Of a stretch of 64,000 nucleotides of DNA, positions 1 to 64,000 are shown piece by piece; positions within the stretch are counted from its first letter, which is position 1, and each line of letters opens with the position of its first letter. The DNA comes from Pseudomonas sp. MM213 (lineage in GTDB: Bacteria; Pseudomonadota; Gammaproteobacteria; Pseudomonadales; Pseudomonadaceae): positions 5,890,001 through 5,954,000 of the forward strand of contig NZ_CP081943.1 in the NCBI RefSeq assembly GCF_020423045.1, in the 5' to 3' direction. The notes under the pieces are model-generated. The model did not search any database. It saw only the letters and a list, made by a program, of their open reading frames with translations, and had not been told where the DNA came from. Both the position numbers and the translations under genes were made by a program.

Positions 1-2
1 AC

Positions 3-179
3 ATTCTGCGCACCTGTCAGGCGGACATTATCTTCCTCGCCCGTGAGCTGCTGCGCGACCCGTACTGGCCATTGCATGCGGATGATGATTTGGGTGGACA
101 CAAGGCCATCTGGCCAGCGCAGTATCAACGCGCGACGCATCGGGATCAGCCGATTCATGAGTCGGATTTGCGTGACTGA
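3..179 (+). CDS. NADH:flavin oxidoreductase (old yellow enzyme), C-terminal fragment
   Basis: The last 58 residues of a gene that enters from the left edge. The visible part reads ADIIFLARELLRDPYWPLHA followed by LGG and WPAQYQRA, the C-terminal signature of YqjM/XenA-type old yellow enzymes. These FMN-dependent reductases act on activated alkenes and xenobiotics with NAD(P)H in the cytoplasm. The FMN- and substrate-binding residues of the barrel lie outside the window, so the subgroup cannot be settled. The gene ends in TGA and is followed at once by a strong terminator shared with the convergent opgD. Confidence 0.75.
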   Translation: MLRTCQADIIFLARELLRDPYWPLHADDDLGGHKAIWPAQYQRATHRDQPIHESDLRD

Positions 180-195
180 GTAGCGTTGTGAAAAC

Positions 196-230
196 AAAAA
201 GCCCCGATCGATGTGATCGGGGCTTTTGTT
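196..230. terminator. Bidirectional rho-independent terminator
   Basis: Perfect 9-bp stem GCCCCGATC (201-209) / GATCGGGGC (215-223), with an A-run on the left and TTTTGTTT on the right. It can therefore end both the oxidoreductase gene (+) and opgD (-), which converge here. Confidence 0.85.
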
Positions 231-271
231 TGTCTGAGGGATATTCATTGACTGTGCTGCAGTCTTCGCCC

Positions 272-1897
272 TCAGGTGTACTTACGCTTCTCCGGCGCCG
301 GCGGGAAATACTGATACAACCAGGTCTCGCTCAACGTCCGGTCATTGGTGCGAATAAACAACCGCAGCTCCACCGGGGCCACACTGTCATTGGTCGGGAA
401 CCAGTCAAAGGTAATCCGGTAGCCCTTGATGTCATCCAGCACCAGCACGTTGAAATCCTTGACCTGGCCGTTGGAGCACGTCACCACCGGTTCAATGCCC
501 GTACCTTGCGGCAAGCGATCCAGCCCGCCGCCGGTGAAGTCCACCGCAAACCGGCGCGCCCAGACTGGCGGGTAATGCTCGCCCGGGGCCCAACCTTCAG
601 TGAAGCCGCCCATGCCCGAACGGGTTGCGTTGACCCGCGCCAGCGGCGTGCCGACCGGCGGCAAAGCGCTCCAGTACAGCTTGTAGCCGTAGTTCAGGGA
701 ATCACCGGCAGCGACCGGTTTCTTCGGGGTCCAGAACGCGACGATGTTATCCAGGGTTTCGCCGGTTGTAGGAATTTCCAACAGATCGATAGAGCCTTCG
801 CCCCATGCGGTTGTAGGTTCTACCCACAGGCTCGGCCGCTTGCTGTACCAGTCGACGGTGTCCTGATAACTGGCGAACTCGTGGTCGGTCTGCACCAGGC
901 CGAAACCTTTCGGGTCGGTGTCGGCGAAGGCATTGAATTGCAGGGTCGCCGGGTTGTTCAGCGGACGGCAGATCCACTCGCCGTTGCCACGCCACATCGC
1001 CAGGCGATCCGAATCGTGGATCTGCGGGTGGATGGTGTCGCACATGCGCCGCTCGTGGGTGCCGCAGCTGAACATGCTGGTCATCGGTGCGATGCCCAGT
1101 TGTTCGATGGCGGCACGCGCATTGATGTGGGCGTCGACGGCCATGACGACCTGACTGGCCTGGCAATCGATATCGAAACGGTAGGCACCGGTGGCACTCG
1201 GCGAGTCCAGCAGGGCGTAGACCACGAAACGGGTGCTGTCCTTGTCCGGGGTTTCGAACCAGAACTTGGTGAAGTCGGGGAATTCTTCGCGCTTCTTGGC
1301 GTAGGTATCGACCGCCAGACCGCGCGCCGACAGGCCGTATTGGCCAGTGGCGTCTACCGCACGGAAATAACTGGCGCCGAGGAAAGACAGCACGTCGTGC
1401 CGGTCCAGTTCCGGGGCCTTGAACAGCTTGAATCCGGAGAAACCCAGGTCGCCCGTGAGCTGCTTGGTATCGACCGTGGTTTTTTCATAGTTGAACAGCG
1501 AAGGGCGGAAATGCACCTCCCGCGCCTGACGTGTCTTGGGGTCGACGCTGTACATGCGCACCGGCTGCTTGAAACCCATGCCGACGTGGAAAAACTGCAC
1601 GTCCAGCTGACCTTTCAAATCCTTCCACAGCGAATGATTGCCGTCGTAGCGGATCGCGTTGAAATTTTGTGGGGTCATGGTCGCCAGGGTCGGCGGCAGC
1701 ACCTGCTTGGTGTCCTGATAGCGGTTGCCGGCAAGCTGCTTGGCCTGGATTTTCAGGGCTTCGAAATCGAACGCCTGTGCCTCGCCGTCAGCCGTGCCAT
1801 TTCCGGCCCAGGCCCGCGCAGCCAACAGGCCGGAGGCGGACAAACCGGTGTAGGCAGCGATGGCCATGGACGCTTTGAGCAAATTCCTGCGGTGCAT
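272..1897 (-). CDS. opgD: Glucan biosynthesis protein D (OpgD/MdoD)
   Basis: A 541-residue periplasmic protein of the OpgG/OpgD family, which shapes the backbone of osmoregulated periplasmic glucans. I start it at the ATG giving [18 protein letters not shown], because this places a twin-arginine (RRNLLK) signal ending near ARAWA at the N-terminus, as OpgD is known to be Tat exported. The frame stays open about 30 codons upstream, but that extension would bury the signal. Length matches the family (about 540-550). Recognisable stretches include [20 protein letters not shown] and the beta-sandwich C-terminus with [17 protein letters not shown]. It has no opg neighbour here; opgGH is normally encoded elsewhere in Pseudomonas. 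Confidence 0.93.
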
Positions 1898-2313
1898 AAG
1901 TACAACCTGTCGTGAACAATCCCGCGCCGTTCCTGGCACGTGCTGGATCAGAAATGGAGGTTCGGACATGCCTTCGGCCAAACGCAACGGACTTTAAACA
2001 GATGCCAAATAGCTTAAACCGTTCGGTGGCAGAGCAAAAATGATTGATGGCGTGGCAGTGGCACCGCTATGAAACAAGACATTTCCGGTAAACGTTTCCC
2101 ACAGAGATTTCTGATTTATGCGGCATTTCTGCTTTTTTTGACTAATTACTCTAAAAACAGCTTTTCAGCGCCAATTTACTTCCTATTCTATGGGCATAAC
2201 CGGTTTCTGCCCTCAGGCCGGTGGGATTCAGTTGGCACGAGGTGACCGCTGAAAAAGGGTAGGGCGATGCGGTTTTTGCAGTTTTCTTTTTGACGTAGAG
2301 AGGGACATCGTCC
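1898..2313. other. Intergenic region between opgD and the 61-residue gene
   Basis: About 415 bp without a convincing gene; short overlapping frames here look like noise. It is AT-richer than its surroundings (a T7 run near 2133-2139 and A-rich stretches near 2034 and 2153) and should hold the divergent promoters of opgD (-) and the small gene at 2314 (+). I could not assign a sigma-factor box with confidence. Confidence 0.5.
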
Positions 2314-2499
2314 ATGTCGAAAGTACAAGGCATCACTGAAATGTTGGGGATCTTTCCGTGCCTGGGTATGGGGCGGCGAAGGCGTCGGCTTAACTCCGAG
2401 GAGTTGAAGCTGGTGGAGCGGTATCGCGAGTTGTCGGAGAACGACCGGATTGCGATGCGGTATCTGGTGGATGCGATGCGCAGTGTTTCGCGGTTTTGA
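2314..2499 (+). CDS. Small conserved-type hypothetical protein (61 aa)
   Basis: A 61-residue basic protein with an Arg-rich patch (GMGRRRRRLNSEE) followed by an amphipathic helix (LVERYRELSENDRIAMRYLVDAMRS). The helix resembles the C-terminal helix that follows HTH domains in some XRE-type regulators, but there is no HTH here. An AG-rich ribosome site (GAGAGGGAC) precedes the ATG, and a clean terminator follows 12 nt after the stop, so it is a monocistronic unit and probably real. The function is unknown; a small DNA- or RNA-binding or partner-binding protein would fit the charge pattern, but that is inference. Confidence 0.6.
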   Translation: MSKVQGITEMLGIFPCLGMGRRRRRLNSEELKLVERYRELSENDRIAMRYLVDAMRSVSRF

Positions 2500-2510
2500 G
2501 TAAGAAGCCG

Positions 2511-2540
2511 AGGGGCGGACTGTGAAGTCTGCCCCTTTTT
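2511..2540 (+). terminator. Rho-independent terminator
   Basis: Stem AGGGGCGGAC / GTCTGCCCCT (one G-T pair), loop of about 5 nt, then a T5 run. It ends the 61-residue gene and lies just downstream of the convergent AraC-type gene. Confidence 0.8.
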
Positions 2541-2579
2541 CATGTGCGCCCGGCATGGGCGCAATCTTGCGGGTGCCGA

Positions 2580-3449
2580 TCAACCGCTGAGGCTTTCGAT
2601 CAGGCTTTCGAGCGCTTCAGTGATATTTTCATCCTGCGCCAGTTGCGCTGCTGCAGTCACTCTGACTTGACGTGCCAAGCGGTATTCACTGGGCGTGCAG
2701 TTTGCGAACTGCTTGAAGGCACGAGCGAAGTAGGACGGATCCTTGAAGCCGGCCTCATAGCCGATGCTGGTAATAGGCATCTGGCTGTTGTCGAGCAGCT
2801 CTTTGGCGAAGTTCATGCGCTTGTTCAAGATGTAATCCGTGAAGCCAAGTCCATTGGCTTCCTTGAACAGGCGGCTGAAGCGAAATGTCGTCATGCCGCA
2901 GCGCTGCGCCAAATCCCTTTGATCGATGCTGTCTCGAAAGTGCTGTTCGATGTACAGCATGACATTGCTCAGCGCCTGGTGTTTTTGGTGCCCTGAGGTC
3001 AGCCGGATGCTGTCCGGCAGGGTTGGGGAGTGGTCGATCAGCATCGTCTTGCGCAGGTCGGTCACATTTCGGCGCAGCTCGCAGAGCTGAACTACAGCAG
3101 TCAGGTAACGACTCTTCTCTGTGAGCGAGAGCGGGAGCACCATGTATTCCCAGACGCTGGAACGCATGGCCCAGACGGCCAGTTCCTCTGAGTGTTGCAC
3201 GGTGAACATGGTGATCGGGATGCCCGGTGTGCTGCGTTTGATCTCCAGCAACAGCCTCAAGCCTGGTGTGTCGGGGCGATCGAAATGCATGCAGATCATG
3301 TCCGCCTGTTCCCCGATGGGCAGCGCGGAGTTTTTCGCCAGTTTGCAGTCGCAGGTACCCTCGAACTGTGCGATGAGTTCTTTCGTGGATCGATCATGAG
3401 TCAGATCGAACCATAGGAGCGATGGCCTTTTGGTCAAATTGGACGTCAT
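2580..3449 (-). CDS. AraC-family regulator with degenerate receiver-like N-terminus
   Basis: 289 residues. Residues 160-260 form a typical AraC/XylS double HTH (YIEQHFRDSIDQRDLAQRCG, then DYILNKRMNFAKELL and IGYEAGFKDPSYFARAFKQ). Residues 8-125 read like a CheY-type receiver: strand LLWFD, a candidate acceptor Asp57 in MICMHFDRPD, ITMFT for the Thr strand, and EYMVLPLS where a conserved Lys-Pro is expected. Lys is replaced by Leu105, so phosphorylation may be lost or atypical. The gene is divergent from the flp prepilin genes across a 407-bp intergenic region, which makes it the likely local regulator of the Flp pilus. No dedicated histidine kinase is adjacent. Confidence 0.85.
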   Translation of the reverse strand: MTSNLTKRPSLLWFDLTHDRSTKELIAQFEGTCDCKLAKNSALPIGEQADMICMHFDRPDTPGLRLLLEIKRSTPGIPITMFTVQHSEELAVWAMRSSVWEYMVLPLSLTEKSRYLTAVVQLCELRRNVTDLRKTMLIDHSPTLPDSIRLTSGHQKHQALSNVMLYIEQHFRDSIDQRDLAQRCGMTTFRFSRLFKEANGLGFTDYILNKRMNFAKELLDNSQMPITSIGYEAGFKDPSYFARAFKQFANCTPSEYRLARQVRVTAAAQLAQDENITEALESLIESLSG

Positions 3450-3856
3450 GTCTCTACTCGGCAGGTCTGATTGACTCTCTACTCGCTAGTATTGCCAATA
3501 CGCCATCACTTTGCAGATTGAATCCTTATAAAAACGACGAATTACAGATCTGTTCGATCTATGTGTTTCCTGGAAGGCTGCCCGGGCCGAGTGTTTGCGG
3601 GTGTGTTGTCGACGAACCCGGGTTTAACCACTTGTCGCTTCTGAATCAATGGCAATTGCCGTTGCGTTTCAATGCCTTGTTTACCCCTCTCGCGACTTCT
3701 GCAAAGGCCAATGAACCGTATCCGGCCGCTGCGCAAAAAAGTCCTAACGATGTGCAAAATCCTCCTAACGCCTATGCCTGCTTACTGACTAGGGTTGCAT
3801 CAGGCAGCACAGAAAGTTCTGCCTCAGAAACACAACATTTGAGTGAGGTGGCCAAA
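3450..3856. other. Divergent regulatory region between the AraC-type gene and flp
   Basis: About 407 bp. A long frame runs through it in phase with the first flp, but the residues upstream of the prepilin leader look like noise, so I treat it as non-coding. It contains abutting 21-bp direct repeats (listed separately) and should hold both promoters. Confidence 0.55.
3731..3772 (+). promoter_or_regulatory. Two abutting 21-bp direct repeats upstream of flp, candidate activator site
   Basis: Two 21-bp units (3731-3751 and 3752-3772) are identical at 15 of 21 positions and share GCAAAA and TCCTAACG. Their phasing of two helical turns is the geometry of AraC-type half-sites, and a regulator of that family is encoded next door. 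A weak TAGGGT at 3790-3795 could be a -10 whose -35 overlaps the second repeat (class II activation). Assignment to this regulator is inference. Confidence 0.45.
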
Positions 3857-4048
3857 ATGATCATGCAAACAATCAAGGCTTCGGTAGTGAAGTTCGCCAA
3901 AGACGAAGACGGTCTGACCATTGTGGAATACGCGGTGGCCGGCGGATTAATCACGGTAGCTGTTGCCGCAATGTTCACTCTTTTGGGTGGCGCGGTGAAC
4001 ACCAGAATCACAGCGCTGTGCGCTGCGGTCAAAGGCGCTGCCTGCTGA
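3857..4048 (+). CDS. flp: Flp-type IVb prepilin (copy 1)
   Basis: A 63-residue prepilin that is cleaved and assembled into the Flp/Tad pilus at the inner membrane. It has a short basic leader (MIMQTIKASVVKFAKDEDG), a cleavage region before LTIVEYAVAGGL with the conserved Glu and Tyr of Flp pilins (G/xxxxEY), and one hydrophobic helix ending near TLLGG. The C-terminus carries two cysteines (TALCAAVKGAAC). I start at the ATG preceded by GAGGTG seven bases upstream rather than at the far upstream in-frame start. It is the first of three tandem near-identical copies. Confidence 0.92.
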   Translation: MIMQTIKASVVKFAKDEDGLTIVEYAVAGGLITVAVAAMFTLLGGAVNTRITALCAAVKGAAC

Positions 4049-4057
4049 TGACAGTAA

Positions 4058-4071
4058 CCCACTGTGGTGGG
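4058..4071 (+). other. Hairpin after flp copy 1
   Basis: CCCAC-TGTG-GTGGG hairpin ten bases after the flp stop. A differently paired hairpin sits at the same place after copy 2. There is no T-run, so a role in mRNA end protection or partial attenuation between pilin genes is more likely than full termination. Confidence 0.35.
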
Positions 4072-4199
4072 GCGCGGTGATATCCACGGAGCAGCCGGTT
4101 TTGCAGTTTCTCTGATCGACCGGCAACTCAATGAACTTCGCGCAGACCCCGCCAATGTATTTTCTGAGTCGTATGACCGCTGAAACGAGGTACAAAAAA

Positions 4200-4391
4200 A
4201 TGGATATGCAAACAATCAGAACTTCAATCACCAAGTTCGCCAAAGATGAAGATGGCCTGACCATTGTGGAGTACGCGGTAGCCGGTGGCTTAATTACGGT
4301 AGCTGTTGCCGCAATGTTTATTCTTTTGGGTGGCGCCGTGAACACCAGGATCACAGCACTGTGCGCTGCGGTCAAAGGTGCCGCCTGCTGA
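4200..4391 (+). CDS. flp: Flp-type IVb prepilin (copy 2)
   Basis: 63 residues, very close to copy 1 and copy 3, with the same DEDGLTIVEYAVAGGLITVA core and paired C-terminal cysteines. The start chosen is the ATG after ACGAGG (MDMQTIRTSITKF); an in-frame ATG 69 bases upstream would add an unrelated leader. The roughly 345-bp unit containing gene plus spacer is a recognisable duplication of the preceding unit, including parts of the spacer (GCGCGGTGATATCCA, CAACTCAAT). Confidence 0.9.
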   Translation: MDMQTIRTSITKFAKDEDGLTIVEYAVAGGLITVAVAAMFILLGGAVNTRITALCAAVKGAAC

Positions 4392-4396
4392 TGACA

Positions 4397-4411
4397 ACCA
4401 CTCGTTGTGGT
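4397..4411 (+). other. Hairpin after flp copy 2
   Basis: ACCAC-TCGTT-GTGGT hairpin six bases after the stop, at the place equivalent to the hairpin after copy 1 but with altered bases that still pair. This suggests selection on structure. Confidence 0.35.
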
Positions 4412-4544
4412 GGGGGCGCGGTGATATCCATAGAGCAACCAGTTTTACAGTTCCTCTGATAGACCGGGCAACTCAATAGACTTCACGCTGTCCCCGCCAA
4501 CGTACTTTCTGATCCATATCACGGCTGAAGCGAGGTATACAAAA

Positions 4545-4736
4545 ATGAACCTGCTAACAATCAGAACTTCAATCACAAAGTTCGCCAAAGATGAAGATGG
4601 CCTGACAATTGTGGAATACGCCGTGGCCGGTGGATTAGTGACGGTAGCGGTTGCCGCAATGTTTATTCTTTTGGGTGCCGAGGTGAACACCAGGATTACA
4701 GCACTTTGCGCAGCGGTCAAAGGTGCTGCCTGCTAA
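4545..4736 (+). CDS. flp: Flp-type IVb prepilin (copy 3)
   Basis: 63 residues, MNLLTIRTSITKFAKDEDG then LTIVEYAVAGGLVTVAV. It differs from copy 2 mainly at the extreme N-terminus and in ILLGAEVNTR versus ILLGGAVNTR. A ribosome site (AGCGAGG) precedes the ATG. The next gene (tadV) begins 29 bases after the stop, so this copy is most tightly linked to the assembly operon. Confidence 0.9.
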   Translation: MNLLTIRTSITKFAKDEDGLTIVEYAVAGGLVTVAVAAMFILLGAEVNTRITALCAAVKGAAC

Positions 4737-4765
4737 CGAAAATCCCGGTTAGGGGGGGACGCGCC

Positions 4766-5296
4766 ATGTCCATGGAATTGTTGGTAATGACTGTTTTACT
4801 GCTAGGACTATTGGGCGTGGCGGTGGTGAGCGATCTGCGTCGCCACCGCATTCCCAACATGCTGGTCCTGTTGGGCCTTGCCCTGGGACTGGGCGGTCAA
4901 ATGTATTTAGGTGGCGTCAGCGGGTTGGGTGACAGCCTGTTGGGCATCCTGGTCTGTTTTGCACTGTTTCTGCCGATGTACGCCTTGGGTGGCATGGCCG
5001 CCGGCGACGTCAAGTTAATGGCCATGGTCGGCAGCTTTTTACCCTTCCATTTTGCATTGTGGGCTGCCTTGTTCAGCCTGATAGCCGGTGGCGTGTGCGG
5101 TTTTTTGATTGTGCTGTATCGCGGCCAGCTGCTTCAGACCCTGGGACGTTATTGGTTGATTCTGAAGGCGCAGGCCTATCTGGCGCCAACTTCAGATGAA
5201 GTAGCCAGCAAGCCTTTCCCTTATTCGATTGCAATATTGATAGGCACTTTAATCAGCGTCTACTGGCAACTGGTTGCCGGTGGATTCGGAGGCTAG
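4766..5296 (+). CDS. tadV: Prepilin peptidase TadV/CpaA (A24 family)
   Basis: A 176-residue integral membrane aspartic protease that removes the Flp leader. The two catalytic aspartates are visible: Asp23 in VVSDLRRHRIPN and Asp81 in the GxxGD-type motif GGMAAGDVKLM. It has about five to six hydrophobic segments and lacks the N-terminal methyltransferase domain of PilD, as is usual for the CpaA/TadV/FppA group. The start is the ATG after a G-rich ribosome site (AGGGGGGGAC). It is followed after two bases by the AAA+ gene, so translation is probably coupled. Confidence 0.92.
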   Translation: MSMELLVMTVLLLGLLGVAVVSDLRRHRIPNMLVLLGLALGLGGQMYLGGVSGLGDSLLGILVCFALFLPMYALGGMAAGDVKLMAMVGSFLPFHFALWAALFSLIAGGVCGFLIVLYRGQLLQTLGRYWLILKAQAYLAPTSDEVASKPFPYSIAILIGTLISVYWQLVAGGFGG

Positions 5297-5298
5297 TC

Positions 5299-6633
5299 AT
5301 GCACATCATTGTCGATAGTGATGCCTACCCCAGCGCTCGGGGCGCGGTGCAACGACTGGCTCCCCAGCCGTGCACAATCCGCGAAACTGGACTGACAGAC
5401 AGTTTCCTCGGTGAGTTGGTATGCAAGCACTTGTATGACGCTGGCGTGCTGGACATGCCGCGGCTGGTGGAGCGCCTGGCGCTGACCGGCGCCGTACTTG
5501 ATGAAGTCCTGGCGTTTCTGCGCAAGGACGGTCGTGTCGAAGTGCTTGGCCAGTTGGGGTCGCAAACGACAAGTGGGCAAATGCTGCGTTATGGCCTGAC
5601 CGAACGCGGTCGCAGCGCCGCCCGCGATGCCTTGTCCCGCAGTGGCTATATCGGTGCGGCACCCTTCCCGGTGGACACCTACCGGTCCCTGATCAAACTG
5701 CAAACCATTCACCATGGTCGCATCAACGCCAACGATATGCGCAATGCCTTTGCTGGCGTAGTGCTTACCGACAGCATGCTCGATCAGTTAGGTGTGGCGA
5801 TGAACTCCGGGCGCGCCATTATGATTTATGGCCCCGCGGGTACTGGCAAGACCTACATCAGCCGTCGGTTGATCCGTCTGTTCACCGAGGCCATCTGGGT
5901 ACCTCATGCCATCGTCATCAACGAGTCCGTGATCGAGATCTATGACCCGCAAGTGCATCAGCGGTTCGAAGATAACGTTCAACAGAACAATCTGATGCTC
6001 AGCGAAGGGATCGACCGTCGATTGCTGCGCTGCAAACGCCCGATCGTCGTCACTGGCGGTGAGTTGAGCATGGAGCAACTGGACGTTCGCTATGACACTA
6101 ACACCCGTCAATACCAGGCTTCTTTGCAGCTCAAGGCCAGCAATGGCCTGTTCATCATCGATGACATGGGGCGTCAGCGCATGGCACCCGCCGAGCTGTT
6201 GAATCGCTGGATCGTCCCGATGGAAGAGAAGTGCGATTTCCTCAACCTGGGCGGCGGTCGGCATTGCGAGCTGCCGTTCGATCTGATTCTGGTGTTTTCC
6301 ACCAACCTCAATCCCCTGGAGTTGGCCGATGAGGCCTTTCTTCGCCGGATTGGCTACAAGCTGCAATTCGGTTATCTGAAGCCTGAGGAGTACGAAAAGA
6401 TCTGGCGTCAGGAAAGCGAGCGTCTGGGCGTGCCTTATGACCAGTTGCTGGTGCGTTATGTGCTGCAAAGGCTTTATGCAAGTGAAGGCATGCCTCTGGT
6501 GCCTTGCCATCCCCGCGATCTCCTGAGCATGGCGCTCGATCGTCAACGTTACATGGGCGGTTCCGGACCACTGTCACCGCAAGAGTTGGAATGGGCCTGG
6601 CACAACTACTTCGTCCAGCTCGACTTTCTTTGA
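5299..6633 (+). CDS. AAA+ ATPase with N-terminal winged-helix-like domain, embedded in the Tad operon
   Basis: 444 residues. Residues 30-120 look like paired small winged-helix segments (LVERLALTGAVLDEVLAFLR, then MLRYGLTERGRSAARD). From about residue 150 an AAA+ module follows: Walker A GPAGTGKT (178-185), Walker B LFIIDD (284-289), sensor-1 FSTN (333-336) and a FLRRIGYK finger region. It is not one of the usual Tad proteins; the secretion ATPase is tadA further on. The gene is packed between tadV (2-nt gap) and rcpC (15-nt gap), so it is expressed with the pilus genes. A remodelling or regulatory role in pilus assembly is inference. MoxR-like or TniB-like relatives are possible. Confidence 0.8.
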   Translation: MHIIVDSDAYPSARGAVQRLAPQPCTIRETGLTDSFLGELVCKHLYDAGVLDMPRLVERLALTGAVLDEVLAFLRKDGRVEVLGQLGSQTTSGQMLRYGLTERGRSAARDALSRSGYIGAAPFPVDTYRSLIKLQTIHHGRINANDMRNAFAGVVLTDSMLDQLGVAMNSGRAIMIYGPAGTGKTYISRRLIRLFTEAIWVPHAIVINESVIEIYDPQVHQRFEDNVQQNNLMLSEGIDRRLLRCKRPIVVTGGELSMEQLDVRYDTNTRQYQASLQLKASNGLFIIDDMGRQRMAPAELLNRWIVPMEEKCDFLNLGGGRHCELPFDLILVFSTNLNPLELADEAFLRRIGYKLQFGYLKPEEYEKIWRQESERLGVPYDQLLVRYVLQRLYASEGMPLVPCHPRDLLSMALDRQRYMGGSGPLSPQELEWAWHNYFVQLDFL

Positions 6634-6648
6634 TACGGAGATACTGAC

Positions 6649-7467
6649 ATGAGCTCTCGTACTCTTTCCCTGATAGGCGTTTCCCTGGTCATGGGCCTTG
6701 GTGCTGCATGGATGGCCGACTCCTGGCTGAGCGCCCGGCTCAATGCCAGCCCGGATGATCACCTTCGAAGCGTAGTGGTCGCCACAGTAGAGATTCCATT
6801 CGGGCAGATGGTCGAGGCTCAGCAGGTCACGACCGTACGCATGCCCATGGATACGATCCCGGAAGACGCCTTCGACTTGAGCGAAAAGGCTGTGGGCAAG
6901 ATCGCAACGTTCGACATTCTGAAGGGCGACATTGTGCGCGGTGCGCGTCTGAGTGAGCACTTGGGTGGCAGCACCCTGGCTTCGCTGATTGCGACAGACA
7001 AGCGTGCCATCTCGGTACGGGTGGACGATGTGGTCGGTGTGGGCGGGTTCCTGTTGCCGGGTAACCGGGTCGATGTACTCGCGACCAAAACCACCAGTGC
7101 CGGCAGCAATAGCGCCGTGTCCAGGACCATCCTCGAGAACTTGCGGGTATTGGCGGTGGACCAGACGGCAGGTACCGACAAGACCCAACCGGTGGTGGTG
7201 CGTGCAGTGACGCTGGAAATGACGACCGCAGAGGCTGAAACCCTGGTCACGGCGCAAACGGAAGGGAAACTGCAATTGACCTTGCGCAATCCGCTGAACT
7301 CCGAGAAAAAAATCGCGGCCGTTGCACCTGTTGCGCCTGTCGCACCGGTCATGACGGTGGCCACCGCCACGGTGCCAAAACGCGTGGTGCAACGCAGCGG
7401 CGGCGAAAGTGGTGGGGCTGTCACCGTCATCCGCGGGGTCGAAACCAAAGTAGTCAACATTCGCTGA
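6649..7467 (+). CDS. rcpC: Flp pilus assembly protein RcpC/CpaB
   Basis: 272 residues. One N-terminal membrane helix (LSLIGVSLVMGLGAAWMA) is followed by a SAF-type domain (VVVATVEIPFGQMVEAQQVT, then DILKGDIVRGARL) and the CpaB core with DDVVGVGGFLLPGNRVDVLAT. RcpC/CpaB is a periplasmic component that works with the secretin RcpA. The C-terminal 40 residues are a low-complexity Ala/Val/Pro linker (VAPVAPVAPVMTVATATVP) before a short basic tail. Here rcpC is separated from rcpA, which lies on the other strand at 15831-17054. Confidence 0.92.
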   Translation: MSSRTLSLIGVSLVMGLGAAWMADSWLSARLNASPDDHLRSVVVATVEIPFGQMVEAQQVTTVRMPMDTIPEDAFDLSEKAVGKIATFDILKGDIVRGARLSEHLGGSTLASLIATDKRAISVRVDDVVGVGGFLLPGNRVDVLATKTTSAGSNSAVSRTILENLRVLAVDQTAGTDKTQPVVVRAVTLEMTTAEAETLVTAQTEGKLQLTLRNPLNSEKKIAAVAPVAPVAPVMTVATATVPKRVVQRSGGESGGAVTVIRGVETKVVNIR

Positions 7468-7540
7468 CAGGGCGTAACAGGTCCTGGACACCAGGTCTTG
7501 GCGGAGCCGATCCGCATCAGTATTGGCAAATGAGGGCTTG

Positions 7541-8887
7541 ATGATGAATCGTCGTATTCAGCAGCCGTTCACTGCGACGCCAAGGCGCCAGAAAGGATCG
7601 GTGAGTGTATTGATGGTGATCGCGTTGGCGATGATTGGCATGGTGGCCGCACTGGCTTTGGACGGCGGGCACATGATGCTGAACAAAACGCGCTTGCAGA
7701 ATGCGGTGGACGCCGCGGCCCTGAGTGGTGCCAAAACCCTGAGTCAGGTGGAAGGTGGAGTCAATATTGCCAGTACGACGCGCACTGCCGCACTCAATAC
7801 GCTGACGCAAAATGCGAATGCCACGGGCAACACAGAATTGGCAACGGCAGTTGGTGGCAACGCAGCCACATTCGCGGTGGTGGAACTGGCAAGCAGTGTC
7901 TATGGGCCGTTCTCCTATCCCGGGCCAGCGAATGCCAAATACGTTCGGGTATCGGTACCGAGCTATAACCTGACCGGTTTTTTCTGGAACTTCGCCCAGG
8001 TATTCGGTTCTGGCGGTCTGGGGGCCAAAGCGGTGGCGGCAATCGCCACTGCCGGACCCAGCCCTACCAGTCCTTGTGATCTCGCACCTTTGATGGTCTG
8101 TGGCGACCCGACTCAATACAACCCTGGCGCCGGCGTGTTCTGGGGCTTCCAGTTTGGTGATTTGCAGGTATTGAAGACGGCTGCCGGCAATTCGTCGCCC
8201 ATTGGTCCAGGCAATTTTCAGTTGCTCGATTTTGGTTCGGGCGGCAGTACGGTCAGGGAGGATCTGGCCGGAGGTGGCAAGGTCTGCCGCACTGTGGGGG
8301 ACAACGTCCAGACCGCACCTGGCAACAAGGTCGGCCCTACCTCCCAAGGCTTGAACACACGCTTCGGCATCTACAACGGCCCGGTCAGTGCCTCGGACTA
8401 TCCGCCGGACATGGTGACCGAGTCCAGCAACCCCGCGATCACTTACGACGACTCGGTCACACCGGCACAGGCGAAGTACAAAGGGAAAACCGTCACCTCG
8501 AGCAACGGCAATCTCACGGCGGGCGGCGACGCGATATTTGACTACAACGACTGGCGCACGAGCGTTGCCGGGTGTGTGGCAGGGTCTGGCAGTGGTTGTG
8601 AGAGCCATGGCGTGTTCGAGCGCCGGATGATGAAAATTGTGGTGGGCAACTGCACTGGCAAACAAGGCGGTTCAACCTCGATCCCTGTCCTCGGTTTTGG
8701 CTGCTATTACGTGGTGCAACCAATGGATGGCGGTGGCGGGGACGCTCAGATCTTCGGGCAGTTCGTGAAGGAGTGCGAAGGCGACAACGTGGCCGGCCCT
8801 ACGCCGTCAACCGATTCCGGCCCACAGATCATTCAGCTCTACAAAACCTATCTCAACGGCAGCGGTACTCCGAGCACTGACTCATAG
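7541..8887 (+). CDS. tadG: TadG-like pilus assembly protein
   Basis: 448 residues. After a short basic tail it has the Tad/TadG N-terminal signature: GSVSVLMVIALAMIGMVAAL as a pilin-like membrane helix, then DGGHMMLNKTRLQNAVDAAALSGAK. The rest is a Gly/Ser/Thr-rich periplasmic domain with several cysteines. The start was placed at ATGATG because GAGGG lies just upstream; an in-frame ATG 18 bases earlier has a poorer site. TadG-type minor proteins are thought to act with TadE/F as pseudopilins or tip-associated factors. Confidence 0.85.
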   Translation: MMNRRIQQPFTATPRRQKGSVSVLMVIALAMIGMVAALALDGGHMMLNKTRLQNAVDAAALSGAKTLSQVEGGVNIASTTRTAALNTLTQNANATGNTELATAVGGNAATFAVVELASSVYGPFSYPGPANAKYVRVSVPSYNLTGFFWNFAQVFGSGGLGAKAVAAIATAGPSPTSPCDLAPLMVCGDPTQYNPGAGVFWGFQFGDLQVLKTAAGNSSPIGPGNFQLLDFGSGGSTVREDLAGGGKVCRTVGDNVQTAPGNKVGPTSQGLNTRFGIYNGPVSASDYPPDMVTESSNPAITYDDSVTPAQAKYKGKTVTSSNGNLTAGGDAIFDYNDWRTSVAGCVAGSGSGCESHGVFERRMMKIVVGNCTGKQGGSTSIPVLGFGCYYVVQPMDGGGGDAQIFGQFVKECEGDNVAGPTPSTDSGPQIIQLYKTYLNGSGTPSTDS

Positions 8888-8895
8888 GAGGCGTC

Positions 8896-9375
8896 ATGAG
8901 ACTTCACGCGTTTAAACATCCGAAGCGCCAGCAAGGCCTGGCCATGGTGGAATTCACCCTCGTCCTGCCGGTGTTGTTGCTGCTGTTACTGAGCCTCGGT
9001 GAGATCGGCCGCATGCTCTATCAGTACAACGTATTGCTGCAGGCCAGCCGTGATGCCGACCGTTTTGTCGCAAACCACGCCTGGGACTCGACGCTGGGTG
9101 CGGTCTCTCTGAGCAATGCGCTGCAGACCCAGACGAAAAACGTTGCGGTGTATGGCGTGCCTGCCAACACCGGCACCGCTGTGTTGTCCGGGTTGACGCC
9201 TGACAACGTGGTCGTCGCCGCGGTGGGCACCGACCATGTGCGAGTCACCATCACCTATACGTTCTGCCCGGTGATTGGCAGTGGCAATTGTGCCGGCTCG
9301 ATTCCGGGTTTTTTTGGCAATCAGATTGCGCTGAACATTCCCCTGGTTGCCACTACCGTGATGAGGGCACTGTGA
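8896..9375 (+). CDS. tadE: TadE-like minor pseudopilin
   Basis: 159 residues with a TadE N-terminus: QQGLAMVEFTLVLPVLLLLLLSLGEIGRM, a pilin-like helix with the conserved Glu (VEF), followed by a periplasmic domain. It is preceded by TAGGAGG eight bases after the tadG stop. Its own TGA overlaps the next ATG by one base, so translation is coupled. It is processed by TadV in the characterised systems. Confidence 0.88.
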   Translation: MRLHAFKHPKRQQGLAMVEFTLVLPVLLLLLLSLGEIGRMLYQYNVLLQASRDADRFVANHAWDSTLGAVSLSNALQTQTKNVAVYGVPANTGTAVLSGLTPDNVVVAAVGTDHVRVTITYTFCPVIGSGNCAGSIPGFFGNQIALNIPLVATTVMRAL

Positions 9376-9869
9376 TGAATAGAAAACACATGCGCGGAAT
9401 CTATACGGTGGAGTTCGCCTTCGTTGGTCTGCTGGTGTTCACGCTGTTGTTCGGCGTGTTGGAAATGGGCCGCCTGTACTTCACGGTCAACGCACTGGAT
9501 GAGGCCGCGCGCCGTGGTGCGCGCCTGGCAGCCGTCTGCAATATCAGCGATCCGGTGGTGTTGCGGCGGGCAATCTTCAATGCTGCGACCGACGCAGGTA
9601 CGAGCCAGCTGATCAGCAATCTGGCCACCACTAATCTGACGTTGACCTACCTGGACGCAAATGGCGCCCTGGTGGCCAACCCAGCTGACCTGGTCAGCGC
9701 AAACGGCTTTCGTGCCATCCGCTATGTCCAGTTGAGTCTGCAAAACTTCGTTTTCAATCTGTTTATTCCCGGGTTCGGCGTGCCCATTACCTTGCCTGCA
9801 TTCAGGGCAACGTTGCCACGCGAAAGTCTCGGGCGTCACTCTGATTCCGGGGAGATCACACCATGCTGA
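9375..9869 (+). CDS. tadF: TadE/TadF-like minor pseudopilin
   Basis: 164 residues. The N-terminus (MRGIYTVEFAFVGLLVFTLL) carries the TadE/F pattern TVEF plus a single membrane helix, then EMGRLYFTVNALDEAARRGARLAAV, a typical TadE-family continuation. I chose the ATG that overlaps the previous stop by one base rather than an upstream in-frame start inside tadE. The end overlaps the tadZ start by seven bases. Placement between tadE and tadZ suggests the TadF role, but the two paralogues cannot be strictly told apart by eye. Confidence 0.82.
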   Translation: MNRKHMRGIYTVEFAFVGLLVFTLLFGVLEMGRLYFTVNALDEAARRGARLAAVCNISDPVVLRRAIFNAATDAGTSQLISNLATTNLTLTYLDANGALVANPADLVSANGFRAIRYVQLSLQNFVFNLFIPGFGVPITLPAFRATLPRESLGRHSDSGEITPC

Positions 9870-11083
9870 ATATGAAGGAAACGCCGATTGCCAGTTCGAC
9901 TGGCAAAACCGGGTTGCGGTTGCTGATCAGCAGCCGTGATGCCAACTCTTTACGCGATCTGCAGAGTGTCTGTCAGCGCATGCCTGGCCTGGAGGTAAGC
10001 ACTCGCCTGGTGAGCAATGGGCATGTTGACCCGCTCTACAGTCTGGACCGTATGCCCGATCTGTTGCTGTTGCGCGTCAGCCACCTGTGGCGCGAGGAAT
10101 TGTCGGCACTGTTGCAACACCCGGCCCATGAGCGTCCGCCGATGTTGGTGTGTGGGCTGCTGAGCGAACAGGAAGCCATGCGCCTGGCGATGCAGGCCGG
10201 TGCCCGGGACGTGCTGCCGGAGCCCATCGCCGAGACCGAACTGGTCGCTGCCATGAATCGGCTGGTCACGGAGGTTCGGAGCGGCAGTGGGGCTGACGGA
10301 AAATTGATCGCCGTGATGAGCGCAAAGGGCGGTTCCGGCGGAACCCTGGTGGCCTGCAACCTGGCACAACAGCTCAGCATGAAAGGCGGCAGTACCCTGC
10401 TGCTGGATATGGACCTGCAATTTGGCAGCGTGACGCATTATCTGGATGTGGCGCAGACGCACAGCCATCTGGAGGTGTTGCATCAGGTCAACGGCATGGA
10501 CAGCGTCGCGTTACGCGGTTTTTGCAGTCACTTCAGCCCGACCTTGCATGTGCTGGGCGGTCGGGCCGGTGAGCTGTGTTTGCCACAGGATGCCCAACCC
10601 GAGCAACTTGACACCCTGTTGCAGTTGGCCCGCGCCAGCTATGGCTGGGTGGTGGTCGACCTGCCGCGGCAAATCGATCACCTCACCGGTTCTGTGCTGG
10701 AGCAGGTGGATCGGGTGTACGTGGTGGTGCAACAGAGCGTCAGTCATCTGCGCGATGCCAGCTCTCTGGTGCGGATTCTTCGCGATGACCTGGGTGTGCG
10801 CGGGGATCAATTGCAGATCGTGGTCAACCGTTATGACAAGGCCGCAGCGATCAGCCTTAAAGATGTCGGCGAGGCGTTACGCTGCACCAATCTGTCGAAA
10901 TTACCCAACGACTTCAATCTGGTCAGCCAGAGTCAGAACACTGGCGTGCCGTTGGGGCTGCATGCGCCGAGGGCAGCAATTACTACTGCACTGCGCGACA
11001 TGACCGAGGACCTGGTCGGTCAGCAAGTAGCCGGCAACAAAGGCTTGTTCAAACGCGCCTTCAACCGTGTTTTCGGGGGATGA
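9863..11083 (+). CDS. tadZ: Pilus localisation ATPase-like protein TadZ/CpaE
   Basis: 406 residues. It has an atypical receiver-like N-terminal domain (residues 18-135, with PDLLLLRVSHLW and ARDVLPEPI) and a ParA/MinD-like C-terminal domain. The deviant P-loop reads AKGGSGGT (154-161): the signature Lys of KGG is kept, but the second Lys of GKT is Gly. The switch region LLLDMDLQFG (179-188) is intact. Such P-loop variants are known in the TadZ group, which positions the pilus machine at a pole. It is translationally coupled to the genes on both sides. Confidence 0.9.
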   Translation: MLNMKETPIASSTGKTGLRLLISSRDANSLRDLQSVCQRMPGLEVSTRLVSNGHVDPLYSLDRMPDLLLLRVSHLWREELSALLQHPAHERPPMLVCGLLSEQEAMRLAMQAGARDVLPEPIAETELVAAMNRLVTEVRSGSGADGKLIAVMSAKGGSGGTLVACNLAQQLSMKGGSTLLLDMDLQFGSVTHYLDVAQTHSHLEVLHQVNGMDSVALRGFCSHFSPTLHVLGGRAGELCLPQDAQPEQLDTLLQLARASYGWVVVDLPRQIDHLTGSVLEQVDRVYVVVQQSVSHLRDASSLVRILRDDLGVRGDQLQIVVNRYDKAAAISLKDVGEALRCTNLSKLPNDFNLVSQSQNTGVPLGLHAPRAAITTALRDMTEDLVGQQVAGNKGLFKRAFNRVFGG

Positions 11084-11086
11084 ACC

Positions 11087-12520
11087 ATGATCAGCGACTT
11101 TCGTAACCGCTTGCGCAAACAGTCTGGTAAACCCGCCGCTGCCCAACCGGGCGACGATCTGCTGGATCCGCCAGAGGAAATAATGGCGTGGGAACGTGTG
11201 GCACCAGACGTTCTTTACGAAACCAAAAGCCAGGTCACCCCGGTGGAGGCGGAGTGGCGGGAAAAGATCTACCAGCAGTTGCTCAAAGTCATGGACCTGT
11301 CCTTGCTGGACTCCCTTGAACAGGCCGAGGCTGCTCGGCAGATTCGCGATATTTGCCAGCGCCTGCTCGATGAGCATTCGGCACCGGTGAGTACCGTCAG
11401 CCGTCAGTTGATCATCAAGCAGATCACCGACGAGGTGCTCGGCCTCGGGCCTCTGGAACCGTTGCTGGCCGATCACAGCGTGTCCGACATTCTGGTCAAC
11501 GGCTCTGCCTCGGTCTATGTCGAGCGCTTCGGCAAACTGCAACGGACCGATGTGCGTTTTCGCGATGATCAGCATTTGTTGAACATCATCGACCGTATCG
11601 TCTCAAGCCTGGGTCGGCGTATCGACGAGTCCTCGCCGTTGGTGGATGCCCGGCTCAAGGACGGTTCGCGGGTCAACGCGATTATCCCGCCGCTGGCCAT
11701 CGATGGCCCGAGCATGTCGATTCGGCGCTTTGCGGTGGACCTGCTCAATACCGACAGTCTGATCCAGGTGGGGACGTTGACCCCGGCCATTGCCCTGCTG
11801 CTCAAGGCGATTGTCCGTGGGCGCTTGAACGTGCTGATTTCCGGCGGTACCGGCAGCGGCAAGACCACCATGCTCAATGTGCTGTCCAGTTTCATTCCGC
11901 AAAACGAGCGGATTGTCACCATCGAAGATTCGGCCGAACTGCAATTGCAGCAACCCCATGTGGTGCGCCTGGAAACCCGGCCTTCGAACATCGAGGGCCG
12001 TGGCGAAGTGAGCCAGCGGGAGTTGGTGCGCAACAGCCTGAGGATGCGTCCGGACCGCATAGTGATCGGCGAAGTGCGCGGCGTCGAGGCGCTGGACATG
12101 CTGACTGCGATGAACACCGGCCACGACGGCTCGTTGACCACGATCCACGCCAACACCGCACGCGATGCGTTGGGGCGAGTCGAGAACATGGTGTCGATGA
12201 CCGGGGCGACCTTTCCGATCAAGGCCATGCGGCAGCAGATCGCTTCGGCCATTGATGTGGTGATCCAATTGGAACGCCAAGAGGATGGCAAGCGCAGACT
12301 GGTCAGCGTGCAGGAAATCAACGGCATGGAAGGCGAGATCATCACCATGACCGAAATCTTTTCCTTCGTGCGCCATGGCATGGGCGAAAACGGCGAAGTG
12401 CTTGGTGATTACCGGCCCAGCGGCATGATCCCCGCGTTCCGCGATGTGCTGGCCAAGCGCGGCATCGAGTTGCCGCTTACGATGTTCAGGCCTGAATGGA
12501 TGGAGGCACGGCAGTCATGA
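11087..12520 (+). CDS. tadA: Tad secretion ATPase TadA/CpaF
   Basis: 477 residues, a type II/IV secretion-family ATPase that powers Flp polymerisation at the inner membrane. Visible elements are VSDILVNG and the Arg-rich region before the core, Walker A GGTGSGKT (253-260), the Asp box [10 protein letters not shown], Walker B-type RIVIGEVRG (324-332) and the His box TTIHANT. Length and motif order fit the CpaF subfamily. It starts three bases after tadZ and overlaps tadB by ATGA. Confidence 0.95.
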
Positions 12521-13503
12521 ACAATATTCCTGGTGAATTCATTCTGATGTTCCTCGGCATGGTGTTTATCGCTGTGTTCCTCCTGTCTCAGGGGGTGGTG
12601 GTGCCGGTGTTCGGCGAGGCCGGCAAGATGCGCAAGCGTATCCGCGGCCGTTTGCACGTTCTGGAGAAAGCCAACAACCTGCCCAATATGCAGACGGTGT
12701 TGCGACAGAAGTACCTGACGCGCTTGACGCCGCTGGAGGCCATGCTCGAGCAGTTGCCCTTTATGGCGAGCCTGACCCAGATGATCGAGCAGTCCGGTCA
12801 TGAATATCGTGCTTATCGGGTGTTGTTGCTCGGGCTGTTCCTGGGCGCCTGTGCAGGTTTCTCGATCTGGATGATCTCGTCAGTCCTGTGGATGGCGTTG
12901 CTGGCGGGCTTCGGAGCGTTCTGGCTACCACTGCTGAAAATTTCTCGTGACCGTGGCAAACGCTTCGCCGGGTTTGAGGAAGGCCTGCCGGATGCACTGG
13001 ATGCAATCTGCCGTGCCCTGCGCGCCGGGCACCCGTTCAACGAAACCCTGCGCCTGGTCGGCGAGGAGCATAAGGGGCCGGTCGCTCAGGAGTTTGGCCT
13101 GACTTTCGCGGACATCAACTATGGCAACGATGTACGTCGGGCCATGCTCGGCCTGCTGGAAAGGATGCCGAGCATGACGGTGATGATGCTGGTGACCTCA
13201 ATCCTCATCCATCGCGAGACCGGCGGTAATCTGACCGAGGTGCTGGAGCGTTTGAGTCGCCTGATCCGCGGGCGTTTTCGCTTCCAGCGCAAGGTCAGGA
13301 CCCTGTCGGCCGAAGGGCGGATGTCAGCCTGGGTGCTGGTGTCGATTCCGTTCGTGCTGGCGATTGCGATCGTTGTCACAAGCCCCACCTACATGCCTGT
13401 GCTGCTCAATGATCCCATAGGCCACAAACTGATCATCGGGGCGTTTTTCGCCATGCTGCTCGGGATTTTCTGGATACGCAAAATCATTCGGATTCAGGTT
13501 TAA
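12517..13503 (+). CDS. tadB: Tad inner-membrane platform protein TadB
   Basis: 328 residues of the GspF/TadB superfamily. There is an N-terminal helix ([19 protein letters not shown]), a pair of helices near the middle and a C-terminal helix pair. The T2SSF domain carries [20 protein letters not shown] and [20 protein letters not shown], both diagnostic. The ATG overlapping the tadA stop is chosen, with GGAGG ten bases upstream; an earlier in-frame ATG adds seven residues. TadB and TadC together form the platform on which TadA acts. Confidence 0.92.
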
Positions 13504-13532
13504 GCGGTTTTCGCTACCGGGAGGTACAGGTC

Positions 13533-14495
13533 ATGGACTTTTTGCTCGGGTTGTTCAGTCGGGTCACGGGAAGCGAGGAGGTGGCGCGCCTGTTGTTCCT
13601 CGGCGCGATCGGTTTGAGTACGGTGCTTGCAGTTGTCGCCGTGAGCTTGCTGATTTTGGGGCTTCAGGATCCGGTGCAGCGTCGTCTGGCGCTGATCAAG
13701 CGTGGTCATTTAGGCAACACCGCCGGGCAAGAAGCCCCGGGTAATCTGCAACTGTTACTGGAACGGGTCGGCCAGCGCTTTGCCTCGGCCGAATCGGCTC
13801 AGACCTCAGTCACCCAGACTTTATTGACGCATGCTGGGTACCGTTCCTCTTCAGCGGTGCAGATGTACTGGGCTGTGCGCTTGATGACGCCGCTGTTATT
13901 AGTCGGTATTACGTTGCTGCTATTGCCGATGATTCCCAGGGTTTCCCTGGCCATGGGGTTGCTGGTGGTGGTCTTGGCAGCCGGTATCGGATGGTTGCTG
14001 CCAGCGCTGTATGTCGCCAAGCGCAAGCAGTTGCGACAAGGTCGGTTGCGTGCCGCGTTTCCGGATGCGCTGGATCTGATGGTCGTGTGCGTGGAGTCGG
14101 GCCTTGCCTTGCCTACGACGATCGAACGGGTGGCTGAGGAGATGTCGGTCAGTCAGGTCGAACTGGCTGAAGAACTGGCCCTGGTCAATGCGCAAATCCG
14201 CGCGGGCATTTCCAGTACCGCGGCGCTCAAACAACTGGCTGTGCGCACTGGCCTGGATGACGTACAAGGGCTGGTCAGCCTGTTGGCGCAGAGTATCCGC
14301 TTTGGTACCAGCGTGGCCGATACCCTGCGCATCTATGCCGATGAATTCCGTGACCGGCGTACGCAGGCCGCCGAAGAGATGGGGGCGAAAATTGGTACCA
14401 AGCTGATATTCCCGCTGATTTTCTGCCTGTGGCCGAGCTTCTTTCTGGTCGCTATCGGCCCGGCCATGATCGGTGTACTCAAAGTATTCGGGTGA
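13533..14495 (+). CDS. tadC: Tad inner-membrane platform protein TadC
   Basis: 320 residues, paralogous to TadB, with the T2SSF motif AAFPDALDLMVVCVESGLAL and a C-terminal FPLIFCLWPSFFLVAIGPAM helix. A good ribosome site (GGGAGG) precedes the ATG. It is the last gene of the rightward Tad operon; the next genes run in the opposite direction. Confidence 0.92.
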   Translation: MDFLLGLFSRVTGSEEVARLLFLGAIGLSTVLAVVAVSLLILGLQDPVQRRLALIKRGHLGNTAGQEAPGNLQLLLERVGQRFASAESAQTSVTQTLLTHAGYRSSSAVQMYWAVRLMTPLLLVGITLLLLPMIPRVSLAMGLLVVVLAAGIGWLLPALYVAKRKQLRQGRLRAAFPDALDLMVVCVESGLALPTTIERVAEEMSVSQVELAEELALVNAQIRAGISSTAALKQLAVRTGLDDVQGLVSLLAQSIRFGTSVADTLRIYADEFRDRRTQAAEEMGAKIGTKLIFPLIFCLWPSFFLVAIGPAMIGVLKVFG

Positions 14496-14571
14496 GGTCA
14501 AACGGGCGGAGGCTATCGAGTGCGATGGCCTTGCCCCCCGAGCCTGATCTGCACTTTCCTGTCATGGACCC

Positions 14572-14618
14572 ACACATTTCCCGCCGCGGGATCATCCAAC
14601 CAGGGTTGGATAATGTGT
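14572..14618. other. Branched inverted repeats between convergent Tad operons
   Basis: An outer stem ACACATT (14572-14578) / AATGTGT (14612-14618) encloses two hairpins, CCCGC/GCGGG (14580-14590) and ATCCAAC/GTTGGAT (14594-14611). This is a three-way-junction shape in the 214-bp gap between tadC and the DUF3613 gene. There is no T-run, so it may be a Rho-independent-like roadblock or an RNA end-protecting structure. Confidence 0.35.
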
Positions 14619-14709
14619 AGAGACTACTTTCCTGAACACGACATCAAGCCCGGCTTTGCAGCCAGGCTACTCTGGACTACGCCAGAGGCTGATCACCCAT
14701 CGACATGCC

Positions 14710-14979
14710 TCAGTTGCCGCTACTCATATCTCCCCCAGCATCCTGTTCAAAAAACATCGGAATCGGGAAGTTGAAGCTATTCAGCCAGCGCTGCATGGCC
14801 AGTTCACGTTCGGCGGCCGAAGCGGTTTGCAGATTAGGGGAGGCAACCACACCTCGAATCTGCAACTGCAACCACTGTTCGGTGCCTTGTTGGTACGGCG
14901 AAGAGGGGCCCGGCTCAATAGCCCAGGCAGTGGTGGACAGGCAAGCCATGCACACGATCAACAGCCTTTTGGTCTTCAT
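14710..14979 (-). CDS. DUF3613 domain protein, Tad-locus associated
   Basis: 89 residues with a Sec signal (MKTKRLLIVCMACLSTTAWA) and a small periplasmic domain (QGTEQWLQLQIRGVVASPN, then ELAMQRWLNSFNFPIP). This pattern belongs to DUF3613 proteins, which I know from Tad/Flp loci of Pseudomonas and Burkholderia. It lies 18 bases downstream of tadD in the same direction, so it is the last gene of the rcpA-tadD operon. Its exact function is unknown. Confidence 0.8.
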   Translation of the reverse strand: MKTKRLLIVCMACLSTTAWAIEPGPSSPYQQGTEQWLQLQIRGVVASPNLQTASAAERELAMQRWLNSFNFPIPMFFEQDAGGDMSSGN

Positions 14980-14997
14980 CTCGATTCCTCGTACGTT

Positions 14998-15711
14998 CTA
15001 CTTGTTCGCACTGGAAGAGGCATCGGCTACTTCCGTCTTGCGATTCCCCTCGGTAGCCACCACTTTTTTGGCGGAGGCCTTGAGTTTTTCCGCGCGGGTT
15101 TGAGCTTCGGCGACTTGCTTGGGGCTCAAGTCGGCGCGGGTCACCAGGTCAGCAGCCGACTTCCAGTTATCCTGGTAGATCAGCAGCGTCACCATATTGA
15201 GTGCCGCCAATGTGTTTGCCTGCTTGAGCTCCATGGCGGTCATGAACTCAAAGCGTGCTTCAGGGATCCGTCGCTGATTGAGGTAGACGACCCCCAGGTC
15301 ATTTCGCATCCTGTCGTCGGTGGGGGCCATCTTCACCGCACGCTCAAGGTGAGTGGCAGCGGAGGCGTTATCATTTTTGGCGGCGGCCAACTGGCCCAGG
15401 CCATGTTCCCCTTCAGCCGTCAGACAGGTGCCGAGCAAGCTTTCGTACAACGGCTGCGCGTCGCCGCTACGCCCCATCATGCGCAACACCCGAGCCTTGC
15501 GCAGGCGAACCTGGACCAGGTCATCGGGCAAACCTTCCAGATTCGCCAGGCTGGCATACAAACGGCCTTCGTCGGCCATGTTGTCGGCCAGGTTCAGGGC
15601 CAGTTCCTGCTCCGAACCGGGCTTGGCACAGCTGGGCGGTCGCGAAGTCAGGCCATTACTGGCGCAACCTGCGAGCATTAACGTCGTCGCTATTGCAATG
15701 ACTGCTTTCAT
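14998..15711 (-). CDS. tadD: Tad pilus TPR lipoprotein TadD
   Basis: 237 residues. The N-terminus is a lipoprotein signal with lipobox LAGC (Cys16). The body has TPR-type helices: YASLANLEGLPDDLVQVRLR, ARVLRMMGRSGDAQPLYESL, HLERAVKMAPTDDRMRNDLG and VVYLNQRRIPEARFEFMTAM. The start is the ATG preceded by AGAGGA; the open frame upstream is not convincing. TadD acts as the pilotin-like factor needed for secretin assembly or stability, which fits its position 119 bases after rcpA. Confidence 0.88.
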   Translation of the reverse strand: MKAVIAIATTLMLAGCASNGLTSRPPSCAKPGSEQELALNLADNMADEGRLYASLANLEGLPDDLVQVRLRKARVLRMMGRSGDAQPLYESLLGTCLTAEGEHGLGQLAAAKNDNASAATHLERAVKMAPTDDRMRNDLGVVYLNQRRIPEARFEFMTAMELKQANTLAALNMVTLLIYQDNWKSAADLVTRADLSPKQVAEAQTRAEKLKASAKKVVATEGNRKTEVADASSSANK

Positions 15712-15830
15712 CGTATGTCCTCTGGCTACAACATGTTGAACGCCCGGCCAATGGCAATGAAGCTGGCCCGGCAGGCGTTCAACGTCACCGTTACGAGTGA
15801 GGGCGAGGCGAGTCTGGTTCAGGCTCCGGA

Positions 15831-17054
15831 TCATTGCGAGAGACCGCTGAGACTGTCGAAGTCGCCATTTTCCAGGAAAAACATGCGGTAGAAGTTCGGG
15901 TCGTAATTGCGCAGCTGTTCGCCAGGCAATGACGGTAGTGTTGCATTGGCAGCCAGTGGCTGGACCAGATGGGGGGTGACGATCATCAGCAGTTCGCGCT
16001 CTTCACGGTTGATGGTGTTGTCGCGGAAAAATGCGCCCAGAACCGGGATATCGCCCAGCCCCGGAAACTTGTTCACCTGGGAATTGTTGCGGGAGCTGAT
16101 CAGGCCGCTGATGACGAAGCTTTCGCCGTCGGCCAGGGAGATGCTGGTATCGGTACGGCGCACGCTCAGGGCCGGGACTATCGTGCCGGCGATGCTCACG
16201 GCGTTGGTGAAGTCCAGTTCACTGACTTCCGGCGCCACCTTCAGCGCGATACGATTTTTCCCGACGATGGTCGGCGTCAGCGTCAGGCGGATACCGAATT
16301 CCTTGTACTCGATGGACACGTTATCGCTGCCTGAACTGGGCACCGGAATCGGTATTTCACCGCCGGCCAGGAAGCTCGCACTCTGCCCGCTGAGCGCTAC
16401 CAGGCTTGGCCGCGCCAGGGTGTAGGCGAAACCACTGCCTTCCAGCGCGTTGAGTGCCACCAGGGTACTGCCGGTAGCAAACGTGAGGTTGAAGTTGTTG
16501 TTGTTCACCGGTATCGCGGGCGTGACAATGCCGCCGATGGTGGGCAAGGTTCTCGGCGAGCCGAACAGGAAGTTGCCACGGATGCCGAAAATCGAGGCGG
16601 AGGCTTCCTTGAGCTTGGTCCGGCTGACTTCGACGAAACGGATATCGGTCTGTACCTGGCTCGGCAGCAGCGGGTCGTCGGAGGGCACCGACGGCACGCT
16701 GGTCAGTGCCGATGTGGCTTTACCTTTGACGAACACCATGCTTTGGCGCGGCGTTTTCGAACAGGCAGTCCAGACCATCAGGCTGGTGGTCCCCGGTGCA
16801 ATGCCCGTGAGTATGAACGCGTTGTTGCCGCTGGGTTGCACGTCGGCAATTTTCGGGTCACCCACCGCCAGTTGCGTTACCGGAACGGGGCTGCGCAGTT
16901 CATTCTGCAACCCCTGACCGACCTCGAACGTTGTCGACCAACTGTCCAGTTGCGAACAATTGGCAGGTGCGGCCTGAGCCGCATTCACGCTGAGGCCCGT
17001 CCAGAACAGGCCATGGATAATTTTCTTGAAAGCGGGCGCGGGACGAAGGCTCAT
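15831..17054 (-). CDS. rcpA: Flp/Tad outer-membrane secretin RcpA/CpaC
   Basis: 407 residues with a signal peptide ending near NAAQA. The periplasmic domain includes VTQLAVGDPKIADVQPSGNN (a BON/secretin-N-type segment), and the secretin domain has VRRTDTSISLADGESFVISG followed by FPGLGDIPVLGAFFRDNTIN and LLMIVTPHLVQP, the canonical secretin C-terminus. It forms the outer-membrane channel for the Flp pilus. Ribosome site TGAGGATG. It leads a leftward operon (rcpA, tadD, DUF3613) convergent with the rest of the locus, whereas rcpC and rcpA are usually adjacent. Confidence 0.93.
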   Translation of the reverse strand: MSLRPAPAFKKIIHGLFWTGLSVNAAQAAPANCSQLDSWSTTFEVGQGLQNELRSPVPVTQLAVGDPKIADVQPSGNNAFILTGIAPGTTSLMVWTACSKTPRQSMVFVKGKATSALTSVPSVPSDDPLLPSQVQTDIRFVEVSRTKLKEASASIFGIRGNFLFGSPRTLPTIGGIVTPAIPVNNNNFNLTFATGSTLVALNALEGSGFAYTLARPSLVALSGQSASFLAGGEIPIPVPSSGSDNVSIEYKEFGIRLTLTPTIVGKNRIALKVAPEVSELDFTNAVSIAGTIVPALSVRRTDTSISLADGESFVISGLISSRNNSQVNKFPGLGDIPVLGAFFRDNTINREERELLMIVTPHLVQPLAANATLPSLPGEQLRNYDPNFYRMFFLENGDFDSLSGLSQ

Positions 17055-17657
17055 TTAATGCATCCTCACTGGATAGGCCATCTATAGGCAGACAAAGTTG
17101 TCTCTGATCACTTCACGGGGATCGGACTATCCCCCCCAATGCGCCACACCACTTATCGATGGCTTTGGCGTTATTCCTTGCGTGCAACACACGAGCGGGC
17201 GCAGTTCGCTGACCGGGCTGAACAGCGAGCGACCTTTGCTAAAACGGTTTTTAGTGAGGCGGTTACCTGGACTGCGCGCCAGAGTGACGCTGGCAGTTAC
17301 GGACGCTACTGTCCGCCGACCTGCCCCCCCGAAAAGTAAACGGCCATGTAGGTACAGAGCCGGAATACGCCTGCCATGATCATAGTGAGCTAACTCCTTT
17401 TGCCAATCTGATCATTGAAGCTAACTTGGAAACTGGAGCCGTTATGACTTCTTATTGTTTGACGGTAGTTCAATCAAACCAAAGTGCCATGATTTTAAAA
17501 AAAACCATGGGTGCAAAAGCTGTAGAAAGGCAGGTGGGTGAGCGGTGCAGGCAAGGTCGTAGCGCAGTGCGATTGGCTGATACCGAGGGGGAAATGAAGG
17601 CAAAAAAAAGGCCCATCAGTCAGTCAGAACGGGCCTTTTTCATGTCTCAGCCTGCCT
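17055..17657. other. Intergenic region upstream of rcpA and downstream of the BRO gene
   Basis: About 600 bp. Two short frames (17098-17379 and 17426-17677, +) have neither family likeness nor good ribosome sites and I leave them out. The left part should contain the rcpA promoter (read leftwards) and the right end the terminator of the BRO gene. I see no further structure I can name. Confidence 0.5.
17605..17640. terminator. Bidirectional terminator of the BRO gene
   Basis: AAAAAGGCCC (17605-17614) and GGGCCTTTTT (17631-17640) are exact reverse complements around a 16-nt loop. This gives a T-tract on either strand. It lies 18 bases beyond the stop of the leftward BRO gene. Confidence 0.8.
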
Positions 17658-18164
17658 TCAACTGCAAATGCCCATGATCGGAAACGGTCGTTGCGCCTGC
17701 ACCAGATCCGGCATATCCCGCCACTTGATCCACGCCGAATCTTGCCAGTGCAGCAGCGGCACCGAGAGGCCGCCCCATTGCAACGAACTCAAGCTTGGAA
17801 TGTTTTCGACGGATGCCGCGTTCGACTCGCGTAGCGCAGGTATGACTTCGTTGCTCAGCCATTGGCGCAGGTTGCGGTTTTCCGGGATGAAATGGTGGAC
17901 CAGCAATGCGTACATTCCGGACTCGCTGACCATGAGCGATTCGACCGTTTTGCCGTTCTTCAGCAGCCAGACATATCGGCGTTGATCGGGATCGAGTTTA
18001 TGGGTGAGTCGTTGGTCCAGCGGGCGGCCCATCAAACGTCCCAGGTCATGGACGCAGAACCAGGCTTGGTTGGCTTGGATGATGGCGTGGAGGAAGCGGT
18101 TGTGGCGGGGGAAGATGGTTGGGGTGAAGCAGGAGGCGGGTGTGTTTTTTGTGTGCTCTGACAT
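17658..18164 (-). CDS. BRO-N domain antirepressor-like protein
   Basis: 168 residues. Residues 10-120 resemble the BRO N-terminal domain of phage antirepressors: FLHAIIQANQAWFCVHDLGR, then LDPDQRRYVWLLKNGKTVES, MVSESGMYALLVHHF and RNLRQWLSNEVIPALRE. The C-terminal part lacks a recognisable KilA or antirepressor C-domain, so this is a short BRO protein. The ATG at 18164 is chosen; the frame is open a further 83 codons upstream, but that DNA is a structured leader resembling phage C4 antisense RNA. No other phage genes are adjacent, so this is an isolated remnant or a domesticated regulator. Confidence 0.8.
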   Translation of the reverse strand: MSEHTKNTPASCFTPTIFPRHNRFLHAIIQANQAWFCVHDLGRLMGRPLDQRLTHKLDPDQRRYVWLLKNGKTVESLMVSESGMYALLVHHFIPENRNLRQWLSNEVIPALRESNAASVENIPSLSSLQWGGLSVPLLHWQDSAWIKWRDMPDLVQAQRPFPIMGICS

Positions 18165-18172
18165 GACTTGAA

Positions 18173-18183
18173 TTCCGTTTTGA
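18173..18183 (-). promoter_or_regulatory. Antisense target site in front of the BRO start codon
   Basis: TCAAAACGGAA on the minus strand, exactly complementary to the loop-flanking segment at 18260-18270 of the leader. It covers the weak ribosome-binding region, so pairing would block translation of the BRO protein. Confidence 0.6.
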
Positions 18184-18195
18184 AATGGAAAGTCA

Positions 18196-18302
18196 CCACC
18201 AACCCTTCGACAGGTTGGGTGGCGAACCGAGTGGCGTTCGAAGTCGGGACACTTCCAGGTCAAAACGGAAGCCGAAAGGCCCGCGCCACACGGCCCGCCA
18301 TA
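18196..18302 (-). ncRNA. C4-like antisense leader RNA of the BRO gene (candidate)
   Basis: Read leftwards, the leader folds into successive hairpins: GCC-TTTC-GGC (18271-18280), GAAGT/ACTTC (18240-18255), CGAAC/GTTCG (18223-18240) and CACCAACC paired with GGTTGGGTG (18197-18221). The leader segment TTCCGTTTTGA (18260-18270) is exactly complementary to TCAAAACGGAA (18173-18183), nine bases before the BRO start codon. With two gaps, pairing extends to about 18 of 20 bases. Phage P1/P4 C4 RNAs use the same layout: a structured RNA upstream on the same strand, pairing with the antirepressor ribosome-binding region. Family membership is inferred from layout and a remembered consensus. Confidence 0.6.
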
Positions 18303-18603
18303 AAGCAGAACTGGGGATAGAAAAGCAGCCACAGTTCTATGGGGGCGCGTAAGCACCGTTCTGACATTTCCCGGCTTCGACTCCGGATCGCTGATTTTGC
18401 AGCGACGGGACAAAGCCTATCGGTCAGGCGCTCGCGGCGACAAGTCTACTCTGGCGACGCTTGTCGTAGGAATCAGAGTCTTTTCAGGGAGGCTCGATCT
18501 GTAGGAATTTCCTGTTTTTACTTGAAGTGCAGAGGCACCTCGCCGCACAGCTAGTTTTTCCTATAGGTTTTCCGCTTTCAGTCATGAACTGCGGGTTTAC
18601 TGC

Positions 18604-19854
18604 ATGTTGATCGAATTTTCAGTGGCCAATTACCGCTCCTTCCGTGAGAAGAAAACCTTATCCATGGCCGCAACGCCGCGCCTGAGTAAAAAACGTAACG
18701 TGTTCAAGCCTCCCGTAGAGGGAGAAAAGCTTCCTGACTTGTTGAAAGTGGCCGCTATTTACGGACCCAACGCGTCAGGCAAATCTTCGCTGGTCCGGGC
18801 CATGGGAATCATGGGCCATTTGCTCGCTTTTTCAGGCTCGTCAAATGACGAAGCTCTCCCGGTATCACCGTTTCGTTTCGACTCGCAACTCAAAAACGCC
18901 CCCAGCTTCTTTGAATACAACTTCATCCAGAGTGGGCTTCGCTATCGGTTTGTTCTGCGGATGACGGCACAGCGGATAACCGAAGAGCAATTGGTTTCAT
19001 ACCCAAAAGGCAAAGAAACGCTGCTGTATGAACGTCGTTTCGATGAGGAGGGTGAGAAGTATGTTTTCGGCCCAAGCCTTGAGGGCGGCAAAGAAGTGCA
19101 TAAAGCCTGGCAACGCCTGACCAGCCCCAAGATGCTTTTTATTTCGCAGGCCGTTGCAAACAGCAGCGAAGAGCTGACGCAGTTGCGTCGGCCGTTCAGC
19201 TGGTTTCAAACCGGCCTTCTCGTGATTGAGCAGAACAACATGATTGGCCTGTCTGCCGCATCGATCAGGTTTCTGCAGATGGCGTCGAATTACACGTGCG
19301 ACTTACGAGACTTTCTAAAAGCAGTGGATATCCCGGTGACCAATATTCAGCTCAATACCGACGCGGACTCCGTCCCGACTGACAAAAAACTCACGCTTAA
19401 GGAGTTTTTCGCTGCGGCACAAAAAGACAAAGTGACCCTGACGCATACAAGTCTTTTGGGAAGAGCCGATTTCGATTTTTCGGAGGAGTCGGGCGGCACC
19501 AAAAACCTGATTGGGTTCTGGTTACCGTGGTTCATGATCAATCACGCAGACGGGAGCGGGGTGCTGTCTGTCGATGAACTGGACAGCAGCCTTCATCCCG
19601 CCATCGTCGCGGAGTTGATTGAGAAACACCTGGACAGCGGGCGGGACACTCAGTTGATTTTCACTACTCACGACACACACTTGATGGATGCCAAGACGCT
19701 TCGACGCGATCAGTACTGGATCACCGAACGCGATGCCAATGGTTCAACCGATCTGTTTTCGGTTCACGATTTTGAGGGGCGAGAAGGCGAGGACGTCGAG
19801 AAACTCTATTTTGAGGGTCGATACCGCGGTCTACCGCTGATAAGGCGGGGATGA
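18604..19854 (+). CDS. RloA-like AAA ATPase of a two-gene defence-type module
   Basis: 416 residues, an ABC/SMC-like ATPase of the AAA_15/AAA_21 group. MLIEFSVANYRSFREKKTLS is the standard N-terminal strand, Walker A is GPNASGKS (54-61), an SGGT signature follows near 297-300, Walker B is VLSVDELD (320-327) and the His switch reads FTTHD (353-357). Together with the overlapping RloB-like gene it matches the RloA/RloB pair and the related AbiLi/AbiLii abortive-infection system. In such pairs the ATPase is thought to sense or hold the effector. The region looks AT-richer than its neighbours by eye, consistent with acquisition, and the gene is divergent from the BRO gene. Confidence 0.85.
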   Translation: MLIEFSVANYRSFREKKTLSMAATPRLSKKRNVFKPPVEGEKLPDLLKVAAIYGPNASGKSSLVRAMGIMGHLLAFSGSSNDEALPVSPFRFDSQLKNAPSFFEYNFIQSGLRYRFVLRMTAQRITEEQLVSYPKGKETLLYERRFDEEGEKYVFGPSLEGGKEVHKAWQRLTSPKMLFISQAVANSSEELTQLRRPFSWFQTGLLVIEQNNMIGLSAASIRFLQMASNYTCDLRDFLKAVDIPVTNIQLNTDADSVPTDKKLTLKEFFAAAQKDKVTLTHTSLLGRADFDFSEESGGTKNLIGFWLPWFMINHADGSGVLSVDELDSSLHPAIVAELIEKHLDSGRDTQLIFTTHDTHLMDAKTLRRDQYWITERDANGSTDLFSVHDFEGREGEDVEKLYFEGRYRGLPLIRRG

Positions 19855-20483
19855 CCATGGTGCGCTCGGCAAGATCATTTGATCGAAAGGCTCCGCGATT
19901 TAAACCTCAACCTAAAGTGTTGGTGCTCTGTGAGGACAGCCAGTCAGGAAAACGATATCTGCAAGAGGCCGCATTTTATTTTCGCGCCAACGCCCTGGTT
20001 GAGATCGTCCACTGCGGAGTCACACACCCAAGCGGCATCGTGGAAAGAGCCATTGCACGTCAGAAGTGGTTCGACAGGGTGTTTTGTGCACTGGATCGCG
20101 ATACGCACCCATGCTTTGAACGAGCCATCGATATGGCGAAGGCACATCCAAAAATCCACGTTATTGCCTCATACCCCTGTTTTGAGTTTTGGCTACTTCT
20201 GCACTTTGGATTCAATCGAAAGCCGTTCAGAGCTGTTGGGAAAAACTCTCCGGGCGACTTGGTGACCAGGAGCCTCAGAGAAAAACCAAGTATGGATAAA
20301 TACGAGAAGGGCAAAGACACCAACTATTTCGCTCAACTACTGGGCGAGCCGTTCCAAAAGGCGAGAACCCTGGCCCCCAAGGTTCTTGAGGACGTCGCGG
20401 TTAGTGGCGAACCCAACCCCAGCACCGAGATTCATTTGCTGATGGATGAATTCGAAGCACTCTCCAAACCGCAGACTCTCTAG
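19851..20483 (+). CDS. RloB-family protein (AbiLii-like, Toprim-like fold)
   Basis: 210 residues. The first strand and acidic turn KVLVLCEDSQSGKRYL (22-37) and the second acidic site VFCALDRDTH (77-86) fit a Toprim-like catalytic core. The block SYPCFEFWLLLHF (107-119) is the strongest RloB-family signature. It starts in an ATGA overlap with the RloA-like gene, so the two are translationally coupled; an alternative ATG lies two codons in. A nuclease-type effector role is inferred from the fold. A symmetric GC-rich hairpin follows ten bases after the stop. Confidence 0.83.
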   Translation: MTMVRSARSFDRKAPRFKPQPKVLVLCEDSQSGKRYLQEAAFYFRANALVEIVHCGVTHPSGIVERAIARQKWFDRVFCALDRDTHPCFERAIDMAKAHPKIHVIASYPCFEFWLLLHFGFNRKPFRAVGKNSPGDLVTRSLREKPSMDKYEKGKDTNYFAQLLGEPFQKARTLAPKVLEDVAVSGEPNPSTEIHLLMDEFEALSKPQTL

Positions 20484-20491
20484 CAACATGA

Positions 20492-20519
20492 AGCCTGCCC
20501 ACATTGCTGCGGGCAGGCT
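20492..20519. terminator. GC-rich hairpin between rloB-like gene and permease gene
   Basis: Perfect 9-bp stem AGCCTGCCC / GGGCAGGCT between two convergent genes. It lacks a clear T-run, so it is a likely but weak bidirectional terminator. Confidence 0.55.
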
Positions 20520-20540
20520 GTCGATTGAAGAGCAAATGCC

Positions 20541-22025
20541 TTAGTGACTAACCTTCCAGGCATCCCCAGCAGGCGCCGTACCATGGTCATACGGCTTGGC
20601 AATCCACATATAAACCAGCCCCAAGCCAATCACGATCGCCGTACTCAACACCATCGCGTAGTTGATGTACCACGCCGCATCCGGCGTGCGCGGCCAGGCC
20701 ATGTTGATGATGGCGCCGACGCCGTAGACCAGCGCGCCGATGTTCACCGCCCAGCCCCAGGCGCCGAGGGTGAATTTGCCGCTCGGTTTCCAGCCTTTCA
20801 GGCGGGCATAAAGGGCTGCAAGCACGATCATCTGGAACGCGAGGTAGATGCCGATTGCTGCGAAGCTGACGATGGTGGCCACGGCGTCTTGCAGGAAGAA
20901 GCCCAGAATAATGATCAGCGCCGGCAGAACGCCGGAGACGAACAGCGCAGCAACCGGAACCTGGGTTGTAGGCGAAATCTTTTTCAGCAGTGAGCTGCCG
21001 ATGACCATTTCGTCCCGGGCGTAGGAATACAGCAGACGACTCGCCGCCGCTTGCAGGCTGATGACGCAGGAGATGAAGGAAATCATCACCACGCCCATGA
21101 CCATTTTCGAACCGACCGGGCCGAAGGCGTTGTTGAGGATGGTGCCGACCGGGTCTTTGTCGGTGCCGTTGATCACCGCTTGCATGTCCGGCACGGCGAG
21201 GATCAGTGCCAGGCAAGCAAACATCGCCGCAACGCCGCCGATGTAGATGGTCATGCGCATGGCCACCGGAATTTTCTTGCTCGGGTTCGGGGTTTCTTCG
21301 GCCACGTCGCCGCAGGCCTCGAAGCCGTAGTACAGGAACATCCCCGCCAGCGAGGCGGTGAGGAAGGCCGGCAGATAAGAGCCGTCAACGCTGATGTCGA
21401 AGGTGTTGAACAACACGCTGATCGATTGATGACGTTCGAAAATCAGCAGGTACATGCCGACGATCACCGCGCCGACCAGTTCGCAGAGGAAGCCGAACAT
21501 GGCGATTCGCGCCAGCACTTTGGTGCCGCTGAGGTTGACCAGCGTGGCGAACAGGGTCAGCACCAGGGCGATGACGATGTTGGTGTTGTTGCTCGGTTCG
21601 AAGCCCATCATCGCGGCAAGGTAAGGCCCGGCACCAACCGCAACGGCGGCGATGGTCACGCACAGGGCGATGGAGTAGATCCAGCCGACCATCCACGCCC
21701 AGCGTTTGCCCACCAAGCGGCGAGCCCATGGGTAAACACCACCGGAAATCGGGAACTGCGAGACCACTTCACCGAAGATCAGGCACACCAGCAATTGGCC
21801 GCAACCGACCAGCAAATACGCCCAGAACATCGGTGGTCCACCGGCGGCCAGGCACAGGCCGAAGAGGGTATAAACCCCTACGACCGGTGAGAGGTAAGTG
21901 AAGCCCAGGGCGAAGTTTTCCCACAGGCTCATGCTGCGGTTGAAGTTGGAGGTGTAACCCAGCTTTCGGAGTTGCTCGGCATCGCTGTCGGCAACGGCTG
22001 CGGAGAATTCAGGTAGTGCACTCAT
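20541..22025 (-). CDS. APC-family amino-acid/polyamine permease
   Basis: 494 residues with about twelve hydrophobic segments and the APC family signature FGEVVSQFPISGGVYPWARR near residue 85, where the GG of SGG contacts substrate. The end of the protein is soluble (KPYDHGTAPAGDAWKVSH). It is the last gene of a leftward cluster with an aldehyde dehydrogenase and a YdcSTUV-like importer, as in the PAO1 PA0322-PA0326 region I recall. A polyamine, GABA or related amine is the likely substrate; the sequence alone cannot decide. Confidence 0.85.
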   Translation of the reverse strand: MSALPEFSAAVADSDAEQLRKLGYTSNFNRSMSLWENFALGFTYLSPVVGVYTLFGLCLAAGGPPMFWAYLLVGCGQLLVCLIFGEVVSQFPISGGVYPWARRLVGKRWAWMVGWIYSIALCVTIAAVAVGAGPYLAAMMGFEPSNNTNIVIALVLTLFATLVNLSGTKVLARIAMFGFLCELVGAVIVGMYLLIFERHQSISVLFNTFDISVDGSYLPAFLTASLAGMFLYYGFEACGDVAEETPNPSKKIPVAMRMTIYIGGVAAMFACLALILAVPDMQAVINGTDKDPVGTILNNAFGPVGSKMVMGVVMISFISCVISLQAAASRLLYSYARDEMVIGSSLLKKISPTTQVPVAALFVSGVLPALIIILGFFLQDAVATIVSFAAIGIYLAFQMIVLAALYARLKGWKPSGKFTLGAWGWAVNIGALVYGVGAIINMAWPRTPDAAWYINYAMVLSTAIVIGLGLVYMWIAKPYDHGTAPAGDAWKVSH

Positions 22026-22181
22026 GGTGTGTTAGCTCCGGAAAATCGGCAGATTTCGGATGTCCGAAACCGTGACAGGGCCGTGATGGCGCTGCCCGGA
22101 TCGGTGGTTATTGTTTTTTTGGTCTGGCGTTGAAGCCTGGTGGTGCGTATTGACGGTTTCTACCTTGAAACCGAGGTGACA

Positions 22182-22250
22182 CCTTCGCGGGCAAGCCTCG
22201 CTCCTACAGTTGATCGCATTCCCCTGTGGGAGCGAGCCTGCTCGCGATGC
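22182..22250. repeat. REP pair (two subfamilies)
   Basis: One REP of the CTTCGCGGGCAAGCCTCGCT type faces a second of the GTGGGAGCGAGCCTGCTCGC type, separated by about 15 bases, just upstream of the permease gene and after the dehydrogenase stop. The two arms belong to different REP subfamilies, so this is a mixed pair. Confidence 0.8.
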
Positions 22251-22252
22251 TT

Positions 22253-23677
22253 TTAGTGCTTGAACATCACATGCCGCACAACGGTGTAATCCTCCAACCC
22301 ATACATCGACATGTCCTTCCCGTACCCGGACAGTTTCTGACCGCCATGGGGCATTTCGCTGACCAGCATGAAGTGCGTGTTCACCCAGGTGCAGCCGTAC
22401 TGCAAGCGTGCCGACAGGCGATGTGCGCGGCCGACGTCCGAGGTCCACACCGACGACGCCAGGCCGTAGTCCGAATCGTTGGCCCAACCGAGCACCTGTG
22501 CTTCATCGATGAACTTGGTCACCGACACGACCGGCCCGAACACCTCGCGGCGGACGATTTCGTCGTCCTGCTGTGCATCGGCCAGCACCGTTGGTTCGAA
22601 GAAGAAACCGTTGCCTTCAACTGCCTTGCCGCCAGTGATCAGGCGAATGTGCGGTTGCGCCACGGCGCGGTCGACGAACCCGGCTACCCGGTCGCGATGC
22701 TGCGCGGTGATCAGCGGGCCAAGTTCGGTCGACGGATCATCCTGCACGCCGTACTTGATGCTGCTGACTGCCGCGCCGAGCTTCTCGACGAATTTTTCGT
22801 AGATGCCGGCCTGTGCGTAGATGCGGCATGCGGCGGTGCAGTCCTGGCCGGCGTTGTAGAAACCGAAGGTGCGAATACCTTCAACTGCGGCATCAATGTC
22901 GGCGTCGTCGAAGATGATCACCGGGGCCTTGCCGCCCAATTCCATGTGCATGCGTTTGACGCTGGCGGCGGTGCTGGAAATGATGTTCGAGCCGGTGGCG
23001 ATGGAGCCGGTCAACGACACCATGCGCACTTTAGGGTGGGTGACCAGCGGGCTGCCTACGGTAGGACCACGGCCGAATACCAGGTTGAGTACGCCGGCCG
23101 GGAAGATTTCCGACGCCAGTTGTGCCAGGCGCAGCGCGGTCAGCGGGGTTTGTTCCGACGGCTTGAGCACCACGGTATTACCGGCGGCGAGGGCCGGGGC
23201 GATTTTCCAGGCGACCATCATCAACGGGTAGTTCCACGGCGCAATGGAGGCGATCACGCCCACCGGGTCGCGGCGGATCATCGAGGTGTGCCCGGCCAGG
23301 TATTCACCGCCTGCCGAACCGCTCATGCAGCGGCTGGCGCCGGCGAAGAAACGGAACACGTCGGCAATCGCCGGGATCTCGTCGTTCAGCGCAGCGCTGT
23401 AGGGTTTGCCGCAGTTGTCGGATTCGAGTTTGGCCAGCTCTTCGCCGTGTGCTTCGATGGCGTCGGCAAGTTTGAGCAGTAACAGCGAGCGCTCTTTCGG
23501 CGGGGTGTGCGACCAGCTTTCAAACGCGGCATCGGCAGCGCGTACGGCAGCATCGACCTGGGCTTCGCTGGCTTCGTTGATTTCCACGAGCACACGACCG
23601 AGGGCCGGGTTGAACACCGGTTGGGCGGGGCCTTCGCCGTCGAGCAGTTGGCCGTTGATCAAGAGTTTGGTTTGCAT
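22253..23677 (-). CDS. patD: Gamma-aminobutyraldehyde dehydrogenase (PatD/YdcW-like)
   Basis: 474 residues, the same length as E. coli YdcW. It oxidises 4-aminobutyraldehyde from putrescine to GABA with NAD+. Family residues are visible: [43 protein letters not shown] with the catalytic Glu, and [15 protein letters not shown] with the catalytic Cys. The C-terminal [16 protein letters not shown] is typical of this subgroup. The start is the ATG after AGAGGACA; the 66-codon upstream extension runs into REP DNA and is discarded. It sits directly downstream of the YdcSTUV-type transporter genes, matching the E. coli gene order. Confidence 0.88.
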
Positions 23678-23710
23678 GGCGTTGTCCTCTTTGAATCTAT
23701 TATTTTTCTG

Positions 23711-23816
23711 CCGAAACCGGATCCTGTGTAGGAGCGAGGCTTGCCCGCGAAGCTTTTGGCGCTCTCGAGGACGCCTTCGCGGGCAAGCCTCGCTCCTACA
23801 CAGGATTCGGTTTCTA
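23711..23816. repeat. REPIN with extended inverted repeat
   Basis: Two inverted REPs (GTAGGAGCGAGGCTTGCCCG type) with a 20-base spacer. The symmetry extends outward (CCGAAACC.GGATCCTGTG against CACAGGATTCGGTTT), so the full palindrome is about 105 bases. It lies between the dehydrogenase and the permease gene. Confidence 0.88.
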
Positions 23817-23837
23817 CAGTGGATATTGAGTTGTTCG

Positions 23838-24647
23838 TTACTTCCCGCCACTCCCCGCCACGCTTTCACCGCCACGGGTCAGGTAATAGGCGCCGAGAAT
23901 CGGCAGCATGGTCACCATCATCACCAGCATCGCGACGACGTTGGTCACGGGCACGTCCCGTGGGCGGCTGAGCTGGTTGAGCAGCCACAGCGGCAGGGTG
24001 CGTTCATGGCCGGCGGTGAAGGTGGTGACGATGATTTCGTCGAACGACAGCGCAAACGCGAGCATGCCGCCGGCCAGCAACGCCGAGCCGAGGTTCGGCA
24101 GGACGATGTAGCGGAAGGTCTGCCAGCCATCGGCGCCGAGGTCCATCGAGGCTTCGATCAAACTGTGCGAAGTGCGGCGCAACCGGGCGATGACGTTGTT
24201 GTAGACGATCACCACACAGAAGGTCGCGTGGCCGACGATGATGGTGAACATCCCCGGCTCGATGCCCAGCGTCTTGAAGGTCGCCAACAGCGCGATCCCG
24301 GTGATGATCCCCGGCAACGCGATCGGCAAAATCAGCATCAGCGAGATGCCTTGCTTGCCGAAGAAATCCCGCCGGTACAACGCCGCCGACGCCAGCGTGC
24401 CGAGCACCAACGCGATCAACGTCGCGACGGAGGCGATCTGCAGCGACAGCTTGATCGCTTCCAGCACGTCCGGCCGCGCGAACGCCACGCTGATCCACTT
24501 CAGGGTGAAGCCCTTGGGCGGAAAGCTGAACGCCGCGTCTTCGGTGTTGAACGCGTAGAGGAAGATGATCAGGATCGGGAAGTGCAGAAACACCAACCCG
24601 CCCCAGGCTGCGATGCGCAGACCCAAAGAAGCTTTCTCAGAGTGCAT
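23838..24647 (-). CDS. ABC transporter permease (PotC/YdcV-like)
   Basis: 269 residues with six hydrophobic segments and the EAA loop [20 protein letters not shown] that docks on the ATPase. It belongs to the PotC/YdcV group of polyamine-type importers. It overlaps the end of the preceding permease gene by 11 bases, so the two are translated together and should pair as a heterodimer in the inner membrane. Confidence 0.9.
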
Positions 24648-25584
24648 CGAAGGCCCCCAGTCGTTTGACGATGGTCAGGTAAATGGCGATCAACACAATC
24701 GGCACCAGCGTGAACGCCGCGGCCATTGGCATGTTGCCGATCGCGCCTTGTTGGGCGTACACCATGCTGCCGACGAAGTACCCCGGCGGGCCCACCAGTT
24801 GCGGCACGATGAAGTCGCCCAGGGTCAGCGAAAACGTGAAGATCGACCCGGCGGCGATGCCCGGAATCGACAACGGCAGAATCACTTGCATAAAGGTCTG
24901 GCGCGGCTTGGCGCCGAGGTCGGCGGAGGCTTGCAGCAACGACGGCGGCAGGCGTTCCAGCGAGGCCTGAATCGGCAGGATCATGAACGGCAGCCAGATG
25001 TAGACGAACACCATGAAGCGCCCCAGGTGCGAGGTCGACAAGGTGCTGCCACCCACGCCCGGAATGCCCAGCACAAACTGCAAGACAGGCTCCAGTCCCA
25101 GGTGTTGAACGAACCACTGCGCCACGCCGCCCTTGGCCAGCAGCAACGTCCACGCATACGCCTTGACGATGTAACTGGCCCACATCGGCATCATCACCGC
25201 GATGTAGAAAAACGCCTTGGTCTTGCCGGTGGTGTAGCGCGCCATGTAGTAGGCGATCGGGAACGCGACAATGGCGCTGGCGATCGACACCACGACAGCC
25301 ATGCTCAGGGTGCGCAGGATGATGTCGAAGTTCGACGGCTGGAACAGCGCGGTGAAGTTCGCCAGGGTCAGGTCGGGCGTGACCGCCATGGTGAAGTCGT
25401 CGAAGGTGTAGAAGCCTTGCCACAACAGCACCAGCAGCGAACCGAGGTAGATCGCGCCGAACCACAACAGCGGCGGCACCAGCAGCAGCGACAGGTAAAA
25501 GTTCGGCCGGCGATACAGCAGGTTGGAAAACCTGCGCAGTGGCGAGCCGCTGGCCGGGGATTGAGGGAGAGCCACGCTGGTCAT
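24637..25584 (-). CDS. ABC transporter permease (PotB/YdcU-like)
   Basis: 315 residues with six to seven hydrophobic segments and the EAA loop [20 protein letters not shown]. The start is the ATG (MTSVALPQS) two bases after the end of the ATPase gene, with GGCGGGGTGTGAG as ribosome site; the earlier in-frame ATG lies inside the ATPase coding sequence. It pairs with the next permease to form the membrane channel. Confidence 0.9.
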
Positions 25585-25585
25585 C

Positions 25586-26623
25586 TCACACCCCGCCGGC
25601 AACGGTGTCGTGCAGCGGGATCATCGCTTCCCGTGCCCAGCGTGCGCTGATGCGTTGCCCGGTCTGATGTTGCGCGCTGACGTCCAGCCATTGATTGTTG
25701 GCCTGGCTGATGTTCAGGGTCTGGCCGTTTTCCAGCTTCAGTTCATAACGGGTGGCGCTGCCCTGGTACTGAACGTCGTGGAGCAAACCACTGACTTCGA
25801 TTTCGTGGCTGGCCAACGGGCCGTCGGCGAAACGCACGTGTTCCGGGCGAATCGAAAACGGCTGCGGATTGCCGCTGAGCTGCTGCGCCAGATCGCCGCG
25901 AATCACGTTGGAGGTGCCGACGAATTCCGCGACAAAGGTGGTCGCCGGTTTCATGTAGAGGTTGCGCGGGGTATCGACTTGTTCGATGCGCCCCTTGTTG
26001 AACACCGCCACGCGGTCGGACATCGACAAGGCTTCGGTCTGGTCGTGGGTGACGAAGATGAAGGTGATGCCGAGCTGGCGTTGCAGCTTTTTCAGCTCGC
26101 TCTGCATTTGCTCGCGAAGCTTCAAGTCGAGGGCGCCCAGCGGTTCGTCGAGCAGCAGCACCCGTGGGCGATTGACCAATGCGCGGGCCAGGGCCACACG
26201 CTGACGCTGACCGCCCGACAGTTGCACCGGTTTGCGTGCGCCGTAGCCGCCGAGGGCGACCATGTCGAGGGCTTCTTCAGCGCGTTTCTGGCGTTCAGCT
26301 TTGCCGACGCCTTTGACTTTCAAACCGTAGGCGACGTTGTCGAGTACGTTCATGTGCGGGAACAGGGCGTAATCCTGAAACACCGTGTTGACGTCACGCT
26401 CATACGGCGGCAGCCCGGCGGCTTCGTTGCCGTGAATCCGGATCGAGCCTGCGCTCGGTTGTTCGAAACCGGCGATCAGGCGCAAACACGTGGTTTTGCC
26501 CGAGCCGGAAGGGCCCAGCATGGAGAAGAACTCGCCGTCCTGGATGTCGATGGAAACCCGGTCTACGGCTTTCACTTCGCCGAACAGACGGGAAACGTTG
26601 GTGAACTGGACTGCAAGCGTCAT
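25586..26623 (-). CDS. ABC transporter ATP-binding protein (PotA/YdcT-like)
   Basis: 345 residues. Walker A GPSGSGKTT, Q-loop VFQDYALFPHMNV, signature LSGGQRQRVALARAL, Walker B VLLLDEPLGALD and a His switch FVTHDQTEAL are all present, followed by a C-terminal TOBE-type domain with SIRPEHVRF. This is the CUT1/PotA layout. The start is the ATG preceded by GGAGC, which removes a 15-residue extension. It powers the importer encoded by the flanking genes. Confidence 0.93.
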   Translation of the reverse strand: MTLAVQFTNVSRLFGEVKAVDRVSIDIQDGEFFSMLGPSGSGKTTCLRLIAGFEQPSAGSIRIHGNEAAGLPPYERDVNTVFQDYALFPHMNVLDNVAYGLKVKGVGKAERQKRAEEALDMVALGGYGARKPVQLSGGQRQRVALARALVNRPRVLLLDEPLGALDLKLREQMQSELKKLQRQLGITFIFVTHDQTEALSMSDRVAVFNKGRIEQVDTPRNLYMKPATTFVAEFVGTSNVIRGDLAQQLSGNPQPFSIRPEHVRFADGPLASHEIEVSGLLHDVQYQGSATRYELKLENGQTLNISQANNQWLDVSAQHQTGQRISARWAREAMIPLHDTVAGGV

Positions 26624-26656
26624 GGTGCGGTGCTCCGAAATATCAAATCTGAAAAG

Positions 26657-26722
26657 CATCGCTGGCAAGCCAGCTCCTACAGCGGGTACGCGTACTTTGT
26701 AGGAGCCGGCTTGCCGGCGATA
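26657..26722. repeat. REPIN (GCCGGCTTGC type)
   Basis: Inverted pair of REPs (CATCGCTGGCAAGCCAGCTC against AGGAGCCGGCTTGCCGGCGA) around a 19-base spacer. It is located between the binding-protein gene and the ATPase gene, so it interrupts the transporter operon and may lower downstream expression, as REPs can. Confidence 0.85.
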
Positions 26723-26744
26723 AGGTCCGAAGGACCTTCAGGCG

Positions 26745-27896
26745 TCAGCGACCGCCCATGATCGCGATGTAGTCCTGGGTCCAGCGGCTGTACGGCACGA
26801 ACTTGCCGCCTTCAGCCTGCGGGGTTTTCCAGAAGGCGATCTTGTCGAACTGGTCGAAGCCGTTGGTCTTGCAGCCTTCGGCACCGAGCAGTTCGCTCTC
26901 TTTGCATCCCGCCGGAACCGACGGCAACGAACCGAACCAGGCGGCCAGGTCACCCTGGACTTTCGGTTGCAGCGAATGGTCCATCCACTTGTAAGCGCAG
27001 TTCGGGTGCTTGGCGTCGGCGTGCAGCATGGTGGTGTCGGCCCAGCCTGTTGCGCCTTCTTTCGGAATGACCGAGGCCACCGGCTGTTTGTCCGCCACCA
27101 GGCCGTTGACCATGTAGCCCCAGGTGCTGGACGCCACGACGCCTTCGTTCTTGACGTCACTCATCTGCACGGTCGCGTCATGCCAGTAGCGGTGGATCAG
27201 AGGCTGTTGCTTGCGAAGCAGGTCCAGCGCGGCCTTGTACTGTTCTTCGTTGAGCTGGTACGGGTCCTTGATCCCCAGTTCCGGCCGTTTCGCCTTGAGA
27301 TAGAGCGCTGCATCGGCGATGTAGATCGGACCGTCGTAGGCCTGGACCCGGCCCTTGTTGGACTTGCCGTCCGGCAGGTTCTGTTCCTCGAACACCACGC
27401 CCCAGCTGTCCGGGGCGGTCTTGAAGACGTTGGTGTTGTACATCAACACGTTCGGGCCCCACTGATACGGGGTGCCGTAGGTTTGTTTGTTGACGACGTA
27501 CCACTGGCCATCCTTCAGGCGCGGGTCGATGTTCTTCCAGTTCGGAATCAACGCGGTGTTGATCGGCTGCACGCGTTTGCCAACGATCAGCCGCAGCGAC
27601 GCGTCGCCCGATGCGGTCACCAGGTCGTAACCGCCCTTGGACATCAGGCTGACCATCTCATCGGAAGTGGCGGCTGTTTTGACGTTGACCTTGCAGCCGG
27701 TTTCCTTCTCGAAACTGGTCACCCAGTCGTAGGCCTTGTCGCTTTCGCCACGTTCGATGTAGCCGGGCCAAGCCACGATATCCAGCTGACCTTCGCCGGC
27801 ACCGACGGCTTTCAGCGGTTCGGCGGCCTGGATACTGGCGCTGGCCAACAGCGCTGTGGTGATTGCACTGAGCAGTGCGGTCTTGTGCACGAACAT
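26745..27896 (-). CDS. Periplasmic polyamine-type binding protein (YdcS-like)
   Basis: 383 residues with a signal peptide ending near SIQAAEP. The mature protein starts with a PotD/PotF-type lobe (GQLDIVAWPGYIERG) and contains ETGCKVNVKTAATSDEMVSL and YNTNVF, typical of the spermidine/putrescine binding family. It leads the leftward transporter operon. Genes in the same order (binding protein, ATPase, two permeases, aminobutyraldehyde dehydrogenase) form ydcSTUVW in E. coli. The specific ligand is inferred, not shown. Confidence 0.9.
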   Translation of the reverse strand: MFVHKTALLSAITTALLASASIQAAEPLKAVGAGEGQLDIVAWPGYIERGESDKAYDWVTSFEKETGCKVNVKTAATSDEMVSLMSKGGYDLVTASGDASLRLIVGKRVQPINTALIPNWKNIDPRLKDGQWYVVNKQTYGTPYQWGPNVLMYNTNVFKTAPDSWGVVFEEQNLPDGKSNKGRVQAYDGPIYIADAALYLKAKRPELGIKDPYQLNEEQYKAALDLLRKQQPLIHRYWHDATVQMSDVKNEGVVASSTWGYMVNGLVADKQPVASVIPKEGATGWADTTMLHADAKHPNCAYKWMDHSLQPKVQGDLAAWFGSLPSVPAGCKESELLGAEGCKTNGFDQFDKIAFWKTPQAEGGKFVPYSRWTQDYIAIMGGR

Positions 27897-27961
27897 GGGA
27901 ATTCCCTCTTCTTTAAATTATGGTCGGGGCAGTTTTGAACGTGGTTCAGCGTTGTAAACAC

Positions 27962-28062
27962 GATCCTGTAGGAGCCGGCTTGCTGGCGATAGCGGTGGGT
28001 CAGTCAACCTGATGGTCAACTGGACGGACGCCTTCGCTGGCAAGCCAGGCTCCTACAGGATT
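27962..28062. repeat. REPIN with 40-50 base spacer
   Basis: TGTAGGAGCCGGCTTGCTGG (left) and CTGGCAAGCCAGGCTCCTAC (right) arms surround a spacer containing the AGCGGTGGGTCAGTCAAC segment common to Pseudomonas REPINs. It lies between the second dehydrogenase gene and the binding-protein gene. Confidence 0.85.
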
Positions 28063-28123
28063 CGCGGTGTTCCAGCGTTTCTGCGCTAATGCCTTTACGG
28101 CTAATTGTTAGCGTAGTGCGCTT

Positions 28124-29611
28124 TTATAAATGCTGTCCGTGGCGCGCCATGATGTGCCGCACCACGCTGTAGTCCTGAAGCGAATCGCTGGACAGGTCTT
28201 TGCCGTAGCCCGAGCGTTTCAGGCCGCCATGGGGCATTTCGCTGACCAGCATGAAATGGCTGTTGATCCAGGTGCAGCCGTACTGCAAGCGCGCGGCGAC
28301 CTGCATCGCCTTGTCCAGGTTCTGGGTCCAGATCGAGGAAGCCAGGCCGTATTCCGAATCGTTGGCCCAGTCCACCGCTTGTTCGAGCCCATCGAAGCGG
28401 GTCACGGTGACCACCGGCCCGAACACTTCGCGCTGGACGATTTCATCGCTCTGCTTGCAGCCGGCCAGCAGCGTCGGTTGGTAATAGAAGCCGGCGCCGG
28501 AATGCACGGCCGCGCCGGTCACGCGCTCGATGTGCGGCTGACCCAGGGCGCGTTCGACGAAACTGGCCACGCGGTCGCGCTGGCGGGTGGTGATCAGCGG
28601 CCCGATTTCGTTGTCGGCATCGCGTTTACCAGCGAAGCGCAGGCTGCTGACCGCCGCGCCGAGTTCGGCCACCAGGCGGTCATGAATGCCGGCCTGTGCA
28701 TAAATGCGGCAGGCGGCGGTGCAATCCTGGCCGGCGTTGTAGTAACCGTACGTGCGCACGCCTTCGACCACCGCCTGAATGTCGGCATCGTTGCAGACGA
28801 TCACCGGGGCCTTGCCGCCGAGTTCGAGGTGCGTGCGTTTCAGGGTTTTCGCTGCGGCCTGGAGGATTTTTTGCCCGGTGACGATATCGCCGGTCAGCGA
28901 CACCATGCGGATTTTCGGGTGGCTGACCAAGTGGCTGCCCACGCCTTCACCGCCGCCGCAAATAATGTTGATCACGCCGCGTGGGAGGATCTCGGCCAGC
29001 GCGGGCGCCAGGGCCAGGATCGACAGCGGCGTGTGCTCGGAAGGCTTGAACACCAGCGTGTTGCCGGCAGCCAGGGCCGGGGCGATTTTCCACGCGGCCA
29101 TCATGATCGGGTAGTTCCACGGTGCAATCGAGGCGACCACGCCAATCGGATCGCGACGCACCATGCTGGTATAACCCGGCAGGTATTCGCCGCTGAGCTG
29201 ACCGGTCTGGCAGCGCACCGCACCGGCGAAAAAGCGGAACACGTCGACCGTCGCGCTCAAGTCGTCCTGACGCGCCAGGTGCAACGGTTTGCCGCAGTTC
29301 AGGGATTCGAGGCGGGCGAGCAGGTCGGCTTGTTTTTCGATGGCGTTGGCGATGTCCAGCAGCAGGTTCGAGCGCTGCTGCGGCGTGGTCCGCGACCAAC
29401 TGGCGAACGCACGGTGCGCGGAGAGGATCGCGGTTTCGACTTGTTCGGTGCTGGCTTCGGCAATGTGCGTTATCACCTCACCGGTGGCCGGGTTGAGGAT
29501 CGGCTCGACAAAACCCTGACCCGCGACCAGTTCGCCATCGATCAACAACGCGGTGAACAACGGGGTCTGCGCGCCAGCCATTTTTCGGGTTCTCTTTTCT
29601 TGTGTGGCCAT
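28124..29611 (-). CDS. Aldehyde dehydrogenase, paralogue of the PatD-like enzyme
   Basis: 495 residues with the same landmarks as the gene at 22253-23677: [33 protein letters not shown], and [15 protein letters not shown] with the catalytic Cys. It is clearly a paralogue rather than a copy, since the N-terminus ([20 protein letters not shown]) and C-terminus (ARHGQHL) differ. GGGAGC precedes the ATG; an alternative start (MAGAQTP) is ten codons in. It is probably an aminobutyraldehyde or related omega-amino aldehyde dehydrogenase that widens the range of the cluster. Confidence 0.85.
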
Positions 29612-29711
29612 GCTGCTCCCTGTGACTGGGGCCCGGCCGTCTTATAGATGTTCCAAGACTAGTGCCCGGATCCGAGGTCGACAAATACTAAATACTGAAG
29701 GTGGCGTTCGA

Positions 29712-30626
29712 TTAAATAGATGGCTTGCGCCCGCCGTGGGGCTGCTCGCGCGCGACGGTCAGGAACGGGTCGACCAGTGCCGGACGTGCCGTACCGCGGC
29801 GCCAGGCCAGGCCGACATCGAGGGTCTGGCTCAGGTCGGCAATCGGCCGCGCTTCGATGATGTCGCCCTCCAATGACCAGGGGCGATAGGTCATGTCGGG
29901 CTGGATCGACACGCCCAACCCTGCGGCCACCAGGCTTCGTACCGCTTCGGTCGAAGCGGTTTTAAGGGTGATGCGCGGTTGAAGCGACGCCGCCGACCAC
30001 ATGCGCTGGGCGTTGCGGTCCATTTCATCAACGTTCAGTTGAATCAGCGGTTCACGGGCGACGTCGGCCAGGTTGATGCTGTCGTGTTCCAGCAGCGGAT
30101 GCTGGGCCGGCAGCCATAAACGATGGGGCGAATGGGTCAGCACTTCCGTTTGCAGGGCGTGGCGGTCTTCGAGGTTGGAGAGGATCAGCACACCGACATC
30201 GATCTCGCCGCTGACCAGCAAATGCTCGATGTACGGGCGTTCGTCCTCCATCACGCGGATCTCGACGTTGGGGTAGGCGCGTTGAAAGCGGGTGAGGAGG
30301 TCCGCGAGGTAATAACCGGCGACGAGACTGGTTACACCGACGATCAACTGCCCGGCGACCTGATCGGTGCTTTGTTGCAGGCTGCGTTTGGCGTTGTCCA
30401 CCGTTGCCAGAATCAGGTGTGCCTGGCGTAGGAATTGATGGCCCTGGTGGGTCAGCGTCATGCCCTTGGCATGGCGGTTGAACAGCCCGACGCCGATTTC
30501 CTGCTCCAGTTGCTGGATGGCCAGGGTCAATGTCGATTGGGAAATGAACGCGGTTTGCGCGGCGGCAGAGATCGAGCCGGTCTCGGCCACGGCGATGAAA
30601 TGACGAATTTGACGCAAAGTCATCAT
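29712..30626 (-). CDS. LysR-family transcriptional regulator
   Basis: 304 residues. The N-terminal winged HTH is standard (LRQIRHFIAVAETGSISAAA, then AIQQLEQEIGVGLFNRHAKG). The effector domain starts near QLIVGVTSLVAGYY and contains the DVGVLI and PLLEHDSI segments. It lies 100 bases upstream of, and in the same direction as, the second aldehyde dehydrogenase, so it may control the polyamine/aldehyde genes; that is inference. The start is MMTLRQ, or MTLRQ one codon in. Confidence 0.92.
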   Translation of the reverse strand: MMTLRQIRHFIAVAETGSISAAAQTAFISQSTLTLAIQQLEQEIGVGLFNRHAKGMTLTHQGHQFLRQAHLILATVDNAKRSLQQSTDQVAGQLIVGVTSLVAGYYLADLLTRFQRAYPNVEIRVMEDERPYIEHLLVSGEIDVGVLILSNLEDRHALQTEVLTHSPHRLWLPAQHPLLEHDSINLADVAREPLIQLNVDEMDRNAQRMWSAASLQPRITLKTASTEAVRSLVAAGLGVSIQPDMTYRPWSLEGDIIEARPIADLSQTLDVGLAWRRGTARPALVDPFLTVAREQPHGGRKPSI

Positions 30627-30813
30627 GAAGAAGTACCCGGTGGGCGGTTTTTATAGATTCGCTTGAGTGTATATCTTTTTAATCGATGGGCTTTTTAGCG
30701 TTACAGAAGGTGAGCAACATCTGGAAGCACTCTCGCCGGGAAGGGCTGGGCACTTTCGATCTAGGCTGGTGGCCTTATGTGTCCGGTTAACCCCTTTTGT
30801 GGAGGCGGCAAGA

Positions 30814-31536
30814 ATGAATACCCGTGGATTGCTCGATCAATTACTCAAATCCGGCCAGGACCTGTTGCAGAACAAGACCGGTGGCGCGCAGAACAAGGCG
30901 TCCAGCGGTGGATTGGGCGGATTGCTTGGTGGTGGCGGTGGTTCGGGCGGCCTTGGCAGTTTGTTGTCAGGCGCGGGTGGCGGTGCATTGGCCGCTGGCG
31001 CGATGGGCCTGTTGATGGGTAACAAGAAGGCTCGCAAAGTCGGCGGCAAAGTCGCTGTCTACGGCGGCCTCGCGGCATTGGGCGTGATTGCCTACAAGGC
31101 TTACGGCAACTGGCAGGCCCAGCAGGGCACTGCACCGAAGCAAGAGCCGCAAACCGTGGACCGCGTGCCGACGGCGCAGGTCGAGCAACACAGCCAGGCG
31201 ATTCTCAAGGCGCTGGTGGCGGCGGCCAAGGCTGATGGTCATGTCGACGAGCGCGAGCGTGCGTTGATCGAAGGTGAGTTCACCAAACTCGACAATGATC
31301 AGGAACTCCAACACTGGCTGCACGCCGAACTGAACAAACCCCTCGATCCAACCGATGTTGCGCGCGCCGCCAGCACGCCGGAAATGGCGGCCGAGATGTA
31401 CATCGCGAGCGTGATGCTGGTGGACGAGGAGAACTTCATGGAGAAGTCTTACCTGGACGAACTGGCGCGCCAACTCAAGCTTGAGCCAGCGTTGAAGGTC
31501 GAGCTGGAAAAACAGGTGCGCCAGGCCTCCATGTAG
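30814..31536 (+). CDS. DUF533 / TerB-like protein
   Basis: 240 residues. After MNTRGLLDQLLKSGQDLLQN comes a long Gly-rich region (GGLGGLLGGGGGSGGLGSLL), a hydrophobic patch (VAVYGGLAALGVIAYKAY) that may be a membrane helix, and a C-terminal helical domain (AILKALVAAAKADGHVDERE) with the acidic metal-binding-like pattern of TerB/DUF533 proteins such as YebE. The start is the ATG after TGGAGG; the 49-codon upstream extension is not convincing. YebE relatives are envelope-stress-associated in E. coli; the role here is unknown. Confidence 0.85.
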   Translation: MNTRGLLDQLLKSGQDLLQNKTGGAQNKASSGGLGGLLGGGGGSGGLGSLLSGAGGGALAAGAMGLLMGNKKARKVGGKVAVYGGLAALGVIAYKAYGNWQAQQGTAPKQEPQTVDRVPTAQVEQHSQAILKALVAAAKADGHVDERERALIEGEFTKLDNDQELQHWLHAELNKPLDPTDVARAASTPEMAAEMYIASVMLVDEENFMEKSYLDELARQLKLEPALKVELEKQVRQASM

Positions 31537-31565
31537 AAACCGACTTCAAATCCTGTTTCGCTCCC

Positions 31566-32325
31566 TAGACCGCCATCGCCAGCAAGCCGGCTCCTACAAA
31601 GGATTTTCGGCGCGCACAGCATTCGTGCCCGCCGCCGACCACCTGTAGGAGCCGGCTTGCCGGCGATGAGGCCCTCAAATCCTGCCCCGCCCTCAAGACC
31701 GCCATCGCCGGCAAGCCGGCTCCTACAAGGGAACTTCGGTGCGCACAACACTCGTGCCCGACACCGCCCCCCTGTAGGAGCCGGCTTGCCGGCGATGAGG
31801 CCCTAAAATCCAGCACCGCCCTCATGACCGCCATCGCCGGCAAGCCAGCTCCTACAAGGGAATTGCGGCGCGCACAACATTCGTGCCCGACACCGATCCC
31901 CTGTAGGAGCCAGCTTGCTGGCGATGAGGCTCTAAAATCCTGCACCGCCCTCATGACCGCCATCGCCGGCAAGCCAGCTCCTACAAGGGAATTGCGGTGC
32001 ACACAACATTCGTGCCCGACACCGATCCCCTGTAGGAGCCGGCTTGCCGGCGATGAGGCCCTAAAATCCAGCACGCCCTCAAGACCGCCATCGCCGGCAA
32101 GCCAGCTCCTACAAGGGAACTGCGGTGCGCACAGCATGCATGCCCGACACCGATCCCCTGTAGGAGCCAGCTTGCTGGCGATGAGGCCCTAAAATCCTGC
32201 ACCGCCCTCAAGGCCGCCATCGCCGGCAAGCCAGCTCCTACAAGGGAATATCGGTGCGCACAACATTCGTGCCCGACACCGATCACCTGTAGGAGCCAGC
32301 TTGCTGGCGATAGCCTTTTCAGCCC
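31566..32325. repeat. Tandem array of six 129-bp REP/REPIN units
   Basis: Six near-identical units, each with a GCCATCGCCGGCAAGCCRGC arm, a spacer with ATTCGTGCCCGACACCG and a CTGTAGGAGCC arm. The CTGTAGG starts fall at 31643, 31772, 31901, 32030, 32158 and 32287, a period of 129 (once 128). Because 129 is a multiple of three, long spurious frames run through the array. It lies between the DUF533 gene and the wsp operon. Confidence 0.93.
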
Positions 32326-32373
32326 CGCCACAACCCTCATTCGCCGAGATGTGAACCGCCGCGCATCCGTCTT

Positions 32374-32402
32374 ATAAATGAAACACCGCCCTCGGCTATA
32401 CT
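32374..32402 (+). promoter_or_regulatory. Candidate sigma-70 promoter of the wsp operon
   Basis: TATACT (32397-32402) is a good -10 hexamer, 34 bases upstream of the wspA start codon. The -35 region around 32374 (ATAAAT) is poor. The -10 is followed by a short leader with GAGGAC before the GTG start. Confidence 0.35.
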
Positions 32403-32435
32403 GCGCAGCATTTGAAATGGCCCCGAGGACTGACT

Positions 32436-34058
32436 GTGAAGAACTGGACGTTGCGCCAACGCATTTTGGCGAGCTTTGCGGTAATTATCGCCATCATGTT
32501 GCTGATGGTCGTCGTCTCGTATTCCCGGCTGTTGAAGATCGAGGCCAGCGAAGTCAGCGTTCGTGACGATGCGCTCCCCGGGGTGTATTACAGCTCGATG
32601 ATTCGTGGCGCCTGGGTCGACAGCTATCTCCAGACCCAGGAAATGCTGGGCTTGAAGGAAGGGCAGGGCATCAGTGCCGAGGACGCCGCAGACTTCAAGA
32701 ATTTTGAAGCGCGCGTGCAGGACGCGATGAATAGCTATCGCGCCACCGTCACCACGGATGAAGACAAGCTCGAATTCGCAGCCTTCGAAAAATTCCATGA
32801 GAATTACGGCAAGATCCTGGCCGCAGTGCTCGACTTGCATAAGCGCAATCAGGAAGCCGAGGCCATCAAGTTGTTCAATGAACAACTGACCCCGACCTGG
32901 ACGGCGGGGCGCATGAAGCTCAATGACATCCTGCGCGAAAACAAAGCCGTGGCGGATCAGGACATGGCCTACATTGATGATGCGGTGTTCACCGCGAAAG
33001 TCATCATGGGCATTTCCCTGCTGGTGGCGGTATTGGCCGCCGGTCTCTGCGGCCTGCTGCTGATGCGCGCGATCATGGCGCCCATGAACCGCATCGTGCA
33101 GATCCTCGAAGTCATGCGTACCGGCGACCTCAGCGGCCGCTTGAACCTGGAGCGCAAGGACGAATTCGGCGCCGTGGAAACCGGCTTCAACGACATGATG
33201 GCCGAGCTCACTTCGTTGGTGTCTCAGGCGCAGCGCTCGTCGGTGCAGGTCACCACGTCCGTGACCGAAATCGCCGCCACCTCTAAACAGCAGCAAGCCA
33301 CTGCTACTGAAACCGCCGCCACCACCACCGAAATCGGTGCCACTTCCCGTGAAATCGCCGCCACCTCGCGTGACCTGGTGCGGACCATGACCGAAGTCTC
33401 CACCGCTGCCGATCAGGCCTCGGTAGCTGCCGGTTCCGGGCAGCAGGGCCTGGCGCGAATGGAAGAGACCATGCACTCGGTGATGGGCGCCGCGGATCTG
33501 GTCAACGCCAAACTGGCGATCCTCAACGAGAAGGCCGGCAACATCAATCAAGTGGTGGTGACCATCGTCAAGGTCGCGGACCAGACCAACCTGCTGTCGC
33601 TGAACGCTGCCATCGAAGCCGAGAAGGCCGGTGAATACGGTCGTGGATTTGCTGTGGTTGCCACCGAAGTGCGGCGCCTGGCGGACCAGACCGCCGTGGC
33701 CACGTACGACATCGAGCAGATGGTGCGCGAGATCCAGTCGGCGGTGTCGGCCGGGGTCATGGGCATGGACAAGTTCTCTGAAGAAGTGCGTCGCGGCATG
33801 TCCGAGGTGCAGCAGGTCGGCGAGCAGCTGTCGCAGATCATCCATCAGGTTCAGGCGCTGGCGCCGCGGGTGTTGATGGTCAACGAAGGCATGCAGGCCC
33901 AGGCCACCGGTGCCGAGCAGATCAACCATGCGCTGGTGCAGTTGGGCGATGCCAGCAGCCAGACCGTCGAGTCCTTGCGTCAGGCCAGTTTTGCCATCGA
34001 CGAACTGAGCCAAGTGGCCGTCGGGCTGCGCGGTGGCGTTTCGCGATTCAAAGTCTGA
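32436..34058 (+). CDS. wspA: Wsp surface-sensing chemoreceptor WspA
   Basis: 540 residues with a GTG start preceded by GAGGAC, giving the WspA-typical beginning VKNWTLRQRILASFAVIIAI. An upstream in-frame ATG would add eight residues not expected in the family. It has two membrane helices (about 11-31 and 190-210) around a four-helix periplasmic domain, then a HAMP region and a signalling hairpin reading TNLLSLNAAIEAEKAGEYGR. WspA senses surface contact and drives the WspE kinase. The long Ala/Thr-rich methylation region (TATETAATTTEIGATSREIA) is visible. Confidence 0.95.
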   Translation: MKNWTLRQRILASFAVIIAIMLLMVVVSYSRLLKIEASEVSVRDDALPGVYYSSMIRGAWVDSYLQTQEMLGLKEGQGISAEDAADFKNFEARVQDAMNSYRATVTTDEDKLEFAAFEKFHENYGKILAAVLDLHKRNQEAEAIKLFNEQLTPTWTAGRMKLNDILRENKAVADQDMAYIDDAVFTAKVIMGISLLVAVLAAGLCGLLLMRAIMAPMNRIVQILEVMRTGDLSGRLNLERKDEFGAVETGFNDMMAELTSLVSQAQRSSVQVTTSVTEIAATSKQQQATATETAATTTEIGATSREIAATSRDLVRTMTEVSTAADQASVAAGSGQQGLARMEETMHSVMGAADLVNAKLAILNEKAGNINQVVVTIVKVADQTNLLSLNAAIEAEKAGEYGRGFAVVATEVRRLADQTAVATYDIEQMVREIQSAVSAGVMGMDKFSEEVRRGMSEVQQVGEQLSQIIHQVQALAPRVLMVNEGMQAQATGAEQINHALVQLGDASSQTVESLRQASFAIDELSQVAVGLRGGVSRFKV

Positions 34059-34594
34059 TGAGCGAACTCACGGCCAAACGCACCGCCGTGAAGCCGGCGA
34101 TGCATGCATTGTTTCTGGTGTTTCGCATCGGCAGCGAGCGCTATGCCTTGCAAGCGATCGAGGTGGCGGAAGTGCTGCCGCGCCTGCCATTGAAGCCGAT
34201 ACCCCGCGCGCCGGACTGGGTCGCCGGGGTGTTCGCCTATCGCGGCGCGGTAGTGCCGGTAATTGACCTCAGTGCACTGACTTTTGGCGTACCGGCCCAG
34301 GCGCGCACCAGCACGCGCCTGGTGCTGGTCAATTACCGTGCGGATGAAACCGCCGAGGCGCAATTGCTCGGGCTGATCCTGGAGCAGGCCACCGACACGC
34401 TGCGCTGCAACCCGGCGGATTTTCAGCCGTACGGCCTCGATAATCGCCAGGCGCCGTACCTCGGACCGGTGCGTGAAGACGCGCAAGGTTTGCTGCAATG
34501 GGTGCGCGTCGCCGATCTGCTGGACGAGCAGGTTCGGGCGCTGCTGTTTCCGTCACCCCCGCTGGACCTGGCGCAGCTTGAGGTGCAGCCATGA
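34058..34594 (+). CDS. wspB: CheW-like coupling protein WspB
   Basis: 178 residues, CheW fold (FLVFRIGSERYALQAIEVAE, then PDWVAGVFAYRGAVVPVIDL). It couples WspA receptors to the WspE kinase. The ATG overlaps the wspA stop by one base and its own end overlaps wspC by four. Confidence 0.93.
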   Translation: MSELTAKRTAVKPAMHALFLVFRIGSERYALQAIEVAEVLPRLPLKPIPRAPDWVAGVFAYRGAVVPVIDLSALTFGVPAQARTSTRLVLVNYRADETAEAQLLGLILEQATDTLRCNPADFQPYGLDNRQAPYLGPVREDAQGLLQWVRVADLLDEQVRALLFPSPPLDLAQLEVQP

Positions 34595-35859
34595 GCAGCG
34601 ATCAGCGTTTCTTCGATTTCCTCAAAGAGCGCATCGGCCTCGACGTCACCTCGGTGGGCCCCGCGATCATTGAACGTGCGGTGCGCCAGCGCAGCACGGC
34701 GTCCAGCGCGCTGACGGCCGATGAGTATTGGCACACCTTGCAGGGCTCGCAGGATGAGCAGCAAGCGTTGATCGAAGCGGTGATCGTTCCCGAAACCTGG
34801 TTTTTCCGTTACCCGGAATCCTTCGCCGCCCTGGCAAAACTGGCGGCCAAGCGCCTGACCGATATCAACAACATGCGCGCATTGCGGATTCTCAGCCTGC
34901 CGTGTTCCACCGGCGAAGAACCCTATTCCATTGCTATGGCCTTGCTCGATGCCGGGTTCAAACCACATCAGTTCAAAGTCGAAGGCATGGACGTCAGCCC
35001 GCTGTCGGTGGAGAAAGCCAGGCGCGCGCAGTACGGCAAGAATTCGTTTCGCGGCCAGGACATCGCGTTTCGCGAGCGGCATTTCACCGCCGAGGACGAC
35101 AGCTATCGCCTCAGCGAGCGCGTGCTGGAACAGGTGCGTTTACAGGTCGGCAACCTGCTGGATCCGTCGTTGCTGGCCAACGAATCGCCTTATGACTTCG
35201 TGTTCTGCCGCAACCTGCTGATCTATTTCGATCAGCCGACGCAACAACAAGTGTTCGAAGTGCTCAAGCGCCTGACCCATGTCGAGGGTGTGCTGTTTAT
35301 CGGCCCGGCCGAGGGCAGTTTGCTGGGGCGCTTGGGCATGCGTTCGATTGGTATTCCACAGTCATTTGCGTTCAGTCGCCAGAGCGCGCCAGAGCCCGAG
35401 CCTTTTGCGGCCTTCGTGCCGACGCCGTTGCCAGTGCGCCAACCGGTGCGCAACGTCACACCGGCGCCAGTACGCCTGCGGCCCTTCGCAACGGTGACGC
35501 CGCTGCCGGTGGCGACAAAAGCCGCCAGTCCCGACGCCGCTACGTTGCTGGCAAACATCGCCGCACTGGCCAATGAAGGCAAAAGCGCCGAAGCCCGCGC
35601 CGCGTGCGAAAGTTATTTGCGCAGCCATGAACCGGTAGCCCAGGTGTTTTACTGGCTGGGACTGCTCAGCGATGTCGCCGGCAGCGCTCTCGAAGCCCAG
35701 GGCTTTTATCGCAAGGCGTTGTACCTCGAACCGCAACATCCCGACGCGTTGATGCACCTGGCGGCCTTGCTGCAATCACAGGGTGACACGGCGGGCGCCA
35801 AACGATTGCAGGACCGCGCCGCCCGCAGCGAGCGCGCAAACAGTGAGCGCAAACGATGA
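34591..35859 (+). CDS. wspC: CheR-type methyltransferase with TPR, WspC
   Basis: 422 residues. The N-terminal half is a CheR SAM-dependent glutamate methyltransferase (PETWFFRYPESF, SLPCSTGEEPYSIAMALLDA as the SAM site, DFVFCRNLLIYFD). A Pro-rich linker leads to C-terminal TPR-type helices (FYWLGLLSDVAGSALEAQGF, YRKALYLEPQHPDALMHLAA). It methylates WspA and counters WspF in adaptation. Confidence 0.94.
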   Translation: MSSDQRFFDFLKERIGLDVTSVGPAIIERAVRQRSTASSALTADEYWHTLQGSQDEQQALIEAVIVPETWFFRYPESFAALAKLAAKRLTDINNMRALRILSLPCSTGEEPYSIAMALLDAGFKPHQFKVEGMDVSPLSVEKARRAQYGKNSFRGQDIAFRERHFTAEDDSYRLSERVLEQVRLQVGNLLDPSLLANESPYDFVFCRNLLIYFDQPTQQQVFEVLKRLTHVEGVLFIGPAEGSLLGRLGMRSIGIPQSFAFSRQSAPEPEPFAAFVPTPLPVRQPVRNVTPAPVRLRPFATVTPLPVATKAASPDAATLLANIAALANEGKSAEARAACESYLRSHEPVAQVFYWLGLLSDVAGSALEAQGFYRKALYLEPQHPDALMHLAALLQSQGDTAGAKRLQDRAARSERANSERKR

Positions 35860-36539
35860 ATGCCGCCGACAGCTTTAGCCTCACCCATGAAGATGCCCAG
35901 GCCATCGACGATTGCTGGAACCGTATCGGTATCCACGGCGACAAGTCCTGCCCGCTGCTGATCGAACACATTCATTGCCGCAATTGCGCGGTGTACTCGG
36001 CGGCCGCTACGCGTTTGCTCGACCGTTATGCGTTGCAACAGGAAGACCGCGGACAAGTCTCGGTCGCGGTCGAAAGCGAGGTGAAAACCCGCTCGCTGCT
36101 AATGTTCCGCCTCGGCGAAGAATGGTTGGGCCTGGCCACCCGCAGCCTGGTGGAAGTGGCGCCGCTGCAAGCGATTCATTCCTTGCCGCACCAGCGCTCC
36201 CGGGCCTTGCTCGGCGTGGCGAATGTGCGCGGCGCGCTGGTGGCGTGCCTGTCGTTGGTGGAACTGCTCGGGCTCGACGGCGTGAGCAGCGTGGCGCCTG
36301 GTGCGCGCGTGATGCCGCGCATGTTGATCATCGCGGCCCACGGCGGGCCGGTGGTGGTGCCAGTGGACGAAGTCGACGGGATCCATGCCATCGACGAGCG
36401 CCTCCTTGAGGCCGCATCGCGTTCCGGTACGCAGGCCAGCGCCAAATACACCCGTGGCGTATTGCAATTCAAAGGTCGCAGCCTGCGTTGGCTGGATGAA
36501 GAACAGCTGCTGTCCGCCGTGACCCGGAGCCTCACATGA
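35856..36539 (+). CDS. wspD: CheW-like coupling protein WspD
   Basis: 227 residues. The first 75 carry a short Cys/His motif (CPLLIEHIHCRNCAVY) not found in WspB, then a CheW domain (LLMFRLGEEWLGLATRSLVE, GVANVRGALVACLSLVELLG). It is overlapped by ATGA on both sides, in line with tight stoichiometric expression. The Cys motif is a family feature of WspD rather than a strain oddity, as far as I can tell. Confidence 0.93.
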   Translation: MNAADSFSLTHEDAQAIDDCWNRIGIHGDKSCPLLIEHIHCRNCAVYSAAATRLLDRYALQQEDRGQVSVAVESEVKTRSLLMFRLGEEWLGLATRSLVEVAPLQAIHSLPHQRSRALLGVANVRGALVACLSLVELLGLDGVSSVAPGARVMPRMLIIAAHGGPVVVPVDEVDGIHAIDERLLEAASRSGTQASAKYTRGVLQFKGRSLRWLDEEQLLSAVTRSLT

Positions 36540-38824
36540 CCCCCGAGCAAATGCGCGACGCCTCTTTGCTGGAACTGTTCAGCCTCGAAGCCGAGGCCCA
36601 GACCCTGGTGTTGAGCACGGGGCTGCTGGCGCTTGAACGCGATCCGACCCAGGCCGATTACCTTGAATCGTGCATGCGCGCGGCTCACTCGCTCAAAGGC
36701 GCGGCGCGAATTGTTGGCGTCGATGCCGGCGTCAGCGTTGCCCATGTGATGGAAGATTACCTGGTCAGCGCCCAGGAAGGCCGGTTGTATCTGCGGCCCG
36801 AGCACATTGATGCCTTGCTGCAGGGCACCGATTTGCTGATGCGCATCGCGACGCCGAACAACGCACCGGCGCCTGCGGATATCGAAGCTTATGTCGTCTT
36901 GATGGGACGGCTGCTTGTTCACATGGCGACGGTTGCCCCCATCGCGCCGCCGATGGCAGAACTGCAGCTGGAGCCGCCGACGGCCACGGTTGAGTCGCCC
37001 ATGCCGGCCGCCACGCAAGCCCCTTCGGCAGCTGCCGCCGAGCCCTCGCCCAAGACCAAACGCACCACCGAAAGTGGCGAGCGCGTATTGCGCGTTACGG
37101 CCGAACGCTTGAACAGCCTGCTCGACCTGTCGAGCAAATCCCTGGTGGAAACCCTGCGGCTCAAACCGCATCTGGCCACCATGCAACGCCTCAAGCGCAT
37201 GCAGAACAACGGCTTGCGGGCGCTGGAAAACCTCAATGTCCATCTCAAGGATCAAACCTTGAGCCTGGAAGCCCGGGAAGCCCTCGACGATGCGCGTCGG
37301 TTGCTGGCGGAGTCCCAGCAATTGCTGGTGGAAAAAAACGTCGAGCTGGACGAGTTCGCCTGGCAGGCCAGTCAACGCGCGCAAGTCCTGTACGACACCG
37401 CGCTGGCCTGTCGCATGCGGCCGTTTGCCGATGTGCTGAGCGGGCAAGTGCGCATGGTCCGCGACTTGGGGCGCAGCCTCGGTAAACAGGTGCGGCTGGA
37501 GATCGAGGGCGAGAAAACCCAGGTCGATCGCGACGTCCTGGAAAAACTCGAAGCGCCGCTGACGCATCTGCTGCGCAACGCCGTCGACCACGGCATCGAA
37601 TCCCCGGAGCAACGGCTACTGGCCGGTAAACCGGAAGAAGGTGTGATCCGCCTGCGCGCCTCGCATCAGGCCGGTCTGCTGATGCTGGAACTGAGCGATG
37701 ACGGCAACGGCGTCGACCTGGAAAAGGTCCGCCGCAGCATCATCGAACGTCAGTTGTCCCCGGCCGACACCGCCGCGCAGTTGAGCGAAGAGGAGTTGCT
37801 GACGTTCCTGTTCCTGCCGGGTTTCAGCCTGCGCGACGCGGTCACTGAAGTGTCCGGACGTGGCGTCGGCCTCGACGCGGTTCAGCACATGGTCCGCCAG
37901 TTGCGCGGCGCGGTGGTGCTGGAGCAGACGGCGGGCGAGGGCAGCCGCTTCCATCTCGAAGTGCCGCTGACCCTGTCGGTGGTGCGCAGCCTGGTGGTGG
38001 AGGTCGGCGAAGAGGCGTATGCGTTTCCGCTGGCCCACATCGAGCGCATGTGCGACCTGGAGCCGGCAGACATCGTGCAGGTCGAAGGCCGTCAGCATTT
38101 CTGGTACGAAGGCCGGCATGTCGGATTGGTTGCGGCCAGCCAATTGCTTCAGCGTCCGGCGAGCACCAACAGTCAGCAAACCCTCAAGGTCGCGGTCATC
38201 CGCGAGCGAGATGCGATCTACGGTGTGGCGGTCGAGCGGTTTGTCGGCGAGCGCACGCTGGTGGTCTTGCCGCTGGACGAGCGTCTGGGCAAAGTGCAGG
38301 ACATTTCCGCAGGCGCCTTGCTCGACGATGGTTCGGTGGTGCTGATCGTCGATGTCGAAGACATGTTGCGGTCGGTGGACAAACTGCTCAATACCGGGCG
38401 TCTGGAGCGGATTGCCCGCCACAGCAATCAGGCGGCTGAAGCTGCGCGCAAACGGGTTCTGGTGGTCGACGATTCGCTGACCGTCCGCGAGTTGCAACGC
38501 AAACTGTTGCTCAATCGCGGCTACGACGTGGCCGTGGCGGTGGACGGTATGGATGGCTGGAATGCCCTGCGTTCCGAGGATTTCGATCTGCTGATCACCG
38601 ACATCGATATGCCGCGCATGGACGGTATCGAACTGGTGTCTTTGTTGCGCCGTGACAACCGCCTGCAATCGCTGCCGGTGATGGTGGTGTCCTACAAGGA
38701 TCGCGAAGAAGACCGTCGTCGTGGACTGGACGCCGGGGCCGACTATTATCTAGCCAAAGCCAGTTTTCACGACGACGCCCTGCTTGATGCAGTGGTTGAG
38801 CTCATAGGAGGAGCGCGGGCATGA
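36536..38824 (+). CDS. wspE: CheA-type hybrid histidine kinase WspE
   Basis: 762 residues: an HPt domain with His51 (MRAAHSLKGAAR), a Pro/Ala-rich linker, dimerisation helices, a catalytic domain with N-box HLLRNAVDHGIESPEQR, DDGNGVDLEKVR and SGRGVGLDAVQ, a CheW-like domain, and a C-terminal receiver (VLVVDDSLTVRELQRKLL with acceptor in LLITDIDMPRMDG). It phosphorylates WspR (output) and WspF (adaptation). Confidence 0.95.
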   Translation: MTPEQMRDASLLELFSLEAEAQTLVLSTGLLALERDPTQADYLESCMRAAHSLKGAARIVGVDAGVSVAHVMEDYLVSAQEGRLYLRPEHIDALLQGTDLLMRIATPNNAPAPADIEAYVVLMGRLLVHMATVAPIAPPMAELQLEPPTATVESPMPAATQAPSAAAAEPSPKTKRTTESGERVLRVTAERLNSLLDLSSKSLVETLRLKPHLATMQRLKRMQNNGLRALENLNVHLKDQTLSLEAREALDDARRLLAESQQLLVEKNVELDEFAWQASQRAQVLYDTALACRMRPFADVLSGQVRMVRDLGRSLGKQVRLEIEGEKTQVDRDVLEKLEAPLTHLLRNAVDHGIESPEQRLLAGKPEEGVIRLRASHQAGLLMLELSDDGNGVDLEKVRRSIIERQLSPADTAAQLSEEELLTFLFLPGFSLRDAVTEVSGRGVGLDAVQHMVRQLRGAVVLEQTAGEGSRFHLEVPLTLSVVRSLVVEVGEEAYAFPLAHIERMCDLEPADIVQVEGRQHFWYEGRHVGLVAASQLLQRPASTNSQQTLKVAVIRERDAIYGVAVERFVGERTLVVLPLDERLGKVQDISAGALLDDGSVVLIVDVEDMLRSVDKLLNTGRLERIARHSNQAAEAARKRVLVVDDSLTVRELQRKLLLNRGYDVAVAVDGMDGWNALRSEDFDLLITDIDMPRMDGIELVSLLRRDNRLQSLPVMVVSYKDREEDRRRGLDAGADYYLAKASFHDDALLDAVVELIGGARA

Positions 38825-39831
38825 AAATCGCAATCGTCAACGACATGCCCATGGCGGTGGAGGCCCTGCGTCGCGCCTTGGCGTTTGAGCCGGAGCATCA
38901 AGTGATCTGGGTCGCCAGCAACGGTGCCGAGGCGGTGCAGCGTTGCGTGGAAAACACCCCGGACCTGATCCTGATGGACCTGATCATGCCGGTGATGGAT
39001 GGCGTCGAGGCGACGCGGCGAATCATGGCCGAGACGCCGTGTGCCATCGTGATCGTCACGGTCGACCGCCAGCAGAACGTGCACCGGGTGTTCGAGGCCA
39101 TGGGCCACGGCGCTCTGGATGTGGTCGATACGCCGGCAATCGGTGCCGGCAATGCCCAGGAAGCAGCGGCACCGCTGCTGCGCAAAATCCTCAACATCGG
39201 TTGGCTGATCGGCGACAAGGGCAATCGCGTGCGACCTGCGCCGGGCCCGTTGCGCCACTCAGGTTCCCGGCAAAAACTGATCGCCATCGGTTCCTCCGCA
39301 GGCGGGCCGGCAGCCCTGGAGATACTGCTCAAAGGACTGCCGATAAATTTTTCCGCCGCCATTGTGCTGGTGCAACACGTTGACCAGGTGTTCGCCGCTG
39401 GCATGGCCGAGTGGCTCAGCGGCGCCAGCGGCCTGAACGTGCGCCTGGCCCAGGAAGGCGAGCCACCGCAGGCGGGCACCGTGCTGCTGGCCGGCACCAA
39501 CCACCATATTCGTTTATTGAAAAACGGCACGCTGGCGTACACCGCCGAGCCGGTCAACGAGATCTATCGGCCCTCGATCGATGTGTTTTTCGAGAGTGTG
39601 GCCAGTTACTGGAATGGCGATGCCGTAGGGGTTTTATTGACCGGCATGGGACGCGATGGCGCGCAGGGGCTTAAACTCATGCGCCAACAGGGTTACCTGA
39701 CCATCGCTCAGGACCAACAAAGCAGCGCGGTGTATGGCATGCCGAAAGCGGCAGCGGCCATCGACGCCGCTGTAGAAATTCGCCCGCTGGAAAAGATAGC
39801 GCCACGATTGCTGGAGATTTTTGCCAAATGA
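38821..39831 (+). CDS. wspF: CheB-type methylesterase WspF
   Basis: 336 residues: receiver with acceptor Asp53 (DLILMDLIMPVMDG) and a CheB esterase domain with the nucleophile motif IGSSAGGPAALE, then VQHVDQVF and TGMGRDGAQGL. WspF resets WspA; loss-of-function mutations here are the classic route to the wrinkly-spreader phenotype in P. fluorescens. The copy here looks intact, without frameshift or internal stop. Confidence 0.95.
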   Translation: MKIAIVNDMPMAVEALRRALAFEPEHQVIWVASNGAEAVQRCVENTPDLILMDLIMPVMDGVEATRRIMAETPCAIVIVTVDRQQNVHRVFEAMGHGALDVVDTPAIGAGNAQEAAAPLLRKILNIGWLIGDKGNRVRPAPGPLRHSGSRQKLIAIGSSAGGPAALEILLKGLPINFSAAIVLVQHVDQVFAAGMAEWLSGASGLNVRLAQEGEPPQAGTVLLAGTNHHIRLLKNGTLAYTAEPVNEIYRPSIDVFFESVASYWNGDAVGVLLTGMGRDGAQGLKLMRQQGYLTIAQDQQSSAVYGMPKAAAAIDAAVEIRPLEKIAPRLLEIFAK

Positions 39832-39879
39832 CTATGCTCAGCAGCAATCCTGGCCCAGGCAGTACTCAGGTGACCGCAC

Positions 39880-40881
39880 ATGAATGACTTACAGCTCGAC
39901 GGCTTCAAAACCGACGAAAACGCCGCCATGGTGTTGTTGGTGGACGATCAGGCCATGATCGGCGAAGCGGTGCGCCGCGGTTTGTCGAATGAAGAAAACA
40001 TCGACTTCCACTTCTGCGCCGACCCGCATCAGGCGATTGCGCAGGCGATCCGGATCAAGCCGACGGTGATCCTCCAGGACCTGGTCATGCCCGGTCTCGA
40101 CGGCCTGAGCCTGGTGCGCGAATACCGCAATCACCCGGCCACCAAGGACATTCCGATCATTGTGCTGTCGACCAAGGAAGACCCGCTGATCAAAAGCGCG
40201 GCATTCGCGGCCGGGGCCAATGATTACCTGGTCAAACTGCCGGACAACATCGAACTGGTGGCGCGCATCCGCTATCACTCGCGCTCCTACATGACCCTGT
40301 TGCAGCGTGACGCGGCGTACCGCGCGTTGCGGGTCAGCCAGCAGCAGTTGCTCGACACCAACCTGGTGCTGCAACGCCTGATGAACTCGGACGGCCTGAC
40401 CGGACTGTCGAACCGTCGTCACTTCGACGAGTACCTGGAACTGGAATGGCGACGTTCTTTGCGCGACCAGAGCCAATTGTCGTTGCTGATGATCGATGTG
40501 GACTACTTCAAGTCCTACAACGACAACTTTGGCCACCTCGAAGGCGACGAAGCCCTGCGCAAAGTCGCCACGGCCATCCGCGACGCCAGCGCCCGACCTT
40601 CTGACTTGCCGGCCCGTTATGGCGGTGAAGAATTCGCGCTGGTCCTGCCCAATACATCACCGGGCGGTGCGCGACTGGTGGCGGAAAAACTGCGCCAGAC
40701 CGTGGCGGCACTGAAAATCCCGCACATTTCACCGAGCGAAGGCTCAAGCCTGACCATCAGCATCGGCCTGTCGACCATGACCCCGCAACCGGGCGCCGAT
40801 TGCCGTCAATTGATCTCGGCGGCTGACAAGGGGCTGTATCTGGCGAAGAACAATGGGCGCAATCAGGTGGGTATCGAGTAA
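39880..40881 (+). CDS. wspR: Diguanylate cyclase response regulator WspR
   Basis: 333 residues. The receiver domain has acceptor Asp67 ([13 protein letters not shown]), followed by a helical stalk and a GGDEF domain with the active site GGEEF at 248-252. The allosteric I-site RPSD (239-242) lies five residues before GGEEF, so product inhibition should operate. It makes c-di-GMP when phosphorylated by WspE. A 48-base gap separates it from wspF, the only sizeable gap in the operon. Confidence 0.96.
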
Positions 40882-40897
40882 CAGGGACTTCATCCCC

Positions 40898-41020
40898 TGT
40901 AGGAGCCGGCTTGCTGCGGGCGGCGTTCCGACGATAGCGTCCGTCCAGCCAATAAACAGGTTGACTGACCCACCGCTATCGTCGGAACGCCGCCCGCAGC
41001 AAGCCGGCTCCTACAGGAAA
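40898..41020. repeat. REPIN with a 15-16 base insertion in both arms
   Basis: Arms TGTAGGAGCCGGCTTGCTG and CAGCAAGCCGGCTCCTACA match the common REP, but both are interrupted, compared with the other copies here, by CGGGCGGCGTTCCGA before the CGATAGCG end. The insertions mirror each other, so the full palindrome is preserved. It follows wspR and may act as its end structure. Confidence 0.85.
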
Positions 41021-41041
41021 TCGCGTACGCTTTTGATTCCC

Positions 41042-41340
41042 ACCACTCATCAGGCCGAGCGTTAGCTCGCCTTCCGCTTTTGATCTGAGCGCCCCCTCGA
41101 GAGGCCGAGTGGAGGTTCTGCGTAGTGGGCAACCCGGCATGGATGCCGGGTTAGCCGCCCCCGGCCATGGATGGCCGATGGCGGCGGGCCCACGGAGCAG
41201 GACCGGAGCGAGGGCATGCCGAGCCATGGCGAGGCACCGAACGAAAGGGGCAAGAGCCCTTGGTTACTTGGGGCTCTTCCAAGTGACTCGCCGTAAGGGC
41301 GAAACCAATAGCCGCCGTCACCAAAAGAACGGATATGTAC
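41042..41340. repeat. Hairpin-rich dispersed Pseudomonas element (candidate)
   Basis: About 300 bases with five consecutive perfect hairpins: CGAGC/GCTCG (41056-41069), AACCCGGCAT/ATGCCGGGTT (41131-41152), CGGCCAT/ATGGCCG (41162-41177), AAGAGCCC/GGGCTCTT (41252-41278) and TCGCC/GGCGA (41288-41302). I recognise the wording (GCCGTAAGGGCGAAACC and others) as a repeated intergenic sequence of Pseudomonas genomes, in which short ORFs are often annotated; those overlapping here look spurious. The biological role is unknown. Confidence 0.6.
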
Positions 41341-41371
41341 TCCGACCGAAAACACAGGCCGGCTATCAGTC

Positions 41372-41400
41372 CGCCATCGCCAGCAAGCCGGCTCCTACAG
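41372..41400. repeat. Single REP
   Basis: CGCCATCGCCAGCAAGCCGG followed by CTCCTACAG, a lone arm of the GCCGGCTTGC subfamily upstream of prfB. Confidence 0.8.
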
Positions 41401-41523
41401 TTGATCGGTGTACGGCCGCTCCGAAAACGCATCGGGCCTTTTCGGCCAAGCGGGCTGCCGTTTCCGGCCGTTTGCCGTTATACTCGCCGGCTTTCAAAAG
41501 TTCGCCAACGAGTGCTGCCCGCC

Positions 41524-42619
41524 ATGGAAATCAACCCGATCCTTAACACCATCAAGGACCTGTCCGAGCGCTCCGAAACTATTCGGGGGTATCTTTGACT
41601 ACGATCAAAAGCACGAGCGTCTGACCGAAGTCAATCGCGAGCTTGAAGATCCGAGCGTCTGGAACAAACCTGAATATGCCCAGGAGTTGGGCCGCGAGCG
41701 CTCTGCGCTGGCACAGATCGTCGATACCCTGGACGAGCTGAACACCGGTCTGGCCGATTGCCGCGACCTGCTGGACATGGCCGTCGAAGAAAACGACGAA
41801 GGCGCAGTGGGCGATGTCGTCGCCGAGCTGGCCCGTCTCGAGGAAAACCTCGCCAAGCTTGAATTCCGCCGCATGTTCAGCCATGAAATGGACCCGAATA
41901 ACGCCTACCTGGACATCCAGGCCGGCTCCGGTGGCACCGAGGCCCAGGACTGGGCCAACATCCTGCTGCGCATGTACCTGCGCTGGGCTGACAAACGCGG
42001 CTTCGACGCCACCATCATGGAACTGTCGGCCGGTGAAGTCGCCGGTATCAAGGGCGCCACCGTGCACATCAAGGGCGAATACGCCTTCGGCTGGCTGCGT
42101 ACCGAAATCGGCGTACACCGTCTGGTGCGCAAGAGCCCGTTCGACTCCGGCAACCGTCGTCACACTTCGTTCTCGGCGGTTTTCGTCTCGCCAGAGATCG
42201 ATGACAAGGTGGAAATCGAAATCAACCCGGCAGACTTGCGGATCGACACCTATCGCTCCTCCGGTGCCGGTGGTCAGCACGTAAACACCACCGACTCGGC
42301 CGTACGTATCACCCACGTACCGACCAACACCGTGGTCAGCTGCCAGAACGAACGTTCCCAGCACGCCAACAAGGACACCGCCATGAAAATGCTGCGGGCC
42401 AAGTTGTACGAGCAGGAAATGCAGAAGCGCAACGCGGCGTCCCAGGCGCTGGAAGACACCAAGTCCGATATCGGCTGGGGTCATCAGATCCGTTCTTATG
42501 TACTCGATGCCTCGCGCATCAAGGATCTGCGCACTAACATCGAGCGCAGTGACTGCGACAAGGTACTCGACGGTGATATCGATGAATACCTCGAAGCGAG
42601 CCTGAAGTCGGGCTTGTAA
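41524..42619 (+). CDS. prfB: Peptide chain release factor 2 (programmed +1 frameshift)
   Basis: 364 residues when joined as 41524-41595 plus 41597-42619. RF2 recognises UAA/UGA and triggers peptide release. The first 24 codons end at CTT TGA; shifting +1 at that point gives [20 protein letters not shown] and the rest of the protein. The GGQ motif ([20 protein letters not shown]) and the stop-codon recognition region are present. It lies directly upstream of lysS with one REP between them. Confidence 0.96.
41584..41599 (+). promoter_or_regulatory. prfB programmed frameshift site
   Basis: CGGGGGT, a Shine-Dalgarno-like stretch, sits three bases before CTT TGA C. This is the standard autoregulatory +1 shift of prfB: when RF2 is scarce the ribosome shifts and makes more RF2. 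Confidence 0.95.
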
Positions 42620-42656
42620 GCAATGCAATACGGGATCGGCTGACACCCCCCGATCC

Positions 42657-42702
42657 CCTGTAGGAGCCAGCTCGCTGGCGATCCCCGGCCGCAGGCCGGG
42701 GG
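42657..42702. repeat. REP followed by a GC hairpin
   Basis: TGTAGGAGCCAGCTCGCTGG followed by CCCCGGCC-GCA-GGCCGGGG. It lies between prfB and lysS. The second hairpin could act as a weak attenuator. Confidence 0.7.
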
Positions 42703-42730
42703 CAACGAACCAGATGGAATATCTAAAGAC

Positions 42731-44233
42731 ATGAGCGACCTAGAACTCGACCCGCAAGCCCTGCAACAGGAAGAAAACTCCCTGATCGCCCTGCGCAAGG
42801 AAAAGCTTGCTGCCGAGCGCGCCAAGGGCAATGCCTTCCCGAACGACTTCCGCCGCGAAAACTACTGCGAAGACTTGCAGAAACAGTACGTGGACAAGAC
42901 CAAGGAAGAGCTCGCAGAGGCTGCAATCCCGGTCAAGGTTGCCGGTCGCATCATGCTCAACCGTGGCTCGTTCATGGTGATCCAGGACATGACCGGTCGC
43001 ATCCAGGTCTACGTCAACCGCAAGACCCTGTCCGAAGAAACCCTGGCCGCGGTGAAAACCTGGGACATGGGCGACATCATTGCCGCCGAAGGCACCCTGG
43101 CCCGTTCCGGCAAGGGCGACCTGTACGTTGAAATGACCAGCGTGCGCCTGCTGACCAAATCCCTGCGCCCGCTGCCGGACAAGCACCACGGCCTGACCGA
43201 CACCGAACAGCGCTATCGTCAGCGTTACGTTGACCTGATCGTCAACGAAGACGTGCGCCAGACCTTCCGCGTGCGTTCGCAAGTCATCGCCCACATCCGC
43301 AGCTTCCTGATGCAACGTGACTTCCTGGAAGTGGAAACGCCGATGCTGCAAACCATTCCGGGCGGCGCAGCGGCCAAGCCGTTCGAAACGCACCACAATG
43401 CGCTGGACATGGAAATGTTCCTGCGTATCGCGCCGGAGCTGTACCTCAAGCGTCTGGTGGTTGGCGGCTTCGAGAAAGTGTTCGAGATCAACCGCAACTT
43501 CCGTAACGAAGGCGTTTCGACTCGTCACAACCCTGAATTCACCATGTTGGAGTTCTACCAGGCTTACGCCGACTATGAAGACAACATGGACCTGACCGAG
43601 GAACTGTTCCGCGAGCTGGCGCAGCTGGTTCTGGGCAGCACCGACGTGCCTTACGGCGACAAGGTGTTCCACTTCGGCGAACCGTTCGTGCGTCTGTCGG
43701 TGTTCGATTCGATCCTCAAGTACAACCCTGAGCTGACTGCCGATGATCTGAATGACATCGACAAGGCCCGTGCCATCGCCAAGAAAGCCGGCGCCAAGGT
43801 GTTGGGCTTCGAAGGCCTGGGCAAATTGCAGGTGATGATTTTCGAAGAGCTGGTCGAGCACAAGCTGGAGCAGCCGCACTTCATTACCCAGTACCCGTTC
43901 GAAGTGTCGCCGCTGGCCCGTCGCAACGACGACAACCCGAACGTCACCGACCGTTTCGAATTGTTCATCGGTGGCCGTGAAATCGCCAACGCCTACTCCG
44001 AGTTGAACGACGCGGAAGACCAGGCCGAGCGCTTCATGGCGCAGGTGGCCGACAAGGACGCCGGCGACGACGAAGCCATGCACTACGACGCCGACTTCGT
44101 TCGCGCGCTGGAGTACGGCATGCCGCCAACGGCCGGTGAAGGCATCGGTATCGACCGTCTGGTGATGCTGCTGACCAACTCCCCGTCGATCCGCGACGTG
44201 ATCCTGTTCCCGCACATGCGGCCGCAAGCGTAA
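42731..44233 (+). CDS. lysS: Lysyl-tRNA synthetase (class II)
   Basis: 500 residues, cytoplasmic; charges tRNA-Lys. Class II motifs are visible: motif 1 with [20 protein letters not shown], motif 2 [20 protein letters not shown], motif 3 [20 protein letters not shown]. The N-terminal OB-fold region ([20 protein letters not shown]) precedes them. Length and ending ([10 protein letters not shown]) are normal. The pairing prfB-lysS is conserved in proteobacteria. Confidence 0.97.
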
Positions 44234-44245
44234 ATGTTTCAATTA

Positions 44246-44272
44246 AAAAGCCGCCTATAACAGGCGGCTTTT
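44246..44272 (+). terminator. lysS terminator
   Basis: AAAAGCCGCCT-ATAAC-AGGCGGCTTTT, an 11-bp perfect stem with T-run, 12 bases after the lysS stop. Confidence 0.92.
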
Positions 44273-44335
44273 TATTGCCTGTCTGGTACAAACGTATCAA
44301 TTGGTTACTTTTGAAATGAGAGAGGAATTCCTGTC

Positions 44336-45052
44336 GTGAACCGTGCAATGGCTCAAGAAGGTGCAGCGGGTATCGCCACTGCGGTCGCTGAAAGTGTTCA
44401 GTACCAGGGCCGCAAGGCCAGCCGTCAGGGCAGCGAGCAGCGTCGACAGGAGATTCTCGATGCGGCCATGCGCATTGTCGTGCGCGATGGCGTGCGGGCC
44501 GTGCGTCACCGTGCGGTTGCCGCAGAAGCGGGTGTGCCACTGTCGGCCACCACTTACTATTTCAAGGACATCGATGACTTGCTCACCGATACCTTTGCCC
44601 AATATGTGGAACGCAGCGCGGCGTTCATGGCCAAGTTGTGGGTGAACAATGAAGGGTTGCTGCGCGAGATGGTCGTCAGCGGCGACGGCAGCCCCGAGTC
44701 GCGCTCGCAACTGGCGGACGACATTGCACGGTTGATGGCGGACTATGTTCACCGGCAACTGATCAACCGTCGCGAACACCTGATGGCCGAACAGGCGTTC
44801 CGTCAGGAAGCGCTGCTGAACCCGCGCCTGGCGGAGCTGGTGCGCTCGCATCAGCAGATTCTCCTGCAGGGTACGTGTCAGCTTTTCCAGGTTTTGGGTT
44901 CCCGTGAACCACACCAGGATGCCAAAGTGTTGACGGCGATTATCGGACGGATGGAATATCAGGGGCTGCTCAACGACGCCGAGCCTGACGCCGAAGCTGA
45001 AATGCTCGGTATCCTGACGCGGTATATGCACTTGGTACTGGCGTCGGTGTGA
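44336..45052 (+). CDS. TetR-family transcriptional regulator
   Basis: 238 residues, equivalent in position to PA3699. The HTH reads RQEILDAAMRIVVRDGVRAV then HRAVAAEAGVPLSATTYYFK, typical of TetR. The C-terminal ligand domain is all-helical. It starts at GTG after GAGAGG; an ATG four codons in is possible. The N-terminal 30 residues are an extension before the HTH. The target is not evident from the neighbours. Confidence 0.9.
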   Translation: MNRAMAQEGAAGIATAVAESVQYQGRKASRQGSEQRRQEILDAAMRIVVRDGVRAVRHRAVAAEAGVPLSATTYYFKDIDDLLTDTFAQYVERSAAFMAKLWVNNEGLLREMVVSGDGSPESRSQLADDIARLMADYVHRQLINRREHLMAEQAFRQEALLNPRLAELVRSHQQILLQGTCQLFQVLGSREPHQDAKVLTAIIGRMEYQGLLNDAEPDAEAEMLGILTRYMHLVLASV

Positions 45053-45064
45053 TCCTGCGATGAA

Positions 45065-45163
45065 CCTGTAGGAGCGAGGCTTGCCCGCGAAGGCGATTTA
45101 ACATTCAACAGATGATGTGTTGACTGACGCATCGCCTTCGCGGGCAAGCCACGCTCCTACAGG
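45065..45163. repeat. REPIN (GCGAGGCTTGCCCG type)
   Basis: TGTAGGAGCGAGGCTTGCCC and its inverted partner surround a spacer with the ATTTAACATTCAAC segment also seen in the REPIN at 50158. Confidence 0.87.
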
Positions 45164-45205
45164 GACAGTGAGCAATCGGGGGACTGTGTTCATAGGGAGT
45201 ATTGA

Positions 45206-45760
45206 ATGAAAGCCTGGCGCGTCGTTGTGATCGCCTTGTCGATCCTGCTGCTCAGTGGCTGTCTGGTGACCTTCAGGGAGCCATTGCCCACGAGCGACCC
45301 CGCGCCCAAAGGATTACTCGGCAAATGGACCAGCACCAACGCCTGGGGCGAGCCGCTGAATCTGGAGCTGACGCGCATCGGCGACAATCGCTATCAGGCG
45401 GTCAGCTACTTCAAGGCCAAACCCAAGGAACGCGAAGCCTATCCCTTCACCGTCTCGCGCCATGGCAACCGTTGGTACCTGTCGGCAAAAGTCCCGGCGC
45501 AGTTTGGCGGGCATTTCACCATTGCCGGTTTCGAACTCACCGACAAGCATGAACTGGTGGTCTACAACCTCGACCTCGAGCAGATCAACCAGGCCCTGGG
45601 GCAAAAAATCCTCAGCGGCGAAGGTTTCCAGACCGACGACGGTGACGGCGTGCTGATCAACACACGCATGGACCAGGTCTTCGCTTACCTCGACGATCCG
45701 GCCAATTCCGATGTCTTCGTCGAAGCCGTGCGCTATCAGCGCCTGGCCAAAGCCAAATAA
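45206..45760 (+). CDS. Putative outer-membrane lipoprotein (184 aa)
   Basis: Lipoprotein signal MKAWRVVVIALSILLLSGCL (lipobox LSGC, Cys19). The mature part is a small beta-rich domain (LLGKWTSTNAWGEPLNLELT, ILSGEGFQTDDGDG). It is conserved in position (PA3698-like) upstream of the DUF1704 gene, 36 bases away and in the same direction, so the two are probably co-transcribed. No function can be assigned. Confidence 0.8.
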   Translation: MKAWRVVVIALSILLLSGCLVTFREPLPTSDPAPKGLLGKWTSTNAWGEPLNLELTRIGDNRYQAVSYFKAKPKEREAYPFTVSRHGNRWYLSAKVPAQFGGHFTIAGFELTDKHELVVYNLDLEQINQALGQKILSGEGFQTDDGDGVLINTRMDQVFAYLDDPANSDVFVEAVRYQRLAKAK

Positions 45761-45796
45761 ACCCAGCACATAACGGTTTTTCTACAGGAGTTTCGG

Positions 45797-47074
45797 GTGG
45801 ACGATTACCAGCAGACGATACGCATGTTGTCCGATCGCATTGTGCTGGCGCAGACGCCGATTCGCGTCCTGGATGCAGTGAAGTGGGACGACAGCATCCG
45901 CAAGGGTTTCCTCAAGGCCAAGGGCAAGGAAATGCCGGCGGTGGACCGTGATTACTACCTGAACCGGCCGCTGTCCTTCGACTCCAGCAAAGTGAAACTG
46001 GAATTCCAGAACATCGAGCGCGACATCACCCGTCAGCTTGGCCAGTTCAACCCGGTCGGCCAGATCATGCGGCGCATGTGCAAGGAATACCGGATGGTGG
46101 TGCGCATGCTTGAAGCGCGCGGCACCGAGGATTTCGGCCTGATTTCCCAAGAGTTGTATGGCGCGGCATCCGATGCGTTTCACGCCGGTGACCCGACCCT
46201 GTCCGACCTCGGCCTGATGCTCTCCGACTATCTGAATAACATCGATGGCCGTGGTGACCTGAAGGACGAGCCGAAAATCCTCACCGCCAAGGACGCCGTG
46301 CATCTGTTGCAGACCCGGCTGAGCAAAGTGTTTGGCGAGGCCGAGGAAACCATTCGGGTGTTCGAGTCCGACGGCATCGTAGCCGATGCGGCGGCAGGCG
46401 CCGACTACATCAAGATCCGCACCGACGCGATGTTCAACGAGCGCGATGTGCGTGCGCTGGAAGTCCACGAAGGGCTGGTGCATGTCGGCACTACGCTCAA
46501 CGGTCTGAACCAGCCGATCTGCACTTTCCTGTCCAAGGGGCCGCCCTCGTCGACGGTGACCCAGGAAGGGCTGGCGATCCTGATGGAAATCATCACCTTC
46601 GCCTCCTACCCGAGCCGCCTGCGCAAACTGACCAACCGCACCCGCGCCATTCACATGGTGGAGGAGGGCGCGGACTTCCTGCAGATCTTCGAGTTCTTCC
46701 GCGAGCAGGGCTTTGAAATGGCGGAAAGCTACGGCAACGCCAGTCGGGTTTTCCGTGGTTCGGTGCCGAATGGTCTGCCATTTACCAAAGACTTGTCCTA
46801 CCTCAAGGGCTTTATCATGGTTTACAACTACATTCAGTTGGCCGTGCGTAAAGGCAAGCTTGAGCAAGTGCCGCTGCTGTTTTGCGGCAAGACCACGCTG
46901 GAAGACATGCGCACCTTGCGCCAGTTGGTCGATGAAGGCTTGGTGGTACCGCCGAAATACCTGCCGGAACAGTTCCGTGACATGAACGCGCTGTCGGCGT
47001 GGATGTGCTTCTCCAACTTCCTGAACCACCTGAGCCTGGACCGGATCGAAGCGGATTACTCCAACATTTTGTAA
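45797..47074 (+). CDS. DUF1704 (QEGLA) protein, MATCAP-like metallopeptidase candidate
   Basis: 425 residues, GTG start with CAGGAG upstream. It carries HEGLVH (224-229), an HExxxH zinc motif, and QEGLA (256-260), whose Glu is the expected third ligand. These are the hallmarks of the DUF1704 family, which includes the vertebrate tubulin tyrosine carboxypeptidase MATCAP and bacterial proteins annotated as flavohaemoglobin expression-modulating QEGLA motif proteins. Peptidase activity here is inferred from the motif. It is preceded by a lipoprotein gene and followed by a REPIN and an alpha/beta hydrolase gene. Confidence 0.85.
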   Translation: MDDYQQTIRMLSDRIVLAQTPIRVLDAVKWDDSIRKGFLKAKGKEMPAVDRDYYLNRPLSFDSSKVKLEFQNIERDITRQLGQFNPVGQIMRRMCKEYRMVVRMLEARGTEDFGLISQELYGAASDAFHAGDPTLSDLGLMLSDYLNNIDGRGDLKDEPKILTAKDAVHLLQTRLSKVFGEAEETIRVFESDGIVADAAAGADYIKIRTDAMFNERDVRALEVHEGLVHVGTTLNGLNQPICTFLSKGPPSSTVTQEGLAILMEIITFASYPSRLRKLTNRTRAIHMVEEGADFLQIFEFFREQGFEMAESYGNASRVFRGSVPNGLPFTKDLSYLKGFIMVYNYIQLAVRKGKLEQVPLLFCGKTTLEDMRTLRQLVDEGLVVPPKYLPEQFRDMNALSAWMCFSNFLNHLSLDRIEADYSNIL

Positions 47075-47086
47075 TCACCGCATACC

Positions 47087-47182
47087 TTGTAGGAGCGAGG
47101 CTTGCCCGCGAAGGCGTTGTGTCAGTCAACATGCCTGTTGAATGTTATACCGCCTTCGCGGGCAAGCCTCGCTCCTACAGGA
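47087..47182. repeat. REPIN (GCGAGGCTTGCCCG type)
   Basis: Inverted REPs with a GTGTCAGTCAACATGC-type spacer between the DUF1704 and hydrolase genes. Confidence 0.87.
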
Positions 47183-47216
47183 CTTGCTATCAATCCTAAA
47201 AGCGAGGTTTCAACGG

Positions 47217-48131
47217 ATGAGAATCCTCGGCATCCTCTTCCTGCTTCTAACCCTCGGCGGGTGCAGCTCTTTGCTGTTCTACCCCGAGCCCGGACAGTTG
47301 TTCACCCCGGAAAAAGCTAAACTCGAATACCGCGACGTCACCCTCACCACGGCCGATGGCCTCAAGCTGCATGGCTGGTGGCTGCCGGCGAAAAAAGGCG
47401 TCGAAGTCAAAGGCACGGTGCTGCACCTGCACGGCAACGGCGGCAATCTGCCGATGCATCTGGGTGGCAGCTGGTGGTTGCCGGAGGAAGGCTATCAAGT
47501 GCTGCTGATCGATTATCGCGGTTACGGTTTGTCCGAAGGCGAACCGAGTTTGCCGGCGATCTATCAGGACATCGACGCCGCGTTCAAATGGCTCGACCAG
47601 GCGCCGGAGGTCAAAGGCAAACCGTTAATCCTGCTCGGGCAAAGTCTGGGCGGCTCAATGGCCGTGCATTACCTGGTTCAGCATCCCGAACGCCAGAAAC
47701 AACTCAAGGCCTTCGTCCTCGATGGCGTGCCCGCCAGTTATCGCAGCATCGGCCAATTCGCCTTGAGCAATTCCTGGCTGACATGGGCGTTCCAGGTGCC
47801 GCTTTCGTGGCTGGTGCCGGACGGTGACAGTGCGATTCACTCGATGACGCAGCTCAACGACGTGCCGAAACTGATCTATCACAGCATCGACGATCCGATC
47901 GTGCCCCTTTCCAACGGCATCCGTCTGTATCAAGCTGCGCCGCCGCCGCGAGTGCTGCAACTGACCCGTGGCGGTCATGTGCAGACGTTTGCCGACCCGG
48001 TCTGGCGCAAGGTCATGCTGCGATACCTTGATGACCCGCAGCATTTCAACGGTCTGCGCCGCTTGGGTGAAATTCCCAACTACCCGGCACCCCCGAATTC
48101 AGAAGATGAACCACCAGAGAGTCCGCAATGA
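47217..48131 (+). CDS. Alpha/beta-hydrolase family lipoprotein
   Basis: 304 residues. Lipobox LGGC near residue 16 (LLLTLGGCSSLLF), then an alpha/beta-hydrolase domain with HLHGNGGN (oxyanion region) and GQSLGG, the nucleophile elbow around Ser. Acid and His (SIDDPIV, RGGHVQTF) are in the expected order. ABHD13/17-like (YqkD/YfhR group) is the closest type by eye; the substrate is unknown. ATGA overlap with the next gene. Confidence 0.85.
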   Translation: MRILGILFLLLTLGGCSSLLFYPEPGQLFTPEKAKLEYRDVTLTTADGLKLHGWWLPAKKGVEVKGTVLHLHGNGGNLPMHLGGSWWLPEEGYQVLLIDYRGYGLSEGEPSLPAIYQDIDAAFKWLDQAPEVKGKPLILLGQSLGGSMAVHYLVQHPERQKQLKAFVLDGVPASYRSIGQFALSNSWLTWAFQVPLSWLVPDGDSAIHSMTQLNDVPKLIYHSIDDPIVPLSNGIRLYQAAPPPRVLQLTRGGHVQTFADPVWRKVMLRYLDDPQHFNGLRRLGEIPNYPAPPNSEDEPPESPQ

Positions 48132-48457
48132 GTGAAGAACGTAACGCCATCCCGCTGATCATCACCGGTATCTGCAGCATCCTCGGCACCGTCGGGGCCC
48201 TGTGGTACTACGGTTACCTGCACTTCGCCAAACCCGAAGATGCGCTGCTGCTCAGCGACTTCACCATGCTCAAGACCGTGCCGGGCGAAGATTACAAAGT
48301 CTCCCTGGAACCGGCTCCACAAGTGGCCCAGTGCATCGATGGCGTGCTGGTGATGTTCGACACCGAACAGAAAGGCCTGACCGGCGTATTGGTCAACAAC
48401 AAGAAAAAAGCCGTGCGCTGCATGGGCCAGGAAACCCCGCAGAAGCTGGAGCAGTAA
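48128..48457 (+). CDS. Small membrane-anchored hypothetical protein (109 aa)
   Basis: One N-terminal membrane helix (IPLIITGICSILGTVGALWY) then a short soluble domain with two cysteines (QCIDGVLVMF, AVRCMGQ). Translationally coupled to the hydrolase gene (ATGA). Unknown function; the position matches PA3694 as I recall it. Confidence 0.75.
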   Translation: MSEERNAIPLIITGICSILGTVGALWYYGYLHFAKPEDALLLSDFTMLKTVPGEDYKVSLEPAPQVAQCIDGVLVMFDTEQKGLTGVLVNNKKKAVRCMGQETPQKLEQ

Positions 48458-48495
48458 CTGTAACGCGGTTAAATCACACAGACCGCGTTGCCTTC

Positions 48496-48560
48496 ATCGC
48501 CAGCAAGCCGGCTCCTACAGGTTTGCGTTGATCCTGTAGGAGCCGGCTTGCTGGCGATGG
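48496..48560. repeat. REPIN (GCCGGCTTGC type)
   Basis: CATCGCCAGCAAGCCGGCTC and AGGAGCCGGCTTGCTGGCGA arms around a 20-base spacer, between convergent transcription units. Confidence 0.87.
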
Positions 48561-48595
48561 ACGCGACGCGGTGTTCTGCCAAACCGCGAAAACAA

Positions 48596-48630
48596 AAAAG
48601 CCCCGCCTGATCCGATCAGGCGGGGCTTTT
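48596..48630. terminator. Strong bidirectional terminator
   Basis: Perfect 12-bp stem GCCCCGCCTGAT / ATCAGGCGGGGC with A-run on one side and TTTT on the other. It serves the lptF gene (-) and probably the rightward operon (+). Confidence 0.92.
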
Positions 48631-48647
48631 GCGTTCAGGCATGAAGC

Positions 48648-49436
48648 TTAGTTGGCGCTCACCGCCGAACGCGGGATCACCGGCTGGTTGTCGTTGGAGA
48701 TGGTCACTTCTACACGGCGGTTCATGGCACGACCCGAAGCGTCGCCGTTTTCCGCAACCGGGTATTCCTTGCCATAACCCTGGGCAACGATGCGCGCAGG
48801 ATCAACGCCCATTTTCACCAGTGCCGTGCGCACGGAACCGGCGCGACGCTCGGACAGCGACTGGTTGTGCGACGCCGTGCCGGTGCTGTCGGTGTAGCCT
48901 TCGACGATCACTTTGCGGTCCGGGTTTTCCTGAAGGAACTGCGCCAGTTTGTTGATGTTCGCCAGGCCGCTGGACTTCAGGTCGGCACGGTCGGTTGCGA
49001 ACAACACATCACCAAAGGTTACCAGCGTACCGCGATCGGTCTGCTTGGCGTTCAGGCTGTCCTGCAACTGTTTGATCTGCGCGTCGCGAGCATCCAGACG
49101 TGCCTGGGCGCGCTGTGCGGCAGCGTTCTTCAGATTGGCTTCAGCGGTGCGCAGGGCGATGGTTTGCTTCGCCACTTCAACACGCTGATTGGTCAGGTAG
49201 GCCAGTTGATCGACCTCGTTCGCGTCTCGCTTGTCCAGATAGGCCTTGTCGGCCTTGTCCAGATAATCGCTGGCGTCCTTGGTTTCCAGCGCCGCGACTT
49301 TGCTCGCCTGTGGGTTGGCTTGCAGGCCGCTGTAGTTGGTGCGGGCCTGTTCCAGGTTCGCATTAGGCGGCGTGGAGCAGGCAGCCAGTGCAACGCTTGC
49401 GGCCAGCAGGGCAGGGATCATCAATTGATTGCGCAT
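48648..49436 (-). CDS. lptF: OmpA-family lipoprotein LptF (lipotoxin F type)
   Basis: 262 residues. Lipoprotein signal (LAACS lipobox), a coiled-coil-like Ala-rich middle (RTAEANLKNAAAQRAQARLD) and a C-terminal OmpA peptidoglycan-binding domain (VEGYTDSTGTASHNQSLSER, AVSAN end). It matches PA3692 lptF in length and neighbours. It lies 48 bases downstream of the DUF4398 lipoprotein gene, probably in one operon under AlgU control. Note that lptF is also the name of an unrelated LPS transport gene. Confidence 0.82.
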   Translation of the reverse strand: MRNQLMIPALLAASVALAACSTPPNANLEQARTNYSGLQANPQASKVAALETKDASDYLDKADKAYLDKRDANEVDQLAYLTNQRVEVAKQTIALRTAEANLKNAAAQRAQARLDARDAQIKQLQDSLNAKQTDRGTLVTFGDVLFATDRADLKSSGLANINKLAQFLQENPDRKVIVEGYTDSTGTASHNQSLSERRAGSVRTALVKMGVDPARIVAQGYGKEYPVAENGDASGRAMNRRVEVTISNDNQPVIPRSAVSAN

Positions 49437-49484
49437 GTGGGTATCGTCCTTTTAAGTCGAGTAAGAAGTACGTCGTGGCGGCGC

Positions 49485-49898
49485 TTATTGCACGGTGCGC
49501 CGGCTTTCTTGACGCAGTTCCTGAACCCCTATCCGAGAGTCCTTCACGGCCTGTTCGGCTTTAATCGCCTGGGCTTTGCGTTCGGCGACGCGCGCGTCCC
49601 ACTCGGCCTGTTCGGCGAGCACTCGGGCTTCGTCGTACTTTTTGTCGTGCATCGCGATTTCGGCTTGTTTGAGCTTGTCCTGGGCTGACTTCATCTCAAC
49701 CGCCGAGAATTCGGTGCCGCCCGCGCTGACGGCGCTGTTCACGGCCGATTGGGTCACGGCGTATTGCTCAGTCGGTGGGTTACCGGCGCAACCGGCCAGA
49801 ACGAAGCTGCTGCCGATGGCCAGGGCGGCCAGTTTCAGGCTGCGCAGGGGGGTGGAAGCGGGCTTGGCAGTGTTGATCTTCATGGTCTTCAACTCCAT
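49485..49898 (-). CDS. DUF4398 lipoprotein
   Basis: 137 residues, signal with lipobox LAGC (SSFVLAGCAGN), then a helical, charged domain (AQDKLKQAEIAMHDKKYDEA) that is the DUF4398 signature. The start is the ATG after CAGGAG; the upstream frame is non-coding. It precedes lptF in the same direction. A candidate AlgU promoter lies 100-130 bases upstream. Confidence 0.85.
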   Translation of the reverse strand: MELKTMKINTAKPASTPLRSLKLAALAIGSSFVLAGCAGNPPTEQYAVTQSAVNSAVSAGGTEFSAVEMKSAQDKLKQAEIAMHDKKYDEARVLAEQAEWDARVAERKAQAIKAEQAVKDSRIGVQELRQESRRTVQ

Positions 49899-50000
49899 TG
49901 GAATAACTCCTGAAAAACTGAACATCCATCCTGGGCAAGGAGCCGCAACCATCAATTTCCGAAGCGTTTTGAAACGGCCGTCCCAGGCGTGGTTACTGGT

Positions 50001-50028
50001 TACGACCCGAGGCATTTTTTAAAAGTTC
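50001..50028 (-). promoter_or_regulatory. Candidate AlgU (sigma-22) promoter of the DUF4398-lptF operon
   Basis: Read leftwards: GAACTT (50023-50028), a 17-base spacer, then TCGTA, fitting the AlgU consensus GAACTT-N16/17-TCnnA. PA3691-PA3692 are reported members of the AlgU regulon in P. aeruginosa, which supports the call. The start site has not been mapped here. Confidence 0.55.
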
Positions 50029-50157
50029 AGAGAATATGGCCTGTCGCCCGAAAAAACTTTGACCGAACGGACAAGGCTCTAAATCGGGAACTTTGGCGAT
50101 AGGAGGGGGTATTCCAAGGGCGGAAACACGCAATTGTTGAAAGTCACGCAGGTCAAA

Positions 50158-50249
50158 TGTGGGAGCGAGCCTGCTCGCGATGGCGGCTTAACATTCAACA
50201 TTGATGTTGCCTGACACACCGCTATCGCGAGCAAGCTCGCTCCCACAGG
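50158..50249. repeat. REPIN (GAGCCTGCTCGCGA type)
   Basis: Arms TGTGGGAGCGAGCCTGCTCG and CGAGCAAGCTCGCTCCCACA, with GGCTTAACATTCAACATTG in the spacer. A third REP subfamily in this window. Confidence 0.87.
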
Positions 50250-50262
50250 TTCTGCGGTGAAT

Positions 50263-50607
50263 TCAGTGTTTCTGCTTGTCCTCACCAGACGACAAATCAT
50301 GCAAATGCCGCCGGGACAACGCGAGAAAACGCGGGGTCGGGCCGATGTCTTCGTACAGTGGATCGCCTTCTTCGTCGGTGGCCACGATGGTCGAGCCTTT
50401 CACGTACGGGAAGCTCTTTTCCAGCTCTTCGAGCGCCGCGCCGATCAACTCGCCGAGCAGTTCTTCAGGGTGCCGCTTGGGGTACATCTCGATGATCGCC
50501 GCCAAGCGCGCGGCGGCCTCCACATCCAGATGAATCGAGTAGCCGGTGTCGGTCAGGCGACCCTTGGCGTTTTCTTCCCAATGATGGGCAAGCTCGCGGA
50601 TTTTCAT
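50263..50607 (-). CDS. Conserved-type hypothetical protein (114 aa)
   Basis: Starts MKIRELAHHWEENAKGRLTD. It is acidic and helical with ARLAAIIEMYPKRHPEELLG and a DEEGDPLYEDIGPTPRFL segment. The position matches PA3688, which is sometimes annotated as a pilin-assembly protein; I find no sequence support for that label. Divergent from ppc across about 200 bases. Confidence 0.75.
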   Translation of the reverse strand: MKIRELAHHWEENAKGRLTDTGYSIHLDVEAAARLAAIIEMYPKRHPEELLGELIGAALEELEKSFPYVKGSTIVATDEEGDPLYEDIGPTPRFLALSRRHLHDLSSGEDKQKH

Positions 50608-50808
50608 AAAAACCTCATGGCACGCCTGCTCATGGCAGGGCGGGTAAGTGTCCGGCCATGGCCGGCGAAAGCCGTTGTGCGGCTTACTCTTCAGACTAGC
50701 TTGCGTGCCCGGGGTTTAAAGTCCCTTCGTCGTGTGCTTGTAAGAAGCGCTTTACGGCGGCACTCTTGAACCACAAGGCACCCCGGATTTTTCGCTGGAG
50801 AACGGCTG

Positions 50809-53439
50809 ATGACCGATATTGATGCACGCTTGCGCGAGGATGTTCACCTGTTGGGTGAGCTGTTGGGCAATACCATTCGTGAACAGTACGGGGACGATTT
50901 TCTCGACAAGATCGAGCAGATCCGCAAAGGCGCCAAGGCCGACCGTCGCGGTTCGATGGACGCCGAACTGAGCGCCAGCCTCAATCAACTGAGCGAAGAC
51001 GAGTTGCTGCCGGTGGCGCGGGCGTTCAACCAGTTTCTCAACCTGGCCAACATCGCCGAACAATATCAACTGATCCATCGCCGCGAAGAATCCCAGCCCG
51101 CGCCGTTCGAGGCGCGCGTATTGCCGGAGTTGCTAACGCGCCTGCTGGCCGAAGGTCATGCGGCCGAATCCCTGGCACGACAGTTGGGGCGCCTGGAAAT
51201 CGAACTGGTGTTGACTGCGCACCCGACCGAAGTCGCGCGCCGCACGCTGATCCAGAAATACGACGCCATCGCCGCGCAACTTGCCGCTCAGGATCACCGC
51301 GACCTGACCAGCGCCGAGCGCGAGCAGATTCAATCGAAATTGCAGCGCCTGATCGCTGAAGCCTGGCACACCGAAGAAATCCGTCGCACCCGCCCGACCC
51401 CGGTGGACGAAGCCAAATGGGGCTTCGCGGTTATCGAACATTCGCTGTGGCAAGCGATCCCGAACTATTTGCGCAAGGCCGATAAAGCCCTGCATGACGC
51501 CACCGGCCTGCATTTGCCGCTGGAAGCCGCGCCGATTCGCTTTGCTTCGTGGATGGGCGGCGACCGCGATGGCAACCCCAACGTCACGGCTGCCGTGACC
51601 CGTGAGGTGTTGCTGCTGGCACGCTGGATGGCCGCCGATCTGTACGTGCGCGATGTCGATCACCTCGCCGCCGAGCTGTCGATGCAACAGGCCAACGACG
51701 CGCTGAAAGCCAAGGCAGGCGACAGCGCCGAACCCTATCGTGCCGTCCTTAAACAGCTGCGCGAACGCCTGCGCGCCACTCGAAGCTGGGCCCACACTTC
51801 CTTGACGACCGCCACGCCGGCCCCCGCCGATGTGCTGCAAAACAACCGCGATTTGCTCGACCCGCTGGAGCTCTGCTACCAGTCGCTGCATGAGTGCGGC
51901 ATGGGCGTGATCGCTGATGGGCCGCTGCTCGATTGCCTGCGCCGTGCGGTGACCTTCGGCTTGTTCCTGGTGCGCCTCGATGTGCGTCAGGACTCGTCCC
52001 GTCACACGGCGGCGATGACGGAAATCACCGATTACCTCGGCCTCGGTCGCTACGAAGACTGGAGCGAAGAGGAGCGCATCGCCTTCCTGATGCGCGAGTT
52101 GAACAACCGTCGGCCGTTGTTGCCGACTTACTTCAAACCCTCCGCCGACACCGCTGAAGTGCTCGCCACGTGCCGGGAAATCGCCGCCGCGCCGGGCGCT
52201 TCGCTTGGTTCGTATGTAATCTCCATGGCCGGCGCCGCTTCCGACGTGCTGGCTGTGCAACTGCTGCTCAAAGAGTCTGGTGTTTTGCGGCCGATGCGCG
52301 TGGTGCCGCTGTTCGAAACCCTTGCCGACCTTGATAACGCCGGCCCGGTGATTGAAAAACTGTTGCTGCTGCCGGGTTATCGCGCGCGCCTGCAAGGCCC
52401 GCAGGAAGTGATGATCGGCTATTCCGACTCAGCCAAGGACGCCGGCACCACGGCGGCAGCCTGGGCGCAATATCGGGCGCAGGAGCGTCTGGTCGACATC
52501 TGCCGCGAGCAGCAAGTGGAACTGCTGTTGTTCCACGGTCGCGGTGGCACCGTGGGGCGTGGTGGCGGTCCGGCGCACGCGGCGATTCTGTCGCAGCCGC
52601 CGGGCTCGGTGGCGGGGCGTTTCCGCACCACCGAGCAGGGGGAAATGATTCGTTTCAAATTCGGCCTGCCGGACATCGCCGAGCAAAATCTCAACCTGTA
52701 CCTGGCGGCGGTGCTGGAGGCGACGTTGTTGCCACCGCCACCACCGCAACCCGCCTGGCGCCATTTGATGGACGAATTGGCGGCAGACGGTGTCAGTGCT
52801 TACCGCGCCGTGGTGCGGGAAAATCCGCAATTCGTCGAGTATTTCCGCCAGTCCACCCCGGAGCAGGAGTTGGGGCGCCTGCCACTGGGCAGTCGCCCGG
52901 CCAAGCGCCGCGCCGGCGGGATCGAAAGCCTGCGGGCGATCCCGTGGATCTTCGGTTGGACCCAGACACGCTTGATGTTGCCGGCCTGGCTCGGCTGGGA
53001 AGCCGCGTTAAGCAAGGCGCTGGCGCGCGGCGAAGGCGAGCTGCTGGGGCAAATGCGCGAGCAGTGGCCGTTCTTTCGTACGCGCATCGACATGCTGGAG
53101 ATGGTCCTGGCCAAGGCCGACGCGGATATTGCCCGCTCCTACGATGAGCGGCTGGTCGAGCCGGATCTGCTGCCTTTGGGTGCGCACTTACGCGACCTAT
53201 TGTCGCAGGCGTGTTCGATTGTTCTGGGGTTGACCGGTCAGTCGCAGCTACTGGCACATAGCCCAGCTACCCTCGAATTCATCCGCTTGCGCAACACCTA
53301 CCTCGACCCGCTTCATCTATTGCAGGCGGAGTTGCTGGCACGTTCGCGCCTGCAGGAAGTGGCGCAGGGCAGCCCGGTAGAACAGGCGTTGCTGGTGTCT
53401 GTGGCGGGGATTGCCGCCGGTTTGCGAAATACCGGCTAA
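50809..53439 (+). CDS. ppc: Phosphoenolpyruvate carboxylase
   Basis: 876 residues, close to the family norm. It adds bicarbonate to PEP to refill oxaloacetate. The active-site His is in [20 protein letters not shown]; the [10 protein letters not shown] and [20 protein letters not shown] loops and the C-terminus RNTG are all present. Cytosolic tetramer. A GC hairpin follows the stop. Confidence 0.97.
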
Positions 53440-53458
53440 GGTTTTCGTCGTGGGTTCG

Positions 53459-53484
53459 GGCACTCGACGCGGGCGTCGAGTGCC
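53459..53484 (+). terminator. Hairpin after ppc
   Basis: Stem GGCACTCGACGC (53459-53470) / GCGTCGAGTGCC (53473-53484) with a two-base GG loop. The T-run is weak (GGTTTG), so termination efficiency is uncertain. Confidence 0.5.
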
Positions 53485-53707
53485 GGTTTGCGCGGGGTTG
53501 GAAAGTGCTGCAAGGCGACACTTAATGATGGGGTTGCGACTTGGGGTACCCCGTTGCAAGGTCACGCAAGGCGCGGGTTTCTCCGACTTTCGACGGCTTG
53601 TGTGCGTAGGATCTGCTGTGTATCTTGATCAGCCTTTGGCCGTTTGGGCGGTCACGACCCTGTTTTGAGATTGGCCCCACGAGGCGAATCCTTTGTTATC
53701 TATATAA

Positions 53708-54373
<666 letters not shown>

Positions 54374-54395
54374 AAAGTCTGAACCGCTTCATCTT

Positions 54396-54424
54396 CTACG
54401 GCCCGCTTGCGGGCCGTAGTTGTT
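54396..54424 (+). terminator. adk terminator
   Basis: CTACGGCCCGC-TT-GCGGGCCGTAG, an 11-bp perfect stem followed by TTGTTTA. Confidence 0.85.
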
Positions 54425-54466
54425 TATACTGGCGCACTTTTTCTGACCTCTCTTACGGAAACATCG

Positions 54467-55141
54467 ATGAGCACCTTGCTGGCCCTGGACACCGCGACTG
54501 AAGCTTGCTCCGTTGCCTTGCTGCATGACGGCAAAGTGACGAGCCATTACGAGGTGATCCCGCGCCTGCATGCGCAGAAGCTGTTGCCGATGATCCAGCA
54601 ATTGCTCGCCGATGCCGGGACCACCTTGCAAGCGGTCGATGCCATCGCTTTTGGCCGTGGGCCGGGCGCATTCACTGGCGTGCGTATCGCCATCGGCGTG
54701 GTACAGGGCCTGGCGTTTGCCCTGGATCGCCCGGTCCTGCCGGTGTCGAACCTGGCGGTGCTGGCGCAGCGGGCGTATCGCGAACACGGTGTGAGCCAGG
54801 TCGCGGCCGCCATCGATGCGCGCATGGATGAAGTGTATTGGGGCTGCTACCGCGAAACGGTGGGTGAGATGCGTCTGGTCGGCAACGAAGCCGTGCTGCC
54901 GCCGGAAGTGGCGGCGTTGCCGGCGGATGCCAGCGGTGACTGGTTTGGCGCCGGCACCGGTTGGGGTTATGCCGATCGCATCGCCGTCAGCCTGAGCGGT
55001 CAGGACGCAGGCATGCTGCCTCACGCCGAAGACCTGCTGACCCTGGCGCGATTTGCCTGGGAACGGGGTGAAGCGATTGTGGCGGACGAGGCGCAGCCGG
55101 TTTATCTGCGGGACAAGGTTGCGACGCCCAAGGCGCGTTAA
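54467..55141 (+). CDS. tsaB: tRNA threonylcarbamoyladenosine biosynthesis protein TsaB
   Basis: 224 residues, ASKHA fold. MSTLLALDTATEACSVALLH at the start, then AFGRGPGAFTGVRIAIGVVQ, diagnostic of TsaB. It is the non-catalytic partner of TsaD in making t6A. The downstream neighbour is a REP pair. Confidence 0.95.
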   Translation: MSTLLALDTATEACSVALLHDGKVTSHYEVIPRLHAQKLLPMIQQLLADAGTTLQAVDAIAFGRGPGAFTGVRIAIGVVQGLAFALDRPVLPVSNLAVLAQRAYREHGVSQVAAAIDARMDEVYWGCYRETVGEMRLVGNEAVLPPEVAALPADASGDWFGAGTGWGYADRIAVSLSGQDAGMLPHAEDLLTLARFAWERGEAIVADEAQPVYLRDKVATPKAR

Positions 55142-55161
55142 TCAGCGATACCGAGTTGTCT

Positions 55162-55248
55162 CCTTCGCGGGCAAGCCTCGCTCCTACAGGGTTTGCGCGG
55201 CCCCTGTAGGAGCGAGCGGTGCGGCGGTCCGACTTGCCCGCGAAGGCG
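55162..55248. repeat. REP pair with an inserted GCGGCGGTCCGAC arm
   Basis: The left REP is canonical (CTTCGCGGGCAAGCCTCGCT). The right one reads GGAGCGAG, then the insertion CGGTGCGGCGGTCCGAC, then TTGCCCGCGAAGG. The insertion resembles the one in the REPIN at 40898-41020. Confidence 0.8.
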
Positions 55249-55389
55249 ATTTAGGGGATGTAACCAATCGTCGTTTTATCCCCCCGCCTTTAAACCTTTT
55301 CGCAATTCTGTGTTCTAGTTATCACCAAGCGGTTTGCGAAGTGGGCTATGCGCCACTAAACTGCCATCACTGATACCGAGCATGACATT

Positions 55390-55695
55390 ATGCGCATAGA
55401 CGGCCTTTCCTCTCAGTCCTACCCCATCAAGCGCAAGCCTCGCAAAGGGCATGTGGTTGAGGACGATTCCGTCGATATCGAGGGCGAGCTGGAGTTCCCT
55501 TCGGAAGAGCAAATGGCCGCCCGCGCCGCCAAAGCCTCCGCGCAACGCCTGAGCAATCTACCGGCGCGCCAACAAGACATGATTTACCACCGCGCCATGA
55601 GCAAAAGCGTCGCGATGGCCCTGGCCAGCTACCTCAGCACCGCCAATTTTGTCGATTGGGATTCGGATGTGATGGGTCTCGACCTGTATATCTGA
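55390..55695 (+). CDS. Conserved-type hypothetical protein (101 aa)
   Basis: Charged, with SYPIKRKPRKGH and EGELEFPSEEQMAARAAKAS near the start and a C-terminal helix YHRAMSKSVAMALASYLS. No family recognised. Overlaps the DUF72 gene by one base (TGATG), implying coupled translation. Confidence 0.75.
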   Translation: MRIDGLSSQSYPIKRKPRKGHVVEDDSVDIEGELEFPSEEQMAARAAKASAQRLSNLPARQQDMIYHRAMSKSVAMALASYLSTANFVDWDSDVMGLDLYI

Positions 55696-56555
55696 TGCGG
55701 CTGCCTTACTACCTTGGCTGCCCGTCCTGGAGTGAAAACGCCTGGCGCGATTATCTTTATCCGCAAGACGCGAAAACCTCCGAATTTCTCAATCTGTATT
55801 CTCAAGTGTTCAACGCCGTGGAAGGCAACACGACCTTCTACGCGAGCCCGGCTGCCAGCACCGTGCAGCGTTGGGCCGAGACCATGCCCGAACACTTTCG
55901 CTTCACCGCCAAATTTCCCGGCGACATCAGCCACGGCGGTGACCTGCGCGAACAATTGACCGCCACCGAAACCTTCCTGCAATTGCTCAGCCCTTTGGGG
56001 GAGCGGGTGTCGCCGCTGTGGTTGCAGTTGTCGAAAAGCTTCACGCCGCAACGATTGCACGAGCTGGCGGGTTTTATCGACGCAGTGGACCGGCCGCTGG
56101 CCATCGAAGTGCGGCATGACGATTTCTTCGCCAAGGGTGAGGCCGAGCGCTCGCTCAATCGCCTGCTGCTGGATCGCGGGGTCGAACGCATCTGCCTCGA
56201 TCCGCGGGCGTTGTTCAGTTGCACGTCCACCGATCCTTCGGTGCTCCACGCCCAATCGAAGAAACCCAGGGTTCCGCCACGTCCGGCGGCCTTCACGCAA
56301 TTCCCGCAAGTGCGCTTCATTGGCCATCCGCAACTGGAAGCCAACGACCCGTTCCTGGTGCCCTGGGTCGAGAAAATCGCCCTGTGGATCGAAGAGGGGC
56401 GCACGCCGTATATCTTTCTGCACACCGCCGACAACCTGCTGGCGGCGAAACTGGCGCAACGTTTTCACGCAAAGCTGATGCTGCGTTTACCTGGCTTGCC
56501 GCCGCTGCCTGAGCTATACAGAGAGCCCGCCGCCGAGCAACTTGGCCTGCTCTGA
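55695..56555 (+). CDS. DUF72 (YecE-like) protein
   Basis: 286 residues. A TIM-barrel-like family: YYLGCPSWSENAWRDYLYPQ, NAVEGNTTFYASPAASTVQR, FRFTAKFPGDISHGG, LAIEVRHDDFF. The E-G-N-T-T-F-Y block is the DUF72 signature. Function unknown. The start is the ATG overlapping the previous stop. Confidence 0.9.
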   Translation: MRLPYYLGCPSWSENAWRDYLYPQDAKTSEFLNLYSQVFNAVEGNTTFYASPAASTVQRWAETMPEHFRFTAKFPGDISHGGDLREQLTATETFLQLLSPLGERVSPLWLQLSKSFTPQRLHELAGFIDAVDRPLAIEVRHDDFFAKGEAERSLNRLLLDRGVERICLDPRALFSCTSTDPSVLHAQSKKPRVPPRPAAFTQFPQVRFIGHPQLEANDPFLVPWVEKIALWIEEGRTPYIFLHTADNLLAAKLAQRFHAKLMLRLPGLPPLPELYREPAAEQLGLL

Positions 56556-56588
56556 GGCGGATTCCCTGCCTTTTTCAGGAGCCTGCCA

Positions 56589-57410
56589 ATGGATGCGCAA
56601 ACCCTTCGAGCCCAAGCCTTCAAAGCACTGCATGAACGCGCCGGGGCTTTTGTCATTCCCAACCCGTGGGACGCCGGCTCGGCGAAAATGCTCGCCAACC
56701 TGGGCTTCGAGGCGCTGGCGACCACCAGTGCCGGTTTTGCCTTTTCTCAGGGGCGACCCGATGGCGGGCTGACGCTGGACGATACCCTGGCGAACGTTCG
56801 GGCGATTGTCGCGGCGACGGACCTGCCGGTTGCGGTCGATCTGGAAAACGGTTTTGCCGACGATCCCGCCGAATGCGCCCAAAGCATTCTGCGAGCCGCT
56901 GCAGCAGGCGCTGTCGGTGGTTCGATCGAAGACGCCACGGGACGTGCAGACGCGCCGATTTACTGCTTCGAGCATGCAGTGGCGCGAATCGAAGCCGCCG
57001 TCGCCGCCGCCCGCAGTTTGCCGTTCCCGTTCACGCTGACGGCCCGGGCCGAGAATTTTCTGCATGGCAATCCCGATCTGGACGACACCATTCGCCGCTT
57101 GCAGGCCTTTGCCGAAGCGGGCGCCGACGTGCTCTATGCGCCGGGATTGCGCAGTGCTGAAGACGTGTTGGCGGTGGTGCGCGCCGTGGCGCCGAAACCG
57201 GTCAATGTGTTGATGTCCGGCGGGTTGAAACTGACGGTCGAGCAGTTGAGCGAAATGGGCGTCAAGCGCATCAGCGTCGGTTCGGCGCTTGCGTTGGCAG
57301 CGCTTGGTGAATTCTACCGAGCAGCCGAAGAGATCAAGACCTCGGGCACGTTCGGCTTTACCTCGCGGTCGATGCCGTACGCACAGGCCAATCAATTGTT
57401 CAAAGGCTGA
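56589..57410 (+). CDS. Isocitrate lyase/PEP mutase superfamily protein
   Basis: 273 residues, TIM barrel. FVIPNPWDAGSAKMLANLGF opens the barrel, LPVAVDLENGF and GGSIEDATG carry acidic metal-site candidates, and FTLTARAENFLHG the base/His loop; the C-terminal SVGSALALAAL is typical. Similar proteins are PEP mutase-like or oxaloacetate/2-methylisocitrate lyase-like. The catalytic KKCGH loop of true isocitrate lyase is absent, so a PEPM-like C-C or C-P lyase is more likely. Confidence 0.85.
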   Translation: MDAQTLRAQAFKALHERAGAFVIPNPWDAGSAKMLANLGFEALATTSAGFAFSQGRPDGGLTLDDTLANVRAIVAATDLPVAVDLENGFADDPAECAQSILRAAAAGAVGGSIEDATGRADAPIYCFEHAVARIEAAVAAARSLPFPFTLTARAENFLHGNPDLDDTIRRLQAFAEAGADVLYAPGLRSAEDVLAVVRAVAPKPVNVLMSGGLKLTVEQLSEMGVKRISVGSALALAALGEFYRAAEEIKTSGTFGFTSRSMPYAQANQLFKG

Positions 57411-57486
57411 CAACGCGGTTTTTGCGGGTGATCGCTCACCCGCTACAAGCTGATGCGGCTGCGTGAGGAGAGGGTGTCGCTGAGGG

Positions 57487-58107
57487 TCAGGCGGCGATGC
57501 GCAGGTTCTGCAGCACGATCGGGCGCGCCCAGCCGATATCGAAATCGAAGTTTTTCTGTTGTTCCGCCAGCTCTTCCGGCGGGAACGGCGGGAATGGCTT
57601 GTCCAGCAGGTCCATTTCGAATTCGGCGATTGGCAGGTGCAGTGGGCGTGGTTGCGGCGCCGGGCCGGCTTCTGGCACGGGTTGCCCTGCCGTCAGTACG
57701 ATCGGGCGAACCCAGCCGCTTTCGAAGTTCTGCTGCTTTTGCTGGGCAGCGATTTCTTCCGGTGGGAACGGTGGGAATGGTTTGTCGGCCAGGTCCATTT
57801 CGAACTCGGCGATCGGCAGGAACAGCGGCTCGGGTGGCTTGACCTGGGTTTCCTTCACATCGCATTCGCGCTGGGAAACGATGTGCGCCAGCAGTTCGCT
57901 GCCAACCGTGGGTTCTTCCGGGCTTTCGAGATCGACCGGTGGAAAGTTGAGAGACGCCGGCACGACATCGCCCGACTGATCGGCCAGGGCCTGGGCAAAG
58001 AAATCCTGCCACAGGTGACTGACGCCGCTCAGTGCTTGGGAGTTTCGCAGGCCAAAATCGCCGTGGGGCGAGATGTAACCTATCGATGTGCGTTGAATGT
58101 CTGACAT
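57487..58107 (-). CDS. Hypothetical protein with two near-identical Pro-rich repeats
   Basis: 206 residues. Residues 95-138 (LFLPIAEFEMDLADKPFPPF...) and 156-199 (LHLPIAEFEMDLLDKPFPPF...) are a clear internal duplication, each with FPPFPPEE and ending GWxRPIVL. The N-terminal part (SGVSHLWQDFFAQALADQSG) is unique. No signal peptide or family is recognised. Convergent with the preceding gene and divergent from rsmJ. Confidence 0.75.
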   Translation of the reverse strand: MSDIQRTSIGYISPHGDFGLRNSQALSGVSHLWQDFFAQALADQSGDVVPASLNFPPVDLESPEEPTVGSELLAHIVSQRECDVKETQVKPPEPLFLPIAEFEMDLADKPFPPFPPEEIAAQQKQQNFESGWVRPIVLTAGQPVPEAGPAPQPRPLHLPIAEFEMDLLDKPFPPFPPEELAEQQKNFDFDIGWARPIVLQNLRIAA

Positions 58108-58201
58108 TTCTCTCGGTCGACGCTCAGCTCTGGCAAAATGCTCGTTAGCTTTGTTATCGGCCGTTTCTGCCGATCATTAATTTTTTTGAGCGTGTTTTCC
58201 C

Positions 58202-58984
58202 ATGATTGAGCAACCGGCGGCTTGCCGCATCCATGTCGAGGCCCTGGGCACGGCTTTTCAGCCACAGGCCGAGCAATGGGCCGAGCGCCTGGGCCTGCCT
58301 TTGCAGGTCGATGACGGCGAGTTTGCCTTGCAGGTGGGTGAACAGGGTTTGCAACTGCAACAGCTCGGCCCGGACGCACCGGGACCGGTGCGGGTGGACT
58401 TCGTCGAGGGCGGAGCCGCCCATCGCCGCCTGTTCGGCGGTGGCACCGGTCAGATGATCGCCAAGGCGGTCGGCATCGCCCAGGGCGTGCGTCCGCGGGT
58501 GCTGGACGCTACGGCGGGGCTGGGCAAGGACGCGTTCGTGCTGGCGAGCCTGGGTTGTGAGATGAGCCTGATCGAACGTCAGCCGCTGATCGGCGCCTTG
58601 CTTGAAGATGGCCTGGCACGCGGCGCGGAAGATTTCGACGTGGCGTCGATTGTGGCGCGCATGCGATTGCTCAAGGGCAACTCGATCGAAGTCATGCGCA
58701 ACTGGGAAGGCGAGCCGCCGCAGGTCATCTACCTCGACCCGATGTTTCCCCATCGTGAGAAAACTGCGCTGGTGAAGAAGGAAATGCGCCTGTTCCGGCC
58801 GTTGGTGGGGGATGATCCGGATGCACCGGCGTTGCTCGAAGCGGCGTTGGCATTGGCCAGCCACCGGGTGGTGGTGAAGCGTCCGCGCAAGGCACCGTGC
58901 ATTGCCGGGCCGAAGCCGAGTCATGCGCTGGACGGGAAATCCAGTCGGTATGACATTTATCCGAAGAAGGCGCTCAAGCCTTAA
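58202..58984 (+). CDS. rsmJ: 16S rRNA (guanine1516-N2)-methyltransferase RsmJ
   Basis: 260 residues, SAM-dependent. [20 protein letters not shown] is the SAM motif, [20 protein letters not shown] the catalytic DPMF loop unique to this family (YhiQ). [12 protein letters not shown] near the end fits. Length and motifs match E. coli RsmJ. Confidence 0.94.
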
Positions 58985-58997
58985 AACCGAGTCGCGC

Positions 58998-59066
58998 CCT
59001 TCGCGGGCAAGCCTCGCTCCTACAAAAGCACCGCGGCCCCTGTAGGAGCGAGGCTTGCCCGCGAAG
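58998..59066. repeat. REPIN (GCGAGGCTTGCCCG type)
   Basis: Inverted REP pair with an 18-base spacer between rsmJ and mexL (convergent genes). Confidence 0.87.
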
Positions 59067-59092
59067 AGGCCAAACCAGACAACCAATAATTA

Positions 59093-59737
59093 TCAGGCTG
59101 TCTCGGGTCGATAAGCCCGCATAAACAACTCCACCACTTCCCGCACATGTTCCTCCGCCGCATCCCCGGTCAACGGTTCGCCACAGCCATACAACAACCG
59201 AAAATTCCCCGCGCCCTTGAGCAGGCAAAAGAAATGCTCCGCCGCGTTACGTGGCTTGTCGATGCTCAACACACCGCTCTGATCAGCCTTGGTCAGCAGC
59301 CGTTCCATGCCATGCAGCATGCGTTCCGGCCCGGCCTCGAAGAAGATCTGCGAGAGTTTCGGGTCCTGGCTGCCCAGCGTCATCATCAACCGGTGCAGGT
59401 TCACCGATTCATCGCTGTTGATCAGGTGATGAAAGCCGCGTGCGATATTCAACAACACCGTCTCCACTGAAATGCCGTCAGGCAATTCGAAAAACAGCGT
59501 AGGCAATTGCTCTTCGCATTTGGCGACAACGGCGGCGGAGAACAGCGTCTCCTTGTCGTTGAAATGGCTGTAGACGGTCAGCTTCGACACGCCCGCTTCA
59601 GCCGCGACGGCGTCCATGCTGGTGCTCGCATAGCCATTGCTCAGGAACAGGATTTTCGCCGCATCGAGGATTGCCTGGCGTTTGGCCAGATCCTTGGGGC
59701 GGCCCGGACCATTGGGTGCTGAAAAGTTGTTCGGCAT
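59093..59737 (-). CDS. mexL: TetR-family repressor MexL
   Basis: 214 residues. HTH RQAILDAAKILFLSNGYAST, then SMDAVAAEAGVSKLTVYSHF, a TetR/AcrR pattern. Divergent from mexJK with 94 bases between, as PA3678 in P. aeruginosa, where MexL represses mexJK. A palindrome covers the mexJK -10 (listed separately). Confidence 0.88.
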   Translation of the reverse strand: MPNNFSAPNGPGRPKDLAKRQAILDAAKILFLSNGYASTSMDAVAAEAGVSKLTVYSHFNDKETLFSAAVVAKCEEQLPTLFFELPDGISVETVLLNIARGFHHLINSDESVNLHRLMMTLGSQDPKLSQIFFEAGPERMLHGMERLLTKADQSGVLSIDKPRNAAEHFFCLLKGAGNFRLLYGCGEPLTGDAAEEHVREVVELFMRAYRPETA

Positions 59738-59766
59738 TATTCGCTTTTAATACTGGACTGGTGAGT

Positions 59767-59797
59767 TTGCTATTAATAACATACTGGTCAGTATAAT
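59767..59797 (+). promoter_or_regulatory. mexJK promoter with overlapping MexL operator candidate
   Basis: TATAAT at 59792-59797 as -10, TTGCTA near 59767 as a loose -35 (19-base spacer). The near-perfect palindrome ATACTGGTCAGTAT (59781-59794) overlaps the -10; a second half-site ATACTGG lies near 59750, next to the mexL start. This layout fits repression of both genes by MexL. Confidence 0.55.
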
Positions 59798-59831
59798 TAT
59801 TCCAAGCACCATTAGCGAAAGGTCCTTCACC

Positions 59832-60932
59832 ATGTTCCGCTATGCCTTGCCCCTCGCATTGCCAGTCAGTCTGGCGCTTTTATTGTCTGCGTGTGGTCAC
59901 GAAGAGGCACCGCAAGTCACCGTCCGACCGGCCATGGTGGTGCAGCCAGAGCCTTCGACACAGGCGATGGAAAGCTATCCCGGTGAAGTCCGTGCTCGCT
60001 ACGAGCCGGATCTGGCGTTTCGCATTGGCGGCAAAGTCAGCCGACGACTGGTCGAAGAAGGACAGCGGGTCAAGGCCGATCAACCGCTGGCCGAACTCGA
60101 TCCCCAGGACGTCCGCCTGCAACTGGAAGCCACCCGCGCTCAGGTCGCGGCGGCCGAAGCCAATCTCAATCTCGTACGTGCCGAGCGCGATCGCTACAAG
60201 ACCCTGATGGATCGTCAGATGGTCAGCCGCTCGCAGTACGACAATTCCGAAAATCTATACAGATCCGGTGAAGCGCGCCTGAAGCAGATCAGGGCCGAAT
60301 TCAACGTCTCGACCAACCAGGCCAGCTACGCCGTGCTGCGTGCGCCACAGGACGGCGTCGTGGCCAAGCGTGCGGTGGAAGTCGGGCAAGTCGTCGCCGC
60401 CGGTCAAACCGTGTTTACCCTCGCCACCGATGGCGAGCGCGAAGTGTTGATCAGCCTGCCGGAACAGAGCTTCGGTCGTTTCAAGGTCGGCCAGCCGGTG
60501 TCGGTGGAACTCTGGACCCAACCTGACCAGCGTTTTGCCGGGCGCATCCGTGAGTTGTCACCCGCCGCTGATCCAAAGTCCCGCACCTTCGCTGCCCGCA
60601 TTGCCTTCAACGCCGGCAAGGTTCCGGCCGAGCTCGGCCAGAGCGCCCGGGTGTTTATCCAGACTGCCGACGTCGTGGCGCTGTCGGTACCGCTCTCGGC
60701 GGTTACCGCCGAAAACGGTGCCACCTACGTGTGGGTGCTCAGCGCCAACAACACCCTGAAGAAAGCGCCGGTCCGGGTCGGCCCGTTCGGCGAGAAAACC
60801 GTGCCGGTACTCGAAGGCCTGAACGCCAGTGACTGGGTGGTGGCGGCCGGTGTGCATGTGCTTCACGACGGGCAGCAAGTGCGCCCGGTGGATCGCTCCA
60901 ACCGCGTGGTCAATCTAGCGGGCAAGGAGTAA
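59832..60932 (+). CDS. mexJ: RND efflux periplasmic adaptor MexJ
   Basis: 366 residues with lipoprotein signal (LLLSACG lipobox), then a biotinyl/lipoyl-type domain (YEPDLAFRIGGKVSRRLVEE GQRVKADQ), an alpha-helical hairpin and a beta-barrel region (LISLPEQSFGRFKVGQPVSV). It anchors to MexK and an outer-membrane factor not encoded in this window. Confidence 0.92.
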   Translation: MFRYALPLALPVSLALLLSACGHEEAPQVTVRPAMVVQPEPSTQAMESYPGEVRARYEPDLAFRIGGKVSRRLVEEGQRVKADQPLAELDPQDVRLQLEATRAQVAAAEANLNLVRAERDRYKTLMDRQMVSRSQYDNSENLYRSGEARLKQIRAEFNVSTNQASYAVLRAPQDGVVAKRAVEVGQVVAAGQTVFTLATDGEREVLISLPEQSFGRFKVGQPVSVELWTQPDQRFAGRIRELSPAADPKSRTFAARIAFNAGKVPAELGQSARVFIQTADVVALSVPLSAVTAENGATYVWVLSANNTLKKAPVRVGPFGEKTVPVLEGLNASDWVVAAGVHVLHDGQQVRPVDRSNRVVNLAGKE

Positions 60933-60938
60933 TCCCTG

Positions 60939-63900
60939 ATGGGTTTCAATCTTTCCGAATGGGCGCTGCGTAACCGCCAGATCGTACTGTTCCTGATGCT
61001 GTTGCTGGCCATCGTCGGCGCACTTTCCTACACCAAACTGGGCCAGAGCGAAGACCCTCCGTTCACCTTCAAGGCCATGGTGATCCGCACCAACTGGCCG
61101 GGGGCAACCGCCGAGGAAGTGTCACGCCAGGTCAGCGAACGCATAGAAAAGAAGTTGATGGAAACCGGCGAGTACGAGCGCATCGTGTCGTTCTCTCGAC
61201 CGGGTGAATCCCAGGTGACGTTCGTTGCGCGTGACTCCATGCACTCGGTGGAGATTCCGGATCTCTGGTACCAGGTCCGCAAGAAGATCGGCGACATTCG
61301 TCATACCTTGCCACCGGGCATTCAGGGCCCGTTCTTCAACGACGAATTCGGCACCACCTTCGGCAACATCTACGCGCTGACCGGCGACGGTTTTGATTAC
61401 GCGGTGCTCAAGGACTACGCCGACCGCATCCAGATTCAGCTGCAACGGGTCAAGGATGTGGGCAAGGTCGACCTGCTCGGGTTGCAGGACGAGAAGGTCT
61501 GGATCGAACTCTCCAACGTCAAGCTCGCCACCCTCGGTTTGCCGTTGGCGGCGGTGCAGCAGGCACTTGAAGAGCAGAACGCGATGTCCACGGCCGGTTT
61601 CTTTGAAACCACCAGTGAGCGATTGCAGCTACGGGTTTCGGGGAATTTTCAGACGGTCGAAGAGATCAGAAACTTCCCGATTCGCGTCGGTGATCGCACG
61701 TTCCGTATCTCCGATGTCGCGGACGTGCGTCGTGGTTTCAACGATCCTCCGGCGCCGCGCATGCGCTTCATGGCCGAAGACGCCATCGGTCTGGCCGTGG
61801 CGATGAAGGAGGGCGGCGACATTCTGGTGCTGGGCAAGGCGCTGGAAATCGAGTTCGCCAGGATCCAGAAAAACCTTCCGGCCGGCATGCAGCTGCGCAA
61901 GGTTTCCGATCAACCCGCCGCGGTGAAAACCGGTGTCGGCGAGTTTGTCCAAGTGCTGGTGGAAGCCCTGGCCATCGTCCTGTTGGTGAGCTTCTTCTCC
62001 CTCGGCGTACGCACCGGCATGGTGGTGGCGCTGGCGATTCCGCTGGTGTTGGCGATGACCTTCGCCTGCATGTATTACCTGGGCATCGGTCTGCACAAGA
62101 TATCCCTTGGCGCGCTGGTGCTGGCGTTGGGCTTGCTGGTGGACGACGCGATCATCGCCGTGGAAATGATGGCGATCAAAATGGAGCAGGGCTTTGACCG
62201 GATCAAAGCCGCGAGTTATGCCTGGACCAGCACCGCGTTCCCGATGCTCACCGGCACGCTGATCACGGCCGCCGGTTTCCTGCCGATTGCCACTGCGCAA
62301 TCGGGCACTGGCGAGTACACGCGCTCGATCTTCCAGGTAGTGACCATCGCGCTGCTGGCGTCGTGGATTGCCGCTGTGGTTTTCGTACCGTATCTGGGGG
62401 AAAAACTCCTGCCGGACCTGGCGAAGATTCATGCAGCGAAACACGGCATTGGTCAGCCTGATCCGTACGCCACGCCTTTTTATGAACGTGTCCGACGCCT
62501 GGTGGAATGGTGCGTGCGCTGGCGCAAAACGGTGATCACGCTGACAGTGGTGTTGTTTATCGCCTCCATCGTGTTGTTCCGTTTTGTACCGCAGCAGTTC
62601 TTCCCGGCCTCGGGACGACTGGAGTTGATGGTCGATCTGAAACTGGCCGAAGGCGCTTCGCTGAGCAACACCGCCGACGAGGTTAAACGCCTTGAAGGTT
62701 TACTGAAGGATCACGCCGGCATCGATAATTACGTGGCCTACGTCGGTACCGGTTCGCCGCGCTTTTACCTGCCGCTGGATCAGCAACTTCCTGCGGCGAG
62801 CTTCGCCCAGTTTGTCGTCCTGGCCAAGACCATCGAGGACCGCGAGACCCTGCGCACCTGGCTGATCGAAACCCTCAACGAGCAATTCCCGGCCCTGCGT
62901 TCGCGGGTGACGCGTCTGGAGAACGGCCCGCCAGTGGGCTATCCGGTGCAGTTCCGGGTCACCGGCGAACACATCGAGGACGTCCGCGCCCTGGCTCGAA
63001 AAGTGGCGGCCAAGGTTCGCGAGAATCCCCATGTGGCCAACGTCCACCTGGACTGGGAAGAGCCGAGCAAAGTGGTTTATCTGAATGTCGATCAGGACCG
63101 CGCCCGCGCGCTCGGCGTGAGCACCGCGAATCTGTCGAAGTTTCTGCAAAGCTCGCTGACCGGTTCCAGCGTCAGTCAGTACCGCGAAGACAACGAGTTG
63201 ATCGAAATCCTGCTGCGCGGCACGTTGCATGAGCGCACTGAACTGTCGTTGCTGCCGAGCCTGGCGGTGCCGACCGACAACGGTCGCAGCGTGGCGTTGT
63301 CGCAGATCGCGACGCTGGAATACGGTTTTGAAGAGGGCATCATCTGGCACCGCAACCGCTTGCCGAACGTGACGGTCCGCGCCGATATCTATGGCAAGGA
63401 ACAACCGGCGACGCTGGTGCAGCAGATCATGCCGACGCTCGATCCGATCCGCGCGGAACTGCCTGACGGCTACTTGCTGGAAGTCGGCGGCACCGTGGAA
63501 GATTCCGCCCGTGGGCAGAATTCGGTGAAGGCCGGTGTGCCGCTGTTCATCGTTGTGGTGCTGACGTTGTTGATGCTGCAACTGCGAAGCTTCTCACGCA
63601 CGGTGATGGTGTTTCTTACAGCGCCATTGGGATTGATCGGGGTGACCCTGTTCCTGATGGTGTTCCGCCAGCCGTTCGGTTTCGTGGCCATGCTCGGGAC
63701 CATCGCGCTGTCCGGGATGATCATGCGTAACTCGGTGATTCTGGTAGACCAGATCGAGCAGGACATCGCCGCCGGGCTCAAACCGTGGCAGGCGATTATC
63801 GAAGCCACGGTGCGTCGTTTTCGGCCGATCGTTCTGACCGCGCTCGCCGCCGTATTGGCGATGATCCCGCTGTCCCGCAGCGTGTTCTTCGGGCCGATGG

Positions 63901-64000
63901 CGGTGGCGATCATGGGTGGATTGATTGTCGCGACGGCATTGACGTTGCTGTTTTTGCCGGCGCTCTATGCGGCATGGTTCCGCATCAAGAAAGAAACGGT
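60939..64000 (+). CDS. mexK: RND efflux transporter MexK (3' end cut off)
   Basis: 1020 complete codons are visible from MGFNLSEWALRNRQIVLFLM to AALYAAWFRIKKET, so at most a few residues are missing. Membrane helix 4 has the proton-relay pair in LGLLVDDAIIAVEMMAIKME. The periplasmic loops and the twelve-helix pattern are normal. It starts six bases after the mexJ stop. P. aeruginosa MexJK exports triclosan and, with OprM, erythromycin; substrates here are inferred. Confidence 0.93.
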   Translation, partial: MGFNLSEWALRNRQIVLFLMLLLAIVGALSYTKLGQSEDPPFTFKAMVIRTNWPGATAEEVSRQVSERIEKKLMETGEYERIVSFSRPGESQVTFVARDSMHSVEIPDLWYQVRKKIGDIRHTLPPGIQGPFFNDEFGTTFGNIYALTGDGFDYAVLKDYADRIQIQLQRVKDVGKVDLLGLQDEKVWIELSNVKLATLGLPLAAVQQALEEQNAMSTAGFFETTSERLQLRVSGNFQTVEEIRNFPIRVGDRTFRISDVADVRRGFNDPPAPRMRFMAEDAIGLAVAMKEGGDILVLGKALEIEFARIQKNLPAGMQLRKVSDQPAAVKTGVGEFVQVLVEALAIVLLVSFFSLGVRTGMVVALAIPLVLAMTFACMYYLGIGLHKISLGALVLALGLLVDDAIIAVEMMAIKMEQGFDRIKAASYAWTSTAFPMLTGTLITAAGFLPIATAQSGTGEYTRSIFQVVTIALLASWIAAVVFVPYLGEKLLPDLAKIHAAKHGIGQPDPYATPFYERVRRLVEWCVRWRKTVITLTVVLFIASIVLFRFVPQQFFPASGRLELMVDLKLAEGASLSNTADEVKRLEGLLKDHAGIDNYVAYVGTGSPRFYLPLDQQLPAASFAQFVVLAKTIEDRETLRTWLIETLNEQFPALRSRVTRLENGPPVGYPVQFRVTGEHIEDVRALARKVAAKVRENPHVANVHLDWEEPSKVVYLNVDQDRARALGVSTANLSKFLQSSLTGSSVSQYREDNELIEILLRGTLHERTELSLLPSLAVPTDNGRSVALSQIATLEYGFEEGIIWHRNRLPNVTVRADIYGKEQPATLVQQIMPTLDPIRAELPDGYLLEVGGTVEDSARGQNSVKAGVPLFIVVVLTLLMLQLRSFSRTVMVFLTAPLGLIGVTLFLMVFRQPFGFVAMLGTIALSGMIMRNSVILVDQIEQDIAAGLKPWQAIIEATVRRFRPIVLTALAAVLAMIPLSRSVFFGPMAVAIMGGLIVATALTLLFLPALYAAWFRIKKET

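Follow-up and report, generated by a model that had tools for sequence, protein, structure and literature searches.

The BRO-family gene at positions 17658-18164 (minus strand) of the 64,000-nucleotide stretch of Pseudomonas sp. MM213 DNA analysed here (the window) is preceded by a leader that very probably acts as a divergent C4 antisense switch on this gene, of the kind known from the immI region of phage P1. The presence of a divergent chromosomal C4 switch before BRO is well supported by the sequence; its transcription, processing, repression and relief we infer from P1 and from Salmonella Gifsy-1. On the best reading of the data, the switch belongs to a family of P1-type cassettes that has expanded across the genus, and this wider set is a more interesting result than the single BRO switch.

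Anatomy of the BRO leader and comparison with phage P1

The proposed target gene encodes 168 amino acids with a Bro-N domain (PF02498; 36.2 bits against a cut-off of 25.6, E 9.7e-9), and its function, including the antirepressor role named in the initial annotation, is putative. That annotation had described a hairpin-rich leader, which the folding energies bear out (-42.5 kcal/mol and z -3.96 for the C4 match alone, z -3.99 for the 271-base leader), and an 11-base complementarity to the region before the start codon, which proved exact. We use the a/b naming of the P1 record, in which a adjoins C4 and b lies over the ribosome-binding site; all leader parts are on the minus strand. The loop element b' (TTCCGTTTTGA, 18260-18270) is exactly complementary to b2 (TCAAAACGGAA, 18173-18183), with 18270-18260 facing 18183-18173, and b2 covers the ribosome-binding site at a distance of 8 bases, rather than the nine first reported, from the BRO ATG (18164). 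No perfect antisense pairing longer than 11 bases exists between the C4 match (91 bases) and the 50-base stretch preceding the ATG; when that stretch was shuffled 3000 times with a first-order Markov model, a run of at least this length came up in 6 cases. The second element, a' (CTTCGA, 18238-18243), is the partner of a2 (TCGAAG, 18205-18210), directly past C4, and of a1 (TCGAAG, 18375-18380). Together with b1 (TCAGAACGG, 18356-18364), which b' can also pair with at the cost of one mismatch or wobble, a1 forms an upstream target copy that the initial annotation had overlooked and that stretches the feature to about 18420.

The C4-like RNA itself (18215-18305) matches the Rfam C4 model (RF01695) with 38.3 bits and E 2.4e-5, and the upstream c4-a1b1 element (RF03163, 18367-18419) matches with 37.5 bits and E 1.7e-7, each in a search of 1.5 kb. 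The model search that the initial annotation had suggested thus returned a significant match, albeit one under the gathering score of 45 (46.7 for c4-a1b1); a search of the whole window at Rfam gathering thresholds listed no C4, c4-a1b1 or isrK, and for this reason we regard the window copy as divergent. C4 is found in 24 of 29 other BRO loci at 36.6-42.2 bits, none of which reaches 45, and 21 other cassettes of the same genome do attain the gathering score. Membership of the IsrK family (RF01394) was rejected, the score being 32.1 bits against a gathering score of 50; phage P1 itself scores 35.1 with this model. The long outer stem of the consensus fold is present, with 16 pairs over 25 sequences and one pair broken in one sequence, but the tetraloop hairpin P2 and the hairpin P3 do not form separately, the predicted folds fusing them with b' in the loop.

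The order of parts in the window, proposed promoter, a1, b1, C4, a2, b2 and start codon, is that of the P1 c4-icd-ant region, and in both cases there are two target copies complementary to a' and b', one upstream and one whose b2 lies over the ribosome-binding site. The spacing is similar: the gaps a1-b1, b1-C4, C4-a2, a2-b2 and b2-ATG are 7, 66, 3, 22 and 10 bases between the sites annotated in the P1 record and 10, 55, 8, 21 and 8 bases in the window, where we chose the C4 ends for the comparison. With stretches chosen alike, the best duplex of the C4 loop region with the downstream leader is -33.9 kcal/mol in the window and -35.3 kcal/mol in P1. The two systems differ in several respects. 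P1 scores 68.8 bits with the C4 model and 51 with c4-a1b1, whereas the window falls under the Rfam cut-off and has P2 and P3 merged; the window switch is chromosomal, with many copies of its kind per genome; and the BRO start follows directly after b2, without an icd-like leader frame. An ATGA overlap of the icd/ant1 type is found not in the window but in some sister cassettes.

Taken with these likenesses, the parts suggest the following course of events. One transcript, probably starting near 18407, would carry a1, b1, C4 (b', a'), a2, b2 and the BRO frame, and C4 would probably be excised by RNase P, as the accessible text of a study of Acinetobacter baumannii states for the C4 of P1 (PMC5320573). 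Pairing of b' with b2 over the ribosome-binding site, and of a' with a2, would then switch off BRO translation in cis and in trans. If early termination set the a1b1 segment free as a short RNA, this RNA would bind C4 and lift the repression. A proposed sigma-70 promoter (TTGTCG-18-TAGGCT, 18414-18443) was recognised by eye in an alignment of 22 cassettes, and 5' of it stand two TTCCTAC boxes (18472-18466 and 18507-18501). A weak candidate terminator, a hairpin of -7.0 kcal/mol by a rough test followed by a T-run, lies between a1b1 and C4 (18321-18345) and would free the short a1b1 RNA; a possible intrinsic terminator of the whole unit, a GC hairpin with a T-run past the BRO stop (17602-17640), was noted by eye. 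Neither hairpin is among the matches of a strict terminator scan, and the window leader holds no promoter and no terminator before C4 that passes strict scanning, which counts against the switch.

In a second possible mode of action, C4 would behave like the CI RNA of phage P4, leader pairing causing early termination of transcription rather than a block of translation. The rough test finds T-tailed hairpins in the a1b1/C4 interval of 12 of 22 cassettes of this genome and 45 of 61 C4-bearing BRO loci, and the accessible part of the IsrK paper lays out a P4 CI/seqA/seqC arrangement (PMC4825925). The hairpins are, however, not universal, the strict scan shows none before the window C4, and b2 lies over the ribosome-binding site as it does in P1, so that we consider a P4-like action unlikely. 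The same accessible text describes the IsrK-orf45-anrP region of Gifsy-1 as a short upstream RNA followed by a stable RNA, STnc1160, likened to P4 CI, and by coupled frames. To this extent it resembles the system described here, from which it differs in that the isrK model stays far below its gathering score in the window and no prophage genes are seen beside BRO.

Joint change of loop and target among BRO orthologues

At a threshold of E 1e-20, BRO relatives were detected in 152 of the 298 genomes sampled from the genus. The best 30 loci include 26 with C4 and four without, and in the 26 orthologue leaders b' pairs with its own b2 at -18.58 kcal/mol against -14.36 kcal/mol for permuted partners, a difference attained in 0 of 20,000 permutations. 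A larger set of 77 rows was formed from these 30 loci and 47 of 49 named loci, two partial matches (L135, L136) being dropped, with some genomes reached by two routes and hence counted twice. C4 is present in 61 of the 77 rows. There are two main loop classes, CCGTTTTGA (variant CCGTTTCGA) and CATGTTGA; patterns class 57 of the C4-bearing rows and leave L091, L093, L095 and L127 unclassed. All 27 class-2 loops are paired with the target TCAACATGG, and among the 57 classed rows no class-1 loop occurs with a class-2 target, there being no crossings between the classes. Counting against perfect correspondence, several class-1 loop/target pairs hold a wobble or one mismatch, and the closest orthologue (L046) has a mismatch within b2.

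The loop class changes at least 11 times on the best protein tree, which comprises 71 of the 77 rows (three short frames and three repeated proteins were left out) and in which 26 of 68 inner branches are weak. Restricted to well-supported branches there are five independent loop switches, and the target follows in all five (p 0.0625). Within the C4 fold itself, two-sided changes affect just 2 of 27 predicted pairs among the BRO orthologues, which counts against the switch; over the 22 cassettes of the MM213 genome the C4 stems do co-vary, with 13 of 23 predicted pairs changed on both sides, which speaks for it. The reading of the leader as C4-like and antisense in the initial annotation gains support from the significant C4 and c4-a1b1 matches, the P1-like order and spacing and the joint change of loop and target. 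The check that it had proposed, a C4 match and upkeep of the complementarity in related strains with the gene, gave a mixed result, as 16 of the 77 BRO rows keep the gene without C4.

Inspected by eye, 14 of these 16 rows keep the promoter region, the a1 region and BRO and have lost the stretch between, through the same type of internal deletion, which extends from the side of a1b1 to that of a2; their b2 sequences are unlike class 2 (CAACTTGG, CAATATTGG and others). The remaining two, L133 and L134, are by eye a different paralogue. An apparent tandem BRO arrangement in L098 and L102 was rejected as false frames inside the leader. The shared deletion could be taken to mean that the leader is a decaying remnant of a prophage immunity region without present function, and a DUF6124 locus elsewhere in the MM213 genome (L041:3600-4250, minus strand), which has an a1b1 element and no C4 match, resembles the C4-less BRO loci in this respect. 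We consider such decay very unlikely: loop and target change jointly, the left-hand neighbours are common to all 45 named loci, as set out below, and the BRO orthologues are under purifying selection with dN/dS of about 0.15. Computed from pairs with dS between 0.1 and 1.5, the median is 0.145 for rows that have C4 (1390 pairs) and 0.167 for those lacking it (87 pairs).

C4 cassettes across the genome and the genus

The initial annotation had regarded the leader as a stand-alone switch. It does stand apart from prophage genes, none being seen beside BRO, but its genome holds at least 22 cassettes of this kind, itself included. At least 21 further C4 RNAs over the cut-off, which do not include the window C4, lie on the same chromosome; this number may be low because 150 of 1907 candidates were scored. 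c4-a1b1 has 20 matches in the genome, seven of them over the cut-off, and by position belongs to 19 of the 22 cassettes and to L041; the three cassettes without a match (L026, L027 and L029) nevertheless have an upstream stretch that pairs with the loop. The genes after the 22 C4 RNAs comprise nine of the DUF6124 family, four DUF3077 cassettes, two BRO genes and seven without a Pfam family. In L025 the DUF3077 gene follows a coupled 34-codon frame that ends in an ATGA overlap with its start, and in L020 it lies about 500 bases on. Seen from the side of the gene families, and by position, C4 cassettes account for 9 of the genome's 12 DUF6124 places, 4 of its 5 DUF3077 places and 2 of its 3 Bro-N places. 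No solved relatives were found by sequence for BRO (E 0.01) or DUF6124 (E 1), and DUF3077 gave insignificant matches, the best with E 0.18. Near the third Bro-N gene (L042) no C4 was found; an sRNA-Xcc1 (RF02221, 71.8 bits) lies close to it at L042:3618-3700 on the plus strand.

Within the genus, a sample of 99 genomes includes 91 with C4 over the cut-off, in 1 to at least 39 copies each; a deeper search of four genomes yielded 42, 47, 55 and 43 matches with E of at most 0.001. In a class-level sample C4 was present in 18 of 274 genomes, MM213 included. Upstream of C4, at 100-330 bases, a CCTAC motif is found in 17 of the 22 MM213 cassettes (L020-L040 and the window), against 3.2 (sd 1.6) in shuffles, an excess part of which may be explained by common ancestry of the cassettes.

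As in the BRO orthologues, loops match their own targets. In the set of 22 cassettes, loops pair with their own downstream target at a mean duplex energy of -24.35, against -19.03 (sd 0.64) for permuted targets, and with the upstream copy at -32.63 against -24.55. A set of 29 of 30 cassettes from four other genomes, which includes orthologous pairs between genomes (L208 was dropped, no start codon having been found), gave -23.82 against -18.00 downstream and -32.64 against -26.23 upstream, and in each of these four comparisons 0 of 20,000 permutations did as well. Among the 22 loops, 8 have no better partner than their own downstream target and 14 none better than their own upstream copy, and the separation of specificities is therefore partial. 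Two of the cassettes, L023 and L024, are recent duplicates, with 256 of 273 coding bases and 36 of 41 and 30 of 33 bases of the C4 arms identical; b', b1 and b2 differ between these loci and match within each. Only one of the 231 cassette pairs (L022/L031) shares 9 or more bases of b2.

Several C4 RNAs in one genome have a precedent in A. baumannii AB5075, whose Group 1 sRNAs comprise 21 C4-like RNAs with a variable specificity loop according to the accessible text of PMC5320573. The resemblance lies in the many copies within one bacterial genome and in the variable loop; the difference is that this text assigns no local target gene and proposes bacterial transcripts as targets, whereas the Pseudomonas cassette sets tested here carry co-varying local targets. 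It could be argued by extension that unlinked genes, reached in trans, are the main targets of the Pseudomonas C4 RNAs and that local complementarity is secondary, and for 14 of the 22 loops another cassette's target does bind better than the loop's own downstream one. Since own targets surpass permuted ones in all three sets, the BRO orthologues and the two cassette sets, with 0 of 20,000 each, we think a mainly trans action quite improbable.

We incline instead, with some reserve, to the view that Pseudomonas has adapted the P1-type C4 switch to the control of cellular genes throughout the genome. There would be tens of dispersed cassettes per genome in many species, up to about 55, each consisting of a promoter, a decoy, C4, a matching target and its own small gene (BRO, DUF6124, DUF3077 or others). 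Similar cassettes with other loops and other small genes are scattered over this and other chromosomes of the genus. On this view loop, decoy and target would change together after duplication and between species as if separate specificities were selected, and the CCTAC box would suggest shared transcriptional control. In the open-access literature, judged mostly by title and the start of the abstract, we recognised no description of local C4 cassettes in Pseudomonas; the accessible text on Acinetobacter already reports multi-copy C4 RNAs, there without assigned local targets (PMC5320573). If the cassettes work as their anatomy suggests, each C4 acquires a directly testable target, and dozens of natural loop/target pairs become available in which the divergence of RNA specificity between duplicates can be studied. 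They would also give a first way into the DUF6124 and DUF3077 families and into the question of why selection maintains a BRO gene that stands alone.

Chromosomal setting, phage links and nearby defence genes

The initial annotation had suggested a domesticated regulator in an accessory islet, and only domestication fits the data. On the left side, all 45 named loci and the window have at least one of three common neighbours, an amino-acid permease (Pfam) and, by eye, an aldehyde dehydrogenase and a polyamine-type transporter; on the right, 41 of the 45 named loci have one and the same kind of gene, in place of which the window has a secretin-type pilus cluster. Because these neighbours are shared, the BRO site appears to be a long-kept chromosomal one, and a recent islet was rejected. 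In keeping with domestication, BRO evolves under the constraint described above, and its relatives in 394 phage records are all below 60% identity. The cargo between permease and BRO varies: of 46 loci, 21 have an AAA_21 ATPase here and 19 an RloB-like gene. The window has both at 18604-20483 (plus strand), divergent from the BRO unit, with AbiLi and AbiLii as best PADLOC matches; they probably form a defence pair, and the site they occupy is variable.

In the flanks of the 21 other cassettes, scanning covered 43 of the 83 frames listed. The 25 Pfam families displayed, of 42, include LysR regulators, transporters and enzymes as well as two reverse transcriptases, Abi_2, a DUF927 primase-like protein and a VgrG-like domain pair. 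Reverse transcriptase genes lie beside C4 cassettes at L024:4488-6146 and L025:4629-6311, one with a trypsin-like fusion. The 22 PHROG families listed in the flanks include a primase, a reverse transcriptase and an abortive-infection protein; no capsid, portal or terminase is named among these 22, many of which are without description.

Such neighbours bear on a further possibility, that the cassettes are type I-like toxin-antitoxin units, with harmful small proteins that C4, as the RNA antitoxin, keeps silent. In P1, the gene that comes first under C4, icd, has been annotated as a cell-division inhibitor; in four other genomes 9 of 10 short first frames have a stop that overlaps the next ATG, as in icd/ant1; and some cassettes adjoin probable defence genes. 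BRO persists, however, without C4 in 14 rows under similar selection, and the cassette products are without known function. We find a toxin-antitoxin role improbable.

Phage records contain one DUF6124 and no DUF3077 relative. A scan of IMG/VR confirmed no BRO relatives and yielded 55 DUF6124 and two DUF3077 loci; C4 over the cut-off was found in all 14 tested of these 57, so that some cassettes probably travel on prophages. In two of these loci (L140, L145) the distance from C4 to the gene is about 550 bases; L145 continues with an AbiJ-type gene and a phage tail gene. In the viral contigs L168 and L174 a single DUF6124 gene is preceded by a pair of C4 RNAs with about 350 bases between them. 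Elsewhere in the window, a TwoAYGGAY RNA (RF01731, 51.9 bits, over its gathering score) lies at 41127-41191 on the plus strand.
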